A stretch of DNA of 64,000 bases, from contig NZ_JAYESJ010000001.1 of NCBI RefSeq assembly GCF_034720595.1, forward strand, positions 3,002,001-3,066,000. The letters are read 5' to 3'. The notes beneath the pieces were generated by a model that worked only from the letters and a program-made list of their open reading frames with translations, had not been told where the DNA came from and searched no databases. The position numbers and the translations under genes were made by a program. This DNA is from Rhizobium sp. CC-YZS058. GTDB lineage: Bacteria > Pseudomonadota > Alphaproteobacteria > Rhizobiales > Rhizobiaceae. Positions 1 to 64,000 of the stretch are shown here, in pieces. Within the stretch, counting starts at the first letter, position 1, and each line of letters opens with the position of its first letter.

Positions 1-689
1 TCGATACGGCCGCACTCGCCAACCGCGAGAACAATATTCGCGCCGGCTTCTCGACGCCGTTGAGGCCCAGCCTCAGCCTTGCCTGGCAAGGCATCTCGCA
101 TCCGCGCTGGACCGCGGGCACCTTCCTGCGCACGATCCTGCGGCAGGGCATCCCACATTTCGAGAATTCCTACGCGACCCGCGGCGCTCCGATCATCTCG
201 TCTTCGGTCATGCGCGACTTTGGTAAGAAGGACCATCTTAATTGGGCGCATCTTGAACGCATCCGCACGCGATGGGCGGGACGCCTTGTCGTGAAGGGTA
301 TTCTCCACGAAGACGATGCCCACCAGGCGGCAGACCTGGGTGTCGACGGCATCATCGTCTCCAATCATGGCGGGCGCCAGCTGGACGGCGCCCTGTCCCC
401 GCTCGACGCGCTGCCACCGATCGCCGAGGCGGTCGGGAACAAGCTGCCTGTTATGCTGGACGGCGGCATCCGACGCGGCTCCGACATCCTGAAGGCATTG
501 GCACTCGGCGCTCGCTTCGTCTTCGTCGGCCGCCCATTCCTCTACGCCGCCTCGATCGGCGGCCTCGACGCCACCCTGCTTGCGGCCGATATCCTCAAAA
601 CGGAACTCCACCGCAATTTGGCCCTTATGGGCCTGACCAGCCTGAGCCAGATAGGTGCGAGCGACCTCTTCAGAGTGAAGGGCTCATGA
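1..689 (+). CDS. FMN-dependent alpha-hydroxy-acid dehydrogenase, C-terminal part (5' truncated by window edge)
   Basis: The frame is open from base 3 and runs to a stop at 687-689; the true start lies before the window. It holds the C-terminal half of the TIM barrel of the L-lactate dehydrogenase/glycolate oxidase family, which oxidises 2-hydroxy acids to 2-oxo acids with FMN. The signature SNHGGRQ, with the active-site His and the Arg that binds the substrate carboxylate, is intact and preceded by VVKGILHEDDA. It is followed by LDGGIRRGSD and GARFVFVGRPFLYA, the phosphate-binding end of the barrel. L-lactate dehydrogenase (lldD-like) is the likeliest substrate class, but (S)-mandelate or other 2-hydroxy acids cannot be excluded. 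An internal TTG at 60 is not the start, because family similarity continues upstream of it. Confidence 0.9.
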   Translation, partial: DTAALANRENNIRAGFSTPLRPSLSLAWQGISHPRWTAGTFLRTILRQGIPHFENSYATRGAPIISSSVMRDFGKKDHLNWAHLERIRTRWAGRLVVKGILHEDDAHQAADLGVDGIIVSNHGGRQLDGALSPLDALPPIAEAVGNKLPVMLDGGIRRGSDILKALALGARFVFVGRPFLYAASIGGLDATLLAADILKTELHRNLALMGLTSLSQIGASDLFRVKGS

Positions 690-940
690 CGGCGCACGAA
701 TGACGCCCTGCAGTCCGATTGCCTTTCTAAGCCCAGCGACAGTGCAGCGAGCAATGTCGTAACCCTCCCATTGACAGAAATTGGAGGCGCAAAGCGGAAA
801 CCATTTCCGCAACGGGGCCGGAGATCTGCCTGAGTAAGCCCCGTCTTAGTGTCGCTCCGCTGCTCGCCACAACGATCAAGGCCTCGAAGTGCCGTTCACC
901 TCGAAACGAGGCTACGAAGTCACGCATCGGCTATTTCGCC

Positions 941-3496
941 TCAGGCGGCATTACGGCGTCTGTCGCCGCCGATCCCGTCCGCCTGCAGTTGCAGGGCCCG
1001 CTCGCCTGTCTTGAAACGGGCAATCTTCGAGGTCAGGGCCTCGACCCGTCGGCGCAGTCCATGGATCTCCGCATTGTTCTCCTCGACCATAGCGGCGTTG
1101 CGCTGGGTGATCAGCTCGACCTCCTGGACGCCGCGGGTCACCTGCGTCAGCTCGGTCGACTGTTCCTCGGCAGCGGCGGAAATCTGCGCCACCAGTTTGC
1201 GCACGTCCGATATGTGGGCGATGATCTGGCTCAGCGCCCCGCCAGTCTCCTCGACCAGATGAACACCGCTTTCCACCTGTGTCGAACTAGCCGAGATCAG
1301 GGTCTTGATCTCGCGGGCAGCGCTGGCGCAACGCTGCGCCAGCTCGCGGACCTCCTGGGCAACGACGGCAAATCCACGGCCCGCCTCACCAGCGCGAGCG
1401 GCCTCGACACCGGCGTTCAAGGCCAGAAGGTTGGTCTGGAAAGCGATCTCGTCGATGACGCCGATGATCCGCGCGATATTCTCGGACGAGCGGCTGATTT
1501 CGCCCATCGCCTCGACGGCCCGCGTGACCACCTCGCCAGAGCGGACTGCGAATGCCTCGGTCTCATTGACCGATTTCGACGTCTGATGCGCGCTCGTGGC
1601 CGTGCCTTTGACGATCTCGCTCAGATGGTGCAGCGCCCGCGAACTCTGTTCGAGAGCTGCGGCCTGCTGTTCTGTCCGGTGCGCCAGTTCATCGGCCGAA
1701 GCTGCCAGATTGCCGGTTCCGCCGTCGATCTCCGAGGTTGCCGAGCGAACATCCGACAAGGTTGCGCGCAGCGCCTCGACAGCCAGATTATAGGTACTGG
1801 CCATCTCGGCGAAGTCGTCCGGCAGTTTCTCGTCCATCAAGGTCTCGAGGTCGCCTTCTGCAAGGCTCGCCAGCACTCCGGCCAAGGCGGTCAACGCCTG
1901 ACGCTGTTCTGCAGCGATACGCCCCCGCTCGGCATTGCGGCGCTCCGCTTCTGCGCTCGACAATTCTCGCGCCGCCTTGGCCTCCTGGTCGAGCCGGATG
2001 TTCTCGAGAGCCGCGCTTCGGAAGACATTCACCGAACGAACCATTTCGCCGATCTCGTCGCCCCGCTCACGACCCTCGATCCGTACGTCGAGATCGCCGT
2101 CTGCCAGACGCTTCATCACCTCGGTGACCCGGCGCAGCGGACCGCGCAGCGTCTCCACAAGCATCAGCCCCCCGGCGATCGCCAGGAGCGTTCCGAGCAC
2201 CATTGCTACGACAGAGACGTTCGCCGACCATTCGCTGTCTTCCTTGCCGACCTCCTGCGCCTGGGCGACGAAGTTCTTGAGGTCGCTCATGCCCCGCTTC
2301 AGAGTTTCCGTCGCTTCATCCCGTGCCATGTGCCAATCCCCCTCAATGGCCAGGATGGCGCGGCTCTCGGGCTCCAGGACGTTAAGCGGTTGGCCGAGAT
2401 TGCGGGCAAAATCCTTCAAGTGTTCGTCAGAGCTGCCAAGCTCGGACACCCTGGCGGCAGCGGCCCGCAGGGCAGCGATGTCGGCGGCCACGACCTCCTG
2501 AGCCTCAGCGCTCAGCTGGCCGCGCAGCCGTTCCATGTGCAGGTTGAGCGAATCGATAAGCGTTGAGGACTGTTCCACCTGTGCCAGCAGTTCCCTTAGC
2601 GTGTTCACCTCGCCCTCGAGCCCTGCGAACCGATCGGCCGCGTCCCCCGACTTCTTGACGATCTTGGCCTGAAGATCCGACTGGAAGCGCTGGAACGTGC
2701 TCATGGCGTCGCGGACCTGCTGACTCTTTGCGGCGACGTCACCGGCAGAGGCAGCGACCTGCTGAAGATCGACGGCTGCCTTGAGTATCGGATCGAGTCC
2801 TTTCATCACCTTGGCGGCCACTAGCGGCCGGACATTTTCAAATTCCTTGATCAGCGGATCGATGTAGAGGGCAGCGGATTGAACGACGCCATCGTCGCTG
2901 AAACTGCCGCCAACGGCCTTCTGCATGTTGGTGATGCGGTCCAAGATCGTCTTGAAGGCGAAGGATTCCAGCACCGCCGACTTGGCGAAGCGTTCCCTGC
3001 CCTCGAACTGCTTGCGGATGTCGACAATCCGCTGCTCGATCGTCCCGCCGAGTGCAACGATCTCGGTTGTCTGGGCGCTGATCGACGCGGCACTGCTGTC
3101 GCGTTTCTGCTTGATCGCCCACAGCATATCGGCCTTCTGGTGCATGGTTTCCGCCAAGCCGTCGATTGCGGCAAGCCGTTCGCGATCTCCTGGCGCCACG
3201 ATCAACGCATCGAGAGCTTTGACGCCCTTGTCCTGCCGATCGATTGCTGCCTTGAGAGCTGCCCTGGACGCCTCCCCTGGCTCGTCCGTGAAACTCTGCA
3301 AGGCCCCCTGAACGTTCTCGAAATCGCCGATGTTCTCGATCGTCGCACGGGTAACGGTCATGTGGCCGTTGAGCGTGCTCGCCGTATAGTAGCCCGCCAG
3401 TCCGACACCGGCGATCAGCAGGATGAGCGGCACCACAAAAAGAAGCACTTTCGTAACAATCTTGCGGCTTTGGAGAAGACGATCGATCAGCGACAT
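941..3496 (-). CDS. Methyl-accepting chemotaxis protein (large periplasmic domain, HAMP, MA domain)
   Basis: Membrane chemoreceptor of about 851 aa. An N-terminal transmembrane segment (about residues 15-35) is followed by a helical sensor region of about 390 residues. A second transmembrane helix ([20 protein letters not shown]) leads into HAMP and a second HAMP-like linker. The cytoplasmic signalling domain carries the hairpin-tip sequence [20 protein letters not shown] and ends in a Pro/Gln-poor tail without a CheR-binding pentapeptide. I chose the ATG at 3496 ([10 protein letters not shown]) because AGAGGG lies 4 bases upstream; an in-frame ATG at 3532 adds 12 residues unlike a receptor start. 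Ligand unknown. No che genes adjoin it, so it is an orphan receptor feeding a distant chemotaxis array. Confidence 0.92.
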
Positions 3497-3532
3497 AAAA
3501 CCCTCTGGGCGACGGTTGTGCCGGCTGCGCAT

Positions 3533-3868
3533 CGGAAAATCTGCGAGCGTCGTGCACGATCCCCTGCTTCATGCTGGGACGATGTCCCTAGCATTGGGGA
3601 TATTGCGTTGAGCAAACGTTAAATGTTACTGCGTCAGGGCTCTGAATTCAGTAGAATCTTCCGCTGATGCACACGCCGGGCGAGCCCGCCAGAGACTATC
3701 GGCTTCCATCTCGGTCTGCCCAACCGAAACTCCGGGATCCATTGATGGGAGGCTTCTAAGGCTTTATTGTCTCAAACCCTGGTGAGAGCGGTCCGACGGT
3801 GCTGGGCTGCAGAAGTCTTTAGGACCTTGGTTGTCAAACCGTATCCCACCGCACGATCTTTCTGTCGC
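3533..3868. other. Non-coding stretch upstream of the chemoreceptor
   Basis: About 335 bases between the chemoreceptor start and a doubtful small ORF. Short frames exist on both strands but none has a ribosome-binding site or recognisable protein features. It should contain the promoter of the minus-strand receptor; I could not place one with confidence. Confidence 0.4.
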
Positions 3869-4135
3869 TCATCCGAAGGCGTGCTTCACCGTCTCATCCT
3901 TCAGATCATGCTCCCACTCGCCGTCCAGCGGCAGCCTTTCGAGTTTGAAGACACGCTGCTCGAACTCGACGACAATCTGGCTGGATGGCGAGCGCGCGAA
4001 GGCCTTCGGTTTGATTACGGGACTGAGCATCGCCGTAACGGCGCGTTTGACGCTCGGAGCCGGCCCGTCGGAAGCCTGATGCGCAGACGTGCCGGAGCGG
4101 GTTGATAGATGGGCAAGGCGATCGGTACACGCCAA
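3869..4135 (-). CDS. Small hypothetical protein
   Basis: A possible 88-aa protein with a TTG start at 4135 and no clear ribosome-binding site. The C-terminal half (KPKAFARSPSSQIVVEFEQ then FKLERLPLDGEWEHDLKDE) has the charged, non-repetitive composition of a real soluble protein, whereas the overlapping plus-strand frame (3767-4105) is Arg-rich and looks like a shadow. The N-terminal third is low quality, so the real start may be internal. Function unknown. Confidence 0.35.
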   Translation of the reverse strand: MACTDRLAHLSTRSGTSAHQASDGPAPSVKRAVTAMLSPVIKPKAFARSPSSQIVVEFEQRVFKLERLPLDGEWEHDLKDETVKHAFG

Positions 4136-4352
4136 ATCGAGCTCGGCATCTGGCTCGCGCTGCAGAGGCAGTGACGTTGTGTCCTTTCGTAGTTTTTGCC
4201 AGTGAAGATAGTTCGACTGGAGAATGAACGCTGCAAGCGGTAGCTATGCATCACACCTTCCGCACGAGTTTCACCACTCAGGATCCGATGGCGGAACCGC
4301 GTAAGGTATGGTGAAGCTCGTGCCATCATCGGCAGGCCATTGAAAGAGGCTT

Positions 4353-5471
4353 ATGTTCCACCTGATCTTTGGCCTCCCATGGCTCGTCGTCGTCCTCCGC
4401 TTTCTTCAGCCCCTGCCGTGGCTCTGGTCGGTGAAGGTGGCGGTCGCCGTCCTACTTCTGATCGCCTCGCAGTATCATCTGGTCAGCCGGCTGTCCTCCG
4501 GCTCGGTATTCTCGCCCGAGTTCCCACGACCGCTGATCATCACGTTCAACATCCTGTTCGGCGCTATTGTCCTGCTTGCCGTATTCCAGATCGCGATTGA
4601 CGTCCTCTTTCTTGCGATTGCTGCAATTAGGGGACAACTTCAGCCGGTGCCCCCTCCCCTCCGATACGCTATCGGCTCGGCCGCGCTCATGCTTTCCGTA
4701 CTCGGTGTCAGTCAGGCGATCAGGGTCCCGCCCGTGAGGGACGTCGAAATCGAGATTTCCGGGTTGCCGCCTGCCTTCGATGGGTATCGCCTAGTACAGC
4801 TCACCGATCTGCACATTAGCCGGCTCTTCCCCGCATACTGGGCAGAGAGGATCGTTAAGAGGACGAACGGGCTGGAAGCCGATCTGATCGTCGTCACCGG
4901 AGACTTCATCGACGGGAGCGTCGAGAACCGCTGGAACGATGTCGCTCCGCTTGCCGGACTGCGTGCCCGCGACGGTGTCTACGCTATCCCCGGCAACCAC
5001 GAGTACTTCTTCAGCTACGATGCGTGGATGCGCCACCTCGCGATGCTGAACATGAGGTTCCTTCTGAATGATCATGCCGTGCTTACGCGAGGCGACGATG
5101 CGCTCATCCTCGCCGGCGTCACGGATCTTTCAGCGCCCGGACACGGCGCACCGGCTCCCGATCTGACGAAAGCACTCGCGGGAGCGCCGGCCAACACTCC
5201 CGTCATCCTGCTCGACCACCAACCCATGATGGCCCGGAATTCGGCGGCGGCAGGCGTATCGCTCCAGCTTTCCGGGCATACCCATGGCGGCATGATCCGG
5301 GGGCTGGACCTCCTGGTCGCCCGAGCCAACAACGGATTTGTTTCCGGCCGCTACGAGATCGGTGGCATGACGCTCTACGTGAGCAACGGGACCGGCCTCT
5401 GGCCGGGGTTTGCGTTGAGGCTCGGCGTCTCCTCCGAGCTGACAAGGATCACGCTGCGTAGAAAGCAATGA
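4353..5471 (+). CDS. Membrane-anchored metallophosphoesterase (calcineurin-like, YkuE/YaeI type)
   Basis: 372 aa. The first 125 residues hold about four hydrophobic helices; the rest is a binuclear-metal phosphoesterase. All family motifs are present in order: D152-L-H154 in QLTDLHIS, GDFID at 183-187, GNHE at 214-217, DHQP at 288-291 and GHTHGG at 308-313, so an active enzyme is expected. This architecture is shared with YkuE/YaeI-type proteins, some of which cleave UDP-diacylglucosamine or other phosphoesters at the membrane. The actual substrate cannot be read from the sequence. The gene stands alone on the plus strand. Confidence 0.9.
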   Translation: MFHLIFGLPWLVVVLRFLQPLPWLWSVKVAVAVLLLIASQYHLVSRLSSGSVFSPEFPRPLIITFNILFGAIVLLAVFQIAIDVLFLAIAAIRGQLQPVPPPLRYAIGSAALMLSVLGVSQAIRVPPVRDVEIEISGLPPAFDGYRLVQLTDLHISRLFPAYWAERIVKRTNGLEADLIVVTGDFIDGSVENRWNDVAPLAGLRARDGVYAIPGNHEYFFSYDAWMRHLAMLNMRFLLNDHAVLTRGDDALILAGVTDLSAPGHGAPAPDLTKALAGAPANTPVILLDHQPMMARNSAAAGVSLQLSGHTHGGMIRGLDLLVARANNGFVSGRYEIGGMTLYVSNGTGLWPGFALRLGVSSELTRITLRRKQ

Positions 5472-5748
5472 ACTCGCTCCGGGCCAGCGTTGTTTTGGAC
5501 AGGAGCTGTCCGGGACTCGTTTTCATGAGGAATAAGAGCGCTTCAGCATCGGGACCGACCACCCGCCCTCTCACGGTAAGCGTCAGCCGAAAACGCTTGG
5601 CGTATCGCCGTGTGGATTCCGTGTCTCGGGACGCACGGCCCTGCTCTGGCGACAGCGCGTGCTTTTCCTGCATAGACTAGCTGCCCGCTGGTTCAGTGCT
5701 TGGTAAGGACCTATCAGCAGCTCGCATACGGGATCCTTGTTTCGGGTG

Positions 5749-5979
5749 TCACGGCATACTCAAATCCAGCCCAAGCATGCTGCTGAGGAAGTACGCGAGA
5801 AACCCGACGACTAACAGCGAGACCAGGAAACCGGCAACAAGCAAGGCGCCTGTTCGGATAAATGCCCGGCCGCTTCCTCTTTCGCTCTGATCGTAATGCC
5901 ACTTGATGGCGTAGAACATCGCTGTTCCGAGCGCACCGACCTTGAACACCAGAAAGACTACTGGGACCCAATCCCACAT
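5749..5979 (-). CDS. Small membrane protein, MWDW family (76 aa)
   Basis: Starts with ATG at 5979 and ends at 5749. Two membrane segments are visible: residues about 3-25 (PVVFLVFKVGALGTAMFYAI) and 43-68 (TGALLVAGFLVSLLVVGFLAYF), separated by the basic loop KWHYDQSERGSGR. The first 31 residues closely match the 37-aa protein at 51093-51206, sharing MWDW-P-VF, FK, LGT-MF-AIKWH-DQ, so the two define a family. A much longer antisense frame (to 7155) contains it but runs across the marR gene and is not real beyond this ATG. No function known; location is inferred to be the inner membrane. Confidence 0.7.
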   Translation of the reverse strand: MWDWVPVVFLVFKVGALGTAMFYAIKWHYDQSERGSGRAFIRTGALLVAGFLVSLLVVGFLAYFLSSMLGLDLSMP

Positions 5980-6223
5980 CGCTCGATCTACCCTGTCATA
6001 TTGAAGTTCGAAGAGTGCCATCCCAAGAGGCGAACACAGTCCTGAACCGATCAGCTTGTCCGCTGTCCTGGACATCACGGCCGATCTCATGGCGGCGGCG
6101 CGCCGACACGGAAACGCGAGAAGCACTCGGCCTTTATAACGGTATAGCATGAGACCGCGCTGAAGTGGTCGTTTAGTGACGTCTCCGAGATCACGTGGAT
6201 CAAGCCGCGCCAATGGTGACTGC

Positions 6224-6252
6224 TTGACATAGATAGGAATCCTATCTATCCT
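6224..6252 (+). promoter_or_regulatory. Promoter of the MarR gene with embedded perfect operator palindrome
   Basis: TTGACA at 6224-6229 and TATCCT at 6247-6252 are separated by exactly 17 bases, a near-ideal housekeeping promoter. A perfect inverted repeat at 6229-6249 fills the spacer: arms ATAGATAGGA and TCCTATCTAT flank a single A. This is the classic position for MarR autorepression. The predicted transcription start (about 7 bases past the -10) falls on the ATG at 6259, so the mRNA would be leaderless. Confidence 0.75.
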
Positions 6253-6258
6253 TGCACT

Positions 6259-6897
6259 ATGGAAACGCCGAAGAACCCCCTGTCGATCAACTACCGCATC
6301 CGCGAGGGCCTTGCTCGGATGGCCATGATCGCCCGTCTGGACGAGTGGAACCGGGCGAAGGCGTCCGGAGTAAACCCGACACAGTTGGCCATTTTGACCC
6401 TGCTTGAGGGACGCGGAAGCGGCATGGGCGTGAAGGACGTCGCCGCGCACCTCGGGGTATCGCAGCCCACTGCGACGGATTCCATTCTCGCTCTGGAGAA
6501 GAAGGGACTCGTGGTGAAGCGGGCTGATGCAGCCGACAAACGGGCCGTCAGCGTCGCGCTCACCGAGGACGGCCTCGCGGCGCTTGCCCATGAAGGCGGC
6601 GATCTCGGCGAGCAGGCGGTCGGATCGCTGGAGGACCGCGAACAGGAAGAGCTGCTGCTCGCCCTCGTCAAGATGATCCGGCATCTTCAGGAGCAGAACG
6701 CTATTCCCGTCCAGCGCATGTGCGTGACCTGCCGCTACTTCGGGCCCTTCGCCCATCCGGATGAGGACCGCCCCCATCATTGCCATCTCGTGAATGCGGC
6801 CTTTGGTCAGCGCGATCTGCGCGTCGATTGCCGTGAACACGAACAAGCCGATCCCGCGATCCGGGCTGCCACCTGGGCCGCATTTCAAACGGGATAA
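6259..6897 (+). CDS. MarR-family transcriptional regulator with C-terminal Cys/His cluster
   Basis: 212 aa. Residues about 15-145 form a winged-helix MarR domain (recognition region VKDVAAHLGVSQPTATDSI, wing DAADKRAVSVALTEDG). MarR proteins end near there, but this one carries a further 60 residues with C155-x2-C158, H173-H174-C175-H176, C191 and H194, a likely metal or Fe-S ligand set. It is probably an autorepressor acting at the palindrome in its own promoter and a regulator of the two following genes. There is no Shine-Dalgarno before the ATG, consistent with leaderless translation. The inducer is unknown; the tail suggests redox or metal sensing (inference). Confidence 0.85.
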   Translation: METPKNPLSINYRIREGLARMAMIARLDEWNRAKASGVNPTQLAILTLLEGRGSGMGVKDVAAHLGVSQPTATDSILALEKKGLVVKRADAADKRAVSVALTEDGLAALAHEGGDLGEQAVGSLEDREQEELLLALVKMIRHLQEQNAIPVQRMCVTCRYFGPFAHPDEDRPHHCHLVNAAFGQRDLRVDCREHEQADPAIRAATWAAFQTG

Positions 6898-6934
6898 TCT
6901 CAACCCCTCCAGGCAGAATAGAAAGGACATCATC

Positions 6935-7654
6935 ATGTGGAACCCGATCCTCACCGGGGCGCTCGCCGCCGCCGGGACGGTCTCGCTATGGCTGACGCCT
7001 GCGCTCGCGCATCCGGTCAAGGCTGCACCGGACCAGGCCGTGCAGGCCTCGTTCGACATCGTCGAGACGACGATCATCACCAAGGGCGACACGGCCGTGT
7101 TCACGACCCGCGTCCGTGGCGAAGCCGGCAAGGACAAGCCAGACACGACCGGCAAGTTCGGTGGATCGAGCGTCTATGCCTATGTCTGGCCGACCACGCT
7201 CGACAGCGGCGAGATTGGCTTCGACAGCAAGCAGGGCATCGTCGCCCTCGCCGTCACCTTCCATCCGGACTTCGACGATGCGGCCTATGGCGGCAAGAAC
7301 CGCCATGTCTGGCATCCGCATTGGGTGGTGCTTGCGAAGGACGCAGCCTGCGGCGCAGGGCTGAAGGTCGTCGACATCGCGAAGGATGCCAAGCCGAAGG
7401 TCCCGAAGACCTGGCCAGGTGTGCCGCTTCTGATCGATAGCCCCGACTATCCGACCAGGTTCTCGGGCGACGCAGTCGATGTCGAAATTCCCGTTTCGCT
7501 GATAGACGGGATCAAGGGCGCGTCCTTCGACGGCGTAACTGCGGGTCTCAAGGTGAACGGGAACCTGCATGCGCCGCTGCTCTGCGTCAGCGACGTCTTT
7601 AAGGTCGCGTCCGGCACCCTCAGTCTCCCAGGCAAGGTCGATCAGACCAGGTAA
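6935..7654 (+). CDS. Exported hypothetical protein
   Basis: 239 aa, start ATG 6935 with GAAAGGA 7 bases upstream; an in-frame upstream start lies inside marR and is rejected. Residues 1-25 are a Sec signal peptide (GTVSLWLTPALA, cleavage likely before HPVKA). The mature part is soluble, His- and aromatic-containing (RHVWHPHWVVL), with two Cys (AACGAG and LLCVSD) that could form a disulphide in the periplasm. I do not recognise a characterised family. It lies 37 bases after the MarR gene and 77 before an AhpD-like gene, so the three probably form one regulon. Confidence 0.75.
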   Translation: MWNPILTGALAAAGTVSLWLTPALAHPVKAAPDQAVQASFDIVETTIITKGDTAVFTTRVRGEAGKDKPDTTGKFGGSSVYAYVWPTTLDSGEIGFDSKQGIVALAVTFHPDFDDAAYGGKNRHVWHPHWVVLAKDAACGAGLKVVDIAKDAKPKVPKTWPGVPLLIDSPDYPTRFSGDAVDVEIPVSLIDGIKGASFDGVTAGLKVNGNLHAPLLCVSDVFKVASGTLSLPGKVDQTR

Positions 7655-7731
7655 GCTTGCAGGCGCCGGTTCGCCGACTGCCATCGACGAACCGGCTCAT
7701 TCTCCCCTCCAGGCAAATGAAGGAAAAGAAC

Positions 7732-8280
7732 ATGACAAGAATTACCCTTATCGATCCCGCCAGCGCAACAGGCGGCGTCGCCGACACGCTCGCCCAAGTG
7801 AAGTCCGCCTTCGGCGTCGTGCCCAACATGTTCAAGGCAGTGGCAAACTCGCCGGCCGCGCTGTCGAGCATGTGGAGCGCCTTCGGCGCGCTTGGCCACG
7901 GCCGACTGGGCGCGAAGCTCGGAGAGCAGATTGCGGTTGCGATCGCTGACCGCAACGCCTGCCACTACTGCCTGGCAGCCCACACCGGCCTTGGCCGCAG
8001 GGCCGGTGCGACGGCTGAGGAGATGGCGGAAGCCCAGGTCGGCCGCTCGGCCGACCCGCGCACAGCAGCCGCTCTGGCCTTCGCGCTCCACGTCGTTGAG
8101 AACCGCGCGAACATCGACGCGTCCGATGTCGATGGCCTTCGCGATGCTGGCTTCGACGACGGGGAAGTTGTCGAGATCATCGCACACGTGGCCCTCAACC
8201 TGTTCACCAACTACGTGAATGTCGCGTTGGACGTACCGGTCGATTTCCCCGGCGTGAAGCTGAGCCGCGTGTCACGCTAA
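7732..8280 (+). CDS. Carboxymuconolactone decarboxylase/AhpD-like protein
   Basis: 182 aa from ATG 7732 (AAGGA 7 bases upstream). It carries the AhpD-type redox motif CHYCLAAH, two Cys two residues apart followed by His, within an all-helical CMD fold (TLAQVKSAFGVVPNMFKAVA is the typical N-terminal helix pair). Family members act as alkylhydroperoxidase-like disulphide reductases or as small decarboxylases; the CxxC-x3-H form favours peroxidase or redox activity. Its place in a MarR-controlled group with a Cys-rich regulator supports an oxidative-stress or electrophile-detoxification role (inference). The leader shares CCCCTCCAGGCA with the preceding gene. Confidence 0.85.
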   Translation: MTRITLIDPASATGGVADTLAQVKSAFGVVPNMFKAVANSPAALSSMWSAFGALGHGRLGAKLGEQIAVAIADRNACHYCLAAHTGLGRRAGATAEEMAEAQVGRSADPRTAAALAFALHVVENRANIDASDVDGLRDAGFDDGEVVEIIAHVALNLFTNYVNVALDVPVDFPGVKLSRVSR

Positions 8281-9150
8281 GCCAATGTCGAAGGGGGTCG
8301 ATGTCGAAGACGACCGTGACGTCACGGACAAGAGTAGTGACGGCATCTGCTGACAGGACGGACGCTCCCGCGCCAGCTTCACTACATTGATGGTAGGCGA
8401 CAGCGATCGGGTGGCGTCCGCTAAACCCTTCAGCTTGCGCGCATAGCGCCGATCGCTGCGCTCTGGACCACACCCGCTTTCATGAACGCGACAGACGTTT
8501 CTTATGTCGGATATGAAGGCCAAAGCTGCGGGGCAGTCTTATGTCTGCGCCCCAGCAAACTTGAGATCCGCAAGCGGAAATTATTGCCGCTTCGCCATCC
8601 GGTTGATTGGGACCCAAAGCCAAGGCACAAAGCTGGCATCCACGGTCGCTCGCGATGGGAAAACAGAGGGAATTTCAAAGATCTTTCTCTAAGCTATTAA
8701 AATCATGTGAACTCAGGTTCCCCAGCCAACGTTCCAGTTCACAATCAAAACAGATGCTTAGAATGGACCGCAGCCCTCGCTTGGTACCCGATTATGTACC
8801 TCTGGCAGCCTTGATCCGAACCCCAACTCTCTCTCCAATTCCATCCGCGTGATCGAGATCGACGGTCAGCCGTGGTTCGTGCTCTCTGGTGGACGTCTGG
8901 CCTGCTGCCGGACGGGCTGATCGAGGTCTGTAAGCGCTTCGGCAGCAACCTCTTGCAGGACAGTGCAGGTCGGAATGGGCGCTGGCCTCTGCCGGCCCGA
9001 TAGGTGGTCGAGCGGGACGGCGTCGTCTCCGATGCGGGAGATCAAGCCGGACCACACCTGCCGCCCGATCCTTCGGAACGTCCGCCGGCTTTGGACGCGC
9101 TCGACGCATATCGAGGACAACCTCAACAGATCGAGCTCCTCTCTGTGCGG
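8281..9150. other. Degraded intergenic region
   Basis: About 870 bases without an intact gene. Frames of 60-100 codons on both strands are compositionally inconsistent and lack ribosome-binding sites. The only recognisable protein signal is the BRO-like remnant near 8843. Possibly a relic of a mobile-element insertion. Confidence 0.5.
8843..8920 (+). pseudogene. BRO-N/phage antirepressor N-terminal remnant
   Basis: Plus-strand translation gives IRVIEIDGQPWFV, the opening strand of the BRO-N domain of phage antirepressors (typically RVIEIDGEPWFVAKDVC). The frame then breaks: the expected DVC continuation reappears as VDVW in another frame, and a stop follows at 8918-8920. Only about 25 codons remain, so it is a dead fragment and not a functional gene. 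Confidence 0.4.
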
Positions 9151-10338
9151 TCAGCGTGGCCGATGAAATCGGAGCAGGATTGCGAAAGCGATGACGGCCA
9201 TGGCCGCAAGGCTGATGATGCCACCGATCGATGCCGGGATCCCGAACGAGGTCATCGTAAAGGACAGCATAAAGGGCGCCAGTGCCGAAGCGACCAGACG
9301 AGCCGCCATCATTCGTCCCTGAAGCCTGCCATAGCCGTCGCTGCCAAAGAGCGACAGGGGGAGTGTGCCGGAGACGATACTCAACAAACCATTGCCCATG
9401 CCGAAAATCACGGCGAAGATCATGGCGCCTGGAACGAGCGGAGCGGTCAGGATGAGGATCGCCGCACTGACCGGGATCAGAGCGGCGGAGATCAGAGCGA
9501 GATGGAGGGGAGCGAGCCGCCTGCCAAGCCCCATGTTGAGCAGGCGGCTCGCCACCTGCGAGGGACCGAATAGGCTACCGACGACAGCAGCACTCGCGCC
9601 AAGCCCCAGCCCGGCCAACAGGGGGACCATGTGCACCAGCACGGCGGAGCCGGCAAGATATTGCAGGGCGAAGCCCAGCGTCATGATCACAAATGCCGCA
9701 CGCCGTCGCTCTGGCGGCAGGGTGCCGGCCACCGGCAGTGGCAAGGGTGACGCGGTCTGCTTGCGGCTGCGTGATGCGCCTTGTGCCAGCCATGCATGCA
9801 GTGGAAGGCATATCAGAAGGTTCAACGCGGCGAAGATCAGGTAGACCTTTTCCCAAGAAAGAACCGCATGCAACCCTGACGTCAGTGGCCAGAACAGGGT
9901 CGAAGCGAAGCCGGCGATCAGCGTCAGGGCGGTGATGCTACGCTGGGCCGCGTTCGGTTGAAGCTGGACAAGCAGCGCGAAGGCTGCGCCGTACTGGACA
10001 AGGTTGGCGGCGACCTCGATGCCGATCAGCGCGGCGACGAAGGTGCTTCCACCGGGCGCGAAGGCGCAAGCGATCAAGGCGGCGGCCGCCGCGGCGGAAC
10101 CGAACGTCATGACGACACCCGCCCCGACCCGGTCGATGAGGCTGCCAAACCAGGGTGCCGTGAACCCGCCCACGAGCAGCGCAATCGAAAGGGAGGCGAA
10201 GATCCATTCCTGCGACCAGCCGAGGGAAGCGCCCATGCTCGGCGCGAGGATGCTGAAGCTGTAATACAGCGTGCCGTAACCGATGATCTGCGTCACGCCC
10301 AACGCGGAGATCGCGCCGATCGGCAGCCTTTCGGTCAT
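9151..10338 (-). CDS. MFS transporter next to arsH (possible arsenical efflux)
   Basis: 395 aa with about 12 hydrophobic helices and the MFS loop 2-3 motif ([10 protein letters not shown]). The start codon overlaps the arsH stop by 4 bases (10335-10338), so the two are translationally coupled. MFS proteins in arsenic clusters include ArsJ and ArsK; there is no glyceraldehyde-3-phosphate dehydrogenase partner here as ArsJ would have, so ArsK-like export of trivalent or organic arsenicals is the better guess. A different drug or metabolite substrate remains possible, since no arsR, arsB/acr3 or arsC is present. Confidence 0.8.
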
Positions 10339-11060
10339 AGGGATTCGAGGCCCACGCGCTCTTCCAGCTTCTCCGCCTCTTCTTTCCGCTCGCTGTAGCG
10401 ATCCGTGAGATAGGTGCTGGCGTCGCGTGTCAGCAGCGTGAACTTCACCAGCTCCTCGCAGACGTCGACGACGCGGTCATAGTATGAAGACGGCTTCATG
10501 CGGCCGTCCGCGTCGAACTCCTGAAAAGCCTTGGCGACCGAGGACTGGTTGGGGATGGTGACCATGCGCATCCAGCGACCAAGCACACGAAGCTGGTTGA
10601 CCGCGTTGAACGACTGGGAGCCGCCCGAGACCTGCATCACGGCGAGTGTCTTGCCCTGCGTCGGCCGGATCGACCCGACCGCGAGCGGGATCCAGTCGAT
10701 CTGGGCCTTCATGATTCCGGTCATCGCCCCATGCCGCTCCGGCGAGACCCACAGCTGGCCCTCCGACCACTGCGTCAGCGCGCGCAGCTCCTGAACCTTG
10801 GGATGGGTCACGGGTTCGGCGTCCGGAAGCGGCAGTCCGGCCGGGTCGAAGATCCGCACCTCGCAGCCGAAGTGCTCCAGCAGCCGTCCGGCTTCCTCCG
10901 CCAGCAGCCGACTGTAGGACACGGCGCGCAGAGAGCCGTAGAGGATCAGAATACGTGGCTTATGGGTCGAGAACACTGGCCGTAGCGCGTCCAGGTCCGG
11001 CTGGCGCAGATGGGCCAGCGAGGCAGCGGGCAGGTCAGCCAATGCGTTTGCCTTCCCCAT
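10335..11060 (-). CDS. arsH: ArsH, NADPH-dependent FMN oxidoreductase of organoarsenical resistance
   Basis: 241 aa, the normal ArsH length. The flavodoxin-like FMN phosphate loop is [11 protein letters not shown] (41-51), preceded by the ArsH-typical lead [38 protein letters not shown] follows, a signature distinguishing ArsH from other NADPH:FMN reductases. ArsH oxidises trivalent methyl and aromatic arsenicals to less toxic pentavalent forms in the cytoplasm. It is first in a two-gene operon with the MFS gene. The upstream region contains no ArsR gene. Confidence 0.9.
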
Positions 11061-11392
11061 CGAGGAAAGGTGCGGGAGTGCTCACGCGCTGCAGGAACGC
11101 CGGCTCAGCCGAAGAAGAGCGAGGTGGAGAAAGCAAGGGGAACTCCTCTCTGAACGTGGAGAACGCCTTTCCGTCCTCGTGGATCGAGACCCCGCGACCG
11201 GTGCAGGGACAAGGCGATCGGCTTGGCATCGGAGGATCCTTCCGACATGTCGTCAGCCCCCTCTCTGCCAGCCGGTTATGGTACAACCATGTCAGCAGCG
11301 CGGTATCCTGTACAGATCGAACACAGGAAGATGATCGAGCAACGAGAGCCTGAGCGGAGCTGCATGGTCGGCCTTGGTCCTGACGGGTGCGC
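11061..11392. other. Intergenic region upstream of arsH
   Basis: About 330 bases. A minus-strand frame (11035-11409) spans it but reads as Pro/Ser/Arg-rich sequence without known motifs and overlaps arsH, so I do not call it. A small imperfect dyad (ATGGT and ACCAT around ACA, 11278-11290) could be an operator but is too short to trust. Confidence 0.35.
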
Positions 11393-12487
11393 TCATCGAG
11401 AGTCGGCAACTGCTTTGTCGCGTTGCCGCGTCTGCCCGGCTTCGAGAGGCTGCAGGCGGATGAGGTTGGACAGGGCGTCGGCGATCGTCGTCAGCGCGTC
11501 CCGTTCATCCGGCTTCAGGCTTCGCGGGACCACGTCGATGACGCAGACCGAGCCAAGCGCGAAGCCCAGCGGATCGCGCACAGGCGCGCCGGCGTAGAAA
11601 CGGAACCCATAGGGCTCTTGCAAGGTCGGGTTCGCGGCCAGGGCCGGCGACGTGGTCATGTCCTCGATGATGGTCAAGGTGTTGGCGACCAGGGTCTCGT
11701 TGCAGAACGCCCAGTCGCGGGCCGTGCTCTGCCCGTCGAAGCCAACCCTCGACTTGAACCATTGCTGATCCTCGGTGATGAGCGTGAACATGGCAATCGG
11801 CGCATGCAGCGCCATGGCAGCCAGACGGACCAGACGATCAAAGCGGGGATCGGGCTGCGAACCGACGAGGCCGGAGCGATGCACGGCAGCAAGCCGCGCC
11901 GGCTCGTTCAGGGGTGTCGGGTAGGCTGAACTCGGATGGCTCACTCCGCGCCGCTGGCCAAGCGCAGTCACGAGCGCTTCACTCAGTGACCGGACGTCGG
12001 GCGACCTTTGCAACGTGATCCGCCGACCATCCCGAGACACCGATGGCTTGGCCAATCGGTCTCTGATCGTCACCAGGATCGTCTGCGCATAGCGGCTGTC
12101 CCGGCTCAATTCGCTGCGAAGGCGGCCGCAGTCATCATCCTCGGCTGCCTCGATGACCAGCACGGTCGGCGTCGCTTCATCGAGCAACAGTTTCACGTCC
12201 GCCGCCTCTTCTACCGCATGCAGCAGAAGACCGGTCCCCGGCAACCCTGTGGTCTTCCACTCAGCAGCCCGGCCTCGTGCGGCCCATACGACCGCACGAG
12301 CGAGCAACACCGTTGAAGGGCGTGGGGATTCATCGATCAAATCAAGAACCGCTTGGCGCGGAATGCGGCGATGGCCGCCCGGGGTCTTCCAGGACGCCAG
12401 GCGGCCGCTCTCGACCCAGAGCTGCGTCGTTCGGATCGACACGCCGAGGTACTCGGCGGCCTTGGCAGTGGTGAGAATATCCTTCAT
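11393..12487 (-). CDS. Excisionase/MerR-type HTH protein fused to a GAF domain
   Basis: 364 aa from ATG 12487 (MKDILTTAKAAEYLGVSIRT). Residues 1-60 are a MerR/excisionase-like helix-turn-helix (AAEYLGVSIRTTQLWVESG then KTPGGHRRIPR). Residues about 95-180 look like a degenerate receiver-like fold (LLLDEATPTVLVIEAAEDDD) without a clear phospho-acceptor. Residues about 215-350 are a GAF domain of the type found in sensor kinases (QWFKSRVGFDG, RDWAFCNETLV, GFRFYAGAPVRDP, GSVCVIDVVPR). It is probably a one-component DNA-binding sensor. The GAF Cys in AFCNETL is conserved in many such domains; the ligand is unknown. The annotated long start (12661) overlaps the DUF1127 gene and is unlikely. Confidence 0.75.
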   Translation of the reverse strand: MKDILTTAKAAEYLGVSIRTTQLWVESGRLASWKTPGGHRRIPRQAVLDLIDESPRPSTVLLARAVVWAARGRAAEWKTTGLPGTGLLLHAVEEAADVKLLLDEATPTVLVIEAAEDDDCGRLRSELSRDSRYAQTILVTIRDRLAKPSVSRDGRRITLQRSPDVRSLSEALVTALGQRRGVSHPSSAYPTPLNEPARLAAVHRSGLVGSQPDPRFDRLVRLAAMALHAPIAMFTLITEDQQWFKSRVGFDGQSTARDWAFCNETLVANTLTIIEDMTTSPALAANPTLQEPYGFRFYAGAPVRDPLGFALGSVCVIDVVPRSLKPDERDALTTIADALSNLIRLQPLEAGQTRQRDKAVADSR

Positions 12488-12521
12488 CGATGCGTCCACA
12501 TGCTCGGGCCTTACCTTGGAT

Positions 12522-12836
12522 TTATGCGAACGGCTCGGGAAATAAAGACCGTGCGGAAGCTCGGCTGGGTTCTGCTGAGTCTGGGTCTGCGCAAACCGAG
12601 CTGCCCTTCCGCTCCGCGGCATCCCGATCAAAGGGCCCAGCGTCCGGGAAGACGACGTCAAAGCGCGACAGGCCGATGTCCTTCAGCAAATGGTCCGGCA
12701 GGTTGCGGAGATGATCAAGCGCCCTTTGCCGCGCCAGCAGGCGCAGGAGACGACGCGGGAGCACCAGAAATCCAATGCGACGCAGCCAAGGCAGTTGCAG
12801 CTCGGAGACTATATGGACGTGTCTCATCATCATCAT
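12522..12836 (-). CDS. DUF1127 (YjiS-like) protein
   Basis: About 104 aa, beginning at a run of four ATG codons (12825-12836) with AGGGA just upstream. The DUF1127 core is clear: LARQRALDHLRNLPDHLLKDIGLSRFDV, written here in shortened form as RALDHLRNLPDHLLKDIGLS. Small Arg-rich DUF1127 proteins are linked in alphaproteobacteria to phosphate/carbon metabolism and RNA turnover, and many are stress-induced. The tail after the core (AGPFDRDAAERKGSS onward) is longer than usual. It lies 19 bases after the end of the response regulator gene on the same strand. Confidence 0.75.
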   Translation of the reverse strand: MMMMRHVHIVSELQLPWLRRIGFLVLPRRLLRLLARQRALDHLRNLPDHLLKDIGLSRFDVVFPDAGPFDRDAAERKGSSVCADPDSAEPSRASARSLFPEPFA

Positions 12837-12855
12837 TCCCTGTTCGTCATCCGCC

Positions 12856-13560
12856 TCAGCGGCTGACCTCGACATCGGCATCGAGCAGGTAGCCGACGCC
12901 GCGTTCGGTGCGGATCAGCTTCGGCCGCGAGGCGTCCTCCTCGAGCTTTCGCCGCAGGCGGAGGATGAGGACATCGATGCTGCGATCGTAGACCTCCTCG
13001 TCATGGACACGGCTTGCCGAGAGAAGCTGTTCGCGCGAGAGGATCTGCCGGGGGGCGCGCAAAAAGGCGGTCAGGAGGTTGAACTCGCCGGCCGTCAGCT
13101 TCACCTCCCCTTCCGGCCGGGCAAGGCGCCGCAGCTTGACGTTCAACTGCCACTCGGCGAAGCGATAGATGGTTCGGTCCTTCTTCGACGCCGGCGCCGG
13201 ACGTTCGCGCAGCGAAGCGCGCACGCGGGCCAGCAATTCGCGCGTTCCAAAGGGCTTGGTGAGATAGTCGCTGGCGCCCAGTTCAAGGCCGACCACCTTG
13301 TCGGCTTCCTCGATCCGATCGCCGCTCATGATGATGATCGGGCCATTCGCCGTGCCTGCCAGCCGCTTGACGATATCCAGCCCATCCTCGCGGCCGAGAT
13401 TGAGGTCGATGATGAAGAGATCAACCGGCTCGGTATTCAGGATCCGCTGCAGATCCCGGCTGCCGCTCAAGCCTGTCACCTTCAGGGCATGCTGCGAGAG
13501 ATAATCGACCAGGATGCCGCGAAGGGTGGGATCGTCGTCGATGACCAGGACATGTTTCAT
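12856..13560 (-). CDS. OmpR-family response regulator
   Basis: 234 aa from ATG 13560 with GGGAG 7 bases upstream. The receiver domain (1-120) has the acidic pocket IDDDP (8-11), phospho-acceptor D52 in LFIIDLNLG, and the conserved Lys in YLTKPFG. A winged-helix DNA-binding domain follows (EVKLTAGEFNLLTAFLRAP, RSIDVLILRLRRKLEED, RTERGVGYLLDADVEV). No histidine kinase adjoins it, so it is an orphan regulator whose partner is elsewhere. A frame extending to 13881 adds Arg-rich non-domain sequence and is rejected as the start. Confidence 0.92.
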   Translation of the reverse strand: MKHVLVIDDDPTLRGILVDYLSQHALKVTGLSGSRDLQRILNTEPVDLFIIDLNLGREDGLDIVKRLAGTANGPIIIMSGDRIEEADKVVGLELGASDYLTKPFGTRELLARVRASLRERPAPASKKDRTIYRFAEWQLNVKLRRLARPEGEVKLTAGEFNLLTAFLRAPRQILSREQLLSASRVHDEEVYDRSIDVLILRLRRKLEEDASRPKLIRTERGVGYLLDADVEVSR

Positions 13561-13681
13561 GGCGCAGCTCCCTTGGCAGGCGGCGCGGCCGAGGCAGGCT
13601 CTGGCGCGATCCGGATTGGTTGTCCTCTCCGCTTGCAGCATGGCCGGTCGGGTGCGGCTGAACAGATGGCGGTCGAGCGGT

Positions 13682-13987
13682 TCATTCACGTCCTCCATGC
13701 AGTGGGACAGGAGCTGAAGAGTGGGAGGCAGGCTGCGGCCTGTCATGACCGGGTGACCTCGTCTTTGCGGTTCTCGTTCCGTCGAGGTCGAGCGGCTCTG
13801 AATGTCTCTCGGCCGCAGGGCGATCGTCCGGAAGCGGATAGAGGGGCGAGAAATGGATCGATGCCATGGCTGCCGAGCCAAAGGCCTCGAGAAGGATCGG
13901 CATAAGGCGCTCCAGGCGCTCGCTCAGGCACCAGAGGCCAGCCGCGGTGCGGCTCGTGAGGCTCTTGTCGAGACGGGTGATGGGCAT
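13682..13987 (-). CDS. Small hypothetical protein
   Basis: Possible 101-aa protein starting MPITRLDKSLTSRTAAG at ATG 13987 with AGAGG about 7 bases upstream. The first 50 residues look like an amphipathic helical protein (LWCLSERLERLMPILLEAFG); the C-terminal half is rich in Pro, Arg and His and may be out of frame or disordered. A second minus-strand frame (13743-14066) overlaps it. Function unknown. Confidence 0.35.
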   Translation of the reverse strand: MPITRLDKSLTSRTAAGLWCLSERLERLMPILLEAFGSAAMASIHFSPLYPLPDDRPAAERHSEPLDLDGTRTAKTRSPGHDRPQPASHSSAPVPLHGGRE

Positions 13988-14128
13988 GATGAGCCTCTTT
14001 TGCTCCTGGTATCGACCGCGCTGCTCGCCCGTTCGTGTCATTGAGCGTGGCTGGACCGGTGCGCATGGGATAGGGTCGCCGCGCCTCGCTTCGAAAGACA
14101 GCTCGGGCCTATCTTTTCGGCCGGCTGC

Positions 14129-15325
14129 TCAGTGCCAGCGAAGCGTCAGTTCATCGACCTTGCGGACACCTGCATGACCATGGATGGTTAGCCCCTGCCC
14201 GTCGATACGCGGATCGGGAAGGCTGGCCAGGAGCACCGAAAGCGCCTCCTCCATCTCGATCTTGGCGAGAGCTTCGCCCAGGCAGCGATGCTCGCCGCCG
14301 CCGAACATGGGGTGCCAGCGCAAGGGCGGGCGCGTGAGGTCGAAGGCATCGGGATTGGGGAAGACATCCGGGTCGCGAAGAGCGGACATCGTACTGAGCA
14401 GGACGGGACGCCCGGCCGGAACGACCGTGCCGTCGAGCTCGATCTCCTCGACAGTCAGCCGCGGCACCGAGCCGACGGCCGGCTCGCAGCGCAGCGATTC
14501 CGACACGACCGCACCGATGAGCGCGGGCTGGCGACGCACCTCCTGCCAGAGGCCGCGCTCAGCAAGCAGCCCGACCATGACAACGATCGCCGCGCGCGTC
14601 GTGTCGCTGCCGCCCAGCACCACGGAGACGATCTGCATCAGCGCTTCGAGCGGCGAGAGCTGATTCTCGCCCGCAATGGTCTTGTATGTCGAGAAGAAGC
14701 TCCCGGATCGTTCTACGTCCACCTGATCGAGACGGTCGCCGAGGGCGTTCTGCAGGCGCGAAGCCGCCCCTTCCGCAGCATCGACTGCCGCCGGCGTCGG
14801 TCCCGGCCGGAAGAAGGCGTTCATGGTCAGAACATCCCGCTCGAATGCCGGCAACGCATCATCCGCCAGATCGAGCAGGCGCGCGAGCGCCAGGACCGGA
14901 AGCCTCCGCGCATAACCGGAGACAAGCTCGAGCCTCCCGTCATCCAAATAAGCATCGATCAAGTGGGAGGCTGCGTCGCGGACATGCTGGCGGAAACGCT
15001 CCAGGCTCTCCCGCGCCAAAGCGCAAGACACGGCGGCGCGGCGGCGGGCATGCGTCTCGCGGTTCGCCGTCAGCATGCCGTGTTCGAACAGGTCGAAGAG
15101 CGCGCCTTTGGTCAGCCCCGCCTGATGCGGCAGGGCGGTCTCGGTGGCCTGCAGGCGCGGATCGCTCATCAGCCGCTCGACATCCGCATAGCGCAGCACG
15201 ACATAGCCGCCGCCCGCGAGCGCGATGAGCGGATGGGTCGCGCGGTAAGCGGCGAAGGTGCCGTGGATGTCGGCTTCGAGGGCTGCAGCCTCGACGATGG
15301 GCACGGGGCGGACTTGATCGAGCAT
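14129..15325 (-). CDS. Cytochrome P450
   Basis: 398 aa from ATG 15325, a typical soluble bacterial P450. Landmarks: I-helix oxygen-activation motif GGSDTTRA, K-helix ExxR in SESLRCEP, and the heme-ligand loop FGGGEHRCLGE with the thiolate Cys at about residue 348. It needs a ferredoxin and reductase, neither of which is nearby. It lies 81 bases downstream of the GMC oxidoreductase gene on the same strand, suggesting a two-gene operon in which an alcohol or aldehyde-level oxidation and a monooxygenation act on the same compound. Substrate not predictable. Confidence 0.92.
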   Translation of the reverse strand: MLDQVRPVPIVEAAALEADIHGTFAAYRATHPLIALAGGGYVVLRYADVERLMSDPRLQATETALPHQAGLTKGALFDLFEHGMLTANRETHARRRAAVSCALARESLERFRQHVRDAASHLIDAYLDDGRLELVSGYARRLPVLALARLLDLADDALPAFERDVLTMNAFFRPGPTPAAVDAAEGAASRLQNALGDRLDQVDVERSGSFFSTYKTIAGENQLSPLEALMQIVSVVLGGSDTTRAAIVVMVGLLAERGLWQEVRRQPALIGAVVSESLRCEPAVGSVPRLTVEEIELDGTVVPAGRPVLLSTMSALRDPDVFPNPDAFDLTRPPLRWHPMFGGGEHRCLGEALAKIEMEEALSVLLASLPDPRIDGQGLTIHGHAGVRKVDELTLRWH

Positions 15326-15406
15326 AACGGATCTTTCTGGGAATGGCCGACGCGCCGGCTCCGGCCTCACCTCACGCAGAGGGAGTGAGGCCGGGCAGCT
15401 TCCGAT

Positions 15407-16996
15407 TCAAAGGTCGTGTTGGGCGCGGATCATGTCGGCGGCGCGCTCGCCGATTACCACGCAGGGCGCCATGGTGTTGCCGGTGGTGATGCGCGGCATG
15501 ATCGAGCTGTCGGCGATGCGCAGCCCCTTGATGCCGTGGACCTTCAACTGATGATCCACGACCGAGAGAGGGTCGCGCCCCATCTTGGCGGTGCCGGACT
15601 GATGCCAGAAAGTAATGCCGGCGCGGCGAAGGAAATCGATCAACCCCCGCCGGTCGCGGGCGCCGGGCGCGGTCTCGCCTGTGACCAGCGGCGCAAAGGC
15701 GGCACTGTTGCCAAGTTCGCGGCAGAGTTCCACGGCCGCGATCGCCGCCTCGACATCCTCCGGCTCGCTCAAAGAATTCGGCTGGATCAGCAATGGATCC
15801 TCGACATTCGGCCCGGAAAGCTGCAGCCGGCCCCGGCTCTTCGGCTGCGCGAGACCGGCAAACATGGTCCAGCCCTGCGCCGGGGTTTCGAGCCCCGCTT
15901 CGACCGGCGAGGGAACGGCGAATTCGAGCTGGCACTGCAGGATGTCCGGCTGGGTGAGCCGGGAGTCGCTCTTCCAGTAGAGCGTCGCTTCGCATCCGCT
16001 GCCGCCGACGCTCTCCGGCTTGCGATAGGCCCAGGTGCAGCCGAAAGCGAGGTGATCCTGATGGTTTTCGCCAACACCGGGCAGGTCCTCGACGACCGCT
16101 ATGCCATGCCGCGAGAGCATCGCGCTCGGGCCGATGCCCGACTGCAGCAAGAGCTTGGGGGTCTGGATGGCGCCGAGCGAGAGAATGGTCTCGAAAGAAG
16201 CGCGAAACTGCCGGCGCTGGCCATCCACGATCGCCTCGACGCCGACCACACGCTTGCCTTCGAACAGCAGCCGCGACACCATCGCGCCGGTGATGACCGT
16301 CAAGTTTCGTTTGTGTTCGAGCGGCTCGACATAGGACTGGTAAACCGTCTGGCGCTTTCCGTCCTTGATGCGCAGCTCGGCAATGGCCGCACCGCCCTCG
16401 CCTTCCATCATCGCGCCATTCGGCGTGTCGAAGACCGGGATGCCTGCGGCAGCGGCCGCGCTCAGCAGTGCATGGGCAACAGGCTGCGGTGTCTGCGGTT
16501 GTTCGACATGCGCAGGTCCGCCCGTGCCACGGCGGATTGGATCCGGCACGCCCTGCCAGTCCTCGATCCGCCGGTAATAGCCGAGCACGGATTCGTAGGA
16601 CCATCCCGCATCGCCGGCCTCAGCGGCGAAGTGCTCCCAATCCTGCTTGTGCCCCCGCGCCCAGACCATGACATTGATGCTCGAGCCGCCGCCGAGTCCC
16701 TTGCCCATGTTCAGGGGCAACCGACGGCCGGCAAGGCCCCGCGTCGGCTCGCCGACAAAACCCCAGTCACGCTGCGAGCCCAGATTGAGCGGCCACTGCC
16801 CCGGCTCGCTGACACAGTCGGCGGCGGCATCGCCGCCGGCTTCGAGCAGCAGCACCCGCGGCCCGCCGCATTCGGCCAGACGCGCTGCCACGACCGATCC
16901 GCTGGAGCCGGCACCGCAGACGATGAAGTCGAACCGGGCCGCATCCTGATCGAGGGTTTTCGCGACCTTCTCGGTCTGATGGGAGGGTGGGGTCAT
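15407..16996 (-). CDS. GMC-family FAD oxidoreductase (choline-dehydrogenase-like)
   Basis: 529 aa from ATG 16996 (GAGGAAGA upstream). The ADP-binding FAD motif is VCGAGSSGSVVAARL with LLLEAGG. The GMC signature 1 region GKGLGGGSSINVMVWARG and signature 2 (GAIQTPKLLLQSGIG) are intact, as are the catalytic His pair region (GITFWHQSGTAKMG) and the C-terminal ITTGNTMAPCVVIGERAAD. It oxidises a primary alcohol to an aldehyde; choline is only one of many possible substrates in this family. The following P450 gene suggests a catabolic or tailoring role rather than osmoprotection, because no betaine aldehyde dehydrogenase or betI is present. Confidence 0.9.
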   Translation of the reverse strand: MTPPSHQTEKVAKTLDQDAARFDFIVCGAGSSGSVVAARLAECGGPRVLLLEAGGDAAADCVSEPGQWPLNLGSQRDWGFVGEPTRGLAGRRLPLNMGKGLGGGSSINVMVWARGHKQDWEHFAAEAGDAGWSYESVLGYYRRIEDWQGVPDPIRRGTGGPAHVEQPQTPQPVAHALLSAAAAAGIPVFDTPNGAMMEGEGGAAIAELRIKDGKRQTVYQSYVEPLEHKRNLTVITGAMVSRLLFEGKRVVGVEAIVDGQRRQFRASFETILSLGAIQTPKLLLQSGIGPSAMLSRHGIAVVEDLPGVGENHQDHLAFGCTWAYRKPESVGGSGCEATLYWKSDSRLTQPDILQCQLEFAVPSPVEAGLETPAQGWTMFAGLAQPKSRGRLQLSGPNVEDPLLIQPNSLSEPEDVEAAIAAVELCRELGNSAAFAPLVTGETAPGARDRRGLIDFLRRAGITFWHQSGTAKMGRDPLSVVDHQLKVHGIKGLRIADSSIMPRITTGNTMAPCVVIGERAADMIRAQHDL

Positions 16997-17337
16997 GGGT
17001 CTTCCTCGGTGAATCACGGTTGTCGATGACAGGCCGGAAACTGCCGTTTCCGTATTATTTTATCATTTCCATCAAATTTCAGATGTAACGGTCGCCGTTC
17101 CCGACGCGGGTTGCGTGGGTTTCGGCAGGGTTGCAGCGGTTGGTTCGTGGATGCGGTGAGGTGCCGCGATGCCGAGCGTGTTCGGGTGCCGGCCGATCGA
17201 ACCTGGACCTTCAGGCACAGGTCGATCGTCGTTTGGAGGGGCGGCATCCAAGGCGGGATGCGCTGATCATGAATGCGCCGACGCTGGCCGATCAGGATCC
17301 CGTCTAGGCGCGCCTCGCTCCAGAGATGCCTCTAGAA

Positions 17338-17364
17338 GCATCGAGGCAAAGCCTGCCTCGATGC
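17338..17364 (-). terminator. Hairpin downstream of the alpha/beta hydrolase gene
   Basis: Perfect 11-bp stem (GCATCGAGGCA and TGCCTCGATGC) with a 5-base loop, starting 15 bases beyond the hydrolase stop. There is no long T-tract, so it is a probable but not classic terminator. Confidence 0.5.
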
Positions 17365-17378
17365 GCGTCCGTGGTGAC

Positions 17379-18164
17379 TTACTTGACGGAGACCGACTTG
17401 GCGGCCGCGTCGATCGTTTCGGCGATCACGCCCGGCTGCGTCATGAACAGGGCATGGCTGGCGGAAACCTTGGTGACCTTTGCCTTGATCCGCTCGGCCA
17501 TGTGGATGAGCATGGCCTGGTCGAAGGCCTTGTCTTCCGTGGCGATAACGGCCCAGCTCGGCTTCGTCCTCCAGGCAGCGTTCTTCAGAACGGTGCCGAA
17601 GGCGGACATGTTGATGGGCACCTGCGCGTCCCGCATGAAGGCAGCGTCCGCGTCGCTGACGTCATGGGCAAAGCCGGCCTTGAACTTGTCGGGGCGGATA
17701 TAGCCGAAGCCGTCGGCCGTCGTTTCGAGCACGAAGTCCTTGGCCGGTTCGAAGCCCTCATATTGCTGGGCGCTGGTCTCGCCGGCGTCAGGCGAAAAAG
17801 CAGAGACATAAACCAGGCCTGCGACCTTGGAGTCGACGCCCGCTTCGGTGATCACCGTCCCGCCCCAGGAATGGCCGACGAGGATGGCCGGTCCATCCTG
17901 CCGCTCCAGCGCTCGCTTGGTGGCCGCGACATCATCGGCAAGCGAGGTCAGCGGATTCTGAACGATGGTGACGTGATAGCCCAGGTCGGTCAGCAGGCTG
18001 TGGACCGACTTCCAGCCCGACCCATCGGCAAAGGCGCCATGAACGAGCACGACATTCTTGACCGCCTGGTCGGCCGGGATGCGATCGGCGGCATGGCTGG
18101 CGCCAGCGGTCAGCATGGCGGCGCTGGCGAAGGCGGCGGTAGCGAGCGTCTTCAGGATGGACAT
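17379..18164 (-). CDS. Exported alpha/beta-fold hydrolase
   Basis: 261 aa from ATG 18164 with AAGGAG 7 bases upstream; the much longer antisense frame to 18857 crosses the regulator gene and is rejected. Residues 1-26 are a Sec signal peptide (TAAFASAAMLTAGASHA). The mature enzyme has the oxyanion HGAFADGSGW, nucleophile elbow GHSWGG and a C-terminal catalytic His in SASHALFMTQP, so it is probably a periplasmic esterase or related hydrolase. It is divergent from an OhrR-like regulator, which probably controls it. Substrate unknown. Confidence 0.85.
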   Translation of the reverse strand: MSILKTLATAAFASAAMLTAGASHAADRIPADQAVKNVVLVHGAFADGSGWKSVHSLLTDLGYHVTIVQNPLTSLADDVAATKRALERQDGPAILVGHSWGGTVITEAGVDSKVAGLVYVSAFSPDAGETSAQQYEGFEPAKDFVLETTADGFGYIRPDKFKAGFAHDVSDADAAFMRDAQVPINMSAFGTVLKNAAWRTKPSWAVIATEDKAFDQAMLIHMAERIKAKVTKVSASHALFMTQPGVIAETIDAAAKSVSVK

Positions 18165-18186
18165 GATGATCTCCTTTTTGTTTCCT

Positions 18187-18260
18187 GCGATAACCTTTAT
18201 CGCGATATAAATAAGCTGCCAGCTCTGCCTCCAATCGTCAACCCCTTTCTTATCGCGATA
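18187..18260. promoter_or_regulatory. Two TATCGCGATA operators in the divergent hydrolase/OhrR-like promoter region
   Basis: The 10-bp palindrome TATCGCGATA occurs at 18198-18207 and again at 18251-18260, 53 bases apart (about five helical turns). The first copy is also half of a second dyad (GCGATAA at 18187-18193 and TTATCGC at 18197-18203). One copy sits 34 bases before the hydrolase start and the other 51 before the regulator start. They are good candidates for the binding sites of the adjacent MarR-family protein. Confidence 0.55.
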
Positions 18261-18311
18261 TTGTTTTTTGTGGTGAAGCTTATTAGATAAGTGGAAACAG
18301 GAGTGCCTTCG

Positions 18312-18797
18312 ATGACAACATCCCGGCCGGACCCCGCCGCCCACAATGACCCGCCCGCGCTTCACGATCAGCTCTGTTACGCGATCTACACAGCGGGAAT
18401 CGCGATCCAGCGTGCCTACAAGCCGCTTCTCGATGAGCTCGGCCTGACCTATCCGCAATATCTTGTCCTTAACGTACTCTGGCGGGACGGGGACCAGACT
18501 GTCGGAGCGATCGCTCAAGCGCTGGCGCTGGAATCGAGCACGCTGACACCGCTTCTCAAGCGGCTGGAAGCGGGTGGCTTGCTCAGCCGCACGCGCAATC
18601 AGCACAATGAGCGCCAGGTGGTCGTCTCGCTGACCGAGCAAGGCCGCGCCCTCCAGCATCGGGCCGGCTGCCTCAGCGATACGCTGCTCGCCGCTTCGAC
18701 CCAGACGCCGCAGGAACTGGCAGCCCTCAATCGCGATGTCCGCGCGCTGCGCAATGCCATCTATTCCCAGATCGGCGGGTGGGACGCGCCAGCTTGA
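18312..18797 (+). CDS. MarR-family regulator, two-cysteine OhrR-like
   Basis: 161 aa from ATG 18312 with AGGAG at 18299-18303; a GTG at 18291 is less likely. The N-terminal DQLCYAIYTAG is the OhrR peroxide-sensing signature with the reactive Cys at residue 22, and LTYPQYLVLNVLW follows with the partner tyrosines. A second Cys at 120 (RAGCLSD) matches the two-Cys class, as in Xanthomonas OhrR. The winged helix contains TVGAIAQALALESSTLTPLLKR in part. It probably represses the divergent hydrolase gene and releases on oxidation by organic peroxide or hypochlorite. No ohr gene is nearby, which is unusual for this regulator. Confidence 0.85.
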   Translation: MTTSRPDPAAHNDPPALHDQLCYAIYTAGIAIQRAYKPLLDELGLTYPQYLVLNVLWRDGDQTVGAIAQALALESSTLTPLLKRLEAGGLLSRTRNQHNERQVVVSLTEQGRALQHRAGCLSDTLLAASTQTPQELAALNRDVRALRNAIYSQIGGWDAPA

Positions 18798-19185
18798 TAC
18801 CGAAGCGTCGGCGGGCGTTTTGCCACCCAAGAAACGCCCGTCGAAGATTGAGCTCACTGCTCGGAGACACCTGGAAGCCTTTGGCAGCTACCTTGATCCA
18901 TGAGGAATGGCCGCATTCGGCGGCCAGCTACAGCGTCGGCTTTTGCTTACTGAATAAAGCGACAGCTGCTCAAAAAAATTCAAAGAATTCTAGCGGCTGG
19001 TCTTCAGGCCATTCCTCGCTATGAAACGAGGCTCGCCACTATGGCTGGCGAGTTGCGGCCAAGGAGGACCATGTCGTCAATCATTGTCACTCCTGGTTCG
19101 TCCTGCACAGCCTCCCTTCATTGCAGGCTGCCCAACACCCGGAGCGGCGACAGAGGTCACGACCCCGTGTCGCTTTGAAAGAGAC
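18798..19185. other. Intergenic region, no gene seen
   Basis: About 390 bases between two converging genes. Short frames exist but none has a start signal or recognisable composition. AT content is locally higher around 18950-18990. Confidence 0.4.
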
Positions 19186-19569
19186 CTAAATCGGCGTTTG
19201 CGCAGTGTTCATCAACTGCGAAATTGCGGTGATGAGTTGTGCTTCGGCAAAGGGTTTTGTCAGCACCACGCTGCCTGGAACACCCTGAGCCGCCCACTCA
19301 TGGCTGCTATCGCCGGTCATATAGACGACCGGTATCGACGGGTTCAGCTCGCGTGCGTGCCGTGCGACATCCCACCCGTTTGCCTTACTACCCAGCCTGA
19401 TATCCGTGATCAAACCGGAGAAGCGGCCAATATCTGCGTCCAGTTCAGCAAGCCCATCATCACCATTTGCTGAAAGCACCACAGCGAACCCGGCGGCTGA
19501 GAGAACGTCCTCCAAAAAGAGGTGAAGGAGCCTCTCGTCCTCAACGATGAGCAGTAATGGGTGGCCCAC
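19186..19569 (-). CDS. Single-domain response regulator (receiver only)
   Basis: 127 aa, a complete CheY-like receiver with no output domain. The acidic pair E10-D11, phospho-acceptor D56 (LITDIRLG), T85 and K105 (LTKPFAEAQ) are all present. The sequence around D56 (SGLITDIRLGSKANGWDVAR) is typical of alphaproteobacterial FixJ-like/receiver modules fed by hybrid kinases. The MHYT hybrid kinase at 21208-23475 is close and could be a partner, but this is inference. Confidence 0.88.
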   Translation of the reverse strand: MGHPLLLIVEDERLLHLFLEDVLSAAGFAVVLSANGDDGLAELDADIGRFSGLITDIRLGSKANGWDVARHARELNPSIPVVYMTGDSSHEWAAQGVPGSVVLTKPFAEAQLITAISQLMNTAQTPI

Positions 19570-19935
19570 GGCAGGTCCCTCTCAGTGCCTCATATGCGAC
19601 GCAAAGATACGAACATTGCCTCGGATCAAATCGGTTTAGACGAATGCTCGCAGTCGGTATCTAGCTAGATTTGGGTCGCGCGAAGGAGTTCTGTCAGATA
19701 CCGTACGAAGCTGAGCGCGAGACTGCGGATTTACGTGGTATACATATGGGTGCCCGGCCATGGCAGACTGGATTGCCTTCTCGAAGGCACGGCTGCGACG
19801 ACGGTCTAGGGGGAGGACTGCATCACGCGTGGGAAGATGAGGCCTTCCGAGCATTCTCGGCATGTTCCCCAGCACCCTTGATTCGCTGCCGGCTGTCTTG
19901 TTCGAACCAACCGATAAGCCAAATCCATGGCGCTG
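19570..19935. other. Intergenic region, no gene seen
   Basis: About 365 bases between the receiver gene and a DUF6894 gene. A 79-codon minus-strand frame (19636-19875) is present, but it lacks a ribosome-binding site and known motifs. Confidence 0.35.
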
Positions 19936-20190
19936 CTAGCCGACGCCATCAGTGTGCTCCCCGTCGAAACGATCGATTGTCGCACGGAGCGTCATTCGAA
20001 ACAGCGGTCGGCCGTCCGCATTGTTCGCAATGACCGCCGCCTGATAGGGCAAGGCGTTGATGTCGTGTTCCCGTAGCCAATCAACCAGCCCGACGAGCGC
20101 TTCCTGCTCTGCTGCGGATTGATCGACGAATTCCGAACCGCCATCTTCATCGATGCGTCTTCCGTCATCGGTGAAAAACTTTACCTTCAT
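19936..20190 (-). CDS. DUF6894 family protein
   Basis: 84 aa from ATG 20190 (MKVKFFTDDGRRIDEDGGSE); GGAGG lies about 10 bases upstream. The pattern of an N-terminal strand FFTDDG, then DQSAAEQEALVGLVDWLRE and a C-terminal strand FRMTLRATIDRFD matches the small DUF6894 proteins common in rhizobia. Function unknown. A near-consensus EcfG promoter lies upstream, so stress induction is plausible. It is one of three members in this window. Confidence 0.65.
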   Translation of the reverse strand: MKVKFFTDDGRRIDEDGGSEFVDQSAAEQEALVGLVDWLREHDINALPYQAAVIANNADGRPLFRMTLRATIDRFDGEHTDGVG

Positions 20191-20225
20191 TGCCTGCTGC
20201 CTCCATCTCCCTTCGGTTGGCAACG

Positions 20226-20250
20226 AACTATGGGAGCGAGGCACTGTTCC
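20226..20250 (-). promoter_or_regulatory. Near-consensus EcfG-type promoter
   Basis: On the minus strand GGAAC (20250-20246), 16 bases, then AGTT (20229-20226), one mismatch from the GGAAC-N16-CGTT consensus. It is 36 bases before the ATG of the DUF6894 gene. Confidence 0.45.
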
Positions 20251-20327
20251 GCCCCATCAGCGGTCGATCCGAGGTTGACTGGCCGCACGGTCAGATGCCC
20301 TCGGCCTGTCGTGTTGGCGAGGAAAGT

Positions 20328-20507
20328 TCAGTGGCGTCTGTCGGGGTCTTCTTTCGGATAGAGACTATCCAAGTACCTGCTAAATGCCTGCAACACGGTC
20401 TGAGTGGATGCATTGGCAGTTGGTGAGCACGTCGCCGTCTCTTGCAGGCAGGCAAAGCGCTGAGGAGGTGTGATTTCTTGTACTGCACGTTCATCGCGAA
20501 ACAACAT
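20328..20507 (-). CDS. Possible small protein (59 aa)
   Basis: Frame from ATG 20507 (MLFRDERAVQEITPPQRFA) with GGGAGA 6 bases upstream. The composition is soluble and mixed, ending AFSRYLDSLYPKEDPDRRH. I recognise no family. A longer start upstream overlaps the divergent DUF6894 leader and looks spurious. Confidence 0.35.
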   Translation of the reverse strand: MLFRDERAVQEITPPQRFACLQETATCSPTANASTQTVLQAFSRYLDSLYPKEDPDRRH

Positions 20508-20680
20508 GAGAAGTCTCCCGGTAGATAGTCCTTTTCTGAATCGAGAGCTCTGAGGATAATCGCGGAATGCAGGGTGGCAAGTGGAACCAAAGCCGCTTGG
20601 CCCACCGTCTGGAACCGCACAGAACTTGCGTTTCATTTCAGTGTTTGCTCCTTCGCCCGCCACACAATGCTGGAGTGAGT

Positions 20681-20929
20681 ATGCAAGCCTTCTATTTCGA
20701 TATCTGTTTCGGAGACGAGGTCGTCGAGACCCGGGAAGCGGTGCACTTCGTTGACAGTGACGCGGCTGCTGCTCGTGCTGCCTCATGTTTGCGAGAGATG
20801 GCGGCGGCTTTTATGCGCAACGGCGAACAGGTGCGGATAACGGCCATACGGGTTCGAGACGCGCGCTTTCAGCCAATTCTCAAGATCAATTTGCGTGACG
20901 GTATCGTCTCACCCACGGCAACCCATTGA
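20681..20929 (+). CDS. DUF6894 family protein
   Basis: 82 aa from ATG 20681 with TGGAG 5 bases upstream. It starts MQAFYFDICFGDEVVE, has a central helix DSDAAAARAASCLREMAAAF and ends with strands RDARFQPILKINLRD, the DUF6894 layout. It is a paralogue of the genes at 19936 and 48125. No perfect EcfG promoter is visible upstream. Function unknown. Confidence 0.6.
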   Translation: MQAFYFDICFGDEVVETREAVHFVDSDAAAARAASCLREMAAAFMRNGEQVRITAIRVRDARFQPILKINLRDGIVSPTATH

Positions 20930-21207
20930 CGCCGGAGCAATGGATAGACTGCAAAGCTCCACTGTTGAGGCCAGTTCACCTCCCGCAACAGCCGTACATT
21001 CGGTAATCGAAATACATACTGTACTCAGTAGAAGAACCATTATGAAAATCTTGTCCATCAACGGCACGAACTTCTCTCACTCTCCTCTAGACCCTCGATG
21101 CTGATCGCAACTGCATGAGGATTCCCTTGAAACGGTTTGCCTGAAGATGGAAACATCCCGAGGCAGGTTGCAGCCGGAAGACGCTGCAGAGCGCAGGAGG
21201 ATGCGGG
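20930..21207. other. Leader region of the MHYT hybrid kinase gene
   Basis: About 280 bases. It holds a 20-codon frame at 21041 (MKILSINGTNFSHSPLDPRC) without a ribosome-binding site, probably meaningless, and AGGAGG at 21195-21200 serving the TTG start at 21208. Confidence 0.4.
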
Positions 21208-23475
21208 TTGGTTGGAACTCATAGTACCAGTCTGGTCATACTGGCGGTGCTGATTGCCGTGGCTGCATCCTACACGTCACTGGACATTGCGGCGCGTATC
21301 GGCGAGGCATCCTCAAGGCTCGGATCCCGTGCCTGGCTGGCTGCCGCAGCCATTTGCATGGGCGGCGGCATCTGGTCCATGCATTTCGTCGCAATGCTGG
21401 CCTATTCCGTTCCGGACATGACGGTCGCCTATGATCCGTTCCTCACGGTCCTTTCGCTTCTCATCGCCGTAGCGGTTACCGGGGGAGGTTTCGCGGTCGT
21501 TTCTCGCCCGCAGGCCGGGACAGCCGCCCTTCTGCTGAGCGGACTGTTCATGGGTATCGGCATCCTCGCGATGCATTATGTCGGTATGGCAGCGATGAGA
21601 ATGCATGCCACACCGTCATACGAGGCGGCGTGGGTGGCACTCTCCGTGTTCATTGCCATCGGAGCGTCGATCTCCGCCCTGTGGCTCGCCTTCCGTGGCG
21701 GCGGCTTCGTCCGGAAAAGCCAGGCTGCCGCCGCGATGGGACTGGCGGTGTCCGGGATGCACTTCGCGGGCATGCAGGCCGCATCTTTCGGCATTCATGC
21801 AACCGTCGCCGAAGAAGCGGCTCCGGCCACCGTGGACCAGGGAACGCTGGCTTTGGCCGTGGCTTCGATCACGTTCCTCATTCTGGTTGCAGCGATCGTG
21901 GCAGCGATGTTCGATCGACGGTTCGCCGCGCTCGTCACACGCGAAGCGCTTGCGCTCAAGCGGAGCGAAGAGCAGTTCAGACTGCTTTACCGCCGGACGC
22001 CTCTGCCGCTCCACTCGCTCGATGTCGAAGGACGGATTGAGGAGGTAAGCGATGCGTGGCTGGCCCTGATGCACTACGACCGGGACGCCGTGATCGGACG
22101 TCCGCTCATCAACTTCATGACGGAGGAATCTGCGCGCCAGCGCCTAGCCGACTGGAAGACCCTGCTCTCGGCGGATGAGACCCACGAGCGGGAATACAGA
22201 TTGGTCACGCGGGAGGGTGAGATCATCGACGTGGTCTCGACGTCTCGGGTCGAGCGTGACGAGGATGGAAACGTTCTCAGAGCGGTTGGCGGCTTGGTGG
22301 ACGAGACGGCGAGGAAGAGTGCCGAAGCCTCGCTCAGGCAGGCGCAGAAGATGGAGGCCGTGGGGCAATTGACCGGCGGCATCGCCCATGACTTCAACAA
22401 TGTCCTGGCGGTCGTCCTTGGAAGTCTCGAAATGCTGCGCAAGCGTGTCTCTTCCGACGATCGGGCTCTGCGGATGGTCGACAACGCCATGGAAGGGGCC
22501 AAGCGGGGAGCGGCTCTGACGCAACGGATGATGTCCTTCGCGCGACGTCAGGACCTGAACCCGCAACCGATCGATATCCGGATGCTGGTGGATGGGATGA
22601 AGGAGATGATCTCGCGGTCGCTCGGCCCCCGTATCGCACTGAACCTCGAACTGCCCCCCGGACTCCCATCCGTACAAGCCGATCCCAACCAGTTGGAGAT
22701 GGCGCTTCTCAACCTCGCCGTGAACGCTCGGGATGCCATGGAGGAAGGCGATATACGGATCGTAGCAGACCGTCCGGAGTCGCCGCCGGGTACGCCCGTC
22801 GAGGAGCGCTTCGTGCGCGTGAGTGTCATCGACAATGGAACCGGAATGGACGAGGCGACGCTCGCGCGGGCACGCGAGCCATTCTTCACCACGAAGGGGG
22901 TCGGCCGAGGCACCGGCCTCGGGCTAGCCATGGTGAGCGGCTTCGCCGAACAGTCCGGCGGCTTTCTCGAGATCACGAGCCGGAAGGGACAGGGCACGCG
23001 CGTGGATATCTGGCTCCCGGTTTCGGATGCCGCGGACGTCGTCATTGAAAGCGGCCCCCGCGAGACTCGCTCGATACCCACCCGTCCCCTACAGCACGTG
23101 GTTGTCCTCGTCGTCGATGACGAGCCGCTGATCCTGATGAGTACGGAAGACGTCCTGCTGGAAGCCGGAGCCAAGGTCCATTCCGCCACAAACGGCGTGG
23201 AGGCGCTGGAGGTCGTGCGCCGTCATCCCGAGATCGGTTGCCTTCTCACCGACTACGCGATGCCCGGCATGACAGGGGCTCAGCTTGCTGCGGCCGTCCG
23301 TGTCAGCCATCCCAACATGCCCATCATCGTCGCGTCGGGATATGCGGAGTTTCCGGAAGAAATCGCGCAGTATCCCCGGCTTCAGAAACCCTTCGCCGCC
23401 GAAGCGCTCGTCAGCGCCGTGACGGCGGAGATCGCACCGCGCACCGCAGACGTCATCCGGTTCCCATCCGGTTGA
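21208..23475 (+). CDS. Hybrid sensor histidine kinase: MHYT-PAS-HisKA-HATPase-REC
   Basis: 755 aa. The start is TTG 21208, placed 7 bases after AGGAGG; the ATG at 21201 touches the Shine-Dalgarno and gives only a 7-codon frame. Residues about 8-235 are an MHYT membrane sensor with its repeated MHF-AM, MHYVGM and MHFAGM motifs, thought to bind copper and sense O2, CO or NO. A PAS domain (about 260-375) follows, then the H-box GGIAHDFNN with H394, ATPase motifs (LNLAVNARDAM, VIDNGTGMD, GRGTGLGLAM) and a C-terminal receiver with D682 (LLTDYAMPGM). It belongs to the hybrid kinases related to FixL/ThsS. Its final target is not encoded next to it. Confidence 0.93.
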   Translation: MVGTHSTSLVILAVLIAVAASYTSLDIAARIGEASSRLGSRAWLAAAAICMGGGIWSMHFVAMLAYSVPDMTVAYDPFLTVLSLLIAVAVTGGGFAVVSRPQAGTAALLLSGLFMGIGILAMHYVGMAAMRMHATPSYEAAWVALSVFIAIGASISALWLAFRGGGFVRKSQAAAAMGLAVSGMHFAGMQAASFGIHATVAEEAAPATVDQGTLALAVASITFLILVAAIVAAMFDRRFAALVTREALALKRSEEQFRLLYRRTPLPLHSLDVEGRIEEVSDAWLALMHYDRDAVIGRPLINFMTEESARQRLADWKTLLSADETHEREYRLVTREGEIIDVVSTSRVERDEDGNVLRAVGGLVDETARKSAEASLRQAQKMEAVGQLTGGIAHDFNNVLAVVLGSLEMLRKRVSSDDRALRMVDNAMEGAKRGAALTQRMMSFARRQDLNPQPIDIRMLVDGMKEMISRSLGPRIALNLELPPGLPSVQADPNQLEMALLNLAVNARDAMEEGDIRIVADRPESPPGTPVEERFVRVSVIDNGTGMDEATLARAREPFFTTKGVGRGTGLGLAMVSGFAEQSGGFLEITSRKGQGTRVDIWLPVSDAADVVIESGPRETRSIPTRPLQHVVVLVVDDEPLILMSTEDVLLEAGAKVHSATNGVEALEVVRRHPEIGCLLTDYAMPGMTGAQLAAAVRVSHPNMPIIVASGYAEFPEEIAQYPRLQKPFAAEALVSAVTAEIAPRTADVIRFPSG

Positions 23476-23773
23476 CGCCCCGCCGGCACCCGCATCGAGT
23501 TTTCCGTGCAATGAGAACATTCGCTAAAACGGGGACGAAGTCCTTTAGTCCCTGCAGACAGGAACTCGATCGTAGACAGCTCGGCGGTCCAGGTCGAAAC
23601 CCAACAACTCCGAGCCCCGATCGTCTCGGATTCGCCTTTGCCGCCTTTGTCGATGTTGGCGTATGGTTCGGGAAACTCCTGATGAACACGGCCAGTCACG
23701 AGGTCGATCCCGGCGAAGCCGGAACCGGCCGACAGGGACCCTTGCTATGTGGCGCGTCGTCCTTGCCCTTCCT

Positions 23774-24178
23774 TCAACGCTCCCACGGCGGAACAAACCG
23801 ACGGTCCTGATAGTCTGCGAGAGGCCCCTCATGAAGCGGCCGGAGCCACGTTTCCGACTTGAAGAAAGCAACCGCTGAAAGATGATCTCCTCCCGCAAGT
23901 GGCACGACATCCACACGGGACCGGAAGCTTCCGGCTTCGCCGACGGCCTCCAGCTCGTCCAGCACGGGAAGACGCCCGTCGTCGATCTCGTAGAGCTCGC
24001 CCCTAACGCGCAGCCCTTCTCCCGGCCGGTCCAGCATCATCGGCCCGAAGAAGCTTCCTGCGATAAAGAGCGGATAAGGCTGCACGGTCTGGACCTCACC
24101 GATGTAGCGCGCGTTCTCAAGACCCTTGTCGTGAAGCGGAAAGTCCTGCTTCAGCGTTCCGTAAATGAAGACTTTCAA
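23774..24178 (-). CDS. Gamma-glutamylcyclotransferase-like (AIG2/GGCT) protein
   Basis: 134 aa if started at TTG 24178, which has AGGAAG 5 bases upstream and gives MKVFIYGTLKQDFPLHDKGL, exactly where family members begin. An ATG at 24247 would add 23 unlike residues. YGTL is the substrate-binding loop of the GGCT fold; the acidic catalytic position is probably in the YEIDDGRLPVLDELE segment. It likely acts on gamma-glutamyl amines or peptides to release 5-oxoproline, in the cytoplasm. It is a single gene. Confidence 0.8.
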   Translation of the reverse strand: MKVFIYGTLKQDFPLHDKGLENARYIGEVQTVQPYPLFIAGSFFGPMMLDRPGEGLRVRGELYEIDDGRLPVLDELEAVGEAGSFRSRVDVVPLAGGDHLSAVAFFKSETWLRPLHEGPLADYQDRRFVPPWER

Positions 24179-24337
24179 TTCTGCTTCCTGTGTTCCCAAA
24201 ATGAGCTGGGGCGGTTCTCGACGTCCTGAGATTGGCGGTTTTACCAACCAAGTCGCACCCCAGCTCTCGCGCCTTCCTGTTCAGCGATCTTTTACTATGA
24301 CGGGCGACGATCGTTCCGTCGGTTCAAGACGAGGCAC

Positions 24338-24445
24338 ATGCGAAAGATCGAGATCGTCGACGAGTTGTGGATTCGGTTTCCGGGTCGTGTCACGGTCTTC
24401 GACAGCGGAGCCGAGGTGGGGATGGCCCGCGTGCTGATGGCTTAG
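24338..24445 (+). other. Unrecognised 35-codon frame
   Basis: ATG 24338 to TAG 24445 encodes MRKIEIVDELWIRFPGRVTV and onward to ARVLMA. It looks protein-like, but there is no clear ribosome-binding site and no family I recognise. It could be a remnant associated with the broken DUF2382 gene downstream. Confidence 0.25.
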
Positions 24446-24536
24446 CGCGCGCCCTTCTTCCAGCGTACGCTTTCCGTTGACGCCGTAAGGACGTTACGCC
24501 CGCTCGCCGACAAGTTCAACTACAGGCTGACTGGCC

Positions 24537-24933
24537 GCGCGTCGACCTCTCGAAGCCGATGGCGAGGACGTCATCCCGGTCGTCGGAGAAGAACGTCGCG
24601 TCGGCAAGCGCGACCTCAACAACGGCCGCGTTCGCGTTCGTCGATCGGACCATCGAGGCCGAGGAGCATTGCGAGGAAGCTGCAATCAACAAGGAAGCCC
24701 GCGTCGTCGGGGAGATCGAGCTGAGAAAGACCGCAACAGAGCGCGAGGAGACGATGTCTGACACGGTCCGCAAGTCCGAAGTCGAAGTCGAGGACAACCG
24801 CGACCTGGAGGAGAAGCGCTTCCTCCGCGACCAAAGGCTTTTACCGACTGATGCATCGGCGGCGACGGAAGGGTCTGCCGCCAATGCCGTTTCGCACCGT
24901 CAGTCGCGCCGGCTGATCATCGACGGTCTTTGA
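24537..24933 (+). pseudogene. Broken DUF2382 (YsnF/AvaK) stress-protein gene
   Basis: In one frame (from 24537) the translation reads EDVIPVVGEERRVGKRDLNN then GRVRVRR, the first half of a DUF2382 domain. In another frame (to the stop at 24933) it reads RTIEAEEHCEEAAINKEARV, VGEIELRKTATEREETMSD and TVRKSEVEVED, the second half. The halves are joined around 24640-24650 with the middle of the domain missing and the frame changed: an internal deletion of roughly 35-45 codons. The N-terminal half also lacks a start and meets a TGA upstream. Intact members are membrane-associated or stress-induced proteins in rhizobia. Confidence 0.7.
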
Positions 24934-25105
24934 CATCGCTGTAGGCCTGACATCTGGGAGTTCCCCTCCCTGCGGTGCGCCCAGTTTGACCAAGATGCCT
25001 AGCCGGCAGCAGGCGGCAGTTTGTCACACTGCTTGCCTTCCACCCGCCCCATCATCGACTTGCCGGCTTGGGGATGCATTGTGTTTTGCGGAGGCATCAG
25101 CGGGC

Positions 25106-26017
25106 TCAGGGTGCGGTGAGCCGTCCGGCGGCAAAGTCGCGCGCGAGCGCGATGAAGGCCTGGAAGGCCGCGGAGGCGTTGCGGCGACTGGGATAATAGA
25201 GGCACAGCGGTGCGAGCGGCGGCGTCCAGTCCTCCAGAATGCGGATAAGCCGTCCCGCCGCAATGTCGTCGCGGATATCGGTCTCCATGAAATAGCCGAT
25301 CCCCACGCTGTTGATGACCGCGATCCGGGCCAGGGAGGCTTCGTCGAGGGTGACCGGGCCTTCGACGTCGATCTGCAACGCCTCGCCGCCCTTCTCGAAG
25401 CGCCAGCGAAACAGGGCGCCGTTCGGGAGCCTTACGCGAATGCATGGGTGGCTGAGCAGCTCCTGCGGCACGTGCGGGATAGTCCTGCCCTGGAAGAAGG
25501 CAGGCGAAGCGGCAACCGCCATGCGGCGCATCTGGCCCAGCGGTATGGCGATGGCGTCGCTCGGCACCAGATCTGCGCTGCGCACGCCGAGATCAAAGCC
25601 GGCCGCCACGACATCGACCAGCCGCCCTTCGGTAACGATGTCGATATGAACCTGCGGATAGCGCTGCATGTAGGTGAGGACCAGGGGCGCCATGATCTCG
25701 CGCGCCGCCGTCGCGAAGGCATTGATGCGCAGGGTGCCGGAGGGCGTTTCCTGCTGGGCGCGCGCGGTGTTCATCGCCTTCTGGATGCCTTCGAGCGATG
25801 GCGTGATCTGGGCGACGAAGATCCGCCCCGCATGGGTGAGCGAGACGCTGCGCGTCGTGCGGTTGAACAATCGAACGGCAAGCTCCCGCTCGAGCTTGGC
25901 CACCGCATTGCTGATGGCCGTGGTCGACATGCCGAGATCGAGCGCCGCTGCCCGGAACGAGCCGCACCGGACGATGGCCAGAACCGCTTCCAGCTCGATG
26001 AGCGAATGGCGAGCCAT
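25106..26017 (-). CDS. LysR-family transcriptional regulator
   Basis: 303 aa, standard LTTR length. N-terminal winged HTH ([20 protein letters not shown], then [20 protein letters not shown]) and a periplasmic-binding-protein-like effector domain from about residue 90. It is of the CrgA/AaeR-like subgroup that often controls a divergent oxidoreductase gene. It is divergent from the NTF2-like/SDR pair with a 95-base intergenic region, so it most probably regulates these genes and itself. Effector unknown. Confidence 0.93.
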
Positions 26018-26112
26018 TATCCCGATCTCCGTGACGCGCTATGCCGCTTTGTGCCGATTATCGGGCGTGCCGTCTATGGTTATCTTCAACTCGCACCATT
26101 GAGGAGATAACC

Positions 26113-26442
26113 ATGTCCATGCAGCTACCCAAGCCCATTGCCGACTATATCGAGGCGAACGCCCGTCTCGATCTGGACGGCATGGTGGCGTTCTTTTCGC
26201 CCGATGCCGTCTTTATCGACAATGGCAAGTCCTTCGAGGGGCAGGAGGCCATCCGGCACCTGTTCGAGAATGAGGTGATCGCCGTCAAGGCGATCTTCGT
26301 GCCCGACACCGTTCGGGAAGAGGGAGGCAATGTCATCGTCGAAGGTCCCGCTCGCGGTGATTTCCCCGGCAGCCCGCTGCGGTTCACCTATCGCTTCACC
26401 CTTTCGAACGGCGCCATCGAGACCTTGGAGGTGAGGCTATGA
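26113..26442 (+). CDS. SnoaL/NTF2-like protein
   Basis: 109 aa from ATG 26113 (GAGGAGAT just upstream). The cone-shaped NTF2 fold is recognisable from IADYIEANARLDLDGMVAFF, FSPDAVFIDNGKSFEGQEAI and the C-terminal strands FTYRFTLSNGAIETLEVRL. Small NTF2-like proteins of this type are isomerases, hydrolases or ligand binders. The stop overlaps the SDR start by 4 bases, so the two are co-translated and probably act on the same small molecule. Confidence 0.85.
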   Translation: MSMQLPKPIADYIEANARLDLDGMVAFFSPDAVFIDNGKSFEGQEAIRHLFENEVIAVKAIFVPDTVREEGGNVIVEGPARGDFPGSPLRFTYRFTLSNGAIETLEVRL

Positions 26443-27227
26443 CCATCAAGGCCGATCCTGCAGAGTTCGCCGGCAAGCGCGTGCTCGTCAGCGGCGGCAC
26501 GAAGGGCTTGGGCCGCGCAACGGTCGAGCGCTTCCTGGCCGGAGGCGCCCGGATTATCACGGCCGCCCGCGCGACCAACAGCCCCATCGAGGGCGTCGAT
26601 TATATCGAGGCGGATCTGGCGACGGCCGCGGGCAGCGAAGCGCTCGCCAAGGCGGCCCTGGAGCGGCTGGGCGGCATCGACATCCTCGCCCATGTGATCG
26701 GCGGCTCGAAGTCGCCGGCGGGCGGGTTTGCCGCGCTGACCGACGACCACTGGTTCGCCGAACTGAACCTCAACCTGTTGGCGGCCGTCCGGCTCGATCG
26801 CCTGTTGATCCCGCAGATGATCGAGCGCGGCAGGGGCACGGTGGTCCATGTCACCTCCATCCAGTCCGTTCTGCCGCTGCCCGACTCCACCACGGCCTAT
26901 GCGGCTGCGAAAGCGGCGCTGCGAACCTACAGCAAGTCGATATCGAAGGAGCTCGGCCAGAAGGGCGTGCGCGTGAACTCTGTCTCGCCGGGATGGATCA
27001 TGACCCAAGCGGCAGGAGACTTTGTCGAACGGCTTCAGGCCGCCAATGGCGGGACGATCGAGGACGCGCGCCAGTCCGTGCTCGATGCCCTTGGCGGGAT
27101 CCCGATCGGGCGGGGCGCCGAGCCCGAAGAGGTGGCCGACCTGATCGCCTACCTCGCTTCCGACCGTGCCGCCGCGATCCACGGCGCCGAGTTCGTCATC
27201 GATGGGGGGACGATCCGCACCGTTTGA
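26439..27227 (+). CDS. Short-chain dehydrogenase/reductase (SDR)
   Basis: 262 aa, a classical SDR. The nucleotide-binding loop is GGTKGLG at 19-25, the catalytic Ser is in VHVTS (S140) and the YxxxK pair is Y154/K158 (TAYAAAKAAL). VNSVSPGWIMT marks the region after the active site. An NAD(P)H-dependent ketone or alcohol oxidoreductase is expected. Coupled to the NTF2-like gene and divergent from the LysR regulator. Confidence 0.93.
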   Translation: MTIKADPAEFAGKRVLVSGGTKGLGRATVERFLAGGARIITAARATNSPIEGVDYIEADLATAAGSEALAKAALERLGGIDILAHVIGGSKSPAGGFAALTDDHWFAELNLNLLAAVRLDRLLIPQMIERGRGTVVHVTSIQSVLPLPDSTTAYAAAKAALRTYSKSISKELGQKGVRVNSVSPGWIMTQAAGDFVERLQAANGGTIEDARQSVLDALGGIPIGRGAEPEEVADLIAYLASDRAAAIHGAEFVIDGGTIRTV

Positions 27228-27632
27228 CGAGGCCTTCGGCACCCGCCCTCTCGCCCAGAGAGGCGATGCCGGAAAAAAGGCTGCGCGCGCCGGCATACCC
27301 CTATGCCAGATCAGGTCCGGACAGCGATGATCTAACGCCTCTCCGCATCGTCATGCTGCCGGTCATCATCTTCGGCCGGCGGTTGATGACGCCGGTTGCC
27401 AAGGGGACAGATCTTGCCCGAACGACCCCATCATCGGCGCGCTCCGTGAACCCGCTGCCGCAAAGAGCCAAGTCCGAATCTTGGTGCAATGAAGATAGGC
27501 TCCAAAGGCGATGGCTTACCCTTCGTTCGTTGGAGGAGATCGACCTTGCTGATACCGTTTGGAAAAAGCGCCTGGTTTTGCGACAGGAGAACTCTGTGCG
27601 GGCGGCTGCTGGCATCGTGGAACACGGTGACC
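27228..27632. other. Degraded stretch downstream of the SDR gene
   Basis: About 400 bases without an intact gene. Minus-strand frames here (for example 27301-27615 and 27431-27667) may contain decayed continuation of the patatin remnant, since an IFIAPRFG segment resembles the middle of patatin-like proteins, but I cannot show it. Confidence 0.35.
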
Positions 27633-27824
27633 TTAAGATAAGACCGGCCAGATAGAGGACCCGGCAATCAGGCTCGAAGTGAGGGCCCGCGCCTCAAGCT
27701 CCTCCCAGGCGTCGGCATGAACGGCGCCCAACGCATTGCCACCCGAAAGGCAAAGCCAAAGCGAGGGGTCCGCTCCTCCTGCGTCCCGTCGTATGGTTTG
27801 TTGATCAATGGACAGCCCTGTCAC
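27633..27824 (-). pseudogene. Patatin-like phospholipase, N-terminal remnant
   Basis: 63 codons from 27824. LWLCLSGGNALGAVHADAWE matches the glycine-rich oxyanion start of bacterial patatin-like lipases (usually LSGGNALGAYHAGAWEAL), and SLIAGSSI is the nucleophile elbow region, here lacking the glycine after SSI (GSSIW instead of GASIG). The frame stops three residues later, so the enzyme is truncated before the Asp of the catalytic dyad. Decayed gene. Confidence 0.6.
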
Positions 27825-28181
27825 GCGTGTTGCTCCTGCAAACTGGACATGCCACCGGCAGTTCCTCGCGTGGACCGGGCTCAGTCAGATTTGCTGTCAT
27901 GCAGGCCAGGCGCCATCACGGAGCCGACTGCTCGCGACCGTTCCCGTCCAAACGCAGAGCCCGCCGCCAGGAGGTTGCCGCCTTCCCCCGGGGCGTGGTG
28001 CCACCCCTGCGGCGTACGCCTCTCCGGTTTCTCGACCGTCGGCCATTGAGGGGGTGTCCACGCATGGCGGTTGGGGGGGGCGCCCGGTCGCCCCGATCAC
28101 CGGACACGGCAAGGGAGTCATCAGTGTCTTCGAAAGTCGAGTGCGTACGCGGTAGTGTCTTGGCGATGCGGACGCTGCATG
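27825..28181. other. Intergenic region with a G-run, no gene seen
   Basis: About 360 bases between the patatin remnant and the TRAP operon terminator. A run of eight G occurs at 28073-28080. Frames through it are Arg/Pro-rich shadows. Confidence 0.4.
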
Positions 28182-28215
28182 AACAGGACCGGAGGATCGC
28201 GCCTCCGGTCCTGTT
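28182..28215 (-). terminator. Terminator hairpin of the TRAP operon
   Basis: A perfect 14-bp inverted repeat (AACAGGACCGGAGG and CCTCCGGTCCTGTT) with a 6-base loop, beginning 5 bases beyond the DctP stop. No strong T-tract follows, but stem stability and position support termination or 3'-end protection. Confidence 0.65.
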
Positions 28216-28220
28216 GGCGA

Positions 28221-29336
28221 TCAGCGACCGGCAGCCTGTGCTGCGTACATGTAGCTGTCATAGCTGTATTCGGCGACGCGGAACCATTCGAAGCTCTCGT
28301 CGCGGAATTTCTTCCAGCCCGGATAGATCTTGGCCCAGGTCGGATGCTGCTGGCTGTATTCGGCATAAAGCTCGAACGACGCCTTGTAGGCTGCGTCCAT
28401 CACATCGCGCGGAAGCGGGCGCAGCTGTACGCCCTTGGCCACGAGCGAGCGGATGGCGGAGGTGTTCTTGACGTCGTAGAGCGCCTGCATGTTGATATTG
28501 GCCGCCTTGCAGGCGGTGTCCAGCGCCACCTTGTAGGTGTCGGGCAGGCCGGCATATTGCGCCTGGTTGATGAAGAAGTGGATCGTCAGCCCGCCTTCCC
28601 AATAGGCCGGGTAGTAATAGTTCTTGGCGATCTGGTAGAAGCCCAGCTTCTCGTCGTCATAGGGGCCGATCCACTCGGCGGCGTCGATGGTGCCGCGCTC
28701 GAGCGCGGGGTAGATATCGCCGCCGGGCAGCTGCTGCGGCACGACGCCGAGGCGGGACATGACCTGGCCGGCCACGCCGGCAATGCGCATCTTGACGCCG
28801 TTCAGATCGGCGAGGCTGTTGATCTCCTTGCGGAACCAGCCGCCCATCTGCGCGCCCGTCGCGCCGCCCGGAATGCCGATGACGCCGTAGTTCGACAGGA
28901 ACTCGTTGTAGGCCTCGTTGCCGCCGCCGTGATACAGCCAGGCATTCTGCTGGCGGCCGTTGAGACCGAAGGGAATGGTCGAGCCGATCGCGAATGTCGG
29001 ATCCTTGCCGGTGAAATAATAGCCGCAGGTATGGGCGATCTCGACGGTGTTCTCCCGCACCGCATCGATCGCCTGCGCGCCCGGCAGCAGCTCGCCGGCC
29101 TGGAACACCTGGATCTGGAACTTGCCCTCGGTGATCTTGTTCAGCGCATCCGCCATGACGACCGCGCCGCCATAGATGGTGTCGAGATTGTTCGGGAAAC
29201 CCGAGGTCAGGCGCCAGCGCAGAGTGGGCAGGCTCTGGGCAATGGCCGGCGCAGCCAGCGTCGAGCCGGCCGCTGCGGCCGCACCGGCCAGCGCCCCTTT
29301 CGTCATGAAGCCACGACGGCTTACATCCTTGGTCAT
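28221..29336 (-). CDS. dctP: TRAP transporter substrate-binding protein (DctP, TakP-like)
   Basis: 371 aa. The N-terminus has a twin-arginine-like signal (SRRGFMTKGALAGAAAAAG, cleavage after APAIA). The mature protein is a TRAP-type binding protein; the motifs EWIGPYDDEKLGFYQIAKNY and YYPAYWEGG closely resemble TakP-type proteins that bind 2-oxo or other monocarboxylates, with a conserved Arg in GVKMRIAG for the substrate carboxylate. It binds an organic acid in the periplasm and delivers it to DctQM. Last gene of the operon. Confidence 0.92.
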   Translation of the reverse strand: MTKDVSRRGFMTKGALAGAAAAAGSTLAAPAIAQSLPTLRWRLTSGFPNNLDTIYGGAVVMADALNKITEGKFQIQVFQAGELLPGAQAIDAVRENTVEIAHTCGYYFTGKDPTFAIGSTIPFGLNGRQQNAWLYHGGGNEAYNEFLSNYGVIGIPGGATGAQMGGWFRKEINSLADLNGVKMRIAGVAGQVMSRLGVVPQQLPGGDIYPALERGTIDAAEWIGPYDDEKLGFYQIAKNYYYPAYWEGGLTIHFFINQAQYAGLPDTYKVALDTACKAANINMQALYDVKNTSAIRSLVAKGVQLRPLPRDVMDAAYKASFELYAEYSQQHPTWAKIYPGWKKFRDESFEWFRVAEYSYDSYMYAAQAAGR

Positions 29337-29385
29337 CTTTGTCCTCCTCGGTGATCGTCTTGCGGTCGATCAGATCGCCGCGTCT

Positions 29386-30987
29386 TCAAGGGTTCGAGCT
29401 CGGCGGAGTGCCGAAACTCGGTGTCGGGGAATCGAAGCTCGGCTGCGCCGGCTGCGGGGCGTCGGATGGCGGTGCGCCGAAACTGGGCGGCGGCGGTGCG
29501 CCGAAGCTCGGTGGCGACGGCACGCCGGAGGCGTCCGGTGCGGCGAACGGGTTCATGCCGCCTGCGCCCGGCATCGGAATGTTGATCTGGATCGAGTTCG
29601 GATCGACGTCGGACGAACCGGACTTGTAATGCGTGACGAGCCCGGGAAAGAGGATCACGACCGCGACCATGACCAGCTGGATGGCGAGATACGGAAGTGC
29701 GCCCATGTAGATCTGCCCGGAGGTCACCGGCTGGATGGTCGCACCCGTCACCCGGTCCTTGTAGGCCCGCGAGGGGGCGACGGAGCGCAGGTAGAACAGC
29801 GAGAAGCCGAAGGGCGGATGCATGAACGAGGTCTGCATGTTGATCGCCAGCATGACGCCGAACCAGACCAGATCGATCCCGAGACTGTCGGCCACCGGCG
29901 CCAGCAGCGGCACGATGATGAAGGCGAGCTCGAAATAATCGAGGAAGAACGCCAGGAAGAAGACCAGCAGGTTCGCGACGATCAGGAAGCCGATCTCGCC
30001 GCCCGGGACCGAGGTCATCAGATGCTCGACCCAGACATGGCCGTTGACGCCATAGAATGTCAGCGAGAAGACGCGGGCGCCGAGCAGGATGAAGAGAACG
30101 AAGGAGGACAGCTTGACCGTGGCGTAGAGCGCCGACGTCACGATGCCAAGGCTGAGGCGCCGGTTGAGCGCCGCGAGCGCAAGCGCGCCGACGGCGCCCA
30201 TGGCGCCCCCTTCGGTGGGCGTGGCAAGGCCGATGAAGATCGTGCCCAGAACGAGGAAGATCAGCACCAGCGGCGGGACGAGCGAGATGATGACCTTGTT
30301 GAACAGCTTCCAGCCGCGCAGCGACCGCGCTTCCAGCGGCAGGGCCGGCACGCTCTTCGGCTGCAGGAACGAGATCAGGACGATGTAGCCGATATAGGCG
30401 CCCACCATGATGAGAGCCGGGACGAGCGCACCCTTGTACATGTCGCCGACCGAGCGGCCGAGCTGGTCGGCCAGGATGATCAGAACGAGGCTTGGCGGGA
30501 TGATCTGCGCCAGCGTGCCTGAGGCGGCGATCGTGCCGGCCGCAACGCGCCGGTCATAGCCATAGCGCAGCATGATCGGCAGCGAGATCAGGCCCATGGA
30601 AATGACCGAGGCGGCAACGACGCCGGTGGTCGCGGCGAGGATCGCGCCGACGAAGATGACGGCGAAGGCGAGGCCGCCGCGAATGGGGCCGAAAAGCTGG
30701 CCGATCGTGTCGAGCAGTTCCTCCGCCATTCCGCTTCGCTCCAGGATCAGGCCCATGAAGGTGAAGAAGGGGATGGCGAGAAGCGTTTCGTTCGACATCT
30801 GACCGAAGATGCGATCCGGGATGGCGCCGAAGAGATTGACCGGCAGAAGGCCCATCTCGATGCCGACGAAGCCGAAGGCAAAGCCGACGAAGGCCAGCGC
30901 GAATGCCACGGGATAGCCGAGCAACAGCACGACGATCAGCGACAGGAACATGATGGGGGCGAGATTTTCCGCAAAGAAAGCAAACAT
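29386..30987 (-). CDS. dctM: TRAP transporter large permease (DctM) with Pro-rich C-terminal tail
   Basis: 533 aa with about 12 membrane helices; it is the Na+-coupled translocation subunit. Conserved segments include AILAATTGVVAASVISMGLI, SGTLAQIIPPSLVLIILADQ and TPTEGGAMGAVGA. DctM proteins normally end near residue 445; here about 85 extra residues follow, rich in Pro and Ser with repeats of PPSFGAPP, PSFD and PSFGTPP. The tail is in frame with no sign of error and is predicted disordered. The gene begins 15 bases after dctQ. Confidence 0.93.
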   Translation of the reverse strand: MFAFFAENLAPIMFLSLIVVLLLGYPVAFALAFVGFAFGFVGIEMGLLPVNLFGAIPDRIFGQMSNETLLAIPFFTFMGLILERSGMAEELLDTIGQLFGPIRGGLAFAVIFVGAILAATTGVVAASVISMGLISLPIMLRYGYDRRVAAGTIAASGTLAQIIPPSLVLIILADQLGRSVGDMYKGALVPALIMVGAYIGYIVLISFLQPKSVPALPLEARSLRGWKLFNKVIISLVPPLVLIFLVLGTIFIGLATPTEGGAMGAVGALALAALNRRLSLGIVTSALYATVKLSSFVLFILLGARVFSLTFYGVNGHVWVEHLMTSVPGGEIGFLIVANLLVFFLAFFLDYFELAFIIVPLLAPVADSLGIDLVWFGVMLAINMQTSFMHPPFGFSLFYLRSVAPSRAYKDRVTGATIQPVTSGQIYMGALPYLAIQLVMVAVVILFPGLVTHYKSGSSDVDPNSIQINIPMPGAGGMNPFAAPDASGVPSPPSFGAPPPPSFGAPPSDAPQPAQPSFDSPTPSFGTPPSSNP

Positions 30988-31002
30988 GACGGTGATCCGG
31001 CC

Positions 31003-31551
31003 CTAGAGTGTTTGTGCTTCGGCGTCGGCGAGCGCGATGGCATCCGGCAGGTCCCCGCGCAGGATGGCAATCCGCTTGATGAGCTCGGACAGGCCTTGAA
31101 GGGCGAGCAGCCCGAAGCCGAGGGGGATGAGCGCCCAGACCGGCCAGAGAATGAGACCGCCGGTATTATTCGAAATCTCGCCGCTGATGAACTTCGAGGT
31201 GACGCGCGGCCAGGAGAGAGCGATGGTGATCAGGCAGAAGGGGAAGAGGAAGAACAGCGTGCCGAGGATCTCGATCCACAGCTGCGTGCGGCGGGACAGT
31301 CGGCCATAGACCAGATCGACCTTCACATGCTCGTTGTTCAGCAGCGTATAGCCGGCAGCCACCAGGAAGCCTGCCGAGAACAGATACCATTGCGCCTCAA
31401 GCCAGGCGTTCGAGCTGACGTTGAACAGCTTGCGCGTCGTCGCATTCACCGCGCTGATGATGATCGCCAGCAGGATGAGCCACGAAACGGCTTTTCCAAT
31501 GAATGTGTTTGCCGCGTCGATAAGACGCGACACTGCCAAAAGGCCCGCCAT
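31003..31551 (-). CDS. dctQ: TRAP transporter small permease (DctQ)
   Basis: 182 aa from ATG 31551, chosen because GGAGGG lies 6 bases upstream. Four membrane helices, with the DctQ hallmarks WLEAQWYLFSAGFLVAAGYT and NNEHVKVDLVY. It bridges DctM and the binding protein. It is first of the three transporter genes on the minus strand and follows the response regulator gene by 95 bases. Confidence 0.92.
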   Translation of the reverse strand: MAGLLAVSRLIDAANTFIGKAVSWLILLAIIISAVNATTRKLFNVSSNAWLEAQWYLFSAGFLVAAGYTLLNNEHVKVDLVYGRLSRRTQLWIEILGTLFFLFPFCLITIALSWPRVTSKFISGEISNNTGGLILWPVWALIPLGFGLLALQGLSELIKRIAILRGDLPDAIALADAEAQTL

Positions 31552-31646
31552 GATGTTCCCTCCCGAACCCACTCCCGGATCTGAAGAAAACTAGTACGTG
31601 TCCCGTTCTGGTTGGACAAGGGCACTTGCGCGGACGAGTGCCCGTC

Positions 31647-32309
31647 CTACCCAGAACTGGGTAGATCATCCGTGGAGGTCCGCGCCAGACCATGCTCCAT
31701 CACATAGCGGATCAGACCGGCGGTGCTCGCTATGCCAAGCTTCTTCTTGATGTTCTTTCGGTGGGTTTCCACCGTTGCCGTGGAAATGGACAGCGCGAGG
31801 GCCACATCGCGGTTGCTGCGTCCGGAGGCGAGCGCCAGCAGGACATCCCGCTCGCGTGCCGTGATCGCCGCCGGCCCACTTTGGTCGTGGCGTTCGAGAA
31901 GAACGTCGGAGACGCCGGACGAGAAATAGGTTCCACCGCCCGCGACGCATTCGATCGCCGCAACGATCTCCTCGGTCGGCACGTCCTTCAGGATGTAGCC
32001 GGAGGCGCCGCGCAGGACGGAGGCGGAAATATACTCGCGGTTGTCATGCATGGAGAGCATGACGATGCGGGTGTCCGGAACGGCGGACTTGAACAGGGTG
32101 ATCGCATCGATGCCGTTCATCTGGGGCATGTTGATGTCCATCAGCACGATCTGCGGCCGCAGCCGTTTGGCCTCCTCCACGCCGGCACTGGCAAGCACGG
32201 CCGTGCCGACGACGGCGATGGTTCCATAGGTGCCGAGCAGCGCTCTCAACCCATCCAGAACGAGGGGGTGATTGTCGACGAGGAGGACGGAAATCGGGGC
32301 GGAGGGCAT
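31647..32309 (-). CDS. NarL/FixJ-family response regulator
   Basis: 220 aa. Receiver domain with D12 in LLVDNHP, phospho-acceptor D58 (VLMDINMPQMNG), and K in GYILKDVPTEE. A LuxR-type HTH (ITARERDVLLALASGRSNRD, then ATVETHRKNIKKKLG) closes the protein. The ATG shares one base with the stop of the kinase gene (TGATG), so the pair is translationally coupled. It lies directly upstream of the TRAP genes and probably activates them in response to the substrate. Confidence 0.93.
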   Translation of the reverse strand: MPSAPISVLLVDNHPLVLDGLRALLGTYGTIAVVGTAVLASAGVEEAKRLRPQIVLMDINMPQMNGIDAITLFKSAVPDTRIVMLSMHDNREYISASVLRGASGYILKDVPTEEIVAAIECVAGGGTYFSSGVSDVLLERHDQSGPAAITARERDVLLALASGRSNRDVALALSISTATVETHRKNIKKKLGIASTAGLIRYVMEHGLARTSTDDLPSSG

Positions 32310-33691
32310 CAGGCGGCATCCCTTTCCTGTGATCCCTGGCGGTTGGCGGACTTCGGCAGCATCGCCGTCAGGACAGTTCCCCCTTCCCCGGACTTGATCA
32401 GCAGGATGCCGCCGAAATGCGCCATTCGCTCAGCCATGTTTCGAAGACCCAGTCCGCCCGAGTTCGGCGTCTGGCCCATCTGCGCTTGAAACCCCGTGCC
32501 ATTATCGGCAATGGTCATCCGCATGCGGCCACGCTCGCTCCAGAGCCGGATGTCGACCCGCGAGGCCTCTGCATGGCGCTCGACATTGGTCAGCGCTTCC
32601 TGCGCGATGCGGTAGAGCGCCGTGCTCGCCTCCGGTTTCAGCCGGTCCGGCGCCTCCGTCTCGATCTCGACACGGATCGCCGTGCGCTCGCTGAAATTGG
32701 CCGCCAGTGATTTGAGAGCCGGCGTCAGGCCGAGATCGTCCAGGAGTCGCGGCCGCAGTTCGTGGGAAAGCCGCCGGACCTCCTTGATCGCGCTGTTCAG
32801 CGCCTCGGCACCGCGCTCGATCGCGGCCGAGGCGTCGTCGGCATGGCTGCTGACCCTGCGGCTGGCGAGATCGATCGCATAGCGCACGCCGATCAGGCTC
32901 TGGGAGATGCCATCGTGCAGTTCGCGGGCAAGCCTTGCCCGTTCCTCCTCCTGCGCGTCGATGACCCGCTGGGTCAGCGCCGCGAGCTTCCGGTCGGCAA
33001 GCCGCCGCTCGCTCAGGGTGATCCAGATACAGGTCGCAAAGACAAGCAGGACCGCAGGCACGGCGATCATCGCCACGATCGCGAAGGTGCCCCGGATATT
33101 CTGCCTCGTATCGGCATTCGCGGCGGCGGTCTGGGCATAGACCTCGTCGAGATAGACACCGGTTCCCACCATCCAGCGCCACTTGTCGAGGCCGGCGGCA
33201 AAGGACAGTTTGTCGGCCATCTTGCCGGTGGACGGCTGCTCCCACTTGTAGCGATGCAGACCGCCCCCCTCCTTCGCCTTCTCGATCAGGTTGGCGATGA
33301 CCCGGTCGCCATCCGGATCGGTCAGGGCAAGCCAGTTCCTGCCGGGGCGGAAGCTCTGCCGGGGATGGACGACATTGTTGCCGTCGTAATCATAGACGAA
33401 GAAGTAGCCGTCGACGCCATAGTCCAGCGACGAGAGGATCGACCGGACGCGCTCCTTGGCCACCATGTCGTCCGGCCCGGCCTTGGCATAGATATCCTGG
33501 ATTGCGGAGAGAGCGAGGTTGGTCAGGTTCAGAAGCTCGGTCTCCTTCGCCTTCAGCATGTTTCGCTCGAAGGTCTCGATGCTGCTCTGCGCAAGCCGGG
33601 TCGACTGCCAGGTGATAAAAGCGGTGATCGTCATGATGGCGACGATCAAGGGCACGATGGCGAGGGCGACGATTTGATAGCGCAACTGCAT
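32309..33691 (-). CDS. Sensor histidine kinase with periplasmic Cache domain
   Basis: 460 aa. A transmembrane helix (9-29), then a single Cache domain (about 35-190; DGYFFVYDYDGNNVVHPRQS, then AGLDKWRWMVGTGVYLDEV), a second helix (202-226), and the HisKA_3 dimerisation box RLARELHDGISQSL with H259. The ATPase has ADNGTGF and SGGLGLRNMAERM. Cache domains of this class bind small organic acids, which fits the TRAP operon downstream: sensor, regulator and transporter for one carboxylate (inference). It partners with the NarL-type regulator at 31647-32309. Confidence 0.93.
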   Translation of the reverse strand: MQLRYQIVALAIVPLIVAIMTITAFITWQSTRLAQSSIETFERNMLKAKETELLNLTNLALSAIQDIYAKAGPDDMVAKERVRSILSSLDYGVDGYFFVYDYDGNNVVHPRQSFRPGRNWLALTDPDGDRVIANLIEKAKEGGGLHRYKWEQPSTGKMADKLSFAAGLDKWRWMVGTGVYLDEVYAQTAAANADTRQNIRGTFAIVAMIAVPAVLLVFATCIWITLSERRLADRKLAALTQRVIDAQEEERARLARELHDGISQSLIGVRYAIDLASRRVSSHADDASAAIERGAEALNSAIKEVRRLSHELRPRLLDDLGLTPALKSLAANFSERTAIRVEIETEAPDRLKPEASTALYRIAQEALTNVERHAEASRVDIRLWSERGRMRMTIADNGTGFQAQMGQTPNSGGLGLRNMAERMAHFGGILLIKSGEGGTVLTAMLPKSANRQGSQERDAA

Positions 33692-33779
33692 CGGTGGTTC
33701 TCGGTTGGCGTCGTTTCAGACCAGAGCTGTTTGATATCACGCTTCTGAGGACGAAAATCGGCTCTTCGTCTGATTACAG

Positions 33780-35903
33780 CTACGAAGCCACGTTGAGACC
33801 GAGTTGGATCGATCCGCTCGGGTGCCTGGGAAAGGTCAGCGTGACCTCCGTGCCGTGGCCGAGTCTGGATTTGATCGTGGCGTCCCCGCCGGATTGGCGG
33901 ACGAAGCCGTAGACGGTCGCGAGACCGAGGCCGGCGCCGCCGTCTTCGATCCGTGTCGTGAAATAGGGCTCGAAGGCCTTGTCGATTGCCTCGGGCGTCA
34001 TGCCGATGCCCTCGTCGGACACCGTGACGAGCACGGATGTTGCGTCATTGCCTGCTGCAATCGCGATCTCGCCGCCGTTCGGCATGGCCGCTGCCGAGTT
34101 CAGGCAAAGATTGAGGATCGACTGTTCGAACAAGGCCGGGTCGAGAAAGACCGGCGACAGGTCCGGGGCGACGCGAAGCGTCACCTGGCAGCGCTCACCC
34201 ACGGCGATCTCCAGAACGTCGATCATGCCGGTGAGGACGGCCTTGAGATCGACGGAGACGGGGAAGAGCTGCTGCTGGCTGGCGACGGACAGCATGCTAG
34301 AGGACAAGGCGCGGCCGCGGTCTGCCGCCTTGCGAATGCGGTTGAGATGCCGCCTTTGCCGATCGGTGATGCCGGTCTCGCGCTCCAGCAGGCCGAGACT
34401 GCCGGTCACGATGCCGATCATATTGCCAACCTCATGGGCCAGCTGGTGCGTCATGCGGGTAATCCCCACCAGCCGCTGCGCCTTCGCCGCCTCCGCCTCC
34501 TGGCGATCGGCTTCGGTGACATCGCGGGCCAGGAGAACGAAGCCGCCGTCCTTCTGGCGCGAGAGCGAAACCTCGACCACCTGCCCGTCGGCGCGGCGAT
34601 GACGAAAGACGAAGGGCTTCGTCCATCGGTCGTCGTCCGCCAGCATCTCCTTCAAAGTGCCGATCTCGGCGGCAGGAAGGATATCGAGGAAGCGGCGCAG
34701 GGGCAGCTTGCGCGCAGCGCTGCTGCGGCCGACGAGTTCGATGACGCGGCGGTTCATGGCAAGCGGCTTGCCTGTCTGGTCGAAGACGGCGATCCCTTCG
34801 TTCATGCTGCGGAAAACCGCCCGAATGGTCCGTGCCGCGGTCTCTGCCTTGCGCCGCATCCGGCTGACGCGATCGACATTGTCCCGAAAGGCGCTGAAGG
34901 CATTGACCAGGCGGACGAGCTCGGTTTCGTTGCCGCGATAGCGCGGCGCGGCATCGAGCGTCTGGCCGACAGCCAGGGCATTCATGCCGGCGGAGAGATC
35001 GATGATCCCGCGCGAGACCCGCATGACGGAGCGGATGGCGAAGGCGGCAATGAGCAGCATGAGGAGCGCCGTGGCGAAGACGATGCTCAAGAGCCGCTGC
35101 AGCATCTGCGACGTCGCCCGCACATCCTCTCCCAGCTTCCGCACGACGCTGTCGTTCTGCGCTTCGACGGCGCGCGACAGCGCACGCGACACCGTATGCA
35201 GCCGCGTGATCGCCGCGCGGATGGAAAACATTTCCCGAAGATAGCGGGTCTGCGCGGCGAAGATGCGCTGATGCGCGTCGAGCGCGTCCCGATCCAGGCG
35301 GACGGGGGCAAGTTGGGCGATCGAGAGGTCCCGCACGTAGCGTCTCTGCAGCTCGCCGAGCTGAAACAGGCTGTCCGAGGTCGAGGCTGACTGGGCGATG
35401 GTGTTGAGGCTCGGCGGCAGGTTCCGGACGGTGGTGATGTCGCGCGTCGCGATCTGGCTCAGCGCGATGGCGGCATCCGACTTGTGCGCCTGCGCCGCCT
35501 CGGCGTTGCGCATCATGATCACCGTCTGCTCCTGGATCGCCTCGAGCAGGGCGAGCACGCGGCCATCGGAGCGCGCCGCCGTCCGCTCGGAGCGCGGACG
35601 GAGCATGCTCATCAGTCCATCCACCTGCGTCAGCACGGCGCGGCTCTCGCTGGAGATGCGGTAGGGCGAGGTCGCATTCATCAGGAAGGGAGCGCTGGAC
35701 ACGAGATCGGACACCTGCTTGGACACGATCGCCGACTTGCCGAGGCTGACGAATGCCTCGGTGCCATAGGTCGCCATCTCGTTGCGCGCCTTGAGGAGGC
35801 CGAAAATGGCAACAGCCGAGATGCCGAGGACAAGCGCTCCGATGAGCAGAATGGCGGCCGGCAGCCGGAAGGCGATCGAAGAGAAGTAGGCGCGATGCGT
35901 CAT
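33780..35903 (-). CDS. Sensor histidine kinase (periplasmic helical sensor, HAMP, PAS, HisKA, HATPase)
   Basis: 707 aa. TM1 at about 14-38, a helical periplasmic region to about residue 270, and TM2 (IVFATALLMLLIAAFAIRSV), followed by a HAMP-like linker and a PAS domain (RSMNEGIAVFDQTGKPLAMN). The H-box is THQLAHEVGNMIG, with ATPase motifs LNLCLNSAAAM, VSDEGIGM and GGAGLGLATVYGFV. The architecture is close to TorS/AfuA-operon-type regulators where the sensor often reads a periplasmic binding protein. The start overlaps the stop of the OmpR-type regulator by 4 bases, and the pair is divergent from the AfuABC-like operon it probably controls. Confidence 0.92.
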   Translation of the reverse strand: MTHRAYFSSIAFRLPAAILLIGALVLGISAVAIFGLLKARNEMATYGTEAFVSLGKSAIVSKQVSDLVSSAPFLMNATSPYRISSESRAVLTQVDGLMSMLRPRSERTAARSDGRVLALLEAIQEQTVIMMRNAEAAQAHKSDAAIALSQIATRDITTVRNLPPSLNTIAQSASTSDSLFQLGELQRRYVRDLSIAQLAPVRLDRDALDAHQRIFAAQTRYLREMFSIRAAITRLHTVSRALSRAVEAQNDSVVRKLGEDVRATSQMLQRLLSIVFATALLMLLIAAFAIRSVMRVSRGIIDLSAGMNALAVGQTLDAAPRYRGNETELVRLVNAFSAFRDNVDRVSRMRRKAETAARTIRAVFRSMNEGIAVFDQTGKPLAMNRRVIELVGRSSAARKLPLRRFLDILPAAEIGTLKEMLADDDRWTKPFVFRHRRADGQVVEVSLSRQKDGGFVLLARDVTEADRQEAEAAKAQRLVGITRMTHQLAHEVGNMIGIVTGSLGLLERETGITDRQRRHLNRIRKAADRGRALSSSMLSVASQQQLFPVSVDLKAVLTGMIDVLEIAVGERCQVTLRVAPDLSPVFLDPALFEQSILNLCLNSAAAMPNGGEIAIAAGNDATSVLVTVSDEGIGMTPEAIDKAFEPYFTTRIEDGGAGLGLATVYGFVRQSGGDATIKSRLGHGTEVTLTFPRHPSGSIQLGLNVAS

Positions 35904-36631
35904 GGGTCGGTCTCGCGCCCCGGAGCCTCCAGCATATAGCCGCGACCGCGACGCGTCTTGATGAAGCGCGGCAGTTCGGGGTTCTGCTCGATCTTGCGAC
36001 GCAGCCGCAGGACAAGCACGTCGACATTGCGATCCAGATAGCGCTCCGTGCCGCTGCCCAGCCGCTCGAGGATCTGCGCCCGGCTGACGGGCTGGTTCGG
36101 CGTTTCGGCCAAGAGCTCCAGCAGCGCGAACTCCGCGCCGGTCAGCGTCTTGCCGGGCGACCCCTCGCAGGAGGCCAGCCGGCGCTTGAGGTCGATCGTC
36201 CAGTCTCCGAGGGTCAGCGCCGAGGGCGCGGATGCGAGATCCGGCCCGCGCTCCGGCTTGGCGCTCGGGATCGAGCGGCGAAGCACCGCCTTCATGCGTG
36301 CCGCAAGCTCGATCGGCTCGAACGGCTTGACGATGTAATCATCCGCGGCCGTTTCGAGCCCGAGCACGCGCTCGGCCGAACTGCCGGCCGCCGTGACCAT
36401 GATGATCGCCACATCCAGGGTGCTGCGGATGCGCTGAGCGAAGGTCCGCCCGGACGCGCCCGGCAGATTGTGATCGAGCAGGACGAGATGAACGCTTTCA
36501 CGCGACAGGAAGGCGCCTGCCTCCTCGGCGGAGCCGGCGAGAAACGGCGCCCATCCCTCCGCCTCCACGAGATCGAACAGAATCTCCGCCATATCCGGAT
36601 CGTCCTCCACGATCAGAACCTTGACCTGCAT
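35900..36631 (-). CDS. OmpR-family response regulator
   Basis: 243 aa from ATG 36631 (MQVKVLIVEDD; GGGAGG 4-5 bases upstream). A very long frame to 38221 contains it but runs across two plus-strand genes and is not real. Receiver with phospho-acceptor D53 (LVLLDHNLPG) and K in YIVKPFEPIE; a winged helix follows (LTGAEFALLELLAETPNQPV, RNVDVLVLRLRRKIEQNPEL, KTRRGRGYMLEA). Cognate regulator of the downstream kinase; divergent from the AfuA-like gene with a 219-base intergenic region that should hold its binding sites. Confidence 0.93.
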   Translation of the reverse strand: MQVKVLIVEDDPDMAEILFDLVEAEGWAPFLAGSAEEAGAFLSRESVHLVLLDHNLPGASGRTFAQRIRSTLDVAIIMVTAAGSSAERVLGLETAADDYIVKPFEPIELAARMKAVLRRSIPSAKPERGPDLASAPSALTLGDWTIDLKRRLASCEGSPGKTLTGAEFALLELLAETPNQPVSRAQILERLGSGTERYLDRNVDVLVLRLRRKIEQNPELPRFIKTRRGRGYMLEAPGRETDP

Positions 36632-36850
36632 GCACGCATCCTCCCGCCCCCATCTTAGGCCTGACGGCCCGATGTTCAAACGCTCGCCCGTGACGGGAAA
36701 TGTCATAGTTGTAAGATTTGAAAGTTTTTCCCGGCGATGACCGGCCCGGCTGTAACAAGCGTAACCACTCCTTTCTTGAAGCCACGGCCGTATCTGCCAT
36801 TCTGACGGCGGAGGCTGGAACCGCTTGAGGTTCCGGAATGGGAGAGTTCG

Positions 36851-37873
36851 GTGAGGATGTTCGTCTGTCTGGTCGCAGCGGCCTGCCTGGCAACAGGCGT
36901 CACGGCACGCGCAGAGCCCGCGTCGCGGCTGACCGTTCTTTGCGGCGTGGACGAAGCCTGGTGCGCCACCATGAAGACGGCCGTTCTCGCCCGGTTGAAC
37001 ATCGATGCCACCCTGACGCGCCGAAGCACCGGCGAAATCCTCGACCAGATCCGCCGCGAGAAGGACGATCCGCAGACGGATGTCTGGTGGGGTGGAACCG
37101 GCGACGCGCAATTGCAGGCCGCAGCCGAAGGACTGCTCGAACCCTACCAGCCCGAGCCGACCACGGCGATGCTGCCCTGGGCCGACAACTTCTTCGATCT
37201 TTCCGGCGGTCGCTCGGCCGGAATCTATGCGGGTGCGCTCGGCTTTGCCTACAACACCGATCTCCTGAAGCAGAAAGGGCTGAAGGCGCCGGCCTGCTGG
37301 AAGGATCTGATCGACGGCAGCTATGCCGGCGCGGTCGAGCTCGCCGATCCGAACTCCTCGGGAACGGCCTACACCGCGCTTGCCACCCTCGTTCAGCTGT
37401 TCGGGGAAGACGAGGCCTTCAAATATCTGGCGCAGCTTGCCGGCAACATCCGCGCCTATCCGCAGTCGGGCTCCGACCCGGTCAAGGATACGGCCCATGG
37501 CAAGGCGCTGATCGGCATCTCCTTCATCCACGACGCCGTGACGCTGCGCCAGGCGGGCTACCCTCTCGAGATCGTCGCACCCTGCGAGGGCACGGGATAC
37601 GAGATCGGGGCGGTGAGCATCGTCAAGGGTGCCAAGAACAAGGACGCGGCGCGGGCCTTCGTCGGCTTCGCGCTCAGCGCGGAGGGGCAGGCGACGGGGG
37701 CCGCTGCCGGGCAGAACCAGGTGCCGTCCAATGCCAGAGCCTCCCTGCCGCCAGGTGCGCCTGACATTTCGATGATCCGGATGGTCGACTACGATTTCGC
37801 GACCTTCGGCTCGGCCGACGAACGCCGCCGGCTTCTCAAGCGCTTCGACAGCGAGATCCGCCGGATCCCCTGA
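36851..37873 (+). CDS. ABC transporter substrate-binding protein, AfuA-like (first copy)
   Basis: 340 aa from GTG 36851 (GGGAGAG about 5 bases upstream; an ATG at 36857 is possible). Signal peptide 1-21 (VAAACLATGVTARA). It resembles iron-binding FbpA/AfuA proteins, but the iron-ligating Tyr pair is not evident. Instead it has H227-D228 in ISFIHDA and E251 in CEGTGYE. With a 22-residue offset these fall at 205, 206 and 229, the positions I recall as sugar-phosphate-binding residues of AfuA. It therefore probably captures phosphorylated sugars. It is paralogous to the next gene and divergent from the two-component pair. Confidence 0.88.
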   Translation: MRMFVCLVAAACLATGVTARAEPASRLTVLCGVDEAWCATMKTAVLARLNIDATLTRRSTGEILDQIRREKDDPQTDVWWGGTGDAQLQAAAEGLLEPYQPEPTTAMLPWADNFFDLSGGRSAGIYAGALGFAYNTDLLKQKGLKAPACWKDLIDGSYAGAVELADPNSSGTAYTALATLVQLFGEDEAFKYLAQLAGNIRAYPQSGSDPVKDTAHGKALIGISFIHDAVTLRQAGYPLEIVAPCEGTGYEIGAVSIVKGAKNKDAARAFVGFALSAEGQATGAAAGQNQVPSNARASLPPGAPDISMIRMVDYDFATFGSADERRRLLKRFDSEIRRIP

Positions 37874-38048
37874 TCGCACGCCATGCGGGAAGGGCGCCTG
37901 TCGTCTTTTCCCCGGCATAGCCGTCGCCCCGACCACCAAGCGGGCGGCGGATCCACCGACCGGCAAGACCCTGCCCCCCGCCTGGAGCGCCAGGCGGGAC
38001 CGGCGGTGCCATGCCGAACGCACGACCGATAACCAAGGAGGAAAACCC

Positions 38049-39083
38049 ATGAAGATCCACACAGCCGCCCTTCTGGCACTCGCCGCGAGTGCCGCGCCCG
38101 CTCTGACCGCCCTTCCGGCGCAGGCGGCCGGCACGCTCAACCTGATTTGCTCGGCAGACGTCGTCATCTGCGAGCAGATGAAGGGCGATTTCGAGAAGGA
38201 CCATGACATCAAGGTCAACATGGTTCGCCTGTCTTCCGGCGAAACCTATGCAAAGATCCGGGCCGAGGCCCGCAATCCCAAGACGGATATCTGGTGGGCC
38301 GGCACGGGCGATCCGCACATGCAGGCCGCCTCTGACGGGCTGACGCAGGAATACAAGTCGCCGCTCCTCGATCAGCTACAGGAATGGGCGCAGAAGCAGG
38401 CCGAAGGCTCCGGGTTCAAGACGGTCGGCGTCTATGCCGGCGCGCTCGGCTGGGGCTACAACACCGAGATCTTCAAGACGAAAGGCTTCACGGAGCCGAA
38501 GTGCTGGGCCGATCTTCTCAATCCCGCCTTCAAGGGCGAGATCCAGATCGCCAATCCGAACTCGTCCGGCACGGCCTATACAGCACTCGCCTCTCTGGTG
38601 CAGATCATGGGCGAAGACCAGGCCTTCGACTATCTGAAGAAGCTCAACGCCAACGTCTCCCAGTATACCAAGTCGGGCTCTGCCCCGATCAAGGCGGCGG
38701 CCCGCGGCGAAACGGCCATCGGCATCGTGTTCATGCATGATGCCGTGGCGCAGACGGCGGAAGGCTTCCCCGTCAAGGCCGTCGCACCGTGCGAAGGCAC
38801 CGGCTACGAGATCGGCTCCATGTCGATCGTCAAGGGCGCCAAGAACCTCGACAATGCCAAGACCTGGTACGACTGGGCGCTGTCGCCGGCCGTGCAGTCG
38901 CGGATGAAGGACGCCAAGTCCTTCCAGCTGCCGTCGAACAAGGCGGCCGAGATCCCGAAGGAGGCGCCGCGCTTCGAGGACATCAAGCTGATCGACTACG
39001 ACTTCAAGACCTATGGCGAGCCCGCCAAGCGCAAGGAACTGCTCGAGCGCTGGGATCGCGAGATCAGCGCCAACGCGAACTGA
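38049..39083 (+). CDS. ABC transporter substrate-binding protein, AfuA-like (second copy)
   Basis: 344 aa, ATG 38049 preceded by AAGGAGG. Signal peptide 1-27 (ALTALPAQA). About half-identical to the first copy by eye, sharing TDIWWAGTGDPH, NPNSSGTAYTALASLVQ and CEGTGYEIGSMSIVKGAKN. H230-D231 and E254 keep the same 24-residue spacing as in the first copy. It lies adjacent to the permease and is followed by a hairpin, so it is likely the highly expressed transport receptor, while the first copy could serve the sensor kinase (inference). Confidence 0.9.
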   Translation: MKIHTAALLALAASAAPALTALPAQAAGTLNLICSADVVICEQMKGDFEKDHDIKVNMVRLSSGETYAKIRAEARNPKTDIWWAGTGDPHMQAASDGLTQEYKSPLLDQLQEWAQKQAEGSGFKTVGVYAGALGWGYNTEIFKTKGFTEPKCWADLLNPAFKGEIQIANPNSSGTAYTALASLVQIMGEDQAFDYLKKLNANVSQYTKSGSAPIKAAARGETAIGIVFMHDAVAQTAEGFPVKAVAPCEGTGYEIGSMSIVKGAKNLDNAKTWYDWALSPAVQSRMKDAKSFQLPSNKAAEIPKEAPRFEDIKLIDYDFKTYGEPAKRKELLERWDREISANAN

Positions 39084-39089
39084 GTGAGA

Positions 39090-39123
39090 CAAGACCGGCC
39101 AAGGCTCGCCCCGGCCGGTCTTG
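39090..39123 (+). terminator. Intercistronic hairpin after the second AfuA-like gene
   Basis: Perfect 11-bp stem (CAAGACCGGCC and GGCCGGTCTTG), 12-base loop, 7 bases beyond the stop codon and 38 before the permease ATG. No T-tract. In ABC operons such elements protect the binding-protein mRNA and lower permease expression. Confidence 0.55.
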
Positions 39124-39160
39124 CGCGTGCATGACGGCATGGCTTGAGGAGGGGATCGGG

Positions 39161-41404
39161 ATGGACACCGGCAAAGACAATCGCAACCGCAGACTGGAGA
39201 TCGTGCTCGGATTGGGCATCCTCGCCTTTCTGCTCGTGCCCTGGTACCGGATCGAAGGCGGGTTTCTCGGCTTTGGCTGGCTGAGCGGCTTTCCGACAGA
39301 GGCCTCCGTGTCGCCTGGCCTGCTGCAGATCCTGCTTCATGGCCGCTGGTGGCTTGCCGTTCCGGCCTTGATGCTGGTGGGCGGCCTGCTGGCCCGCTTC
39401 ACGGGGGACACCCGCCGGCGCGGCAGGCTTCTGACCCTGTGTGGGGCGATCGGCGTCGTGTTCCTCATGCTGCAGGGCTTGGCAATCGGTTATTCAGGCT
39501 GGGCCTGGACGGTGAGCGAGCGGCTGTTCGGGGCGCTTTCGGACGGCCAGCCGTCGATGGGGGCCGGCGCCATGCTGTCTGCCCTGGTCTTCGTCCTGCT
39601 TTTCTCCTTCGGCCTTGCCGAACGCGGCGTCATGAAGGGCGACGCCTTCGTCGTTGCCTCCATCGCGCTGCTCGTCTTCCTCGTCGCGATCTTCGTCTTC
39701 TATCCCGTCGGCAGCATGCTGGTGGGCGCGTTCCAGGATTTCGATGGCTCCTTCAAGCCGGACGGCTTCAGCCGCAACATCCAGGATCCGGCCATTTGGA
39801 GCCTCGGCTGCGTCATGGGTGGCGAGCGATGCGGCGTTGCCTGGCGCACCCTGTGGCTGGCGATCATGACGGCAGGCGGCTCGACCATCATGGGGCTTGC
39901 TTTCGCTCTCGTTGCCACCCGCACCCGTTTTCCCTTCAAGAAGGGTCTACGTCTTCTCACCGTTCTGCCGATCATCACGCCGCCCTTCGTCATCGGCCTG
40001 GCGCTGACGCTGCTCTTCGGTCGAGCCGGTGTCGTGACCGAAGCGCTGTCGAGCCTGTTCGGCATCGAGCCGGGCCGCTGGCTCTACGGCATGACGGGCA
40101 TCTGGATTGCCCAGGTCCTCTCCTTCACGCCGATCTCCTTCCTTGTCCTGATCGGGGTGGTCGAAGGCGTCTCCCCCTCCATGGAAGAGGCATCCCAGAC
40201 GCTGCGCGCCGACCGCTGGCGCACCTTCTGGCGCGTCTCCCTTCCGCTGATGAAGCCCGGCATCGCCAACGCGTTCCTCATCGGCTTCATCGAGAGCATG
40301 GCTGATTTCGGCAACCCGCTGGTGCTGGGCGGCAGCCATGGGGTGCTGTCGACAGAGATCTTCTTCGCCGTCGTCGGGTCGCAGAACGATCCGTCGCGCG
40401 CCGCCGTGCTCGCCATCATCCTGCTCTGCTTCACGCTGACCGCCTTCCTCGCCCAGCGCTTCTGGCTGGCAGGCAAGAATTTCGCCACCGTCACCGGCAA
40501 GGGCGACAGCGGGTCGCATATCGCCCTGCCCCGGCCGCTGTCGATCGGCGTCCATGCCCTCGTCGTGCCCTGGATGCTCTTCACCGTCGTCATCTACGGC
40601 ATGATCCTGTTCGGCGGCTTCGTCAAAACCTGGGGTCTCGACAATTCGCTGACGCTCGATCACTACGCCAAGGCGTTCTCCGTCGATATCAGGGATGGCG
40701 CCATCGCCTGGACGGGGGTCGCCTGGAACTCCTTCTGGACCACCATGGAAATCGCGCTGATCTCGGCGCCGCTGACGGCAGCAGTCGGACTGCTGACGGC
40801 CTATATCATCGTCCGCCAGAGGTTCGTTGGCCGGAACGTCTTCGAATTCGCGCTGATGATGAGCTTCGCCATTCCCGGCACGGTCATCGGCATCAGCTAC
40901 ATCATGGCCTTCAACCTGCCGCCGCTCGAAATGACCGGGACAGCGCTGATCCTGATTGCCTGCTTCGTCTTCCGCAACATGCCGGTCGGCGTGCGCGGCG
41001 GCGTGGCGGCCATGAGCCAGCTCGACAAGAGCCTCGACGAAGCCTCGCTGACCCTGCGGGCCACCAGCCTGCGCACGGTGCGAAAGGTGATCCTGCCGCT
41101 TCTGCGCCCGGCGATCACCGCCGCCCTCGTCTATTCCTTCGTGCGGGCGATCACCTCCATCAGCGCCGTCATCTTCCTGGTGAGCGCCGAGTATAACATG
41201 GCAACCTCCTACATCGTCGGACTCGTGGAGAACGGGGAATACGGTGTGGCGATCGCCTACTCCTCGATGCTCATCGTCGTGATGATCGTCATCATCGCCG
41301 CCTTCCAGCTTCTTGTGGGCGAACGACGGCTGCGGCGCGAAAATCGCGTCGCCGGCGTCACCAAGGCCCCTTCCCTCGTTCTCGGTCAGGAGAAAGCAGC
41401 ATGA
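39161..41404 (+). CDS. ABC transporter permease, fused two-domain (AfuB-like)
   Basis: 747 aa from ATG 39161 with GAGGAGGGG 6-7 bases upstream; ATG 39131 is in frame but would place that ribosome-binding site inside the gene. Two homologous permease halves are fused, each with an EAA coupling loop (EEASQTLRADRWRTFWRVSL and DEASLTLRATSLRTVRKVIL), so it alone forms the membrane channel. The N-terminal 150 residues add about four extra helices. The layout matches AfuB/FbpB-type permeases. The stop overlaps the ATPase start by 4 bases. Confidence 0.92.
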   Translation: MDTGKDNRNRRLEIVLGLGILAFLLVPWYRIEGGFLGFGWLSGFPTEASVSPGLLQILLHGRWWLAVPALMLVGGLLARFTGDTRRRGRLLTLCGAIGVVFLMLQGLAIGYSGWAWTVSERLFGALSDGQPSMGAGAMLSALVFVLLFSFGLAERGVMKGDAFVVASIALLVFLVAIFVFYPVGSMLVGAFQDFDGSFKPDGFSRNIQDPAIWSLGCVMGGERCGVAWRTLWLAIMTAGGSTIMGLAFALVATRTRFPFKKGLRLLTVLPIITPPFVIGLALTLLFGRAGVVTEALSSLFGIEPGRWLYGMTGIWIAQVLSFTPISFLVLIGVVEGVSPSMEEASQTLRADRWRTFWRVSLPLMKPGIANAFLIGFIESMADFGNPLVLGGSHGVLSTEIFFAVVGSQNDPSRAAVLAIILLCFTLTAFLAQRFWLAGKNFATVTGKGDSGSHIALPRPLSIGVHALVVPWMLFTVVIYGMILFGGFVKTWGLDNSLTLDHYAKAFSVDIRDGAIAWTGVAWNSFWTTMEIALISAPLTAAVGLLTAYIIVRQRFVGRNVFEFALMMSFAIPGTVIGISYIMAFNLPPLEMTGTALILIACFVFRNMPVGVRGGVAAMSQLDKSLDEASLTLRATSLRTVRKVILPLLRPAITAALVYSFVRAITSISAVIFLVSAEYNMATSYIVGLVENGEYGVAIAYSSMLIVVMIVIIAAFQLLVGERRLRRENRVAGVTKAPSLVLGQEKAA

Positions 41405-42462
41405 TTACCCCCCGCGCCGGCTCGGTCGTCTTCAACCACGTCAAGAAGCAGTTCGGAGCCTTCACGGCCATTCACGACCTCTCGCTGACCATCGAACCGG
41501 GTCAACTCGTGACGCTGCTCGGGCCGTCGGGCTGCGGCAAGACGACGACGCTGCGCATGCTGGCCGGCCTCGAACATCCGACGTCCGGCCAGATCCTGAT
41601 CGGTGGCAAGGACGTGACGATGCTGCCGGCCAACGAGCGCGACGTCTCGATGGTGTTCCAGTCCTATGCGCTGTTTCCCCATATGAGCTCGCTCGAGAAC
41701 GTCGCCTATGGTCTGGAGTCCTCCGGCATGAAGCGGAAGGAGGCGCGCGAGAAGGCTGAGGAAGGCCTGGCGCTCGTTGGCCTTGCCGGCATGGGCCAGC
41801 GGCTTCCGGCCGAGCTGTCCGGCGGACAGCAGCAGCGCGTTGCCGTTGCCCGCGCGCTTGTGCTGGAGCCGCAGGTTCTGCTGCTTGACGAGCCGCTTTC
41901 CAACCTCGACGCCCGTCTGCGGCGGCAGGTCCGCACCGAAATCCGCGAGCTACAGCAACGCCTCGGCTTCACGGCTGTCTATGTGACGCATGACCAGGAT
42001 GAAGCGCTTGCCGTGTCCGACTGGATCATCATCATGAAGGACGGGGTGATCGCCCAGGAAGGTGCGCCGCGCGAGCTTTACGAGGCGCCTGCCTCCGCCT
42101 TCATCGCCGACTTCATGGGAGAGGCGAACGTCGTGCCCTGCGAGGTGCTGAGCGTCGAAGGTGCGGATGCGGTCATCCGCATTGCTGGTCTGGAGCACCG
42201 CGTGCCGAGCCGCAACGCGCGGCCGGGGCCGGCCAAGCTCGCCGTGCGGCCGAACGCGATCACGCTGGAGCCGGCTTCGGATGCGGCCTTGCCCGGACGC
42301 ATCACCCATTCGGCCTATCTCGGCGACCATGTGGAATATGAGGTGGAGACCGATACGGGCCGGCTCTTCGTCGTCGATCCCGCCGTGGAGCGCGCCCTGC
42401 CCCCGGCCACCGATGTCGCTATCGGCTTCAAGGGCCGCGGCATCGCCATTATCAACGGCTAG
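41401..42462 (+). CDS. ABC transporter ATP-binding protein (AfuC-like)
   Basis: 353 aa. Walker A GPSGCGKT at 41-48, Q-loop in VFQSYALFPHM, signature LSGGQQQR, Walker B VLLLDEPLSNLD and H-loop YVTHDQDEA. After residue about 240 a TOBE-type regulatory domain follows (LAVRPNAITLEP), as in FbpC/AfuC and PotA/MalK-group ATPases. It energises the fused permease; cytoplasmic face of the inner membrane. Translationally coupled to the permease gene. Confidence 0.93.
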   Translation: MITPRAGSVVFNHVKKQFGAFTAIHDLSLTIEPGQLVTLLGPSGCGKTTTLRMLAGLEHPTSGQILIGGKDVTMLPANERDVSMVFQSYALFPHMSSLENVAYGLESSGMKRKEAREKAEEGLALVGLAGMGQRLPAELSGGQQQRVAVARALVLEPQVLLLDEPLSNLDARLRRQVRTEIRELQQRLGFTAVYVTHDQDEALAVSDWIIIMKDGVIAQEGAPRELYEAPASAFIADFMGEANVVPCEVLSVEGADAVIRIAGLEHRVPSRNARPGPAKLAVRPNAITLEPASDAALPGRITHSAYLGDHVEYEVETDTGRLFVVDPAVERALPPATDVAIGFKGRGIAIING

Positions 42463-42486
42463 CCCTTCGCAGACAAAGGATTCTCC

Positions 42487-43275
42487 ATGACGCATGATCT
42501 CGACGCCCGTTTTGCCCTTGCGCAGACGATCGCCCGCATCGCCGGCGCGACCGCCCTCGACTATTTCCACCGCCGCGAAACGCTGGTCATCGAAACCAAA
42601 CGCGACGCGCAGGATGTCGTCTCCATCGCAGACCGCCAGGTGGAAACGCTGATCCGCGACGCGGTGGCCGACGCCCACCCGGACGATGGCTTCCTGGGCG
42701 AGGAATATGGCCTTGTTGCCGGCAGTTCAGGCTATACATGGGTGGTCGATCCGATCGACGGCACCAGCCCCTTCGTCAACGGCATGCCGAGCTGGTGCGT
42801 CTCCATCGCCGTCTTGTTCGAAGACAAGCCGGTGATCGGCGTGATCCATGCACCCTGCTTCGATGAACTCTATGCTGCAGCCGCCGGCCGTGGCGCGGTT
42901 CTCAACGGCAAGACCCTGCAGCTCGACCCCTCGCGCACCATTTGCAACGCCGTGACCGGGATCGGCGCGAACAACCATGTCACACCGGCCTTCGTCGGCA
43001 AGATGGTGGAAACCTTGATGGAGGCCGGCGGGAATTTCATTCGCAACGGCTCCGGCGCCCTCATGCTCGCCTATGTCGCCGCCGGCCGGCTTGTCGGCTA
43101 TTACGAACCCTATATGCATGCCTGGGATTGCCTGGCCGGTTATTGCCTGGTCACCGAAGCGGGCGGCTGGCACCACCCCTTCCCGGTCGAGGGAGAGCGA
43201 TTGACCAAGGGCGCGCCGGTGCTCGCCGCCGCGCCGGGCGCCATCGACGATCTGCGCAGGATCGCCGGGGTCTGA
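42487..43275 (+). CDS. Inositol-monophosphatase-family phosphatase (HisN/sugar-phosphatase-like)
   Basis: 262 aa. The Mg2+-dependent phosphatase motifs are complete: GEEYG at 71-75, DPIDGT at 88-93 and AWDCLAG near residue 214. The family includes inositol monophosphatase, histidinol-phosphatase HisN and fructose-1,6-bisphosphatase. Because it lies 24 bases after the transporter ATPase gene, dephosphorylating an imported sugar phosphate inside the cell is an attractive role. A HisN-like role is possible on sequence alone. Confidence 0.9.
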   Translation: MTHDLDARFALAQTIARIAGATALDYFHRRETLVIETKRDAQDVVSIADRQVETLIRDAVADAHPDDGFLGEEYGLVAGSSGYTWVVDPIDGTSPFVNGMPSWCVSIAVLFEDKPVIGVIHAPCFDELYAAAAGRGAVLNGKTLQLDPSRTICNAVTGIGANNHVTPAFVGKMVETLMEAGGNFIRNGSGALMLAYVAAGRLVGYYEPYMHAWDCLAGYCLVTEAGGWHHPFPVEGERLTKGAPVLAAAPGAIDDLRRIAGV

Positions 43276-43284
43276 TCGCGCAAG

Positions 43285-43307
43285 GGACGGTATGGCCGAC
43301 ACCGTCC
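43285..43307. terminator. Hairpin after the AfuABC-like operon
   Basis: Inverted repeat GGACGGT and ACCGTCC with a 9-base loop, 10 bases past the phosphatase stop and between convergent genes. No T-tract, so only a candidate terminator. Confidence 0.4.
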
Positions 43308-43382
43308 AGCATCTGACCGCGCCGGATGCCGCGGCGTGAACCTGTCGGTCTGTCGCATAGGACGCAGCGAGGGCACCCAGCG

Positions 43383-43949
43383 TCAGCGGAGGCTCGGTCC
43401 GCCGTCGGTCTCGGCGGCGGCACGATCCTCGACCCGCGTCAGTTCGAAGAAGTAGCGTCTCGGGTCGCGGTCCAGAACCATCATCCCGGCGACGCTGTGG
43501 TCGTCGATGCGTCGGAACGTGTCGGAGATCGGTTGCCAGTCATAGACCATGCTTGCGGTCGGCGCGTCGTCGCCCGAAGAGGTCTTGAGGCTCGCGGTGG
43601 TGCTGCGGGCCCGCAGTCGCGGCCTGAGATGGGAGAACAGGTTCCGGGCGCGGACCGACCGGCCGAACGCACCGAAGCGCGTCAGGAACCGCGCAGGCAG
43701 AAATTTCGGATCGACCGGCACCAGCCGGCCGGGCTCGCCCTCGAAAAGCAGCGCATCGACGCGCAGATCCGGGTGAACCCGTTTGCCGAACCAGTGCAGG
43801 TTCTCCAGGACACCATCCAGAGGATGCCCTGAGGGACGGCTGACGCCTCGCCACAGTCCGACCATCTCCTGCGGCCGGACAGGACCGAGGGACTGAAACC
43901 ATCGAAAAGCCTCGGCCTGCAAGGCCGCCTGCAGCGGCGTCTGATTCAC
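43383..43949 (-). CDS. DUF4334/GXWXG-type protein
   Basis: 188 aa. The N-terminal EMVGLWRGVSRPSGHPLDGV is the GXWXG motif region and is followed by LENLHWFGKRVHPDLRVDAL; the C-terminal half has ASMVYDWQPISDTFRRIDDH, then VAGMMVLDRD, as in DUF4334 proteins. These are small soluble proteins of unknown biochemical function, possibly lipid- or ligand-binding. It is convergent with the phosphatase gene and stands alone. Confidence 0.8.
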   Translation of the reverse strand: MNQTPLQAALQAEAFRWFQSLGPVRPQEMVGLWRGVSRPSGHPLDGVLENLHWFGKRVHPDLRVDALLFEGEPGRLVPVDPKFLPARFLTRFGAFGRSVRARNLFSHLRPRLRARSTTASLKTSSGDDAPTASMVYDWQPISDTFRRIDDHSVAGMMVLDRDPRRYFFELTRVEDRAAAETDGGPSLR

Positions 43950-43962
43950 GGTGTCTTCCCTC

Positions 43963-44202
43963 TCATGTCATCACGTCCTCGATCATTCGGATGTCCGGCG
44001 CCGTGGGAATGAAGAGCTCAAAGGGGAGGTTCCGACACTGCTGCGTGATCCAGTCGTGAATGAGGCTGAAATCGACTGACGAACGTTGCCTTGAACCCAG
44101 CCACTTTGGGACCTCGCGCCGGATAGAAAGGCGCGGCTGGCGGTCGTTGGTCACGGCAAGCCATCGGCAACCAGGGGGTTCCGTTCGAAAAGATATACAC
44201 AT
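43963..44202 (-). CDS. Small hypothetical protein
   Basis: Possible 79-aa protein. The C-terminal part (SVDFSLIHDWITQQCRNLPF, then ELFIPTAPDIRMIEDVMT) looks like genuine protein. The N-terminal part and start are doubtful: ATG 44202 lacks a ribosome-binding site, and a different frame starts at 44212. It ends 13 bases before the DUF4334 gene start. Function unknown. Confidence 0.35.
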   Translation of the reverse strand: MCISFRTEPPGCRWLAVTNDRQPRLSIRREVPKWLGSRQRSSVDFSLIHDWITQQCRNLPFELFIPTAPDIRMIEDVMT

Positions 44203-44304
44203 ATTCGAACATTAACGGAATATTTGGTTCTTGTATATATTTAAGTCATTGCGAACAAAGCATGGTCATACCGTCCTGACGCAGACAGTCGGGGAGAGAG
44301 AGGG

Positions 44305-46032
44305 GTGGAAGGTATGGGGATCGCTTCATTGATGAATGCCAGGGAGGCCAACAAGCTGCTCGCGCTCGATGCGCTGAAGGCCAATGTGATGGTTGCCGAT
44401 GCCAAGCTGACCATCACCTACATGAATCCGTCGGTCCTCGAGCTCTTGAAAGAGGCGGAGGCGGACTTGAAGAAGGAGCTGCCGCGCTTTTCGGTCGCCA
44501 CGCTGATCGGCAGCAATATCGATGTGTTCCACAAGAACCCGGCGCATCAGCGCGGCATGCTGGCAGCGCTGAAGAGCCGGCACAGCGCGACCATCCGCGT
44601 CGGGACCCGGGTGTTCGACCTGCTGGTCACCCCGCTAAAGGCCGGCGCCAAGACGACGGGCTATGTGGTCGAATGGGCCGATGCGAAGGCGCGGCTGCTC
44701 AATGTCGACTATGCTGCGCAGATCGCGGCCATCGGCCGTTCGCAGGCCATCATCGAGTTCACGGTCGACGGCCATATCCTGACAGCCAACAAGAACTTCC
44801 TCGAGGTGATGGGATATTCCTCGGTCGAGGAGCTGCGCGGCAAGCATCACAGCCTGTTCGTGCACCCCGACCTCGCCGCGAGCGCGGAGTACAAGACCTT
44901 CTGGAAGGAGCTTTCCGAAGGGCGCTATCACGCCGCCGAGTTCAAGCGTTACCGCAGGGACGGGAGCGAGGTGGTGATCTCCGGCTCCTACAATCCGATC
45001 CTCGATGCAAACGGGACAGCGACCAAGGTCGTCAAGTTCGCCTCCGATGTCACCAAGCGGGTGGAAACGGTCAATGCGCTCGGCGAAAGCCTGAAGCGCC
45101 TGTGTTCCGGCGATTTCGGCTTCCAGCTGAACGAGCCCTTTGCGCCCGAGTTCGAATTCCTCCGCGTGGATCTCAATCGATCCGTTGCGCAGCTCTGCGA
45201 CACCTTCCGCCAGATCGCGCAGAGTGTCGATCTGATCGGCACGGGAACGAACGAGATCAGCGAAGGGGTGGCCGATCTCTCGCGGCGGACCGAAAGCCAG
45301 GCCGCGAGCCTGGAGGAAACGGCAGCCGCGCTGGACGAGATCACCACCAATGTCGGCGCCTCCGCCCAGCGCGCCCAAGATGCCCGCGACGTGGCATCGC
45401 GCGCCAAGATGAGCGCGGAGCAATCCGGCGAGGTCGTGTCCCATGCCGTGGATGCGATGAGCCGGATCGAAGACTCCTCCGGCAAGATCTCCAGCATCAT
45501 CGGCGTGATCGACGAAATTGCCTTCCAGACCAACCTGCTTGCCTTGAACGCCGGCGTGGAAGCGGCGCGCGCCGGCGAGGCGGGACGCGGATTTGCGGTC
45601 GTGGCCCAGGAAGTGCGCGAACTGGCGCAACGCTCCGCCAAGGCAGCGAAGGAGATCAAGGAACTGATCCGCAACTCCGCCTCGGAGGTCTCGGCCGGCG
45701 TCAAGCTGGTCAGCGATACCGGTCTCGCGCTCAAGACCATCAGCCAGCTGATCGTCGAGATCAACGACCATATCGTGGCGATCTCCACGGCGGCGAAGGA
45801 ACAGTCCACGGGACTGAGCGAGGTGAACGGCGCGGTCAACAGCATGGACCAGTCCACCCAGCAGAATGCGGCAATGGTGGAGGAAAGCAGCGCCGCGGCC
45901 GGCACGCTGGCTTCGGAAACCGCCAAGCTGCACGCGATGATCGGCCAGTTCACGCTGACCTCATCGAGCAGCCATTCGGCTCCGGCCTCCTGGAGCAAGG
46001 GCTCCGGCGCCCCCTATTCCCGCGCTGCGTGA
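44305..46032 (+). CDS. Methyl-accepting chemotaxis protein, soluble PAS-PAS type
   Basis: 575 aa with no membrane helix, so a cytoplasmic receptor. Two PAS domains (about 15-115 and 140-255; the second reads [20 protein letters not shown] then [11 protein letters not shown]) precede a HAMP-like linker and the MA signalling domain with its tip [20 protein letters not shown]. The start is GTG 44305 or ATG 44314; the purine run GAGAGAGGGG suits the latter. PAS may bind heme, flavin or a small metabolite; no ligand residues are obvious. A hairpin (46042-46065) follows the gene. Confidence 0.92.
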
Positions 46033-46103
46033 CACCGGCCCGGGTGCGCTGCCCCCGGCGCACCCTTCCCTTCCTTTGGTTCAACACAGATGGAGTTGCT
46101 GCA

Positions 46104-46472
46104 GTGGAGATCCACCTTGAAGACCGCCTCGCCGCCGCGGCACAGATCCTGCACCGGCTTGCGGAACAGAACATGATGTTGAGCAGCCGCATCATCGCGC
46201 TCGAAAACGTCCTGTCCCACGCGATCGCCCGCCAGTTTCCCGACGGGCAGACCGGCGCAGAGGCGCTGGCCCAGTTTTCGGCGCAGGTTCGCCGGGAGGC
46301 CGTTCATCTCGCGACACTCATCCGCTCCTGGGACGAAACGGATGTGCCGCCTCCCGTGGAGGTGCCGCGATCCATGGAGCGCCTCCTTTCCCGCGCCGAG
46401 ACACTTCGTCATCAGCGCGGCACCAAGCTCGCCGTCGCGCGCACGGCGAGACCGGCGGCCAACGACGGCTGA
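46104..46472 (+). CDS. Hypothetical protein
   Basis: 122 aa from GTG 46104 with TGGAG 8 bases upstream; the nearby ATG 46090 is out of frame. The sequence is Ala/Leu/Arg-rich and helical (EIHLEDRLAAAAQILHRLAE), suggesting a coiled coil, with a flexible C-terminus. I recognise no family. It lies between a chemoreceptor and the B12-type regulator. Confidence 0.6.
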   Translation: MEIHLEDRLAAAAQILHRLAEQNMMLSSRIIALENVLSHAIARQFPDGQTGAEALAQFSAQVRREAVHLATLIRSWDETDVPPPVEVPRSMERLLSRAETLRHQRGTKLAVARTARPAANDG

Positions 46473-46478
46473 GGCCGC

Positions 46479-46524
46479 TTTGCGATGATTTGCGATTGAT
46501 CGGAAACGGATTCTCGCTTACATA
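46479..46524 (+). promoter_or_regulatory. Direct repeats and promoter upstream of the CarH-like gene
   Basis: TTTGCGAT occurs twice, at 46479-46486 and 46489-46496, one helical turn apart. They abut a possible -35 (TTGATC, 46496-46501) with a -10-like TACATA at 46519-46524, spacing 17. Direct-repeat operators overlapping the promoter are known for CarH-type repressors. Confidence 0.4.
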
Positions 46525-46566
46525 AAGAGTTTCGAAGATACCGACCAGCTGGCTGTAGCGGGAGCC

Positions 46567-47493
46567 ATGAGGGACGACGCAGGACGCAGTTCGACCGCGG
46601 TGGTGAAATTTTCGGACGCCTTGAAGCGTGCCGGCATCTCCAAACTCGTCCTGCATGCCTGGGAACGGCGCTTCAACGTCGAGCTGAGCGAGAGGACCGT
46701 TACCGGTCGCCGCTACATGACCGATCTTCAGGTCGAGCGGCTGCGGCTGCTCAAGCTGTGCACCGAAGCGGGCTTTCGAATCGGCGCGATCATTCAGCTT
46801 CCCGATGACGAGCTGGTGCGGATTTCCGCAGAGCATTCCTTGCGGCTGGACCTCTGCGCGACGCTCGATGCGGTGCAGAGGCTGGACGGGGCGGCGCTGG
46901 GCGCCGATCTGGAGCGACGCCTGGAAGCGCTGGGACCTGTTGCCTTCGCGCTGCGCGTTGCCGCTCCGCTGATGAAGGAGGTCGGCCGGCGCTGGCACGA
47001 GGGCAGCCTCTCCATCGCCGCCGAGCATCTGGCGTCTGCGGAAATCCGCCGCTTTCTCGCCGCGTGCCTGGCGCGGGTTCCAGTCGCTCCGGGTGCTCTC
47101 AAGGCAATTGCGACGACACCGGAGGGCGAGATGCACGAGCTCGGCGCGCTCGTGGTCGCTCTCATCTCCCGCAGCCAGGGGATCGATACGCTCTATCTCG
47201 GCCCAAACCTGCCGAACGACCAGATCGTCGGCGCGGCGCGTCAATATGGGGCGGGCCTCGTGCTTCTCAGTTGCATGGGGTCGGCGCGGCGCAGCCTTCC
47301 CGCCCAACTCACGACACTGCGCGCTGCCCTGCCGCCGGAGATCCTCATCATCGCCGGCGGCTTGGCCGCCGAACAGCTGACGCCGATGCAGGGGCTTCAG
47401 GTCCTGAACGACATGCAGACCCTGGAAGCAATCCTGCAGAACCTGGCAGGATCGGCCAAGCCGGACGCAGGCTGCGCGAGGGAAACCTCCTAA
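46567..47493 (+). CDS. MerR-family regulator with B12-binding domain (CarH/LitR-like)
   Basis: 308 aa. Residues 12-80 are a MerR HTH of the CarA/CarH kind (LVLHAWERRFNVEL). A four-helix cobalamin cap follows and contains W143-H144 and E153-H154 (RRWHEGSLSIAAEHLAS), the W-x9-EH motif of photosensory AdoCbl domains. The Rossmann-fold B12 domain carries GEMHELG with H190 as the lower axial ligand. Spacing agrees with Thermus CarH (W131, H132, E141, H142, H177). It is predicted to be a light-sensitive, adenosylcobalamin-dependent tetrameric repressor; targets unknown. Confidence 0.85.
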   Translation: MRDDAGRSSTAVVKFSDALKRAGISKLVLHAWERRFNVELSERTVTGRRYMTDLQVERLRLLKLCTEAGFRIGAIIQLPDDELVRISAEHSLRLDLCATLDAVQRLDGAALGADLERRLEALGPVAFALRVAAPLMKEVGRRWHEGSLSIAAEHLASAEIRRFLAACLARVPVAPGALKAIATTPEGEMHELGALVVALISRSQGIDTLYLGPNLPNDQIVGAARQYGAGLVLLSCMGSARRSLPAQLTTLRAALPPEILIIAGGLAAEQLTPMQGLQVLNDMQTLEAILQNLAGSAKPDAGCARETS

Positions 47494-47528
47494 CGCCGGA
47501 CGCTCGCCGCGCAGTTTAGCCCTGGAAA

Positions 47529-48128
47529 TCACTCTGCGTCGCCTGTCTGCTCGATCCGGTCGAGCACGGCTTCGGGGGCAACGTCCTTTTTCAACTCCGT
47601 CAGCTCCTCGCTCGCTTCGATCGGCACATCGAGCCTGCGGGCGATCGCCTCCACCATCTCGATCAGGCGGGTCGTCTCGTGCTCGTTCAAAAGGCTGATC
47701 TGCAGGTCGAGGTCGGCGCGCGCATCGTCCTCGGCGGCCATCCTGTTCTGGTTGATCAATACGAAGGTGGAGAGAAAGATGGCTTCGACGGAGGCTTCCA
47801 TGGCCAGGATCACCAGGGAAGGATCCCAGACGGGAAGACCCGGCACGATGCCGAGATTGGCAAGGATCCAGCTGCCATACAGCACCAGATGAATGTAGAC
47901 GAACGGCATGGAGCCGGCGAAACGGCTGATGGCGGCGGCGGCGCGCTCCTGAAGAGAGGCGGCACGTGCGGCCTCGCGGCGCCGCTCCATCACCGCGTCG
48001 ATGTTGCGGGCCAGAGCAGGCGCCAGTCCGTCGGCAGCCTCGGTCGTGACGCCGCGCCGTCGGTCTGCCACCGGAGCATCGTCATGCGCCGTGGTCGGTG
48101 AGACGGGGGCCGGTCCGGTCAAACTCAT
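47529..48128 (-). CDS. DUF1003 membrane protein
   Basis: 199 aa from ATG 48128; its first four bases overlap the end of the DUF6894 gene. The two-helix DUF1003 core is present (SMPFVYIHLVLYGSWILANL then VWDPSLVILAMEASVEAIFL and STFVLINQNRMAAEDDARAD). The C-terminal region is a charged coiled-coil-like segment (LLNEHETTRLIEMVEAIARR). DUF1003 proteins are widespread in alphaproteobacteria and often stress-linked; function unknown. Confidence 0.85.
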   Translation of the reverse strand: MSLTGPAPVSPTTAHDDAPVADRRRGVTTEAADGLAPALARNIDAVMERRREAARAASLQERAAAAISRFAGSMPFVYIHLVLYGSWILANLGIVPGLPVWDPSLVILAMEASVEAIFLSTFVLINQNRMAAEDDARADLDLQISLLNEHETTRLIEMVEAIARRLDVPIEASEELTELKKDVAPEAVLDRIEQTGDAE

Positions 48129-48385
48129 TGCGGATCCGCCGGTTCGGCATCCTGAAGGCGGACCTCGAACAGGGGCCCCGAACTGTCGCACACCTCGATG
48201 CCCAGGATTTCCACCGGCTCTTCGTTTTGCCGGCTCTCGTCCAGGATCGCCATCATCGTCATCTGGGCGCAGGTGCGCGCGGCGACGATCGAGGCAAGCT
48301 GATCGTCTCCTTCCAGATCCTGGATGACCCGGTCTTTCATACGAAGGTGGAAATAGTAACGGGGCAATGCGCGCTGTCCTTCCAT
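48125..48385 (-). CDS. DUF6894 family protein
   Basis: 86 aa, from ATG 48385. RALPRYYFHLRMKDRVIQDL then EGDDQLASIVAARTCAQMTM is a textbook DUF6894 start, and the C-terminal strands IEVCDSSGPLFEVRLQDAEP complete it. Translationally coupled to DUF1003 by a 4-base overlap (48125-48128), suggesting joint function. Third member in this window. No perfect EcfG promoter is visible upstream. Confidence 0.75.
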   Translation of the reverse strand: MEGQRALPRYYFHLRMKDRVIQDLEGDDQLASIVAARTCAQMTMMAILDESRQNEEPVEILGIEVCDSSGPLFEVRLQDAEPADPQ

Positions 48386-48606
48386 GCCGGCGATGATGCC
48401 GGATGAAGCGCCGAACAGCGCGATAGGGGGAAAGGTCCGGTACGCTCCCCGACCGTTCCGCCCGATGCGGGGCGTGATGCGGAGCGGGAATGGGAGGCCC
48501 GAGGGACGGCAAGGGCTTGCTGCCTCCCCTGCGCGTGCGGATGGCAGGAGAGGCCTTCGAACCGGGCTCTACGCCGGTGCGGCCCGGAAACCGGTCTCAG
48601 TGCCGA

Positions 48607-50763
48607 TCAGGCGACGGCTGCGGTGCGGGCGCTGTGCGAGGGTCCGAGAGGCTGCCCGAGTTGGAGTAGCCGGTCGATCTCGCTGCCCGGCATGGGTTTG
48701 CCCATCAGGTAGCCCTGGAACTGGTCGCAGCCGGCTTCGCGCAAGATTTCGGCCTGCGTCGGATGCTCGATCCCCTCGGCGGTGACCGGTATATCGAGCG
48801 CCGTCGCCAGCAGGACCGTCGCGGTCAGCACGTCGCGGCCGTTGGCCTTTTCCTCCAGTGCCGTGACCAGGGAGCGGTCGATCTTGACGCGGTCGAAGCC
48901 AAAGGCGCGCAGCGCGCCGATGCTCGCATAGCCGCAACCGAAATCATCCAGTGCGAACTTGACGCCCACCTTCTTCAGCCCCTCGATGGACCGCCGCGCC
49001 TGGTCCGGGTTCGACATCAGCACGCCTTCGGTGATCTCGAGCGTCAGCCGCTTGGGATCGAACCCCTCCGCGGAGAGGAGGCCGAGCACCATGAAGGAGA
49101 AATCGGGATTGCAGAGCTGCAGCGGCGAGACATTGACCGAGAGGTAGAGATCCGGCCAGCCCTTGGCGAAGGCGATCGACGTCAGAAGCATGTGCCGGCC
49201 GAGCGCATCGATCTGCCCGGATTTTTCCGCCAGCGGAATGAAAACGTCGGGGCTGATCCGCCCGCTCGGCCCTTCCCAGCGTGCAAGCGCCTCGACACCG
49301 CGGATCGTTCCGTCGATGGCCGACACCAGCGGCTGGAAGACCGGCTGGATCTCGCCCTGCGCGATCGCCTCGCGCAGCTGATGTTCGAGGAGGGAGAGGT
49401 GCTCGCGCTCCGCATCGAGCGTGGGGTCGTAATGGACGACGCGGCCCCGTCCGTCCTCCTTCGCCCGGTAGAGCGCCATGTCCGCGCGCCGCAGGATCTC
49501 CAGCGGATCGACCGTTGCAATGGCGGAGGCAGTGCCGATGCTGGCGCCGACCTCGATCGTGCGGCCGGCGATGACGAAGGGCACACGGAAGATGTCGAGG
49601 ATGGCGGCATCGACCTCGGCCGAAAGGGCGCCGGACTGAACCAGAGCGAACTCGTCCCCGCCAAGCCGGGCGACCGCCTCGACCTGCGGACGCAGGCTCG
49701 AGAAGGCCTCGGCGACCTGCTTGATCAGCGCATCCCCGACGGCATGGCCCCAGGCATCGTTGACCGCCTTGAACCCGTCGAGATCGACGAGATGGAGCGT
49801 GAGTTCGCCATCGCTGAGCCCCAGGTTCTGAAGGCGGCTGATGTCCTGCAGCAGACCCGTGCGGTTGAAGAGCCCGGTCAAGCCATCATGGGCCGCCTCG
49901 TACTGGGCAGCGCTCGCCAGCCTCTTCAGCCGCCGCGCCTCGACGGTGCCGCAGGCAAGGATGCCGAGGAGGAAGACGAGGAGAATGGTCAGCGCCACAT
50001 AGATGAAGGGTTCGACGACGCGGTAGATATCATGGCCCGGATGCTTGGCGGCCCAGGCGAGAGAGCCGAGATCCAGCCCGAGCGGAAGGCTGAGCTCACC
50101 CTCTACCGGCGCCGTGGTGAGGCGGAGACCTGGCAGATCATGCTCCTCCGCTTCTTCCGCCAGCACGGCGGGCGTCAACTCCTTGAAGAAGGTCAGCACA
50201 TGATGCCGCGCCGTGTCGGTCGTGGCGTCGAAGGGTTGGATGGCATTGGAGGAGACGAGAAAGATGCGGCCGTCGCTCTTCAACACATGCACGATCGGGG
50301 TGCGCCCGCCCTGTGCGGCGAGCGCGGTCTGATCCGCCAGCGCGGGGCCGAACATGGCCGCGGCATCGAAAGGTTGCCCCTTGAAATAGGAGGAATAGGT
50401 CTTGCGATCCTGATCGATCACGAGAACGCCGTCATAGAGCGCATAGTCGGCACTGGTCTTGGCCCAGTTGCTGTAAGCCCAGCCGACCGGATCGCTGCCG
50501 AGCGACGCGGCATAGGCATCGTCCCAGACGCTGTTGTCGGCCGTGACGGCGGCAATCTTGTCCTTCAGCGAGGAGAGCACCGACTGCGCGGCGTGCCTGG
50601 CGCGGGCATTGTCGATCGCATCGGCCGATCCCACCATCGTGCCTACCACATGGGCCATGATGGCGGAGAGCGTCAGGCCGACGAAGAGAAAGAAGAGGGT
50701 TGCGAAGACGACGGAGAGCGTCGAGCTCCCGCGCGTGGACAAGGCACGGTTGGTCATGGTCAT
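48607..50763 (-). CDS. CHASE4-GGDEF-EAL protein (diguanylate cyclase/phosphodiesterase)
   Basis: 718 aa. TM1 (17-42), periplasmic CHASE4 sensor (NSVWDDAYAASLGSDPVGWA then YSNWAKTSADYALYDGVLVI), TM2 (about 255-278), GGDEF domain with intact RLGGDEFALV, then EAL domain with EAL in GVEALARW, NVSPLQL, EITEG and DDFGCGYAS. Both catalytic motifs look functional, so it could make or degrade c-di-GMP depending on the CHASE4 signal. It probably helps switch between motility and surface growth alongside the chemoreceptors nearby. Confidence 0.93.
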   Translation of the reverse strand: MTMTNRALSTRGSSTLSVVFATLFFLFVGLTLSAIMAHVVGTMVGSADAIDNARARHAAQSVLSSLKDKIAAVTADNSVWDDAYAASLGSDPVGWAYSNWAKTSADYALYDGVLVIDQDRKTYSSYFKGQPFDAAAMFGPALADQTALAAQGGRTPIVHVLKSDGRIFLVSSNAIQPFDATTDTARHHVLTFFKELTPAVLAEEAEEHDLPGLRLTTAPVEGELSLPLGLDLGSLAWAAKHPGHDIYRVVEPFIYVALTILLVFLLGILACGTVEARRLKRLASAAQYEAAHDGLTGLFNRTGLLQDISRLQNLGLSDGELTLHLVDLDGFKAVNDAWGHAVGDALIKQVAEAFSSLRPQVEAVARLGGDEFALVQSGALSAEVDAAILDIFRVPFVIAGRTIEVGASIGTASAIATVDPLEILRRADMALYRAKEDGRGRVVHYDPTLDAEREHLSLLEHQLREAIAQGEIQPVFQPLVSAIDGTIRGVEALARWEGPSGRISPDVFIPLAEKSGQIDALGRHMLLTSIAFAKGWPDLYLSVNVSPLQLCNPDFSFMVLGLLSAEGFDPKRLTLEITEGVLMSNPDQARRSIEGLKKVGVKFALDDFGCGYASIGALRAFGFDRVKIDRSLVTALEEKANGRDVLTATVLLATALDIPVTAEGIEHPTQAEILREAGCDQFQGYLMGKPMPGSEIDRLLQLGQPLGPSHSARTAAVA

Positions 50764-50890
50764 TCCGGGAATGGGGTCATCAGCATCTGCGAACGCCCAT
50801 TCGTGGCCTCATGCCGAGCTCTTGTCGCAGGCGCAGGATGCTCCCAGCCGATGTATCCCGTCCTAAAGGACACGGTTAACGCCTGGATCC

Positions 50891-50914
50891 CGCCTCCCTA
50901 GATCTGGGGAGGCG
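50891..50914. repeat. Inverted repeat, 8-bp arms
   Basis: CGCCTCCC and GGGAGGCG flank an 8-base loop between two divergently oriented genes. Could be an operator or a stray hairpin; no T-tract. Confidence 0.35.
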
Positions 50915-51092
50915 ATGGCTTGGACTGACCAAATACGTAAGCGATACCGAACCACCCTGAGGGTCCATTCGACCCTGCGCGTGCGGCAACGTACAGATGC
51001 TGCACTGCGGCAAGATGGCGAATGTCAGCAGCGAAGACGATGGGATAGGTCTGCCGCAGCCCAGCGCATCAGAGAGCAGTGAGGTCTCGTCC

Positions 51093-51206
51093 ATGTGGGA
51101 TTGGTTCCCGATCGTCTTCTTTCCCTTCAAGCTGCTCGTGCTCGGAACAGGCATGTTCTTCGCCATCAAGTGGCATCACGACCAGGACAAGAAGGACAAG
51201 ACGTAG
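51093..51206 (+). CDS. Small membrane protein, MWDW family (37 aa)
   Basis: ATG 51093 with GAGG 8 bases upstream; 37 residues: a single hydrophobic helix (FPIVFFPFKLLVLGTGMFFA) between MWDW and the charged tail IKWHHDQDKKDKT. It matches the first 31 residues of the 76-aa protein at 5749-5979 almost position by position. A longer in-frame start (50997) adds unconserved polar sequence. Probably a single-pass inner-membrane microprotein, possibly modulating a larger membrane protein. Confidence 0.65.
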   Translation: MWDWFPIVFFPFKLLVLGTGMFFAIKWHHDQDKKDKT

Positions 51207-51292
51207 TGCGACAGGCGGGCTGATCGCGCACGTCTGCCGGGAGCAGACCTCGCCTGCTCCCGGCTGGGAACCCATTGCTTGGAGAATGCCGC

Positions 51293-53206
51293 TCAGAATT
51301 CGCTCCACTGGCCGCCGCCGGCCCCGCCGCCTGCCGCTCTTTTCGGGCGGAGGGCGGCGGGGCGGCTGGGGGTTGCCATGGCATGGGCCATGGCAGTGAG
51401 GGTGGCGGACGATGTCCGTCCCTGCTGACCGAGCGAGAAGCGGGAAACGAGGCTCTGGAGGCGCGCCGCTTCATTGGCTAGCGTGTTGGCGGCCGCGGTC
51501 GATTGCTCGACCATCGCGGCGTTCTGCTGGGTCGTCTGGTCCATGGCGTTTACCGCCATGTTGATTTCCGAAAGGCCCGTGCGCTGTTCGCTGGTCGCTT
51601 GCGCGATCGAATCCATATGGGTGTTGATCTGCCGGACGAAGCCGCCGATGCTTTCCAGCGCTTCGCCCGCATCCCGCACGAGCCGAACGCCGTTTTCCAC
51701 CTGGCCGGAGGAATGCTGGATCAGGCCCTTGATTTCCTTCGCGGCCTGCGCCGAGCGCTGGGCAAGCTCGCGCACCTCCTGCGCCACGACGGCAAAGCCC
51801 TTCCCCGCTTCGCCGGCACGCGCTGCCTCGACGCCGGCATTCAAGGCCAGGAGATTGGTCTGAAAGGCGATTTCGTCGATCACGCCGATGATGTTGGAGA
51901 TCTGCTGCGCGCTTTCCTCGATGCCCTTCATCGCATTGACGGCAAGCGAGACGACCTCGGAAGAGCGCTCGGCGGCGCGATTGGCATCGACCGCCACATG
52001 GCGCGCTTCGTCCGTGCGCTGAGAAGAGTTGGAAACATTGGTGGTGATCTCATCGAGCGCCGCCGCGGTTTCCTCCAGCGAAGCGGCCTGCTGCTCGGTG
52101 CGCTTGGACAGGTCGTTGGCCCCGGCAGCGATTTCCTGCGTGCCGGAATCGAGGGTGGTGATCGCCTGGGAGATCTCCACCAGCGTCGCGGCAAGCTGCT
52201 GCGTCGATGCGTTGAAATCCTGCCGGAGATTTTCGAACTCCGGCGCGAAGGCCTCGTCCAGACGAAAGGCAAGATCGCCGGCGGCAAGCTTTTTGAGCCC
52301 GGCCGCAAGGCCTGCCGTCGCCTGGCGAAGGGCCTCGTTGGCACGAGCCTCTGCCGCACGCTGGCTGGCATCCGCGGCCGCAGCCTGCTGGCGGCTCTCC
52401 TCGGCCTCGGCTTCAAGCGTCATCTTGTTGATGGCCGACTGGCGGAAAATTTCCACGGCATGGGCCATGGTCCCGATCTCGTCCGTTCGGCCGTGATAGG
52501 GAATGGCGGCCTCCGTATCGCCGCCGGCAAGCCGGCCCATGGCTGCGGTGATCTTGAGGATCGGCGCGGAAATGCTGGTGAGGGCGAAGCCAACGCCGCC
52601 CGCGACGAGCAAGAGCGTCAGCCCCGCCAGGAAGAAGGTCATGGTCCGCGTCGCGGTGTAGGAGTCCTGGCTTTCACGATAGGCTGCCTCGGCGCCGGAT
52701 CGGTTCATGGCCACGAGATCGTCAAGGAGAGCCGATGCCGCGTCGAACGTCTGTCGCGCATCGCCCTTGAACAGCGCGGCAGCCTTCTCATTCTCGTTAG
52801 CCCGGGACAGCTCGAGAACGCTGGTCATGATCGTTTCATAATCCAGCCAGGCCTTCGAAAAGCGCTGGTAGAGCTCGCGCTCCTCGGCCGAGGAAATCAG
52901 CGGTTCGTAAGCAGCGCGCAGGCTGGCAATCTTTGCCCGCATGCCGTTCTGGTCGCCTTCCGCCTTGTCCATCTCCGCCGGCGAGGTCGAGATGATGTGG
53001 CTGCCCTCTGCAATGCGAAGATCGGAGGTGGCGGTGTTCAAAGCGTTGAGGGTGCTGATGGAAGGCAGCCAGTTGGTGCTGATCTCTCGCGTGGCGCCAT
53101 TGGTGCTGGCAACGCCGGATATGCCGGCGCGGGCCAGCAGTCCCACCGCGAGAAACACCGTGGCAAAGATGACGATGAGGGTCAGTTTGATACTCGGTCG
53201 TTTCAT
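51293..53206 (-). CDS. Methyl-accepting chemotaxis protein with C-terminal pentapeptide
   Basis: 637 aa. TM1 (7-27), a four-helix-bundle periplasmic sensor, TM2 ([20 protein letters not shown]), HAMP, and MA signalling domain with [20 protein letters not shown]. The last residues [12 protein letters not shown] consist of a Gly-rich linker and a WxxF pentapeptide, the docking tether for CheR/CheB in other bacteria. It therefore should be a high-abundance, adaptation-competent receptor. Ligand unknown. Confidence 0.92.
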
Positions 53207-53413
53207 GAAAGAGGCTCCGCTATCTCGAACGATGGCTCTGGATCATGCATGCGACACGTTAAGTTTTAGTAATTCATAGATTTAGTAATCAAGGTTTTAC
53301 ACTGAAAGAGTTTACTGCTTTAGGTAAAATGGACCGAAGGGCTCGAGAGCGCCTCGGGATGCGGCGTGGGGAGGCACGGAGTCGTTTGGCAGGGAGGCTT
53401 CGCGCCTGGCCGC

Positions 53414-54787
53414 TTACGCCGCCCAGGTCCCCATCGGGTCGTGCAGCGTGACGCGGTTGCGGCCGCCATGCTTGGCGGCGTAGAGCGCCTTGTCGGCCTC
53501 GGAAAGAAGCAGGCCGACATCGCTGAGGCGGCGTGTTCCGCGCGAGGCGATGCCGATGCTGGTCGTCAGATGCACGCTCTGGCCGGCGCCGAGGTCGATC
53601 GAGAGCGCGGAGACCATGCGGCGGATACGCTCGGCCACCGCCTTGACCTGGGGCACGTCCAGGCCTTCCACCAGCGCAGTGAACTCTTCTCCCCCATACC
53701 GCGCCACGGAGATGGCGGGGTCCTCGCCGACCGTCTGCAGCAACTCCGCCACCGCCCGCAGGCACTGGTCGCCCGCCTTGTGGCCATGCGTGTCGTTGAT
53801 CGCCTTGAAGTGGTCAAGGTCGATCATCATGACCGAGAGATTGCCATCGGCGGCGCTGGCGCGGGAGAAAGCCTCCTCGAGCAGGCGTTCGAGCTTGCGG
53901 CGGTTGGGAAGGCCGGTCAGCCCGTCCCGATCCGAGAGGATCTGCAGCGTCGAGTTTGTGCGCTTGAGGTTCTCCGAAAGCGCCCCGTAACTGTCGACCG
54001 CATCGGCGATGGTGGCAAGTTCCTGGAAAAGCGGGCGTGGCAGCGCGCCTTCCACCTCTCCGCCGCGGCCGATCGCCTCCAGCTTCAGGATCGCGGCGCC
54101 GATGGGGGCGACGATGAAGCGCCGCACGACCCACAGCGTGACGATCAGGAACAGGACCGGCAGCATAACGATCAGGATCCAGCGCTTCTTGACCTCCGAC
54201 GCGGCGCTGGCGACGGAGGAGACCAGCGAATCCGCCAGCATGACCGCATCGGTCGAGAGGCTGTCGCTCAACCGGTCGGCCGTGGCGATGGCGCGTTTGT
54301 AGGCCTGCGTGCTGTCGGCTTCGGCACGGGCAATCCGCCTATCGCGCTCCTCTGCGTCGAGCGGTTGGTCGCCCGCGGTCTCACCGGCCTGCAGCCGGCG
54401 CGCGGCCTCGCGGCCGACGACGATTTTCTTCACCTCGCCGGCGATGATGCGGGCCCCGTCGATCAGCATGCGATTGTCATCGAGGCTGAAGCTTTGGCAG
54501 AGCGTTTGCAGCTGCAGCTGGATCTGCCGCTCCACCCGGCGGTCGTGCGCGAGATAGACGGAGCGGATCAGCGAGGCGGCGCGCTCCACCTTCAGGGCAT
54601 TGCGGTTCTGCGAGAGGATCAGCGGGATCTGCTGTTCGCGCGTCAGCCGCGCGCTTTCTTCCACCGTATTGAGGAAGCTGACCGAATAGGCGGACGCGCA
54701 GAGCGCGTAGAGCACCGCCATCAGCAGGGCGAAGTGCCCCGCCGTTCTCAGCGACAGTCTGCGCAAGGGGGGAAACAGTCCCGGCAT
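53414..54787 (-). CDS. Membrane diguanylate cyclase (GGDEF)
   Basis: 457 aa. TM1 (16-40), a helical periplasmic region of about 165 residues, TM2 (WILIVMLPVLFLIVTLWVVR), a HAMP-like linker and a GGDEF domain (DGLTGLPNRRKLERLLEEAF) with active-site RYGGEEF. No RxxD inhibitory site is evident at the usual position. It follows the binding-protein gene by 6 bases with no separate promoter, so the two are co-expressed and the cyclase may read the state of the binding protein in the periplasm. Confidence 0.92.
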   Translation of the reverse strand: MPGLFPPLRRLSLRTAGHFALLMAVLYALCASAYSVSFLNTVEESARLTREQQIPLILSQNRNALKVERAASLIRSVYLAHDRRVERQIQLQLQTLCQSFSLDDNRMLIDGARIIAGEVKKIVVGREAARRLQAGETAGDQPLDAEERDRRIARAEADSTQAYKRAIATADRLSDSLSTDAVMLADSLVSSVASAASEVKKRWILIVMLPVLFLIVTLWVVRRFIVAPIGAAILKLEAIGRGGEVEGALPRPLFQELATIADAVDSYGALSENLKRTNSTLQILSDRDGLTGLPNRRKLERLLEEAFSRASAADGNLSVMMIDLDHFKAINDTHGHKAGDQCLRAVAELLQTVGEDPAISVARYGGEEFTALVEGLDVPQVKAVAERIRRMVSALSIDLGAGQSVHLTTSIGIASRGTRRLSDVGLLLSEADKALYAAKHGGRNRVTLHDPMGTWAA

Positions 54788-54793
54788 GATCGA

Positions 54794-55558
54794 TCAATAG
54801 ATGGAGAAGGGGAAATAGGTGTCGTTGACCTGATCGTAGCTGCCGTTGAGGCGGATGCGTTTCAGCGCCGCATTCACCTCGCCGAGCAGAGCGGTATCGC
54901 TCTTGCGGGCGGTGATGTGCGAGGTGCTCTGCAGCAGATCGTTGGTGACCGGATCGCCGATGAAATCGAAGCCGGTGTTCTTGGTGTTTTCGAGGAAGCT
55001 CATCAGGTCGATCGCATCGGCGAGAAGCAGGTCTGCCTTGCCCTGTTCGAGCATGGCCTGCGCCTCCGGCTGGTCCTTGGCATGCAGCACCGTGCTGCGC
55101 GCCGCATAGACCTTGTCGAGATAATCGGCATGCATCGTGCCTTCGCCGGCGACGATCCGCGCCCCGGCGAGCGCTTCCGGCGTCGTTTCGGTGAAGCGCT
55201 GCGTATCGCCGATGAACACGGCGTGCGAGCGGTAATAGGGATCGGAATAGGCGATGCGCTTGGCCCGTTCTTCCGTATAGGCCATGCTGGCCACGATCAG
55301 ATCGTACTTGTTCTGCTCGAGGCCATCGATGATCTCTACCCAGGGAACGGCGACGAAGCTGCACTGGCGCTTCATCTCCTTGCAGAGCGTCTTGGCGATA
55401 TCGACGTCGAAGCCCGAAAGCTCGCCCTTGGCATCGATGAAGTTGAAGGGCGGATAGGCCCCTTCCGTCCCGATTCGCAGCACGGCCTCATCGGCGTGGG
55501 CGCTCGTCAGGGCGGCAAGGGTCAGGCAGGCGGCGGCAAGCAGGGTTTTCAGCGACAT
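54794..55558 (-). CDS. Amino-acid-type solute-binding protein (family 3)
   Basis: 254 aa from ATG 55558 (GGAGTG about 8 bases upstream). Signal peptide 1-22 (LTLAALTSAHA). The family 3 pattern EGAYPPFNFIDAKGELSGFD then VDIAKTLCKEM, and VASMAYTEERAKRIAYSDPY, is typical of polar or cationic amino-acid binding proteins (HisJ/ArtJ group). No permease or ATPase gene is nearby; the only partner is the diguanylate cyclase immediately downstream. A sensing role rather than transport is likely. Confidence 0.88.
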   Translation of the reverse strand: MSLKTLLAAACLTLAALTSAHADEAVLRIGTEGAYPPFNFIDAKGELSGFDVDIAKTLCKEMKRQCSFVAVPWVEIIDGLEQNKYDLIVASMAYTEERAKRIAYSDPYYRSHAVFIGDTQRFTETTPEALAGARIVAGEGTMHADYLDKVYAARSTVLHAKDQPEAQAMLEQGKADLLLADAIDLMSFLENTKNTGFDFIGDPVTNDLLQSTSHITARKSDTALLGEVNAALKRIRLNGSYDQVNDTYFPFSIY

Positions 55559-55785
55559 CACAACGCACTCCGCAAATCGGTAGGCGGATCGTGACACGAT
55601 GGTCCTTAACGACTCTTCCGGTTGCATTCCCCCATCCTGTGAGTTCCGTGGATAAAGGAAACAAATGACTTACAAAATCATCCGTTGCCGAAATGCGGCA
55701 CTGCGGAATTGATGTGCGGCGGCCCTGTGCCTCCGGCCGGGGCTCGTCTATGTCAGAAAGGCACTGTATTCATTTGGGATCGTTC

Positions 55786-56475
55786 ATGTCCGCTCAACCT
55801 CTCTCGCGCCGGTTGCTTCTCGTCGGCTTTGCTTCCTCGGCCCTTGCCTCCTGCTCGGCCTCGCTGCCGCGTTCGGCGCCGGTGCCCCAGGCCGTTCGCC
55901 GGCCGATCGTGCCGCCGACGCAGGAAGAGCTGATGGTGATGTATGGGCCGGTCGAAGATGGCGGCTTCCTGATTCCGGCCGTTCCCTTCCAGCGCATCGA
56001 TCCTCGCTTCTACCGCCAGCGCGTGATCGACCCGACCGGCGAGGCGCCGGGCACCGTGGTCGTGGATACGCCGTCGCGCCTTCTCTATGTCGTCGAACCC
56101 GGTGGCACGGCCATGCGCTACGGGGTCGGCATCGGCCGCGAGGGCTTTGCCTGGCAGGGCGAAGGCGTGATCCACTGGCGCCAGGCCTGGCCGCGCTGGA
56201 AGCCGCCGAACGAAATGGTGGCCCGCCAGCCTTCGCTCGCCCGGTATTCCATCGAGAATGGCGGCATGGAGCCGGGCCTGAAAAACCCGCTCGGCGCCCG
56301 CGCGCTCTATATCTTTCAGAACGGCCAGGACACGCTCTATCGTCTCCATGGAACACCGGAATGGAATTCGATCGGTACGGCCACCTCATCCGGCTGCGTG
56401 CGGCTGATGAACCAAGACGTGATCGACCTTTATACCCGCGTTCCCTACAAGGCGCGGATCGTCGTGCGTCAGTAA
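55786..56475 (+). CDS. L,D-transpeptidase lipoprotein (YkuD family)
   Basis: 229 aa from ATG 55786 (GGGA 7 bases upstream). The N-terminus ends in the lipobox LASC (FASSALASCSAS), so it is a lipoprotein, with a twin-Arg before the hydrophobic core. The YkuD catalytic site is intact: HGTPEWNSIG and SSGCVRLMNQDV, with the nucleophilic Cys in SGC. It makes 3-3 peptidoglycan cross-links or anchors proteins to the wall in the periplasm. ErfK/YbiS-type enzymes are plentiful in rhizobia. Confidence 0.9.
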   Translation: MSAQPLSRRLLLVGFASSALASCSASLPRSAPVPQAVRRPIVPPTQEELMVMYGPVEDGGFLIPAVPFQRIDPRFYRQRVIDPTGEAPGTVVVDTPSRLLYVVEPGGTAMRYGVGIGREGFAWQGEGVIHWRQAWPRWKPPNEMVARQPSLARYSIENGGMEPGLKNPLGARALYIFQNGQDTLYRLHGTPEWNSIGTATSSGCVRLMNQDVIDLYTRVPYKARIVVRQ

Positions 56476-56493
56476 GGGTTACGGGAGCAGCGG

Positions 56494-56679
56494 ATGGCCA
56501 AGATGGTGCGCAAGGGAGATCTTCCGACGAAGATCTGCGCCACCTGCGGCCGTCCGTTCACCTGGCGCAAGAAATGGGCGCGGGACTGGGACGCGGTGCG
56601 CTATTGCTCCGACCGCTGCCGCGACAAACGTGCGGCGCAGGACAAGCCCTCCCCTTCGAACGGCGCCGGCAAAGCCTGA
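56494..56679 (+). CDS. DUF2256 zinc-ribbon-like small protein
   Basis: 61 aa. [20 protein letters not shown] then [12 protein letters not shown] is the complete DUF2256 motif with two CxxC-type pairs (CATC and CSDRC), a probable zinc site. Function unknown; these often neighbour photolyase-like genes, not here. It lies 18 bases after the L,D-transpeptidase and shares its terminator. Confidence 0.9.
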
Positions 56680-56686
56680 AGCAGGA

Positions 56687-56723
56687 CATGAAAAAGGGCG
56701 GCACAAGACCGCCCTTTTTCATG
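56687..56723. terminator. Bidirectional intrinsic terminator
   Basis: Perfect 15-bp arms (CATGAAAAAGGGCGG and CCGCCCTTTTTCATG) with a 7-base loop, giving an A-tract on one side and a T-tract on the other. It ends the L,D-transpeptidase/DUF2256 transcript and, in reverse, the NepR-like one. Confidence 0.9.
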
Positions 56724-56741
56724 TGGCGATGGATGAGGACC

Positions 56742-56939
56742 TCAGTGGTGACGGCGGCCGCGCTCGGCACTGTCGAGCTGGTCGAGCAGTTGCTCGAACC
56801 GGCCTTCGGTGCGCGGTGTCTCGCCGTTGAAATAGAGGTCCTTCAGGGTTCGCCCAATATGGCTGTTGTCCCCCGAGCCGTTTGCCGGACGTGACGAAGC
56901 CAACGCAGATTTCCATATATTGGAGTGTGATACGGTCAT
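56742..56939 (-). CDS. NepR-like anti-sigma factor (general stress response)
   Basis: 65 aa from ATG 56939; a longer start (57080) lies upstream of the predicted transcription start. The segment IGRTLKDLYFNGETPRTEGR then FEQLLDQLDSAE has the NepR hallmark RFxxLLxxLDxAE that contacts the EcfG sigma factor and is released when PhyR is phosphorylated. It has its own perfect EcfG promoter, as expected for autoregulation. No phyR or ecfG is adjacent, so it would be a second or orphan copy. The N-terminal half is divergent. Confidence 0.65.
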   Translation of the reverse strand: MTVSHSNIWKSALASSRPANGSGDNSHIGRTLKDLYFNGETPRTEGRFEQLLDQLDSAERGRRHH

Positions 56940-56975
56940 GTTCGTCGCTTTCGCAAGATGTCCAAGTGCTGCTTC

Positions 56976-57000
56976 AACGCCTCCTACAAGGTGAAGTTCC
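56976..57000 (-). promoter_or_regulatory. EcfG-type promoter of the NepR-like gene
   Basis: Minus strand GGAAC (57000-56996), 16 bases, CGTT (56979-56976): a perfect match. Predicted start of transcription about 56969, 30 bases before the ATG. Confidence 0.85.
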
Positions 57001-57097
57001 CATTCACCATGTGCGCAACCGTCCCAAAATGACCCGTTCTTGCGATTTATGGTGAATGCTTGGTTAATGCCTGAGCTCACAGGTCAAGGTCGAACGA

Positions 57098-57122
57098 GGA
57101 ACAAATTCGTGATCGGCGCGTT
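57098..57122 (+). promoter_or_regulatory. EcfG-type promoter of the DUF1328 gene
   Basis: GGAAC (57098-57102), 16 bases, CGTT (57119-57122): a perfect match. Predicted start about 57129, 25 bases before the ATG at 57154. Confidence 0.85.
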
Positions 57123-57153
57123 AAATGGCATCAGTCATCGAGAGGAGCCGATC

Positions 57154-57318
57154 ATGCTTTACTACGCACTTGTTTTCCTGGTTGTTGCAATCATTGCCGG
57201 CGTTCTTGGCTTCGGCGGCATCGCAGGCGCATCGGCCGGCATTGCACAAATTCTGTTCTTCCTGTTCCTGGCCTTCCTGGTCATTTCCCTGGTCGCCGGC
57301 CTGATGCGCCGGACCTGA
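57154..57318 (+). CDS. DUF1328 small membrane protein (YtjA-like)
   Basis: 54 aa from ATG 57154 (GAGAGGAG about 7 bases upstream). Two membrane helices, [20 protein letters not shown] and [20 protein letters not shown], the DUF1328 pattern. Members are highly induced by general stress in alphaproteobacteria; mechanism unknown. It has a perfect EcfG promoter and a strong terminator, forming a monocistronic stress unit. Confidence 0.9.
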
Positions 57319-57345
57319 GGAACAGCTTAAGATTGAGCCTTTCGA

Positions 57346-57375
57346 GGGGAGTGCCACGGCGCTCCCCTTTTTCTT
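57346..57375 (+). terminator. Intrinsic terminator after DUF1328
   Basis: GGGGAGTGC and GCGCTCCCC pair through one G-U wobble and are followed by TTTTTC and TTTTTG. Confidence 0.85.
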
Positions 57376-57541
57376 TTTGAGCCGAGGCAACCCGCCCCGG
57401 CCCGGCGCTTGCGGGGCGCCTGAGGCTTGGCTATTCAAGTTGGAAATCTTCGCGGTTGCACAACTCTTCCCGCGGCGCGCCAGCGCGCGGGGATGCGAGA
57501 CGAAGCGAGCGTGCCAGTCACCAAGCAAGGAGCGGGACGGA

Positions 57542-58795
57542 ATGAAGGCGGATGTGGTCGTTCTTGGAGCAGGGATCGTCGGACTATCGACCGCGATCCA
57601 TCTCGCGCGGCGCGGAAAGTCGGTCCTGCTGGTCGATCGCCGCGGCGTCGGTGAGGAAACCTCCTTCGGCAATGCCGGGCTCATCCAGCGCGAGGGCGTG
57701 GTGCCCTATGGCTTCCCGCATGATTTCGGCGCGCTGTTCCGCTATGCGCTCAACAACACGATCGACGCCCACTATCACGTCAAGGCCTTGCCGGGGCTCG
57801 TGCCCTTTCTCATCCGCTACTGGTGGAATTCCGGCTTCACCCAGCACCAGCGCATCGCGCGGCTCTATGCACCGCTGATCGAGAACTCGATCACCGAGCA
57901 TGACGACCTGATCAAGGCCTCGGGCGCCGACAATCTGATCCAGCGCGACGGCTGGATGAAGGTGTTCCGCACAGAAAAGGCGCGTGACGAGGCCTATCGC
58001 GAGGCCGAGCGGCTTTCCGCCGGCTTCGGCGTCCACCATCAAAAACTGTCCAGCAGCGAGATCAAGACGATCGAGCCCTCGATCCGCGCCGAGCTGGCCG
58101 GCGGCCTGCGCTGGAGCGACCCCTGGTCGATCCGCGACCCGCACAGCCTGAACAAGGCCTACCTCTCCTATTTCCAGTCGCTCGGCGGGCAGATCGTTGC
58201 CGGCGACGCAGCGACGCTGGAGCATGTTCTCGAAGGGCCCGGCTGGCGCGTCGCTTCGCCGGATGGACCGATCGAGGCCATGGAGGTGGTCGTGGCCCTC
58301 GGCCCATGGGCGGATACCGTCACGCGCAAGCTCGGCTACCGCTTCCCGCTCGCCGTCAAGCGCGGCTACCATATGCATTATGGATCGCAGGAGGGGGCGC
58401 AGCTCAACAACTGGGTTCTGGACGCCGAAAAGGGCTATTTCCTCGCCCCCATGCTGCGCGGCATCCGGTTGACGACCGGCGCGGAATTCGCAACGCGCGA
58501 TGCGCCGAAAACGCCGGTGCAGCTCGATCGTGCCGAGCGCGTCGCCCGCGAGTTCTATCCGCTGGCTGAGCGGCGCGATCCCGAGCCCTGGATGGGCGCC
58601 CGCCCCTGCACGCCGGACATGATGCCGATCATCGGCAAGGCGCCGCGGCACCAGGGCCTGTGGTTCGCCTTCGGCCATGCCCATCACGGCATGACGCTCG
58701 GTCCCGTGACCGGACGGGCACTGGCGGAACTGATGACCGGCGACCGCACGGTCGTCGATCTCGGCCCCTATCGTCCGGAGCGCTTCCTCGCCTGA
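57542..58795 (+). CDS. FAD-dependent oxidoreductase (D-amino-acid dehydrogenase-like, DadA/DAO family)
   Basis: 417 aa from ATG 57542 (AAGGAG 10 bases upstream). N-terminal FAD motif VVLGAGIVGLSTAIHLARRG with LLVDRRG; C-terminal GARPCTPDMMPIIGKAPRHQ and FGHAHHGMTLGPVTGRALAE, the DadA/DAO signature. It probably deaminates D-amino acids or related N-methyl compounds, passing electrons to the quinone pool. No alanine racemase gene adjoins. It stands alone; the next gene follows after 145 bases. Confidence 0.88.
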   Translation: MKADVVVLGAGIVGLSTAIHLARRGKSVLLVDRRGVGEETSFGNAGLIQREGVVPYGFPHDFGALFRYALNNTIDAHYHVKALPGLVPFLIRYWWNSGFTQHQRIARLYAPLIENSITEHDDLIKASGADNLIQRDGWMKVFRTEKARDEAYREAERLSAGFGVHHQKLSSSEIKTIEPSIRAELAGGLRWSDPWSIRDPHSLNKAYLSYFQSLGGQIVAGDAATLEHVLEGPGWRVASPDGPIEAMEVVVALGPWADTVTRKLGYRFPLAVKRGYHMHYGSQEGAQLNNWVLDAEKGYFLAPMLRGIRLTTGAEFATRDAPKTPVQLDRAERVAREFYPLAERRDPEPWMGARPCTPDMMPIIGKAPRHQGLWFAFGHAHHGMTLGPVTGRALAELMTGDRTVVDLGPYRPERFLA

Positions 58796-58867
58796 AGGCG
58801 CGCGGCGGGCGCACGGCAAACCTCGCCGCCGCTGTTCGATTCGAAAACTGTCAAGAAAACTTTGTAC

Positions 58868-58892
58868 GGAACGAACGGGGGGATGTGCCGTT
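58868..58892 (+). promoter_or_regulatory. EcfG-type promoter of the 67-aa protein gene
   Basis: GGAAC (58868-58872), 16 bases, CGTT (58889-58892): a perfect match. Predicted start about 58899, 42 bases before GTG 58941. Confidence 0.85.
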
Positions 58893-58940
58893 TCGAGCCA
58901 CGTCGGGTGCCGGTGATCGGCGCCTGCAGGAGTGGTTCTC

Positions 58941-59144
58941 GTGAAACGACAGATCATTGAAATTGCCGGCGAAGCCGTCGGCGCGCTGATGCCGGAGGGC
59001 GATGCATTCCGGTTCATGGCGGTCAAGTTCCACGTCTGGCCCTTCGATGGCGAGCGCTTTGCCAGCCATCATGACGCGTTGCGGGCCCTGACCGCGCATC
59101 TGAACGACAATTGTGCCGAAGCGGCGGAAGCCAAGGCCTCCTGA
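58941..59144 (+). CDS. Small stress-regulated hypothetical protein
   Basis: 67 aa from GTG 58941 with AGGAG 8 bases upstream. Soluble: KRQIIEIAGEAVGALMPEGD then AFRFMAVKFHVWPFDGERFA and a C-terminal Ala-rich helix. I do not recognise the family. A perfect EcfG promoter makes it a general-stress-response gene. Convergent with the TIGR02588-like gene. Confidence 0.7.
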   Translation: MKRQIIEIAGEAVGALMPEGDAFRFMAVKFHVWPFDGERFASHHDALRALTAHLNDNCAEAAEAKAS

Positions 59145-59157
59145 GCGTGAAGCCCCG

Positions 59158-59562
59158 TTACGGGTCTCGATATCCCGAGGCGCGCAGTTCCAGCTCATAG
59201 AGGGAGGGATCGTTGGCAAAGAGCAGCGCACCCTCCGCTCTCGACTGGGCAGGCACATAGTCGAACGTAACCTCCCGCTCTTCTACCGGCTCCCCGTCCT
59301 TCAGCAGGCGGCCGGTGACCGGCACGCCGGCGGCGGTCTGCTTGCCGCCGTTCACCACGATGAAGGACAGCTCGAACCCCTGCGCCGTGCTGCGGGTGGT
59401 GGTCAGCGCCACCGAAAGCTCGGCCGTCGCACCGCGCGCGGCGACACCATGATAGGCGATGACTGCAATCAGGCTCAGGACGAGAATCGTCGAGGCAGCC
59501 CCGGTCGCCCATTCGATCCAGTGCGGGTTGCGCGAGACGCGCTTGCTTTGCTTGCCGGCCAT
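59158..59562 (-). CDS. TIGR02588-like membrane protein
   Basis: 134 aa from ATG 59562 with GAGG 6 bases upstream. Sequence PHWIEWATGAASTILVLSLI then AVIAYHG gives one N-terminal helix; the rest is a periplasmic beta-rich domain (GFELSFIVVNGGKQTAAGVP, then REVTFDYVPAQSRAEGALLF). It appears to belong to TIGR02588, which is always paired with TIGR02587; here it follows that gene by 7 bases. Function unknown. Confidence 0.75.
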   Translation of the reverse strand: MAGKQSKRVSRNPHWIEWATGAASTILVLSLIAVIAYHGVAARGATAELSVALTTTRSTAQGFELSFIVVNGGKQTAAGVPVTGRLLKDGEPVEEREVTFDYVPAQSRAEGALLFANDPSLYELELRASGYRDP

Positions 59563-59569
59563 CAGCGCC

Positions 59570-60430
59570 TCACAGGATGAGCCGGGCGGCGGCGGCACCG
59601 ACCGCACCGGGAAAACCAAGAACGATCATAGACATCAGCACCGGCATGGACCCGGCATCGTCCAGCCGCCCGAAGCTCCAGAGTGAATAGAGGCTGATGA
59701 GGAGGGCGATCGCATAACCCGGCAGGGTGAACCGGATAAGGGCGTGCCACCAGGGCGTATCCGCCTCCAGCGACTGCCCGCCCTTGAAGGACACGGCATA
59801 GACGAAGCCATGCATGACGGCGATGGAGCAGAGGATGGTGAGAAGGGCATGCCACGGCGTCATGATGTAGGAGATCAGCACCATCTCCTCGGTCGGCGCC
59901 ATGTTGAGATTGAGGAACAGCGCGCCGACCGCCATCATGAACAGCTCGCTGCCATAGCTCATGCCGGGCTCGTCCTCCTCCGCCTCTTCCTCGCCGCCAC
60001 TGCCGAGCTGGCTGCGGCCGAGCAAGGCGCCGATGCCAGCCGGCACCGCCTGAACCGCGATCTTGCCAACGATGTCGTTCAGCGAGTCGCGCGCATCGAG
60101 AAGGCCGAACAGCGCCAGGATCAGGCCGCTGGCAACGATGCCGAGGGCGAAGGCGACCATCGCATCCCGCATCCCCTCGCGCCAGGTGAAGGTGCGCTCG
60201 AAACCGATGCCATGGGCAATGCCGACGAGAAGCGGGATGGCGAGCAGCATCAGCGCCAGAAGGCGCCAGCGGTCCATGGCATGGCCAAGATCCCACATTT
60301 CCATGGTCATCTGCATGGGGAGCGCGAAAAGCAGCGCGCCGGCCAGCCCGCGGCCAAGACCGACGAGGAATTCGCTGGCCTCGAACCCGTCGTCTCGCGC
60401 GTCATGTGCGCCCTGCGCCGTCTCGCTCAC
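59570..60430 (-). CDS. TIGR02587-like integral membrane protein
   Basis: 286 aa with about seven or eight hydrophobic helices, and an acidic insert GEEEAEEDEPG between helices. FALPMQMTMEMWDLGHAMDR and ALFLNLNMAPTEEMVLISYI are characteristic of TIGR02587 proteins. Function unknown; the conserved Met, Glu and His residues within helices hint at cofactor or metal binding (inference). It lies 105 bases after the BON-domain gene and may share its stress-regulated transcript. Confidence 0.75.
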   Translation of the reverse strand: MSETAQGAHDARDDGFEASEFLVGLGRGLAGALLFALPMQMTMEMWDLGHAMDRWRLLALMLLAIPLLVGIAHGIGFERTFTWREGMRDAMVAFALGIVASGLILALFGLLDARDSLNDIVGKIAVQAVPAGIGALLGRSQLGSGGEEEAEEDEPGMSYGSELFMMAVGALFLNLNMAPTEEMVLISYIMTPWHALLTILCSIAVMHGFVYAVSFKGGQSLEADTPWWHALIRFTLPGYAIALLISLYSLWSFGRLDDAGSMPVLMSMIVLGFPGAVGAAAARLIL

Positions 60431-60535
60431 CCTGGTCTCCTCTCGCCCGCCGCCGACCGACCGCCCGAAAGCGGAAAGGCCGCCGGCGTTTCTGCAACAC
60501 CAGCGGCCCCACTTCGCAAGTCAAAGCTTACGGCG

Positions 60536-61021
60536 TCAATCGTTCCAGTCGGTCGGAATGCCGGCATCCACAGCCTGGGTCGTCAGTCCGTTGCGAACGG
60601 CCGAGATACCAGCGGTTCTGTAGACCAGCTCCTCGACAGCGCGGCGGTCTTCCATGGTTTCGACGAAGCCGGACAGCTCGGCCACACCGCGACGGACCTT
60701 GATCTCGACACCGGAGGTTTCGATCTCGTGGTCTTCCAGCGCGTTGGCGATCGTATCCTCGATCGCGTCGTCATTGGAGTCGGACCCCGGATCGTCCGTC
60801 AGGATGCTCGGGCCGCCCTTGCCGAAATGGGCGCTTTCATCGCTCGGCTGAAAGCCGGGATTGCCGGTTTCATCGAACGATTCAGCGGTCTCGCCATAGC
60901 CGGCGTTCTCGATCTTCGTCTCCGGGCCGGAAACGCCGTCGGCATAGGGCCAGCCTTCGCCGATGTCGCGCTCCTCGTAATCGCGGTAGTCTTCTTCGCG
61001 GCGGGTTGTCTTCTCGATCAT
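60536..61021 (-). CDS. BON-domain protein
   Basis: 161 aa from ATG 61021 (AAGGA about 8 bases upstream). The N-terminal 75 residues are acidic and low in hydrophobics (DIGEGWPYADGVSGPETKI). The C-terminal BON domain reads AIEDTIANALEDHEIETSGV then RRGVAELSGFVETMEDRRAV and EELVYRTAGISAVRNGL. There is no signal peptide, so it is probably cytoplasmic. BON proteins are linked to envelope or osmotic stress. A degenerate EcfG-like promoter (61085-61109) lies upstream. Confidence 0.85.
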   Translation of the reverse strand: MIEKTTRREEDYRDYEERDIGEGWPYADGVSGPETKIENAGYGETAESFDETGNPGFQPSDESAHFGKGGPSILTDDPGSDSNDDAIEDTIANALEDHEIETSGVEIKVRRGVAELSGFVETMEDRRAVEELVYRTAGISAVRNGLTTQAVDAGIPTDWND

Positions 61022-61084
61022 GACGGGGGTCCTTCCCTCATTCCGTTCACCCGCCCGGTTCAGACCCGGGCGGCTCGGGAGAGA

Positions 61085-61109
61085 AACCTCTGAACCGCCC
61101 TTTTGTTCA
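61085..61109 (-). promoter_or_regulatory. Degenerate EcfG-like promoter of the BON gene
   Basis: Minus strand TGAAC (61109-61105), 16 bases, GGTT (61088-61085): seven of nine consensus positions. Placed 64 bases before the ATG. Weak on its own; its setting among perfect sites makes it worth listing. Confidence 0.35.
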
Positions 61110-61214
61110 ATTCGCATCGCCAGCACGCCGCGAGCCAACGCGACAGGTGACCAGAACGCAAAATGGCGAGGCCGGAGCCTCGCCACTGCGTGATCAGAGC
61201 TTCGTCTGGTCAGA

Positions 61215-61709
61215 TTAGTTCTGGGTAGCCGGAGCCGTACCGGTGGCAGGAGCAGCGCCCGTGGCCGGCGTTTCATTGGTACCGGCAGCCGGGGCAGCCG
61301 GGGCTGTCGACGGAGCGGTAGCGTCCGGAGCGCTCGGGGCCGTCGCATTCGGCGTCGCGGCGGGCGTCTGGGCGGCCGGGGTCGTGGTATCAGCGGCCGG
61401 CGGCGTAGCGTTTTGAGCGGCCGGTGCCGGCTGGGTGGCGGTGTCCGATCCGTTGTTCATTTCGGCCGGGAGCCAGACGAGCAGCGCCAGGGCGAGACCT
61501 GCCAGAAGGATGATCAGGATCGGCCAGCTGCTGCGGCGCGAGGCCGTGACCGGTGCGTTGATATCGACCGAGTTGTTGACGATCGGATCATTGACCGGGC
61601 GGGCCAGCGGATCAGCCGCGCGGGCCTCCTCACGGGCAGTCGCACTGTCGGCAGGCCAGGTGGTGGGATTGACGGGACGCTTGTCGTTCGGGTCGAAGCG
61701 CTGGTTCAT
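61215..61709 (-). CDS. Membrane-anchored Ala/Pro/Thr-rich protein
   Basis: 164 aa from ATG 61709; the in-frame ATG 61766 precedes the predicted transcription start and is excluded. Residues 1-60 are hydrophilic (NQRFDPNDKRPVNPTTWPAD), one helix follows (SSWPILIILLAGLALALLVW), and the last 75 residues are almost entirely Ala, Pro, Thr and Asn with a few acids, an extended linker-like periplasmic domain. A single-pass N-in topology is likely. Perfect EcfG promoter, therefore stress-induced. Function unknown. Confidence 0.75.
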   Translation of the reverse strand: MNQRFDPNDKRPVNPTTWPADSATAREEARAADPLARPVNDPIVNNSVDINAPVTASRRSSWPILIILLAGLALALLVWLPAEMNNGSDTATQPAPAAQNATPPAADTTTPAAQTPAATPNATAPSAPDATAPSTAPAAPAAGTNETPATGAAPATGTAPATQN

Positions 61710-61764
61710 GACGGGCTTCCTTTCGGTCTCTGTTGAGCCGGATCCTCCCGGCCTATGATCGTTC

Positions 61765-61789
61765 AACGCGAGGGTATCGCGAATGTTCC
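61765..61789 (-). promoter_or_regulatory. EcfG-type promoter of the Ala/Pro/Thr-rich protein gene
   Basis: Minus strand GGAAC (61789-61785), 16 bases, CGTT (61768-61765): a perfect match, about 55 bases before the ATG at 61709. Confidence 0.85.
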
Positions 61790-61796
61790 GCCGGGC

Positions 61797-62057
61797 TCAA
61801 TCCTGCTCGCGGGTGCCGGGCGTCGCTTCGCGCTGGTCGGCGTCCTCGAGATCGCTCGCGACGATGAAGGCATCGCCATGCTGGCGGGCTGCCTCGCGCC
61901 GGGCGGCGAGGTTCGCCATGTCATCGGGTTCGATCCCGGTTTCGTCCTCGCGGTCGCGCAACTGGCCGTCGCTTTCGATCGCTTCGGGTTCATGAGGCAG
62001 ATCGAGAGCGCGGTCCTGCCGATCGTCGCCTGCCGCGCCTGTCTTAGCACTGTCCAT
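61797..62057 (-). CDS. Small acidic stress-regulated protein
   Basis: 86 aa from ATG 62057 with AAGGAGA 8 bases upstream. The sequence is highly charged and hydrophilic (MDSAKTGAAGDDRQDRALDL then PHEPEAIESDGQLRDREDET), resembling intrinsically disordered stress proteins, with a helical middle (MANLAARREAARQHGDAFIV). Other frames over this stretch begin upstream of the EcfG promoter's predicted start and are rejected. Function unknown. Confidence 0.65.
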   Translation of the reverse strand: MDSAKTGAAGDDRQDRALDLPHEPEAIESDGQLRDREDETGIEPDDMANLAARREAARQHGDAFIVASDLEDADQREATPGTREQD

Positions 62058-62097
62058 TGAACGTCTCCTTCTGTCTTCAAGCGGAAAGTGCAGAGGC

Positions 62098-62123
62098 AAC
62101 GCCGCGCCGGGTGCGATGGTTCC
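62098..62123 (-). promoter_or_regulatory. EcfG-type promoter of the acidic protein gene
   Basis: Minus strand GGAAC (62123-62119), 17 bases, CGTT (62101-62098): a perfect match with the longer allowed spacer. Predicted start about 62091, 34 bases before the ATG. Confidence 0.8.
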
Positions 62124-62279
62124 TGCCGCCACTCCTGGAGGGTGCGACAACTGCGTTAGTCATTACTTTCCTTTTCAGCCTGCAAACGGCCCAAATCGTT
62201 TGCGACGCGGGCAGTGAAATGCTATCAGCCCGCCGATTTTCGCGGCCTCGGGCCGCCGCTAACAAGGGTCTATCCATCC

Positions 62280-64000
62280 ATGGATACAACGAACCCGGCA
62301 CCCCTCATCTTCATCGATGCCGACCAGACGGTAACCGGCTGGAGCGACGGCGCCGAATTCATGCTGGGCTGGCAGGCTGGCGAAGTTGTCGGCCAGCCGC
62401 TGCAAAGCCTGCGTTTGCCGGGCGAGGAACGCTTCCGCACACGCGACGGGCGGGTGCTGGACCTGACCGTCTCGACGGTCGCCGCGCCCGGCGGCCTCAC
62501 CGCGCTTGCCTTGCGCGCGCACCAGACGCTGCGTGAACAGCTGGAACTGACCCTCTCGCACAGCGAGGTGATCGGCACGTGGGATTGGGATATCGGACGC
62601 GATAAGGTAAGCGTTGACGCACGCTTTGCGGAGACCTTCGGGCTTGATCCCGAGGAAGCGAGGAACGGCCTTCCGCTCGAGCGCTTCACCGCCGGCATTC
62701 ACGATGCCGACCGCGAACGGGTCGCATCCGAGATCCTGCACACGCTCGGCAATGGCGGGCTCTTCACCAGCGAATACAGGGTCCACCATGCCGATGGCCG
62801 GGTGCGGGAGGTCGCGGCACGCGGCCGATTCGTGCAGGGCGGCGACGGGCGACCGTCCCGGCTTCCGGGCGTGCTCTTCGATGTCACCGAACGCCGCCAG
62901 GCAGAGCGCGAGGCGATGCGCCATCAGGGCCGCTACCGCTCGCTGTTCGAGCGGCTCGATGCCGGCTTCTGCGTGATCCGCATGATCTTCGATGAGAGCG
63001 GCAAGCCGGTCGATTATGAATTCCTGGAGGTCAATGCCGCCTTCAAGTTCCAGACCGGCATCGAGGATGCCGTTGGCCGGCGCATGCGCGAAATCGCGCC
63101 GCAGCACGAGCAGTCCTGGTTCGATCTCTACGGCAAGGTGGCGCGCGACCAGGAAGCGATCGCCTTCGAAAACCCGGCGACACAGCTGGACGACCGCTGG
63201 TACGAGGTTCAGGCCTTCCCGATCGACGGGCCGGACAGCGGCCATGTCGCCGTGCTTTTCAATGATCGCACCATGCAGCGCCGCATGGAAATGGCGTTGC
63301 GAGCCAGCGAAGCGGAGTTCCGCACGCTGTCCCAATCCATGCTCAACCATGTCTGGACCGCGGATGCGACCGGCAGGGCGATCTGGTTCAACGACCGTGT
63401 CTATGACTTCGTCGGCGTGACGGCGGAGGAGATGCCGGACGGGCTTCGCCCGTTCATCCACCCGGAGGATACCGAGGCCGCCCTGTCCGCCTGGCGGAGC
63501 GCGCTTGAAACGGGCACCCTGTTCCAGACCGAATATCGCCTGCGTCGCAAGGATGGTGTCTACCGCTGGCATCTGGTGCGCGCTTTGCCCGTTCTTGGCG
63601 AGGGCGGGCACATCCAGCGCTGGATCGGCACCAACACGGACATCGAACACGCCAAGCGCAACGAAGCCGCGCTCGCGGAGCTCAACGCCACGCTTGAAAG
63701 CCGGATCGAGCAGCGCACGAGCGAGCTGATGACCACGCAGAAGGCGCTGCAGCAGGCGCAGAAGATGGAGACGATCGGCCAGCTGACCGGCGGGGTTGCC
63801 CACGACTTCAACAATCTCCTGCAGGTCGTGGCCGGCAATCTGCAGCTCCTGGCGCGCGATGTGGCCGGCAATGCGCGCGCCGAACGCCGGGTCAGCAATG
63901 CGCTGGCCGGGGTGAGCCGCGGCGCGAAGCTCGCCAGCCAGCTCCTTGCGTTTGGCCGCCGCCAGGCGCTGGAGCCGAAGGTCATCAACATTGCCCGCTT
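62280..64000 (+). CDS. Multi-PAS sensor histidine kinase, N-terminal part (3' truncated by window edge)
   Basis: 573 codons visible from ATG 62280 (AAGGG about 7 bases upstream) and still open at the window end. No membrane helix. Four PAS-like units follow one another: residues 8-80 (LIFIDADQTVTGWSDGAEFM), 100-205 (GTWDWDIGRDKVSVDARFAE), 220-335 and 345-460 (HVWTADATGRAIWFNDRVYD). A coiled coil then leads to the H-box GQLTGGVAHDFNNLLQVVAG. Kinases with this H-box usually continue with an ATPase domain and a C-terminal receiver. Signal unknown; soluble PAS sensing is expected. Confidence 0.9.
   Translation, partial: MDTTNPAPLIFIDADQTVTGWSDGAEFMLGWQAGEVVGQPLQSLRLPGEERFRTRDGRVLDLTVSTVAAPGGLTALALRAHQTLREQLELTLSHSEVIGTWDWDIGRDKVSVDARFAETFGLDPEEARNGLPLERFTAGIHDADRERVASEILHTLGNGGLFTSEYRVHHADGRVREVAARGRFVQGGDGRPSRLPGVLFDVTERRQAEREAMRHQGRYRSLFERLDAGFCVIRMIFDESGKPVDYEFLEVNAAFKFQTGIEDAVGRRMREIAPQHEQSWFDLYGKVARDQEAIAFENPATQLDDRWYEVQAFPIDGPDSGHVAVLFNDRTMQRRMEMALRASEAEFRTLSQSMLNHVWTADATGRAIWFNDRVYDFVGVTAEEMPDGLRPFIHPEDTEAALSAWRSALETGTLFQTEYRLRRKDGVYRWHLVRALPVLGEGGHIQRWIGTNTDIEHAKRNEAALAELNATLESRIEQRTSELMTTQKALQQAQKMETIGQLTGGVAHDFNNLLQVVAGNLQLLARDVAGNARAERRVSNALAGVSRGAKLASQLLAFGRRQALEPKVINIAR

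Follow-up and report, generated by a model that had tools for sequence, protein, structure and literature searches.

The stretch of Rhizobium sp. CC-YZS058 DNA analysed here (64,000 nucleotides, hereafter the window) very probably carries a satellite island of the general stress response, transcribed by EcfG, in which a NepR-like protein, NepR3, would most likely act as a feedback brake. The preliminary description had taken a cluster of five promoter motifs for an EcfG-type general-stress-response island, and this is still the best reading, given the agreement with the motif of Rhizobium etli, the presence of the canonical locus in the genome, the conservation of the sites and the lack of the motif at neighbouring genes. 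The cluster is present, but the island is larger than was claimed and extends beyond the window to a second phyR-nepR pair. The features are as follows:

56976..57000, minus strand: EcfG-type promoter of the NepR-like (NepR3) gene, GGAAC-N16-CGTT; strict in 80/80 and in 5/5 further relative loci.
56742..56939, minus strand: NepR-like (NepR3) gene; Pfam NepR 16.8 bits, below the cut-off of 25.7; profile-profile match to NepR2.
57098..57122, plus strand: EcfG-type promoter for DUF1328, pointing away from the NepR3 promoter; strict motif.
57154..57318, plus strand: DUF1328 membrane protein, 54 aa; Pfam DUF1328 59.1 bits.
57344..57369, plus strand: terminator-like hairpin and T run, 3' of DUF1328; 5 such structures in the region versus 4.3 expected.
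57542..58795, plus strand: gene for an FAD-dependent oxidoreductase, a conserved member of the block that lacks an EcfG site; Pfam DAO 229 bits.
58868..58892, plus strand: EcfG-type promoter of the 67-aa gene; strict motif; strict in 10/20 and relaxed in 20/20 relatives.
58941..59144, plus strand: 67-aa protein, GTG start; no known family; AlphaFold pLDDT 88.6.
60536..61021, minus strand: BON-domain protein in the block, without its own EcfG site; Pfam BON 44.0 bits.
61765..61789, minus strand: EcfG-type promoter of the Ala/Pro/Thr-rich (APT) membrane protein gene; strict motif.
61215..61709, minus strand: Ala/Pro/Thr-rich (APT) protein, 164 aa, with one conserved hydrophobic, membrane-like stretch.
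62098..62123, minus strand: EcfG-type promoter of the acidic-protein gene, 17-base spacer; strict motif.
61797..62057, minus strand: acidic protein, 86 aa; no family found.
68241-69038, outside the window: PhyR; NCBIfam PhyR 378 bits, cut-off 240.

Both boxes of the strict motif (GGAAC-N16/17-CGTT) were found without mismatch at the five sites that had been described, and nowhere else in the window. The gap between the end of the -10 box and the start codon was 36 bases for NepR3 (ATG 56939), 31 for DUF1328 (ATG 57154), 48 for the 67-aa protein (GTG 58941), 55 for APT (ATG 61709) and 40 for the acidic protein (ATG 62057); this range of 31–55 bases agrees with the earlier statement that the sites lie 25–60 bases before the starts of small genes. 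Shuffled sequence contained 0.79 strict sites per 64 kb, or some 0.06 in 5.15 kb, which bears out the earlier estimate of fewer than 0.1 chance sites in this length; a count of five was reached once in 100 shuffles of the entire 64-kb window.

The genome contains 100 strict sites in 4.77 Mb, versus 64 matches to the reversed pattern. Roughly two thirds of its strict matches could therefore be due to chance, and this count favours an explanation in which the five motifs are a functionless chance cluster in GC-rich DNA. However, the sites were not spread at a similar density everywhere, and the densest spot in the genome was this cluster, with 9 sites in 15.3 kb. When sites were placed uniformly at random on the main contig, five fell within 5.2 kb of each other anywhere in 13 of 20,000 placements, and nine within 15.3 kb in none of 20,000; for the reversed motif on this contig, the densest 5.2 kb held 2 sites and the densest 15.5 kb held 3. 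The excess over the reversed pattern, the position of the cluster as the densest spot and the random placements thus indicate that the island sites are not background. Four further strict sites lie just beyond the window, at 67102 (minus), 67242 (plus), 70328 (minus) and 72267 (minus), and the first three could be assigned to genes, but not the fourth.

The conservation of the sites makes the chance explanation extremely improbable, since the boxes were conserved and the spacers had drifted in 85/85 loci, and four neighbouring genes lacked the motif. The strict motif preceded the NepR-like gene in all 85 loci carrying that gene, although the relative genomes came from two sets that partly overlap (same promoter strings), so these represent fewer than 85 species, and the relatives do not count as independent cases. 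Eighty of these loci displayed 40 distinct NepR3 promoter strings, with spacers of 16 or 17 bases, and in an alignment of 21 sequences the nine box columns were identical in all 21, with a spacer 39% identical to that of the window. For DUF1328, the motif was strict in 48/52 and relaxed in 52/52 loci of the first set and present in 29/29 of the second; for APT it was strict in 24/24 and 7/7 loci, respectively, and for the acidic protein in 2/2 and 7/9. The promoter of the 67-aa gene was strict in 10/20 relatives and relaxed in 20/20, half of the orthologues having an imperfect -10 box. Box identity in the upstream alignments was 93% for the 67-aa gene (21 sequences) and 91% for APT (25 sequences); in smaller upstream alignments (13 and 12 sequences, respectively) the boxes were out of register, with identities of 42% and 57%. 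The alignments comprised 21 of 68 NepR rows, 14 of 25 APT rows and, for a third alignment (A3), 20 of 21 rows (L082, with 3 residues only, was omitted); one of the genome searches scored at most 15 candidates per genome, and its counts are lower bounds.

By contrast, no strict motif was found before the orthologues of the neighbouring BON (0/12), DUF2391 (0/9) and 134-aa (0/9) genes (0/30 overall), or before those of the FAD oxidoreductase gene (0/28 and 0/29, overall 0/57), for which one of the 29 had a relaxed match; one BON and one AI-2E locus of the same comparison lacked 250 bases of upstream sequence. Stray strict matches were detected at some control genes (glycine-zipper gene, 2/37; nepR2, 2/67). 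The conserved boxes, the drifting spacers and the absence of the motif at four neighbours therefore identify the cluster as an EcfG-regulon island on comparative grounds.

The GGAAC box is shared among ECF promoters, and the sites, though real, might serve a different ECF sigma factor that has this -35 box in common; PF08281 has 21 matches in the genome, including some sigma-like frames of 175–211 aa. We consider this very unlikely, because both boxes fit the motif of R. etli EcfG1, given as GGAAC-N16-CGTT in PMC3892343, and because the same motif was found before orthologues of phyR1, the EcfG system's own gene. The window motif thus has the boxes and spacing of the EcfG (RpoE2) promoters of a member of the same family, the Rhizobiaceae, and transcription of the island genes by EcfG is what we infer from it. 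The canonical phyR-nepR-ecfG locus (PhyR1, NepR1 and an EcfG-type sigma factor) is located elsewhere in the genome, where the sigma gene immediately follows nepR1 and runs divergently from phyR1. The sigma factor matched NCBIfam NF009169 with 378.8 bits (cut-off 321), a family named only 'RNA polymerase sigma factor'.

The second pair, PhyR2 and NepR2, to which the cluster extends, has no sigma gene, and the strict motif scan revealed no EcfG site of its own. In this it resembles RsiB2-RsiA2 (PhyR2-NepR2) of Sinorhizobium meliloti, which also has a second PhyR and NepR: RsiA2 is described as an orphan anti-sigma gene (PMC6180224) and, in the excerpts consulted, as not regulated by RpoE2 (PMC3616915, PMC4814048), just as the nepR2 here has no site. 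The 5' region of S. meliloti SMc00794 (phyR2), and not its coding region, nevertheless increased on rpoE2 overexpression (PMC3616915), which does not quite fit with phyR2 lying outside EcfG control. Unlike the surroundings of rsiB2 as far as these excerpts describe them, the second pair here is close to an additional NepR-like gene that has an EcfG site. No such gene was named next to rsiB2 in the excerpts of the S. meliloti literature; they do describe, on pSymB, one more unannotated RsiA-like ORF, which lies opposite SMb21687 and next to rpoE5 (PMC6180224). The packing of EcfG targets into one island beside phyR2-nepR2 also differs from the regulon descriptions for R. etli and S. meliloti, and our searches of open-access papers turned up no description of such an arrangement.

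The designation of the first gene product as NepR-like holds in that its two-helix region aligned with that of NepR2 profile to profile (hhalign probability 96.9, E 1.4e-10 over 50 columns), but it is no standard NepR: the score of 16.8 bits against the Pfam cut-off of 25.7 indicates a divergent paralogue, and only 4/21 members of its alignment matched Pfam NepR at E 0.1. NepR3 was present in 33/33 genomes of a Sinorhizobium-like genus, and its predicted structure had low confidence (pLDDT 62). The homology to NepR2 over both helices, in which several positions are kept, would be compatible with NepR3 being a true anti-sigma factor, a stress-induced third NepR acting on EcfG rather than a PhyR antagonist, and both RsiA1 and RsiA2 of S. 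meliloti bind sigma (PMC4814048). However, the EPxPD linker of canonical NepR, whose E, P and P are invariant in 21 aligned NepR2 rows, has been lost, sigma binding was not detected for the Methylobacterium extorquens paralogues (PMC4814048), and the sigma-binding test of Sphingomonas melonis NepR2 gave no clear answer, though it leaned against binding (PMC6599016). We therefore regard an anti-sigma role as rather unlikely.

Negative feedback is the likeliest role of NepR3 given its resemblance to NepR2 of S. melonis Fr1, an EcfG-controlled protein that binds PhyR and lowers the response (PMC6599016). Both are NepR-like with an EcfG-type promoter on their own gene, but the S. melonis gene adjoins the canonical locus (genes 1444–1448), whereas that of NepR3 is near phyR2; the likeness rests on description and on two positions matched by eye. 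These positions, L31 and F35, are required for S. melonis NepR2 activity (PMC6599016), and both are kept in the NepR3 of the window. The NepR homologue META2_0735 of M. extorquens is likewise EcfG-controlled, binds PhyR and lowers the response (PMC4814048); it belongs to a different lineage and was likened to NepR3 by description. Taken on its own, the feedback role has about an even chance of being correct.

The distribution of the two positions bears on a further explanation, in which NepR3 is outside the PhyR-NepR switch and has another partner, bound through its new N-terminal motif. This motif (consensus xxHIWKSA), in which K is invariant and W nearly so among the aligned NepR3 sequences, is absent from the NepR2 consensus, and the second (Tyr/Phe) position was replaced by H, E or Q in 39/39 Sinorhizobium-group NepR3 loci, with E in three more loci of this group (defined, by our choice, as genus g46 plus a nine-row clade, with the Sinorhizobium sp. 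A49 row, L081, outside it). The PhyR-binding role may therefore not hold within the Sinorhizobium group. Outside it, both positions (first L/M, second Y/F) were kept in 41/41 loci, as matched by eye, one further locus (L203) having M at the second position, and the conservation of positions in helices 1 and 2 also argues against this explanation, which we judge to be fairly improbable. A further possibility, proposed tentatively, is that NepR3 constitutes a Rhizobiaceae NepR subfamily, found in all the tested genomes of the Sinorhizobium-like genus and made only when EcfG is active, that turns the response off by trapping PhyR1 or PhyR2 and engages a second partner through the new element xxHIWKSA.

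According to the feedback model, phosphorylated PhyR would bind NepR under stress and free EcfG, which would transcribe at least five small genes of the island from EcfG promoters and probably also the adjacent PRC-barrel, DUF3309 and AI-2E-type genes. Induced NepR3 would most likely bind PhyR in competition with the true NepR, and the displaced NepR would return to EcfG, closing a negative feedback loop. The hairpin at 57344..57369 suggests a single-gene DUF1328 transcript, but is weak evidence alone given the number of hairpins expected. A search with the confident model of the 67-aa protein gave no clear PDB match, and homologues of the acidic protein were identified in 9/60 other genomes searched. 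Envelope protection by the four products other than NepR3 would be a guess.

The switching off of the alphaproteobacterial stress response is poorly known: as of 2016, little was known about its negative feedbacks (PMC4814048), and S. melonis NepR2 was added as one in 2019 (PMC6599016). The four short proteins of unknown function gain a likely regulatory assignment from the island. With an EcfG promoter, a position near phyR2 and a presence in all 33 genomes of the Sinorhizobium-like genus, NepR3 renders the feedback directly testable in a model rhizobium and, if the proposal is true, the best-studied rhizobial stress switch would have an overlooked brake.

A motif scan of the window (C1:3002001-3066000 on the main contig; the genome totals 4.77 Mb over four contigs) recovered the five strict EcfG-type sites, GGAAC-N16/17-CGTT, exactly where the preliminary description had placed them, and no other match in the 64 kb. 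Each lies, as had been claimed, shortly before the start of a small gene:

56976-57000, minus strand: strict site, 36 bases upstream of the nepR3 start (56939; NepR-like protein)
57098-57122, plus strand: strict site, 31 bases upstream of the DUF1328 gene start (57154)
58868-58892, plus strand: strict site, 48 bases upstream of the 67-aa gene start, GTG (58941)
61765-61789, minus strand: strict site, 55 bases upstream of the start of the gene for an Ala/Pro/Thr-rich (APT) protein (61709)
62098-62123, minus strand: strict site, 40 bases upstream of the acidic protein gene start (62057)

The GTG codon of the 67-aa gene aligned with the start codon of its relatives (ATG or TTG). Its product (58941-59144) is confidently predicted to fold into three strands and two helices; no PDB entry matched this model clearly, and Pfam gave nothing above cut-off. 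The DUF1328 member YtjA of Salmonella is among the small genes listed under RpoS control in the cited part of PMC5437024, so in another bacterium, too, a DUF1328 member comes under a general stress sigma factor.

Scanning of the adjoining DNA (L031 and L032) extended the cluster past the window end, around a second phyR-nepR pair:

62280-65348, extending beyond the window: large kinase, PAS-rich and HisKA-like (Pfam PAS and HisKA, the latter slightly below cut-off), which separates the acidic gene from the phyR2 side
67102, minus strand: strict site, 202 bases before a PRC-barrel gene (Pfam PRC, 77.8 bits)
67242, plus strand: strict site, 38 bases before a DUF3309 gene (Pfam DUF3309, 84.3 bits)
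67865-68050, minus strand: nepR2 (Pfam NepR, 50.2 bits)
68241-69038, plus strand: phyR2 (NCBIfam PhyR, 378 bits)
70328, minus strand: strict site, 117 bases before an AI-2E-family gene (Pfam AI-2E, 112.3 bits)
72267 (L031:18267-18291): ninth strict site, with no obvious gene start after it

The gaps before the PRC-barrel and AI-2E genes are long, so the assignment of these two sites to genes is looser, and the site at 72267 is either a chance match or belongs to an unannotated transcript. In the adjoining DNA scanned, phyR2-nepR2 had neither a sigma gene beside it nor a strict site of its own.

The genome contains 100 strict sites, versus 64 for the motif read backwards, which puts the excess over chance at perhaps a third of the strict matches; the main contig has 95 and 54, respectively. 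The preliminary description had judged the cluster improbable by chance, and the genome-wide scan agreed: the densest run, nine sites in 15.3 kb beginning at the first island site, was obtained in 0 of 20,000 uniform placements on the main contig (five in 5.2 kb: 13 of 20,000), and the reversed motif reached at most 2 per 5.2 kb and 3 per 15.5 kb. Smaller clusters occur elsewhere, including one of four strict sites around phyR1-nepR1-ecfG, the canonical locus (979-985 kb), one of four at C1:505763-510397, and one of five at C1:1906585-1912154, in which two sites form one overlapping palindromic pair. No account of an island of this kind turned up in the open-access papers searched.

The predicted promoters were then compared in relatives, at the 80 loci from named genomes listed by a PhyR2 search of genome contigs (named loci) and at further loci from other genomes; these sets overlap and share ancestry, so the loci are not independent. 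NepR3 was found by profile search in 28 of the 80 named loci listed, and the strict motif preceded it in 28/28 of these and in 52/52 further loci, the 80 promoters comprising 40 distinct strings with spacers of both 16 and 17 bases. Five additional NepR3 loci, from the family and g46 (Sinorhizobium-like genus) searches, also had it (5/5). The nine box columns were identical in 21/21 aligned NepR3 upstream regions, window included, while identity to the window was 39% in spacer columns and 38% in other columns. Among the named loci listed, the motif preceded DUF1328 in 48/52 (strict) or 52/52 (relaxed), a count including some copies adjoining phyR1 outside the island, the APT gene in 24/24, the 67-aa gene in 10/20 (strict) or 20/20 (relaxed) and the acidic gene in 2/2; the further loci gave 29/29 for DUF1328, 7/7 for the APT gene and 7/9 for the acidic gene. 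Shuffled upstream regions yielded at most 0.75% (strict) and 2.9% (relaxed). Genes without a site in the window had none in the named loci listed (BON 0/12, DUF2391 0/9, 134-aa protein 0/9), and the FAD gene had strict matches in 0/28 named loci listed and 0/29 further loci (relaxed: 1/29 further). Values for other genes in the named loci listed were 22/24 (DUF3309), 12/16 (PRC-barrel), 8/32 (AI-2E), 2/37 (glycine zipper), 2/67 (nepR2) and 39/80 (phyR). Across the 80 named loci listed, no hit to the PAS-rich kinase exceeded 33% identity.

The segment spanning nepR3 through the acidic gene (56742-62057) has, relative to phyR2 at 68241, the opposite orientation to that in named relatives such as L056, and the predicted promoters moved together with their genes. 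In the window nepR3 abuts L,D-transpeptidase (YkuD) and DUF2256 genes; in six genomes of the same genus it is close to the PRC-barrel gene.

A tree of 82 PhyR rows was divided into two clades (support 98/94). Clade one (39 rows) includes the island's PhyR2 and had the EcfG site in 0/39, and clade two (43 rows) includes PhyR1 of this genome and had it in 40/43. The closest PhyR2 relatives among the matches listed were a Rhizobiales isolate (84%), Rhizobium sp. PP-CC-3A-592 (82%), Xaviernesmea oryzae and Rhizobium sp. Leaf453 (both 81%). At the canonical locus (L035:919 and 983-1743), phyR1 is preceded by a strict site, but none was found on the nepR1-ecfG strand within the 3.2 kb scanned. The EcfG-type sigma gene (C1:980.9-982.1 kb) immediately follows nepR1 and is transcribed divergently from phyR1; NCBIfam names it only as a sigma factor, so it is presumed to be EcfG from this gene setting. 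Among the named loci listed, NepR3 occurred only beside clade-one PhyR, in 28 of 38 named rows of that clade; it was not found in the ten Shinella, Mycoplana and R. alarense rows, within the locus stretch covered. The absence of sites from clade one agrees with S. meliloti, in which RsiA2 is described as not RpoE2-regulated in the cited parts of PMC3616915 and PMC4814048. An excerpt of the former fits less well: with rpoE2 overexpressed, SMc00794 (rsiB2) showed a rise in its 5' region but not in its coding region, perhaps due to a neighbouring EcfG transcript.

NepR3 scored 16.8 bits against Pfam NepR (cut-off 25.7), and profile-to-profile comparison with NepR2 covered both helices (probability 96.9, E 1.4e-10). 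In the alignment a number of helix residues are retained (I, L or M, Y, LL, L, E), whereas the EPxPD linker is missing and the N-terminus carries a new segment with the consensus xxHIWKSA; the AlphaFold model, of low confidence (pLDDT 62), has helices at 5-14, 26-36 and 47-63. With up to 15 candidates per genome scored, at least 32 of 394 family genomes, this one included, had a match with an E-value no higher than 7e-10. The next best match had E 9.4e-7; from there to E 1e-3, matches were mostly confined to the second part of the model and look like canonical NepR. NepR3 was present in 33/33 genomes of g46 (E 3.3e-19 or better), whose assignment to Sinorhizobium, S. meliloti itself not being recognised among the genomes searched, rests on DNA matches to S. 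meliloti pSymB (best 93%) and on promoter strings also present at named Sinorhizobium loci. An excerpt of PMC6180224 places another RsiA-like unannotated ORF on pSymB, opposite SMb21687, a different place from the NepR3 locus.

The cited parts of PMC6599016 (Sphingomonas melonis NepR2, weakened by replacement of L31 or F35) and PMC4814048 (M. extorquens META2_0735) describe EcfG-controlled NepR relatives that reduce the response and bind PhyR, and the likeliest role of NepR3 is likewise that of a PhyR-trapping brake on the stress response. The counterparts of L31 and F35, assigned by eye within the pattern L-[RK]-x-L-Y, were L or M followed by Y or F in 41/41 loci outside the Sinorhizobium group; inside it, the F35 counterpart was H, E or Q in 39/39, nine of which, also read by eye, had I at the first position, outside the motif pattern. 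Among the five additional loci, L202 keeps both positions; the second residue is M in L203 and E in the three from g46. Since both counterparts are kept here but the second is replaced in the Sinorhizobium group, a brake formed by NepR3 would be the likeliest reading for this genome, and a less certain one for Sinorhizobium.
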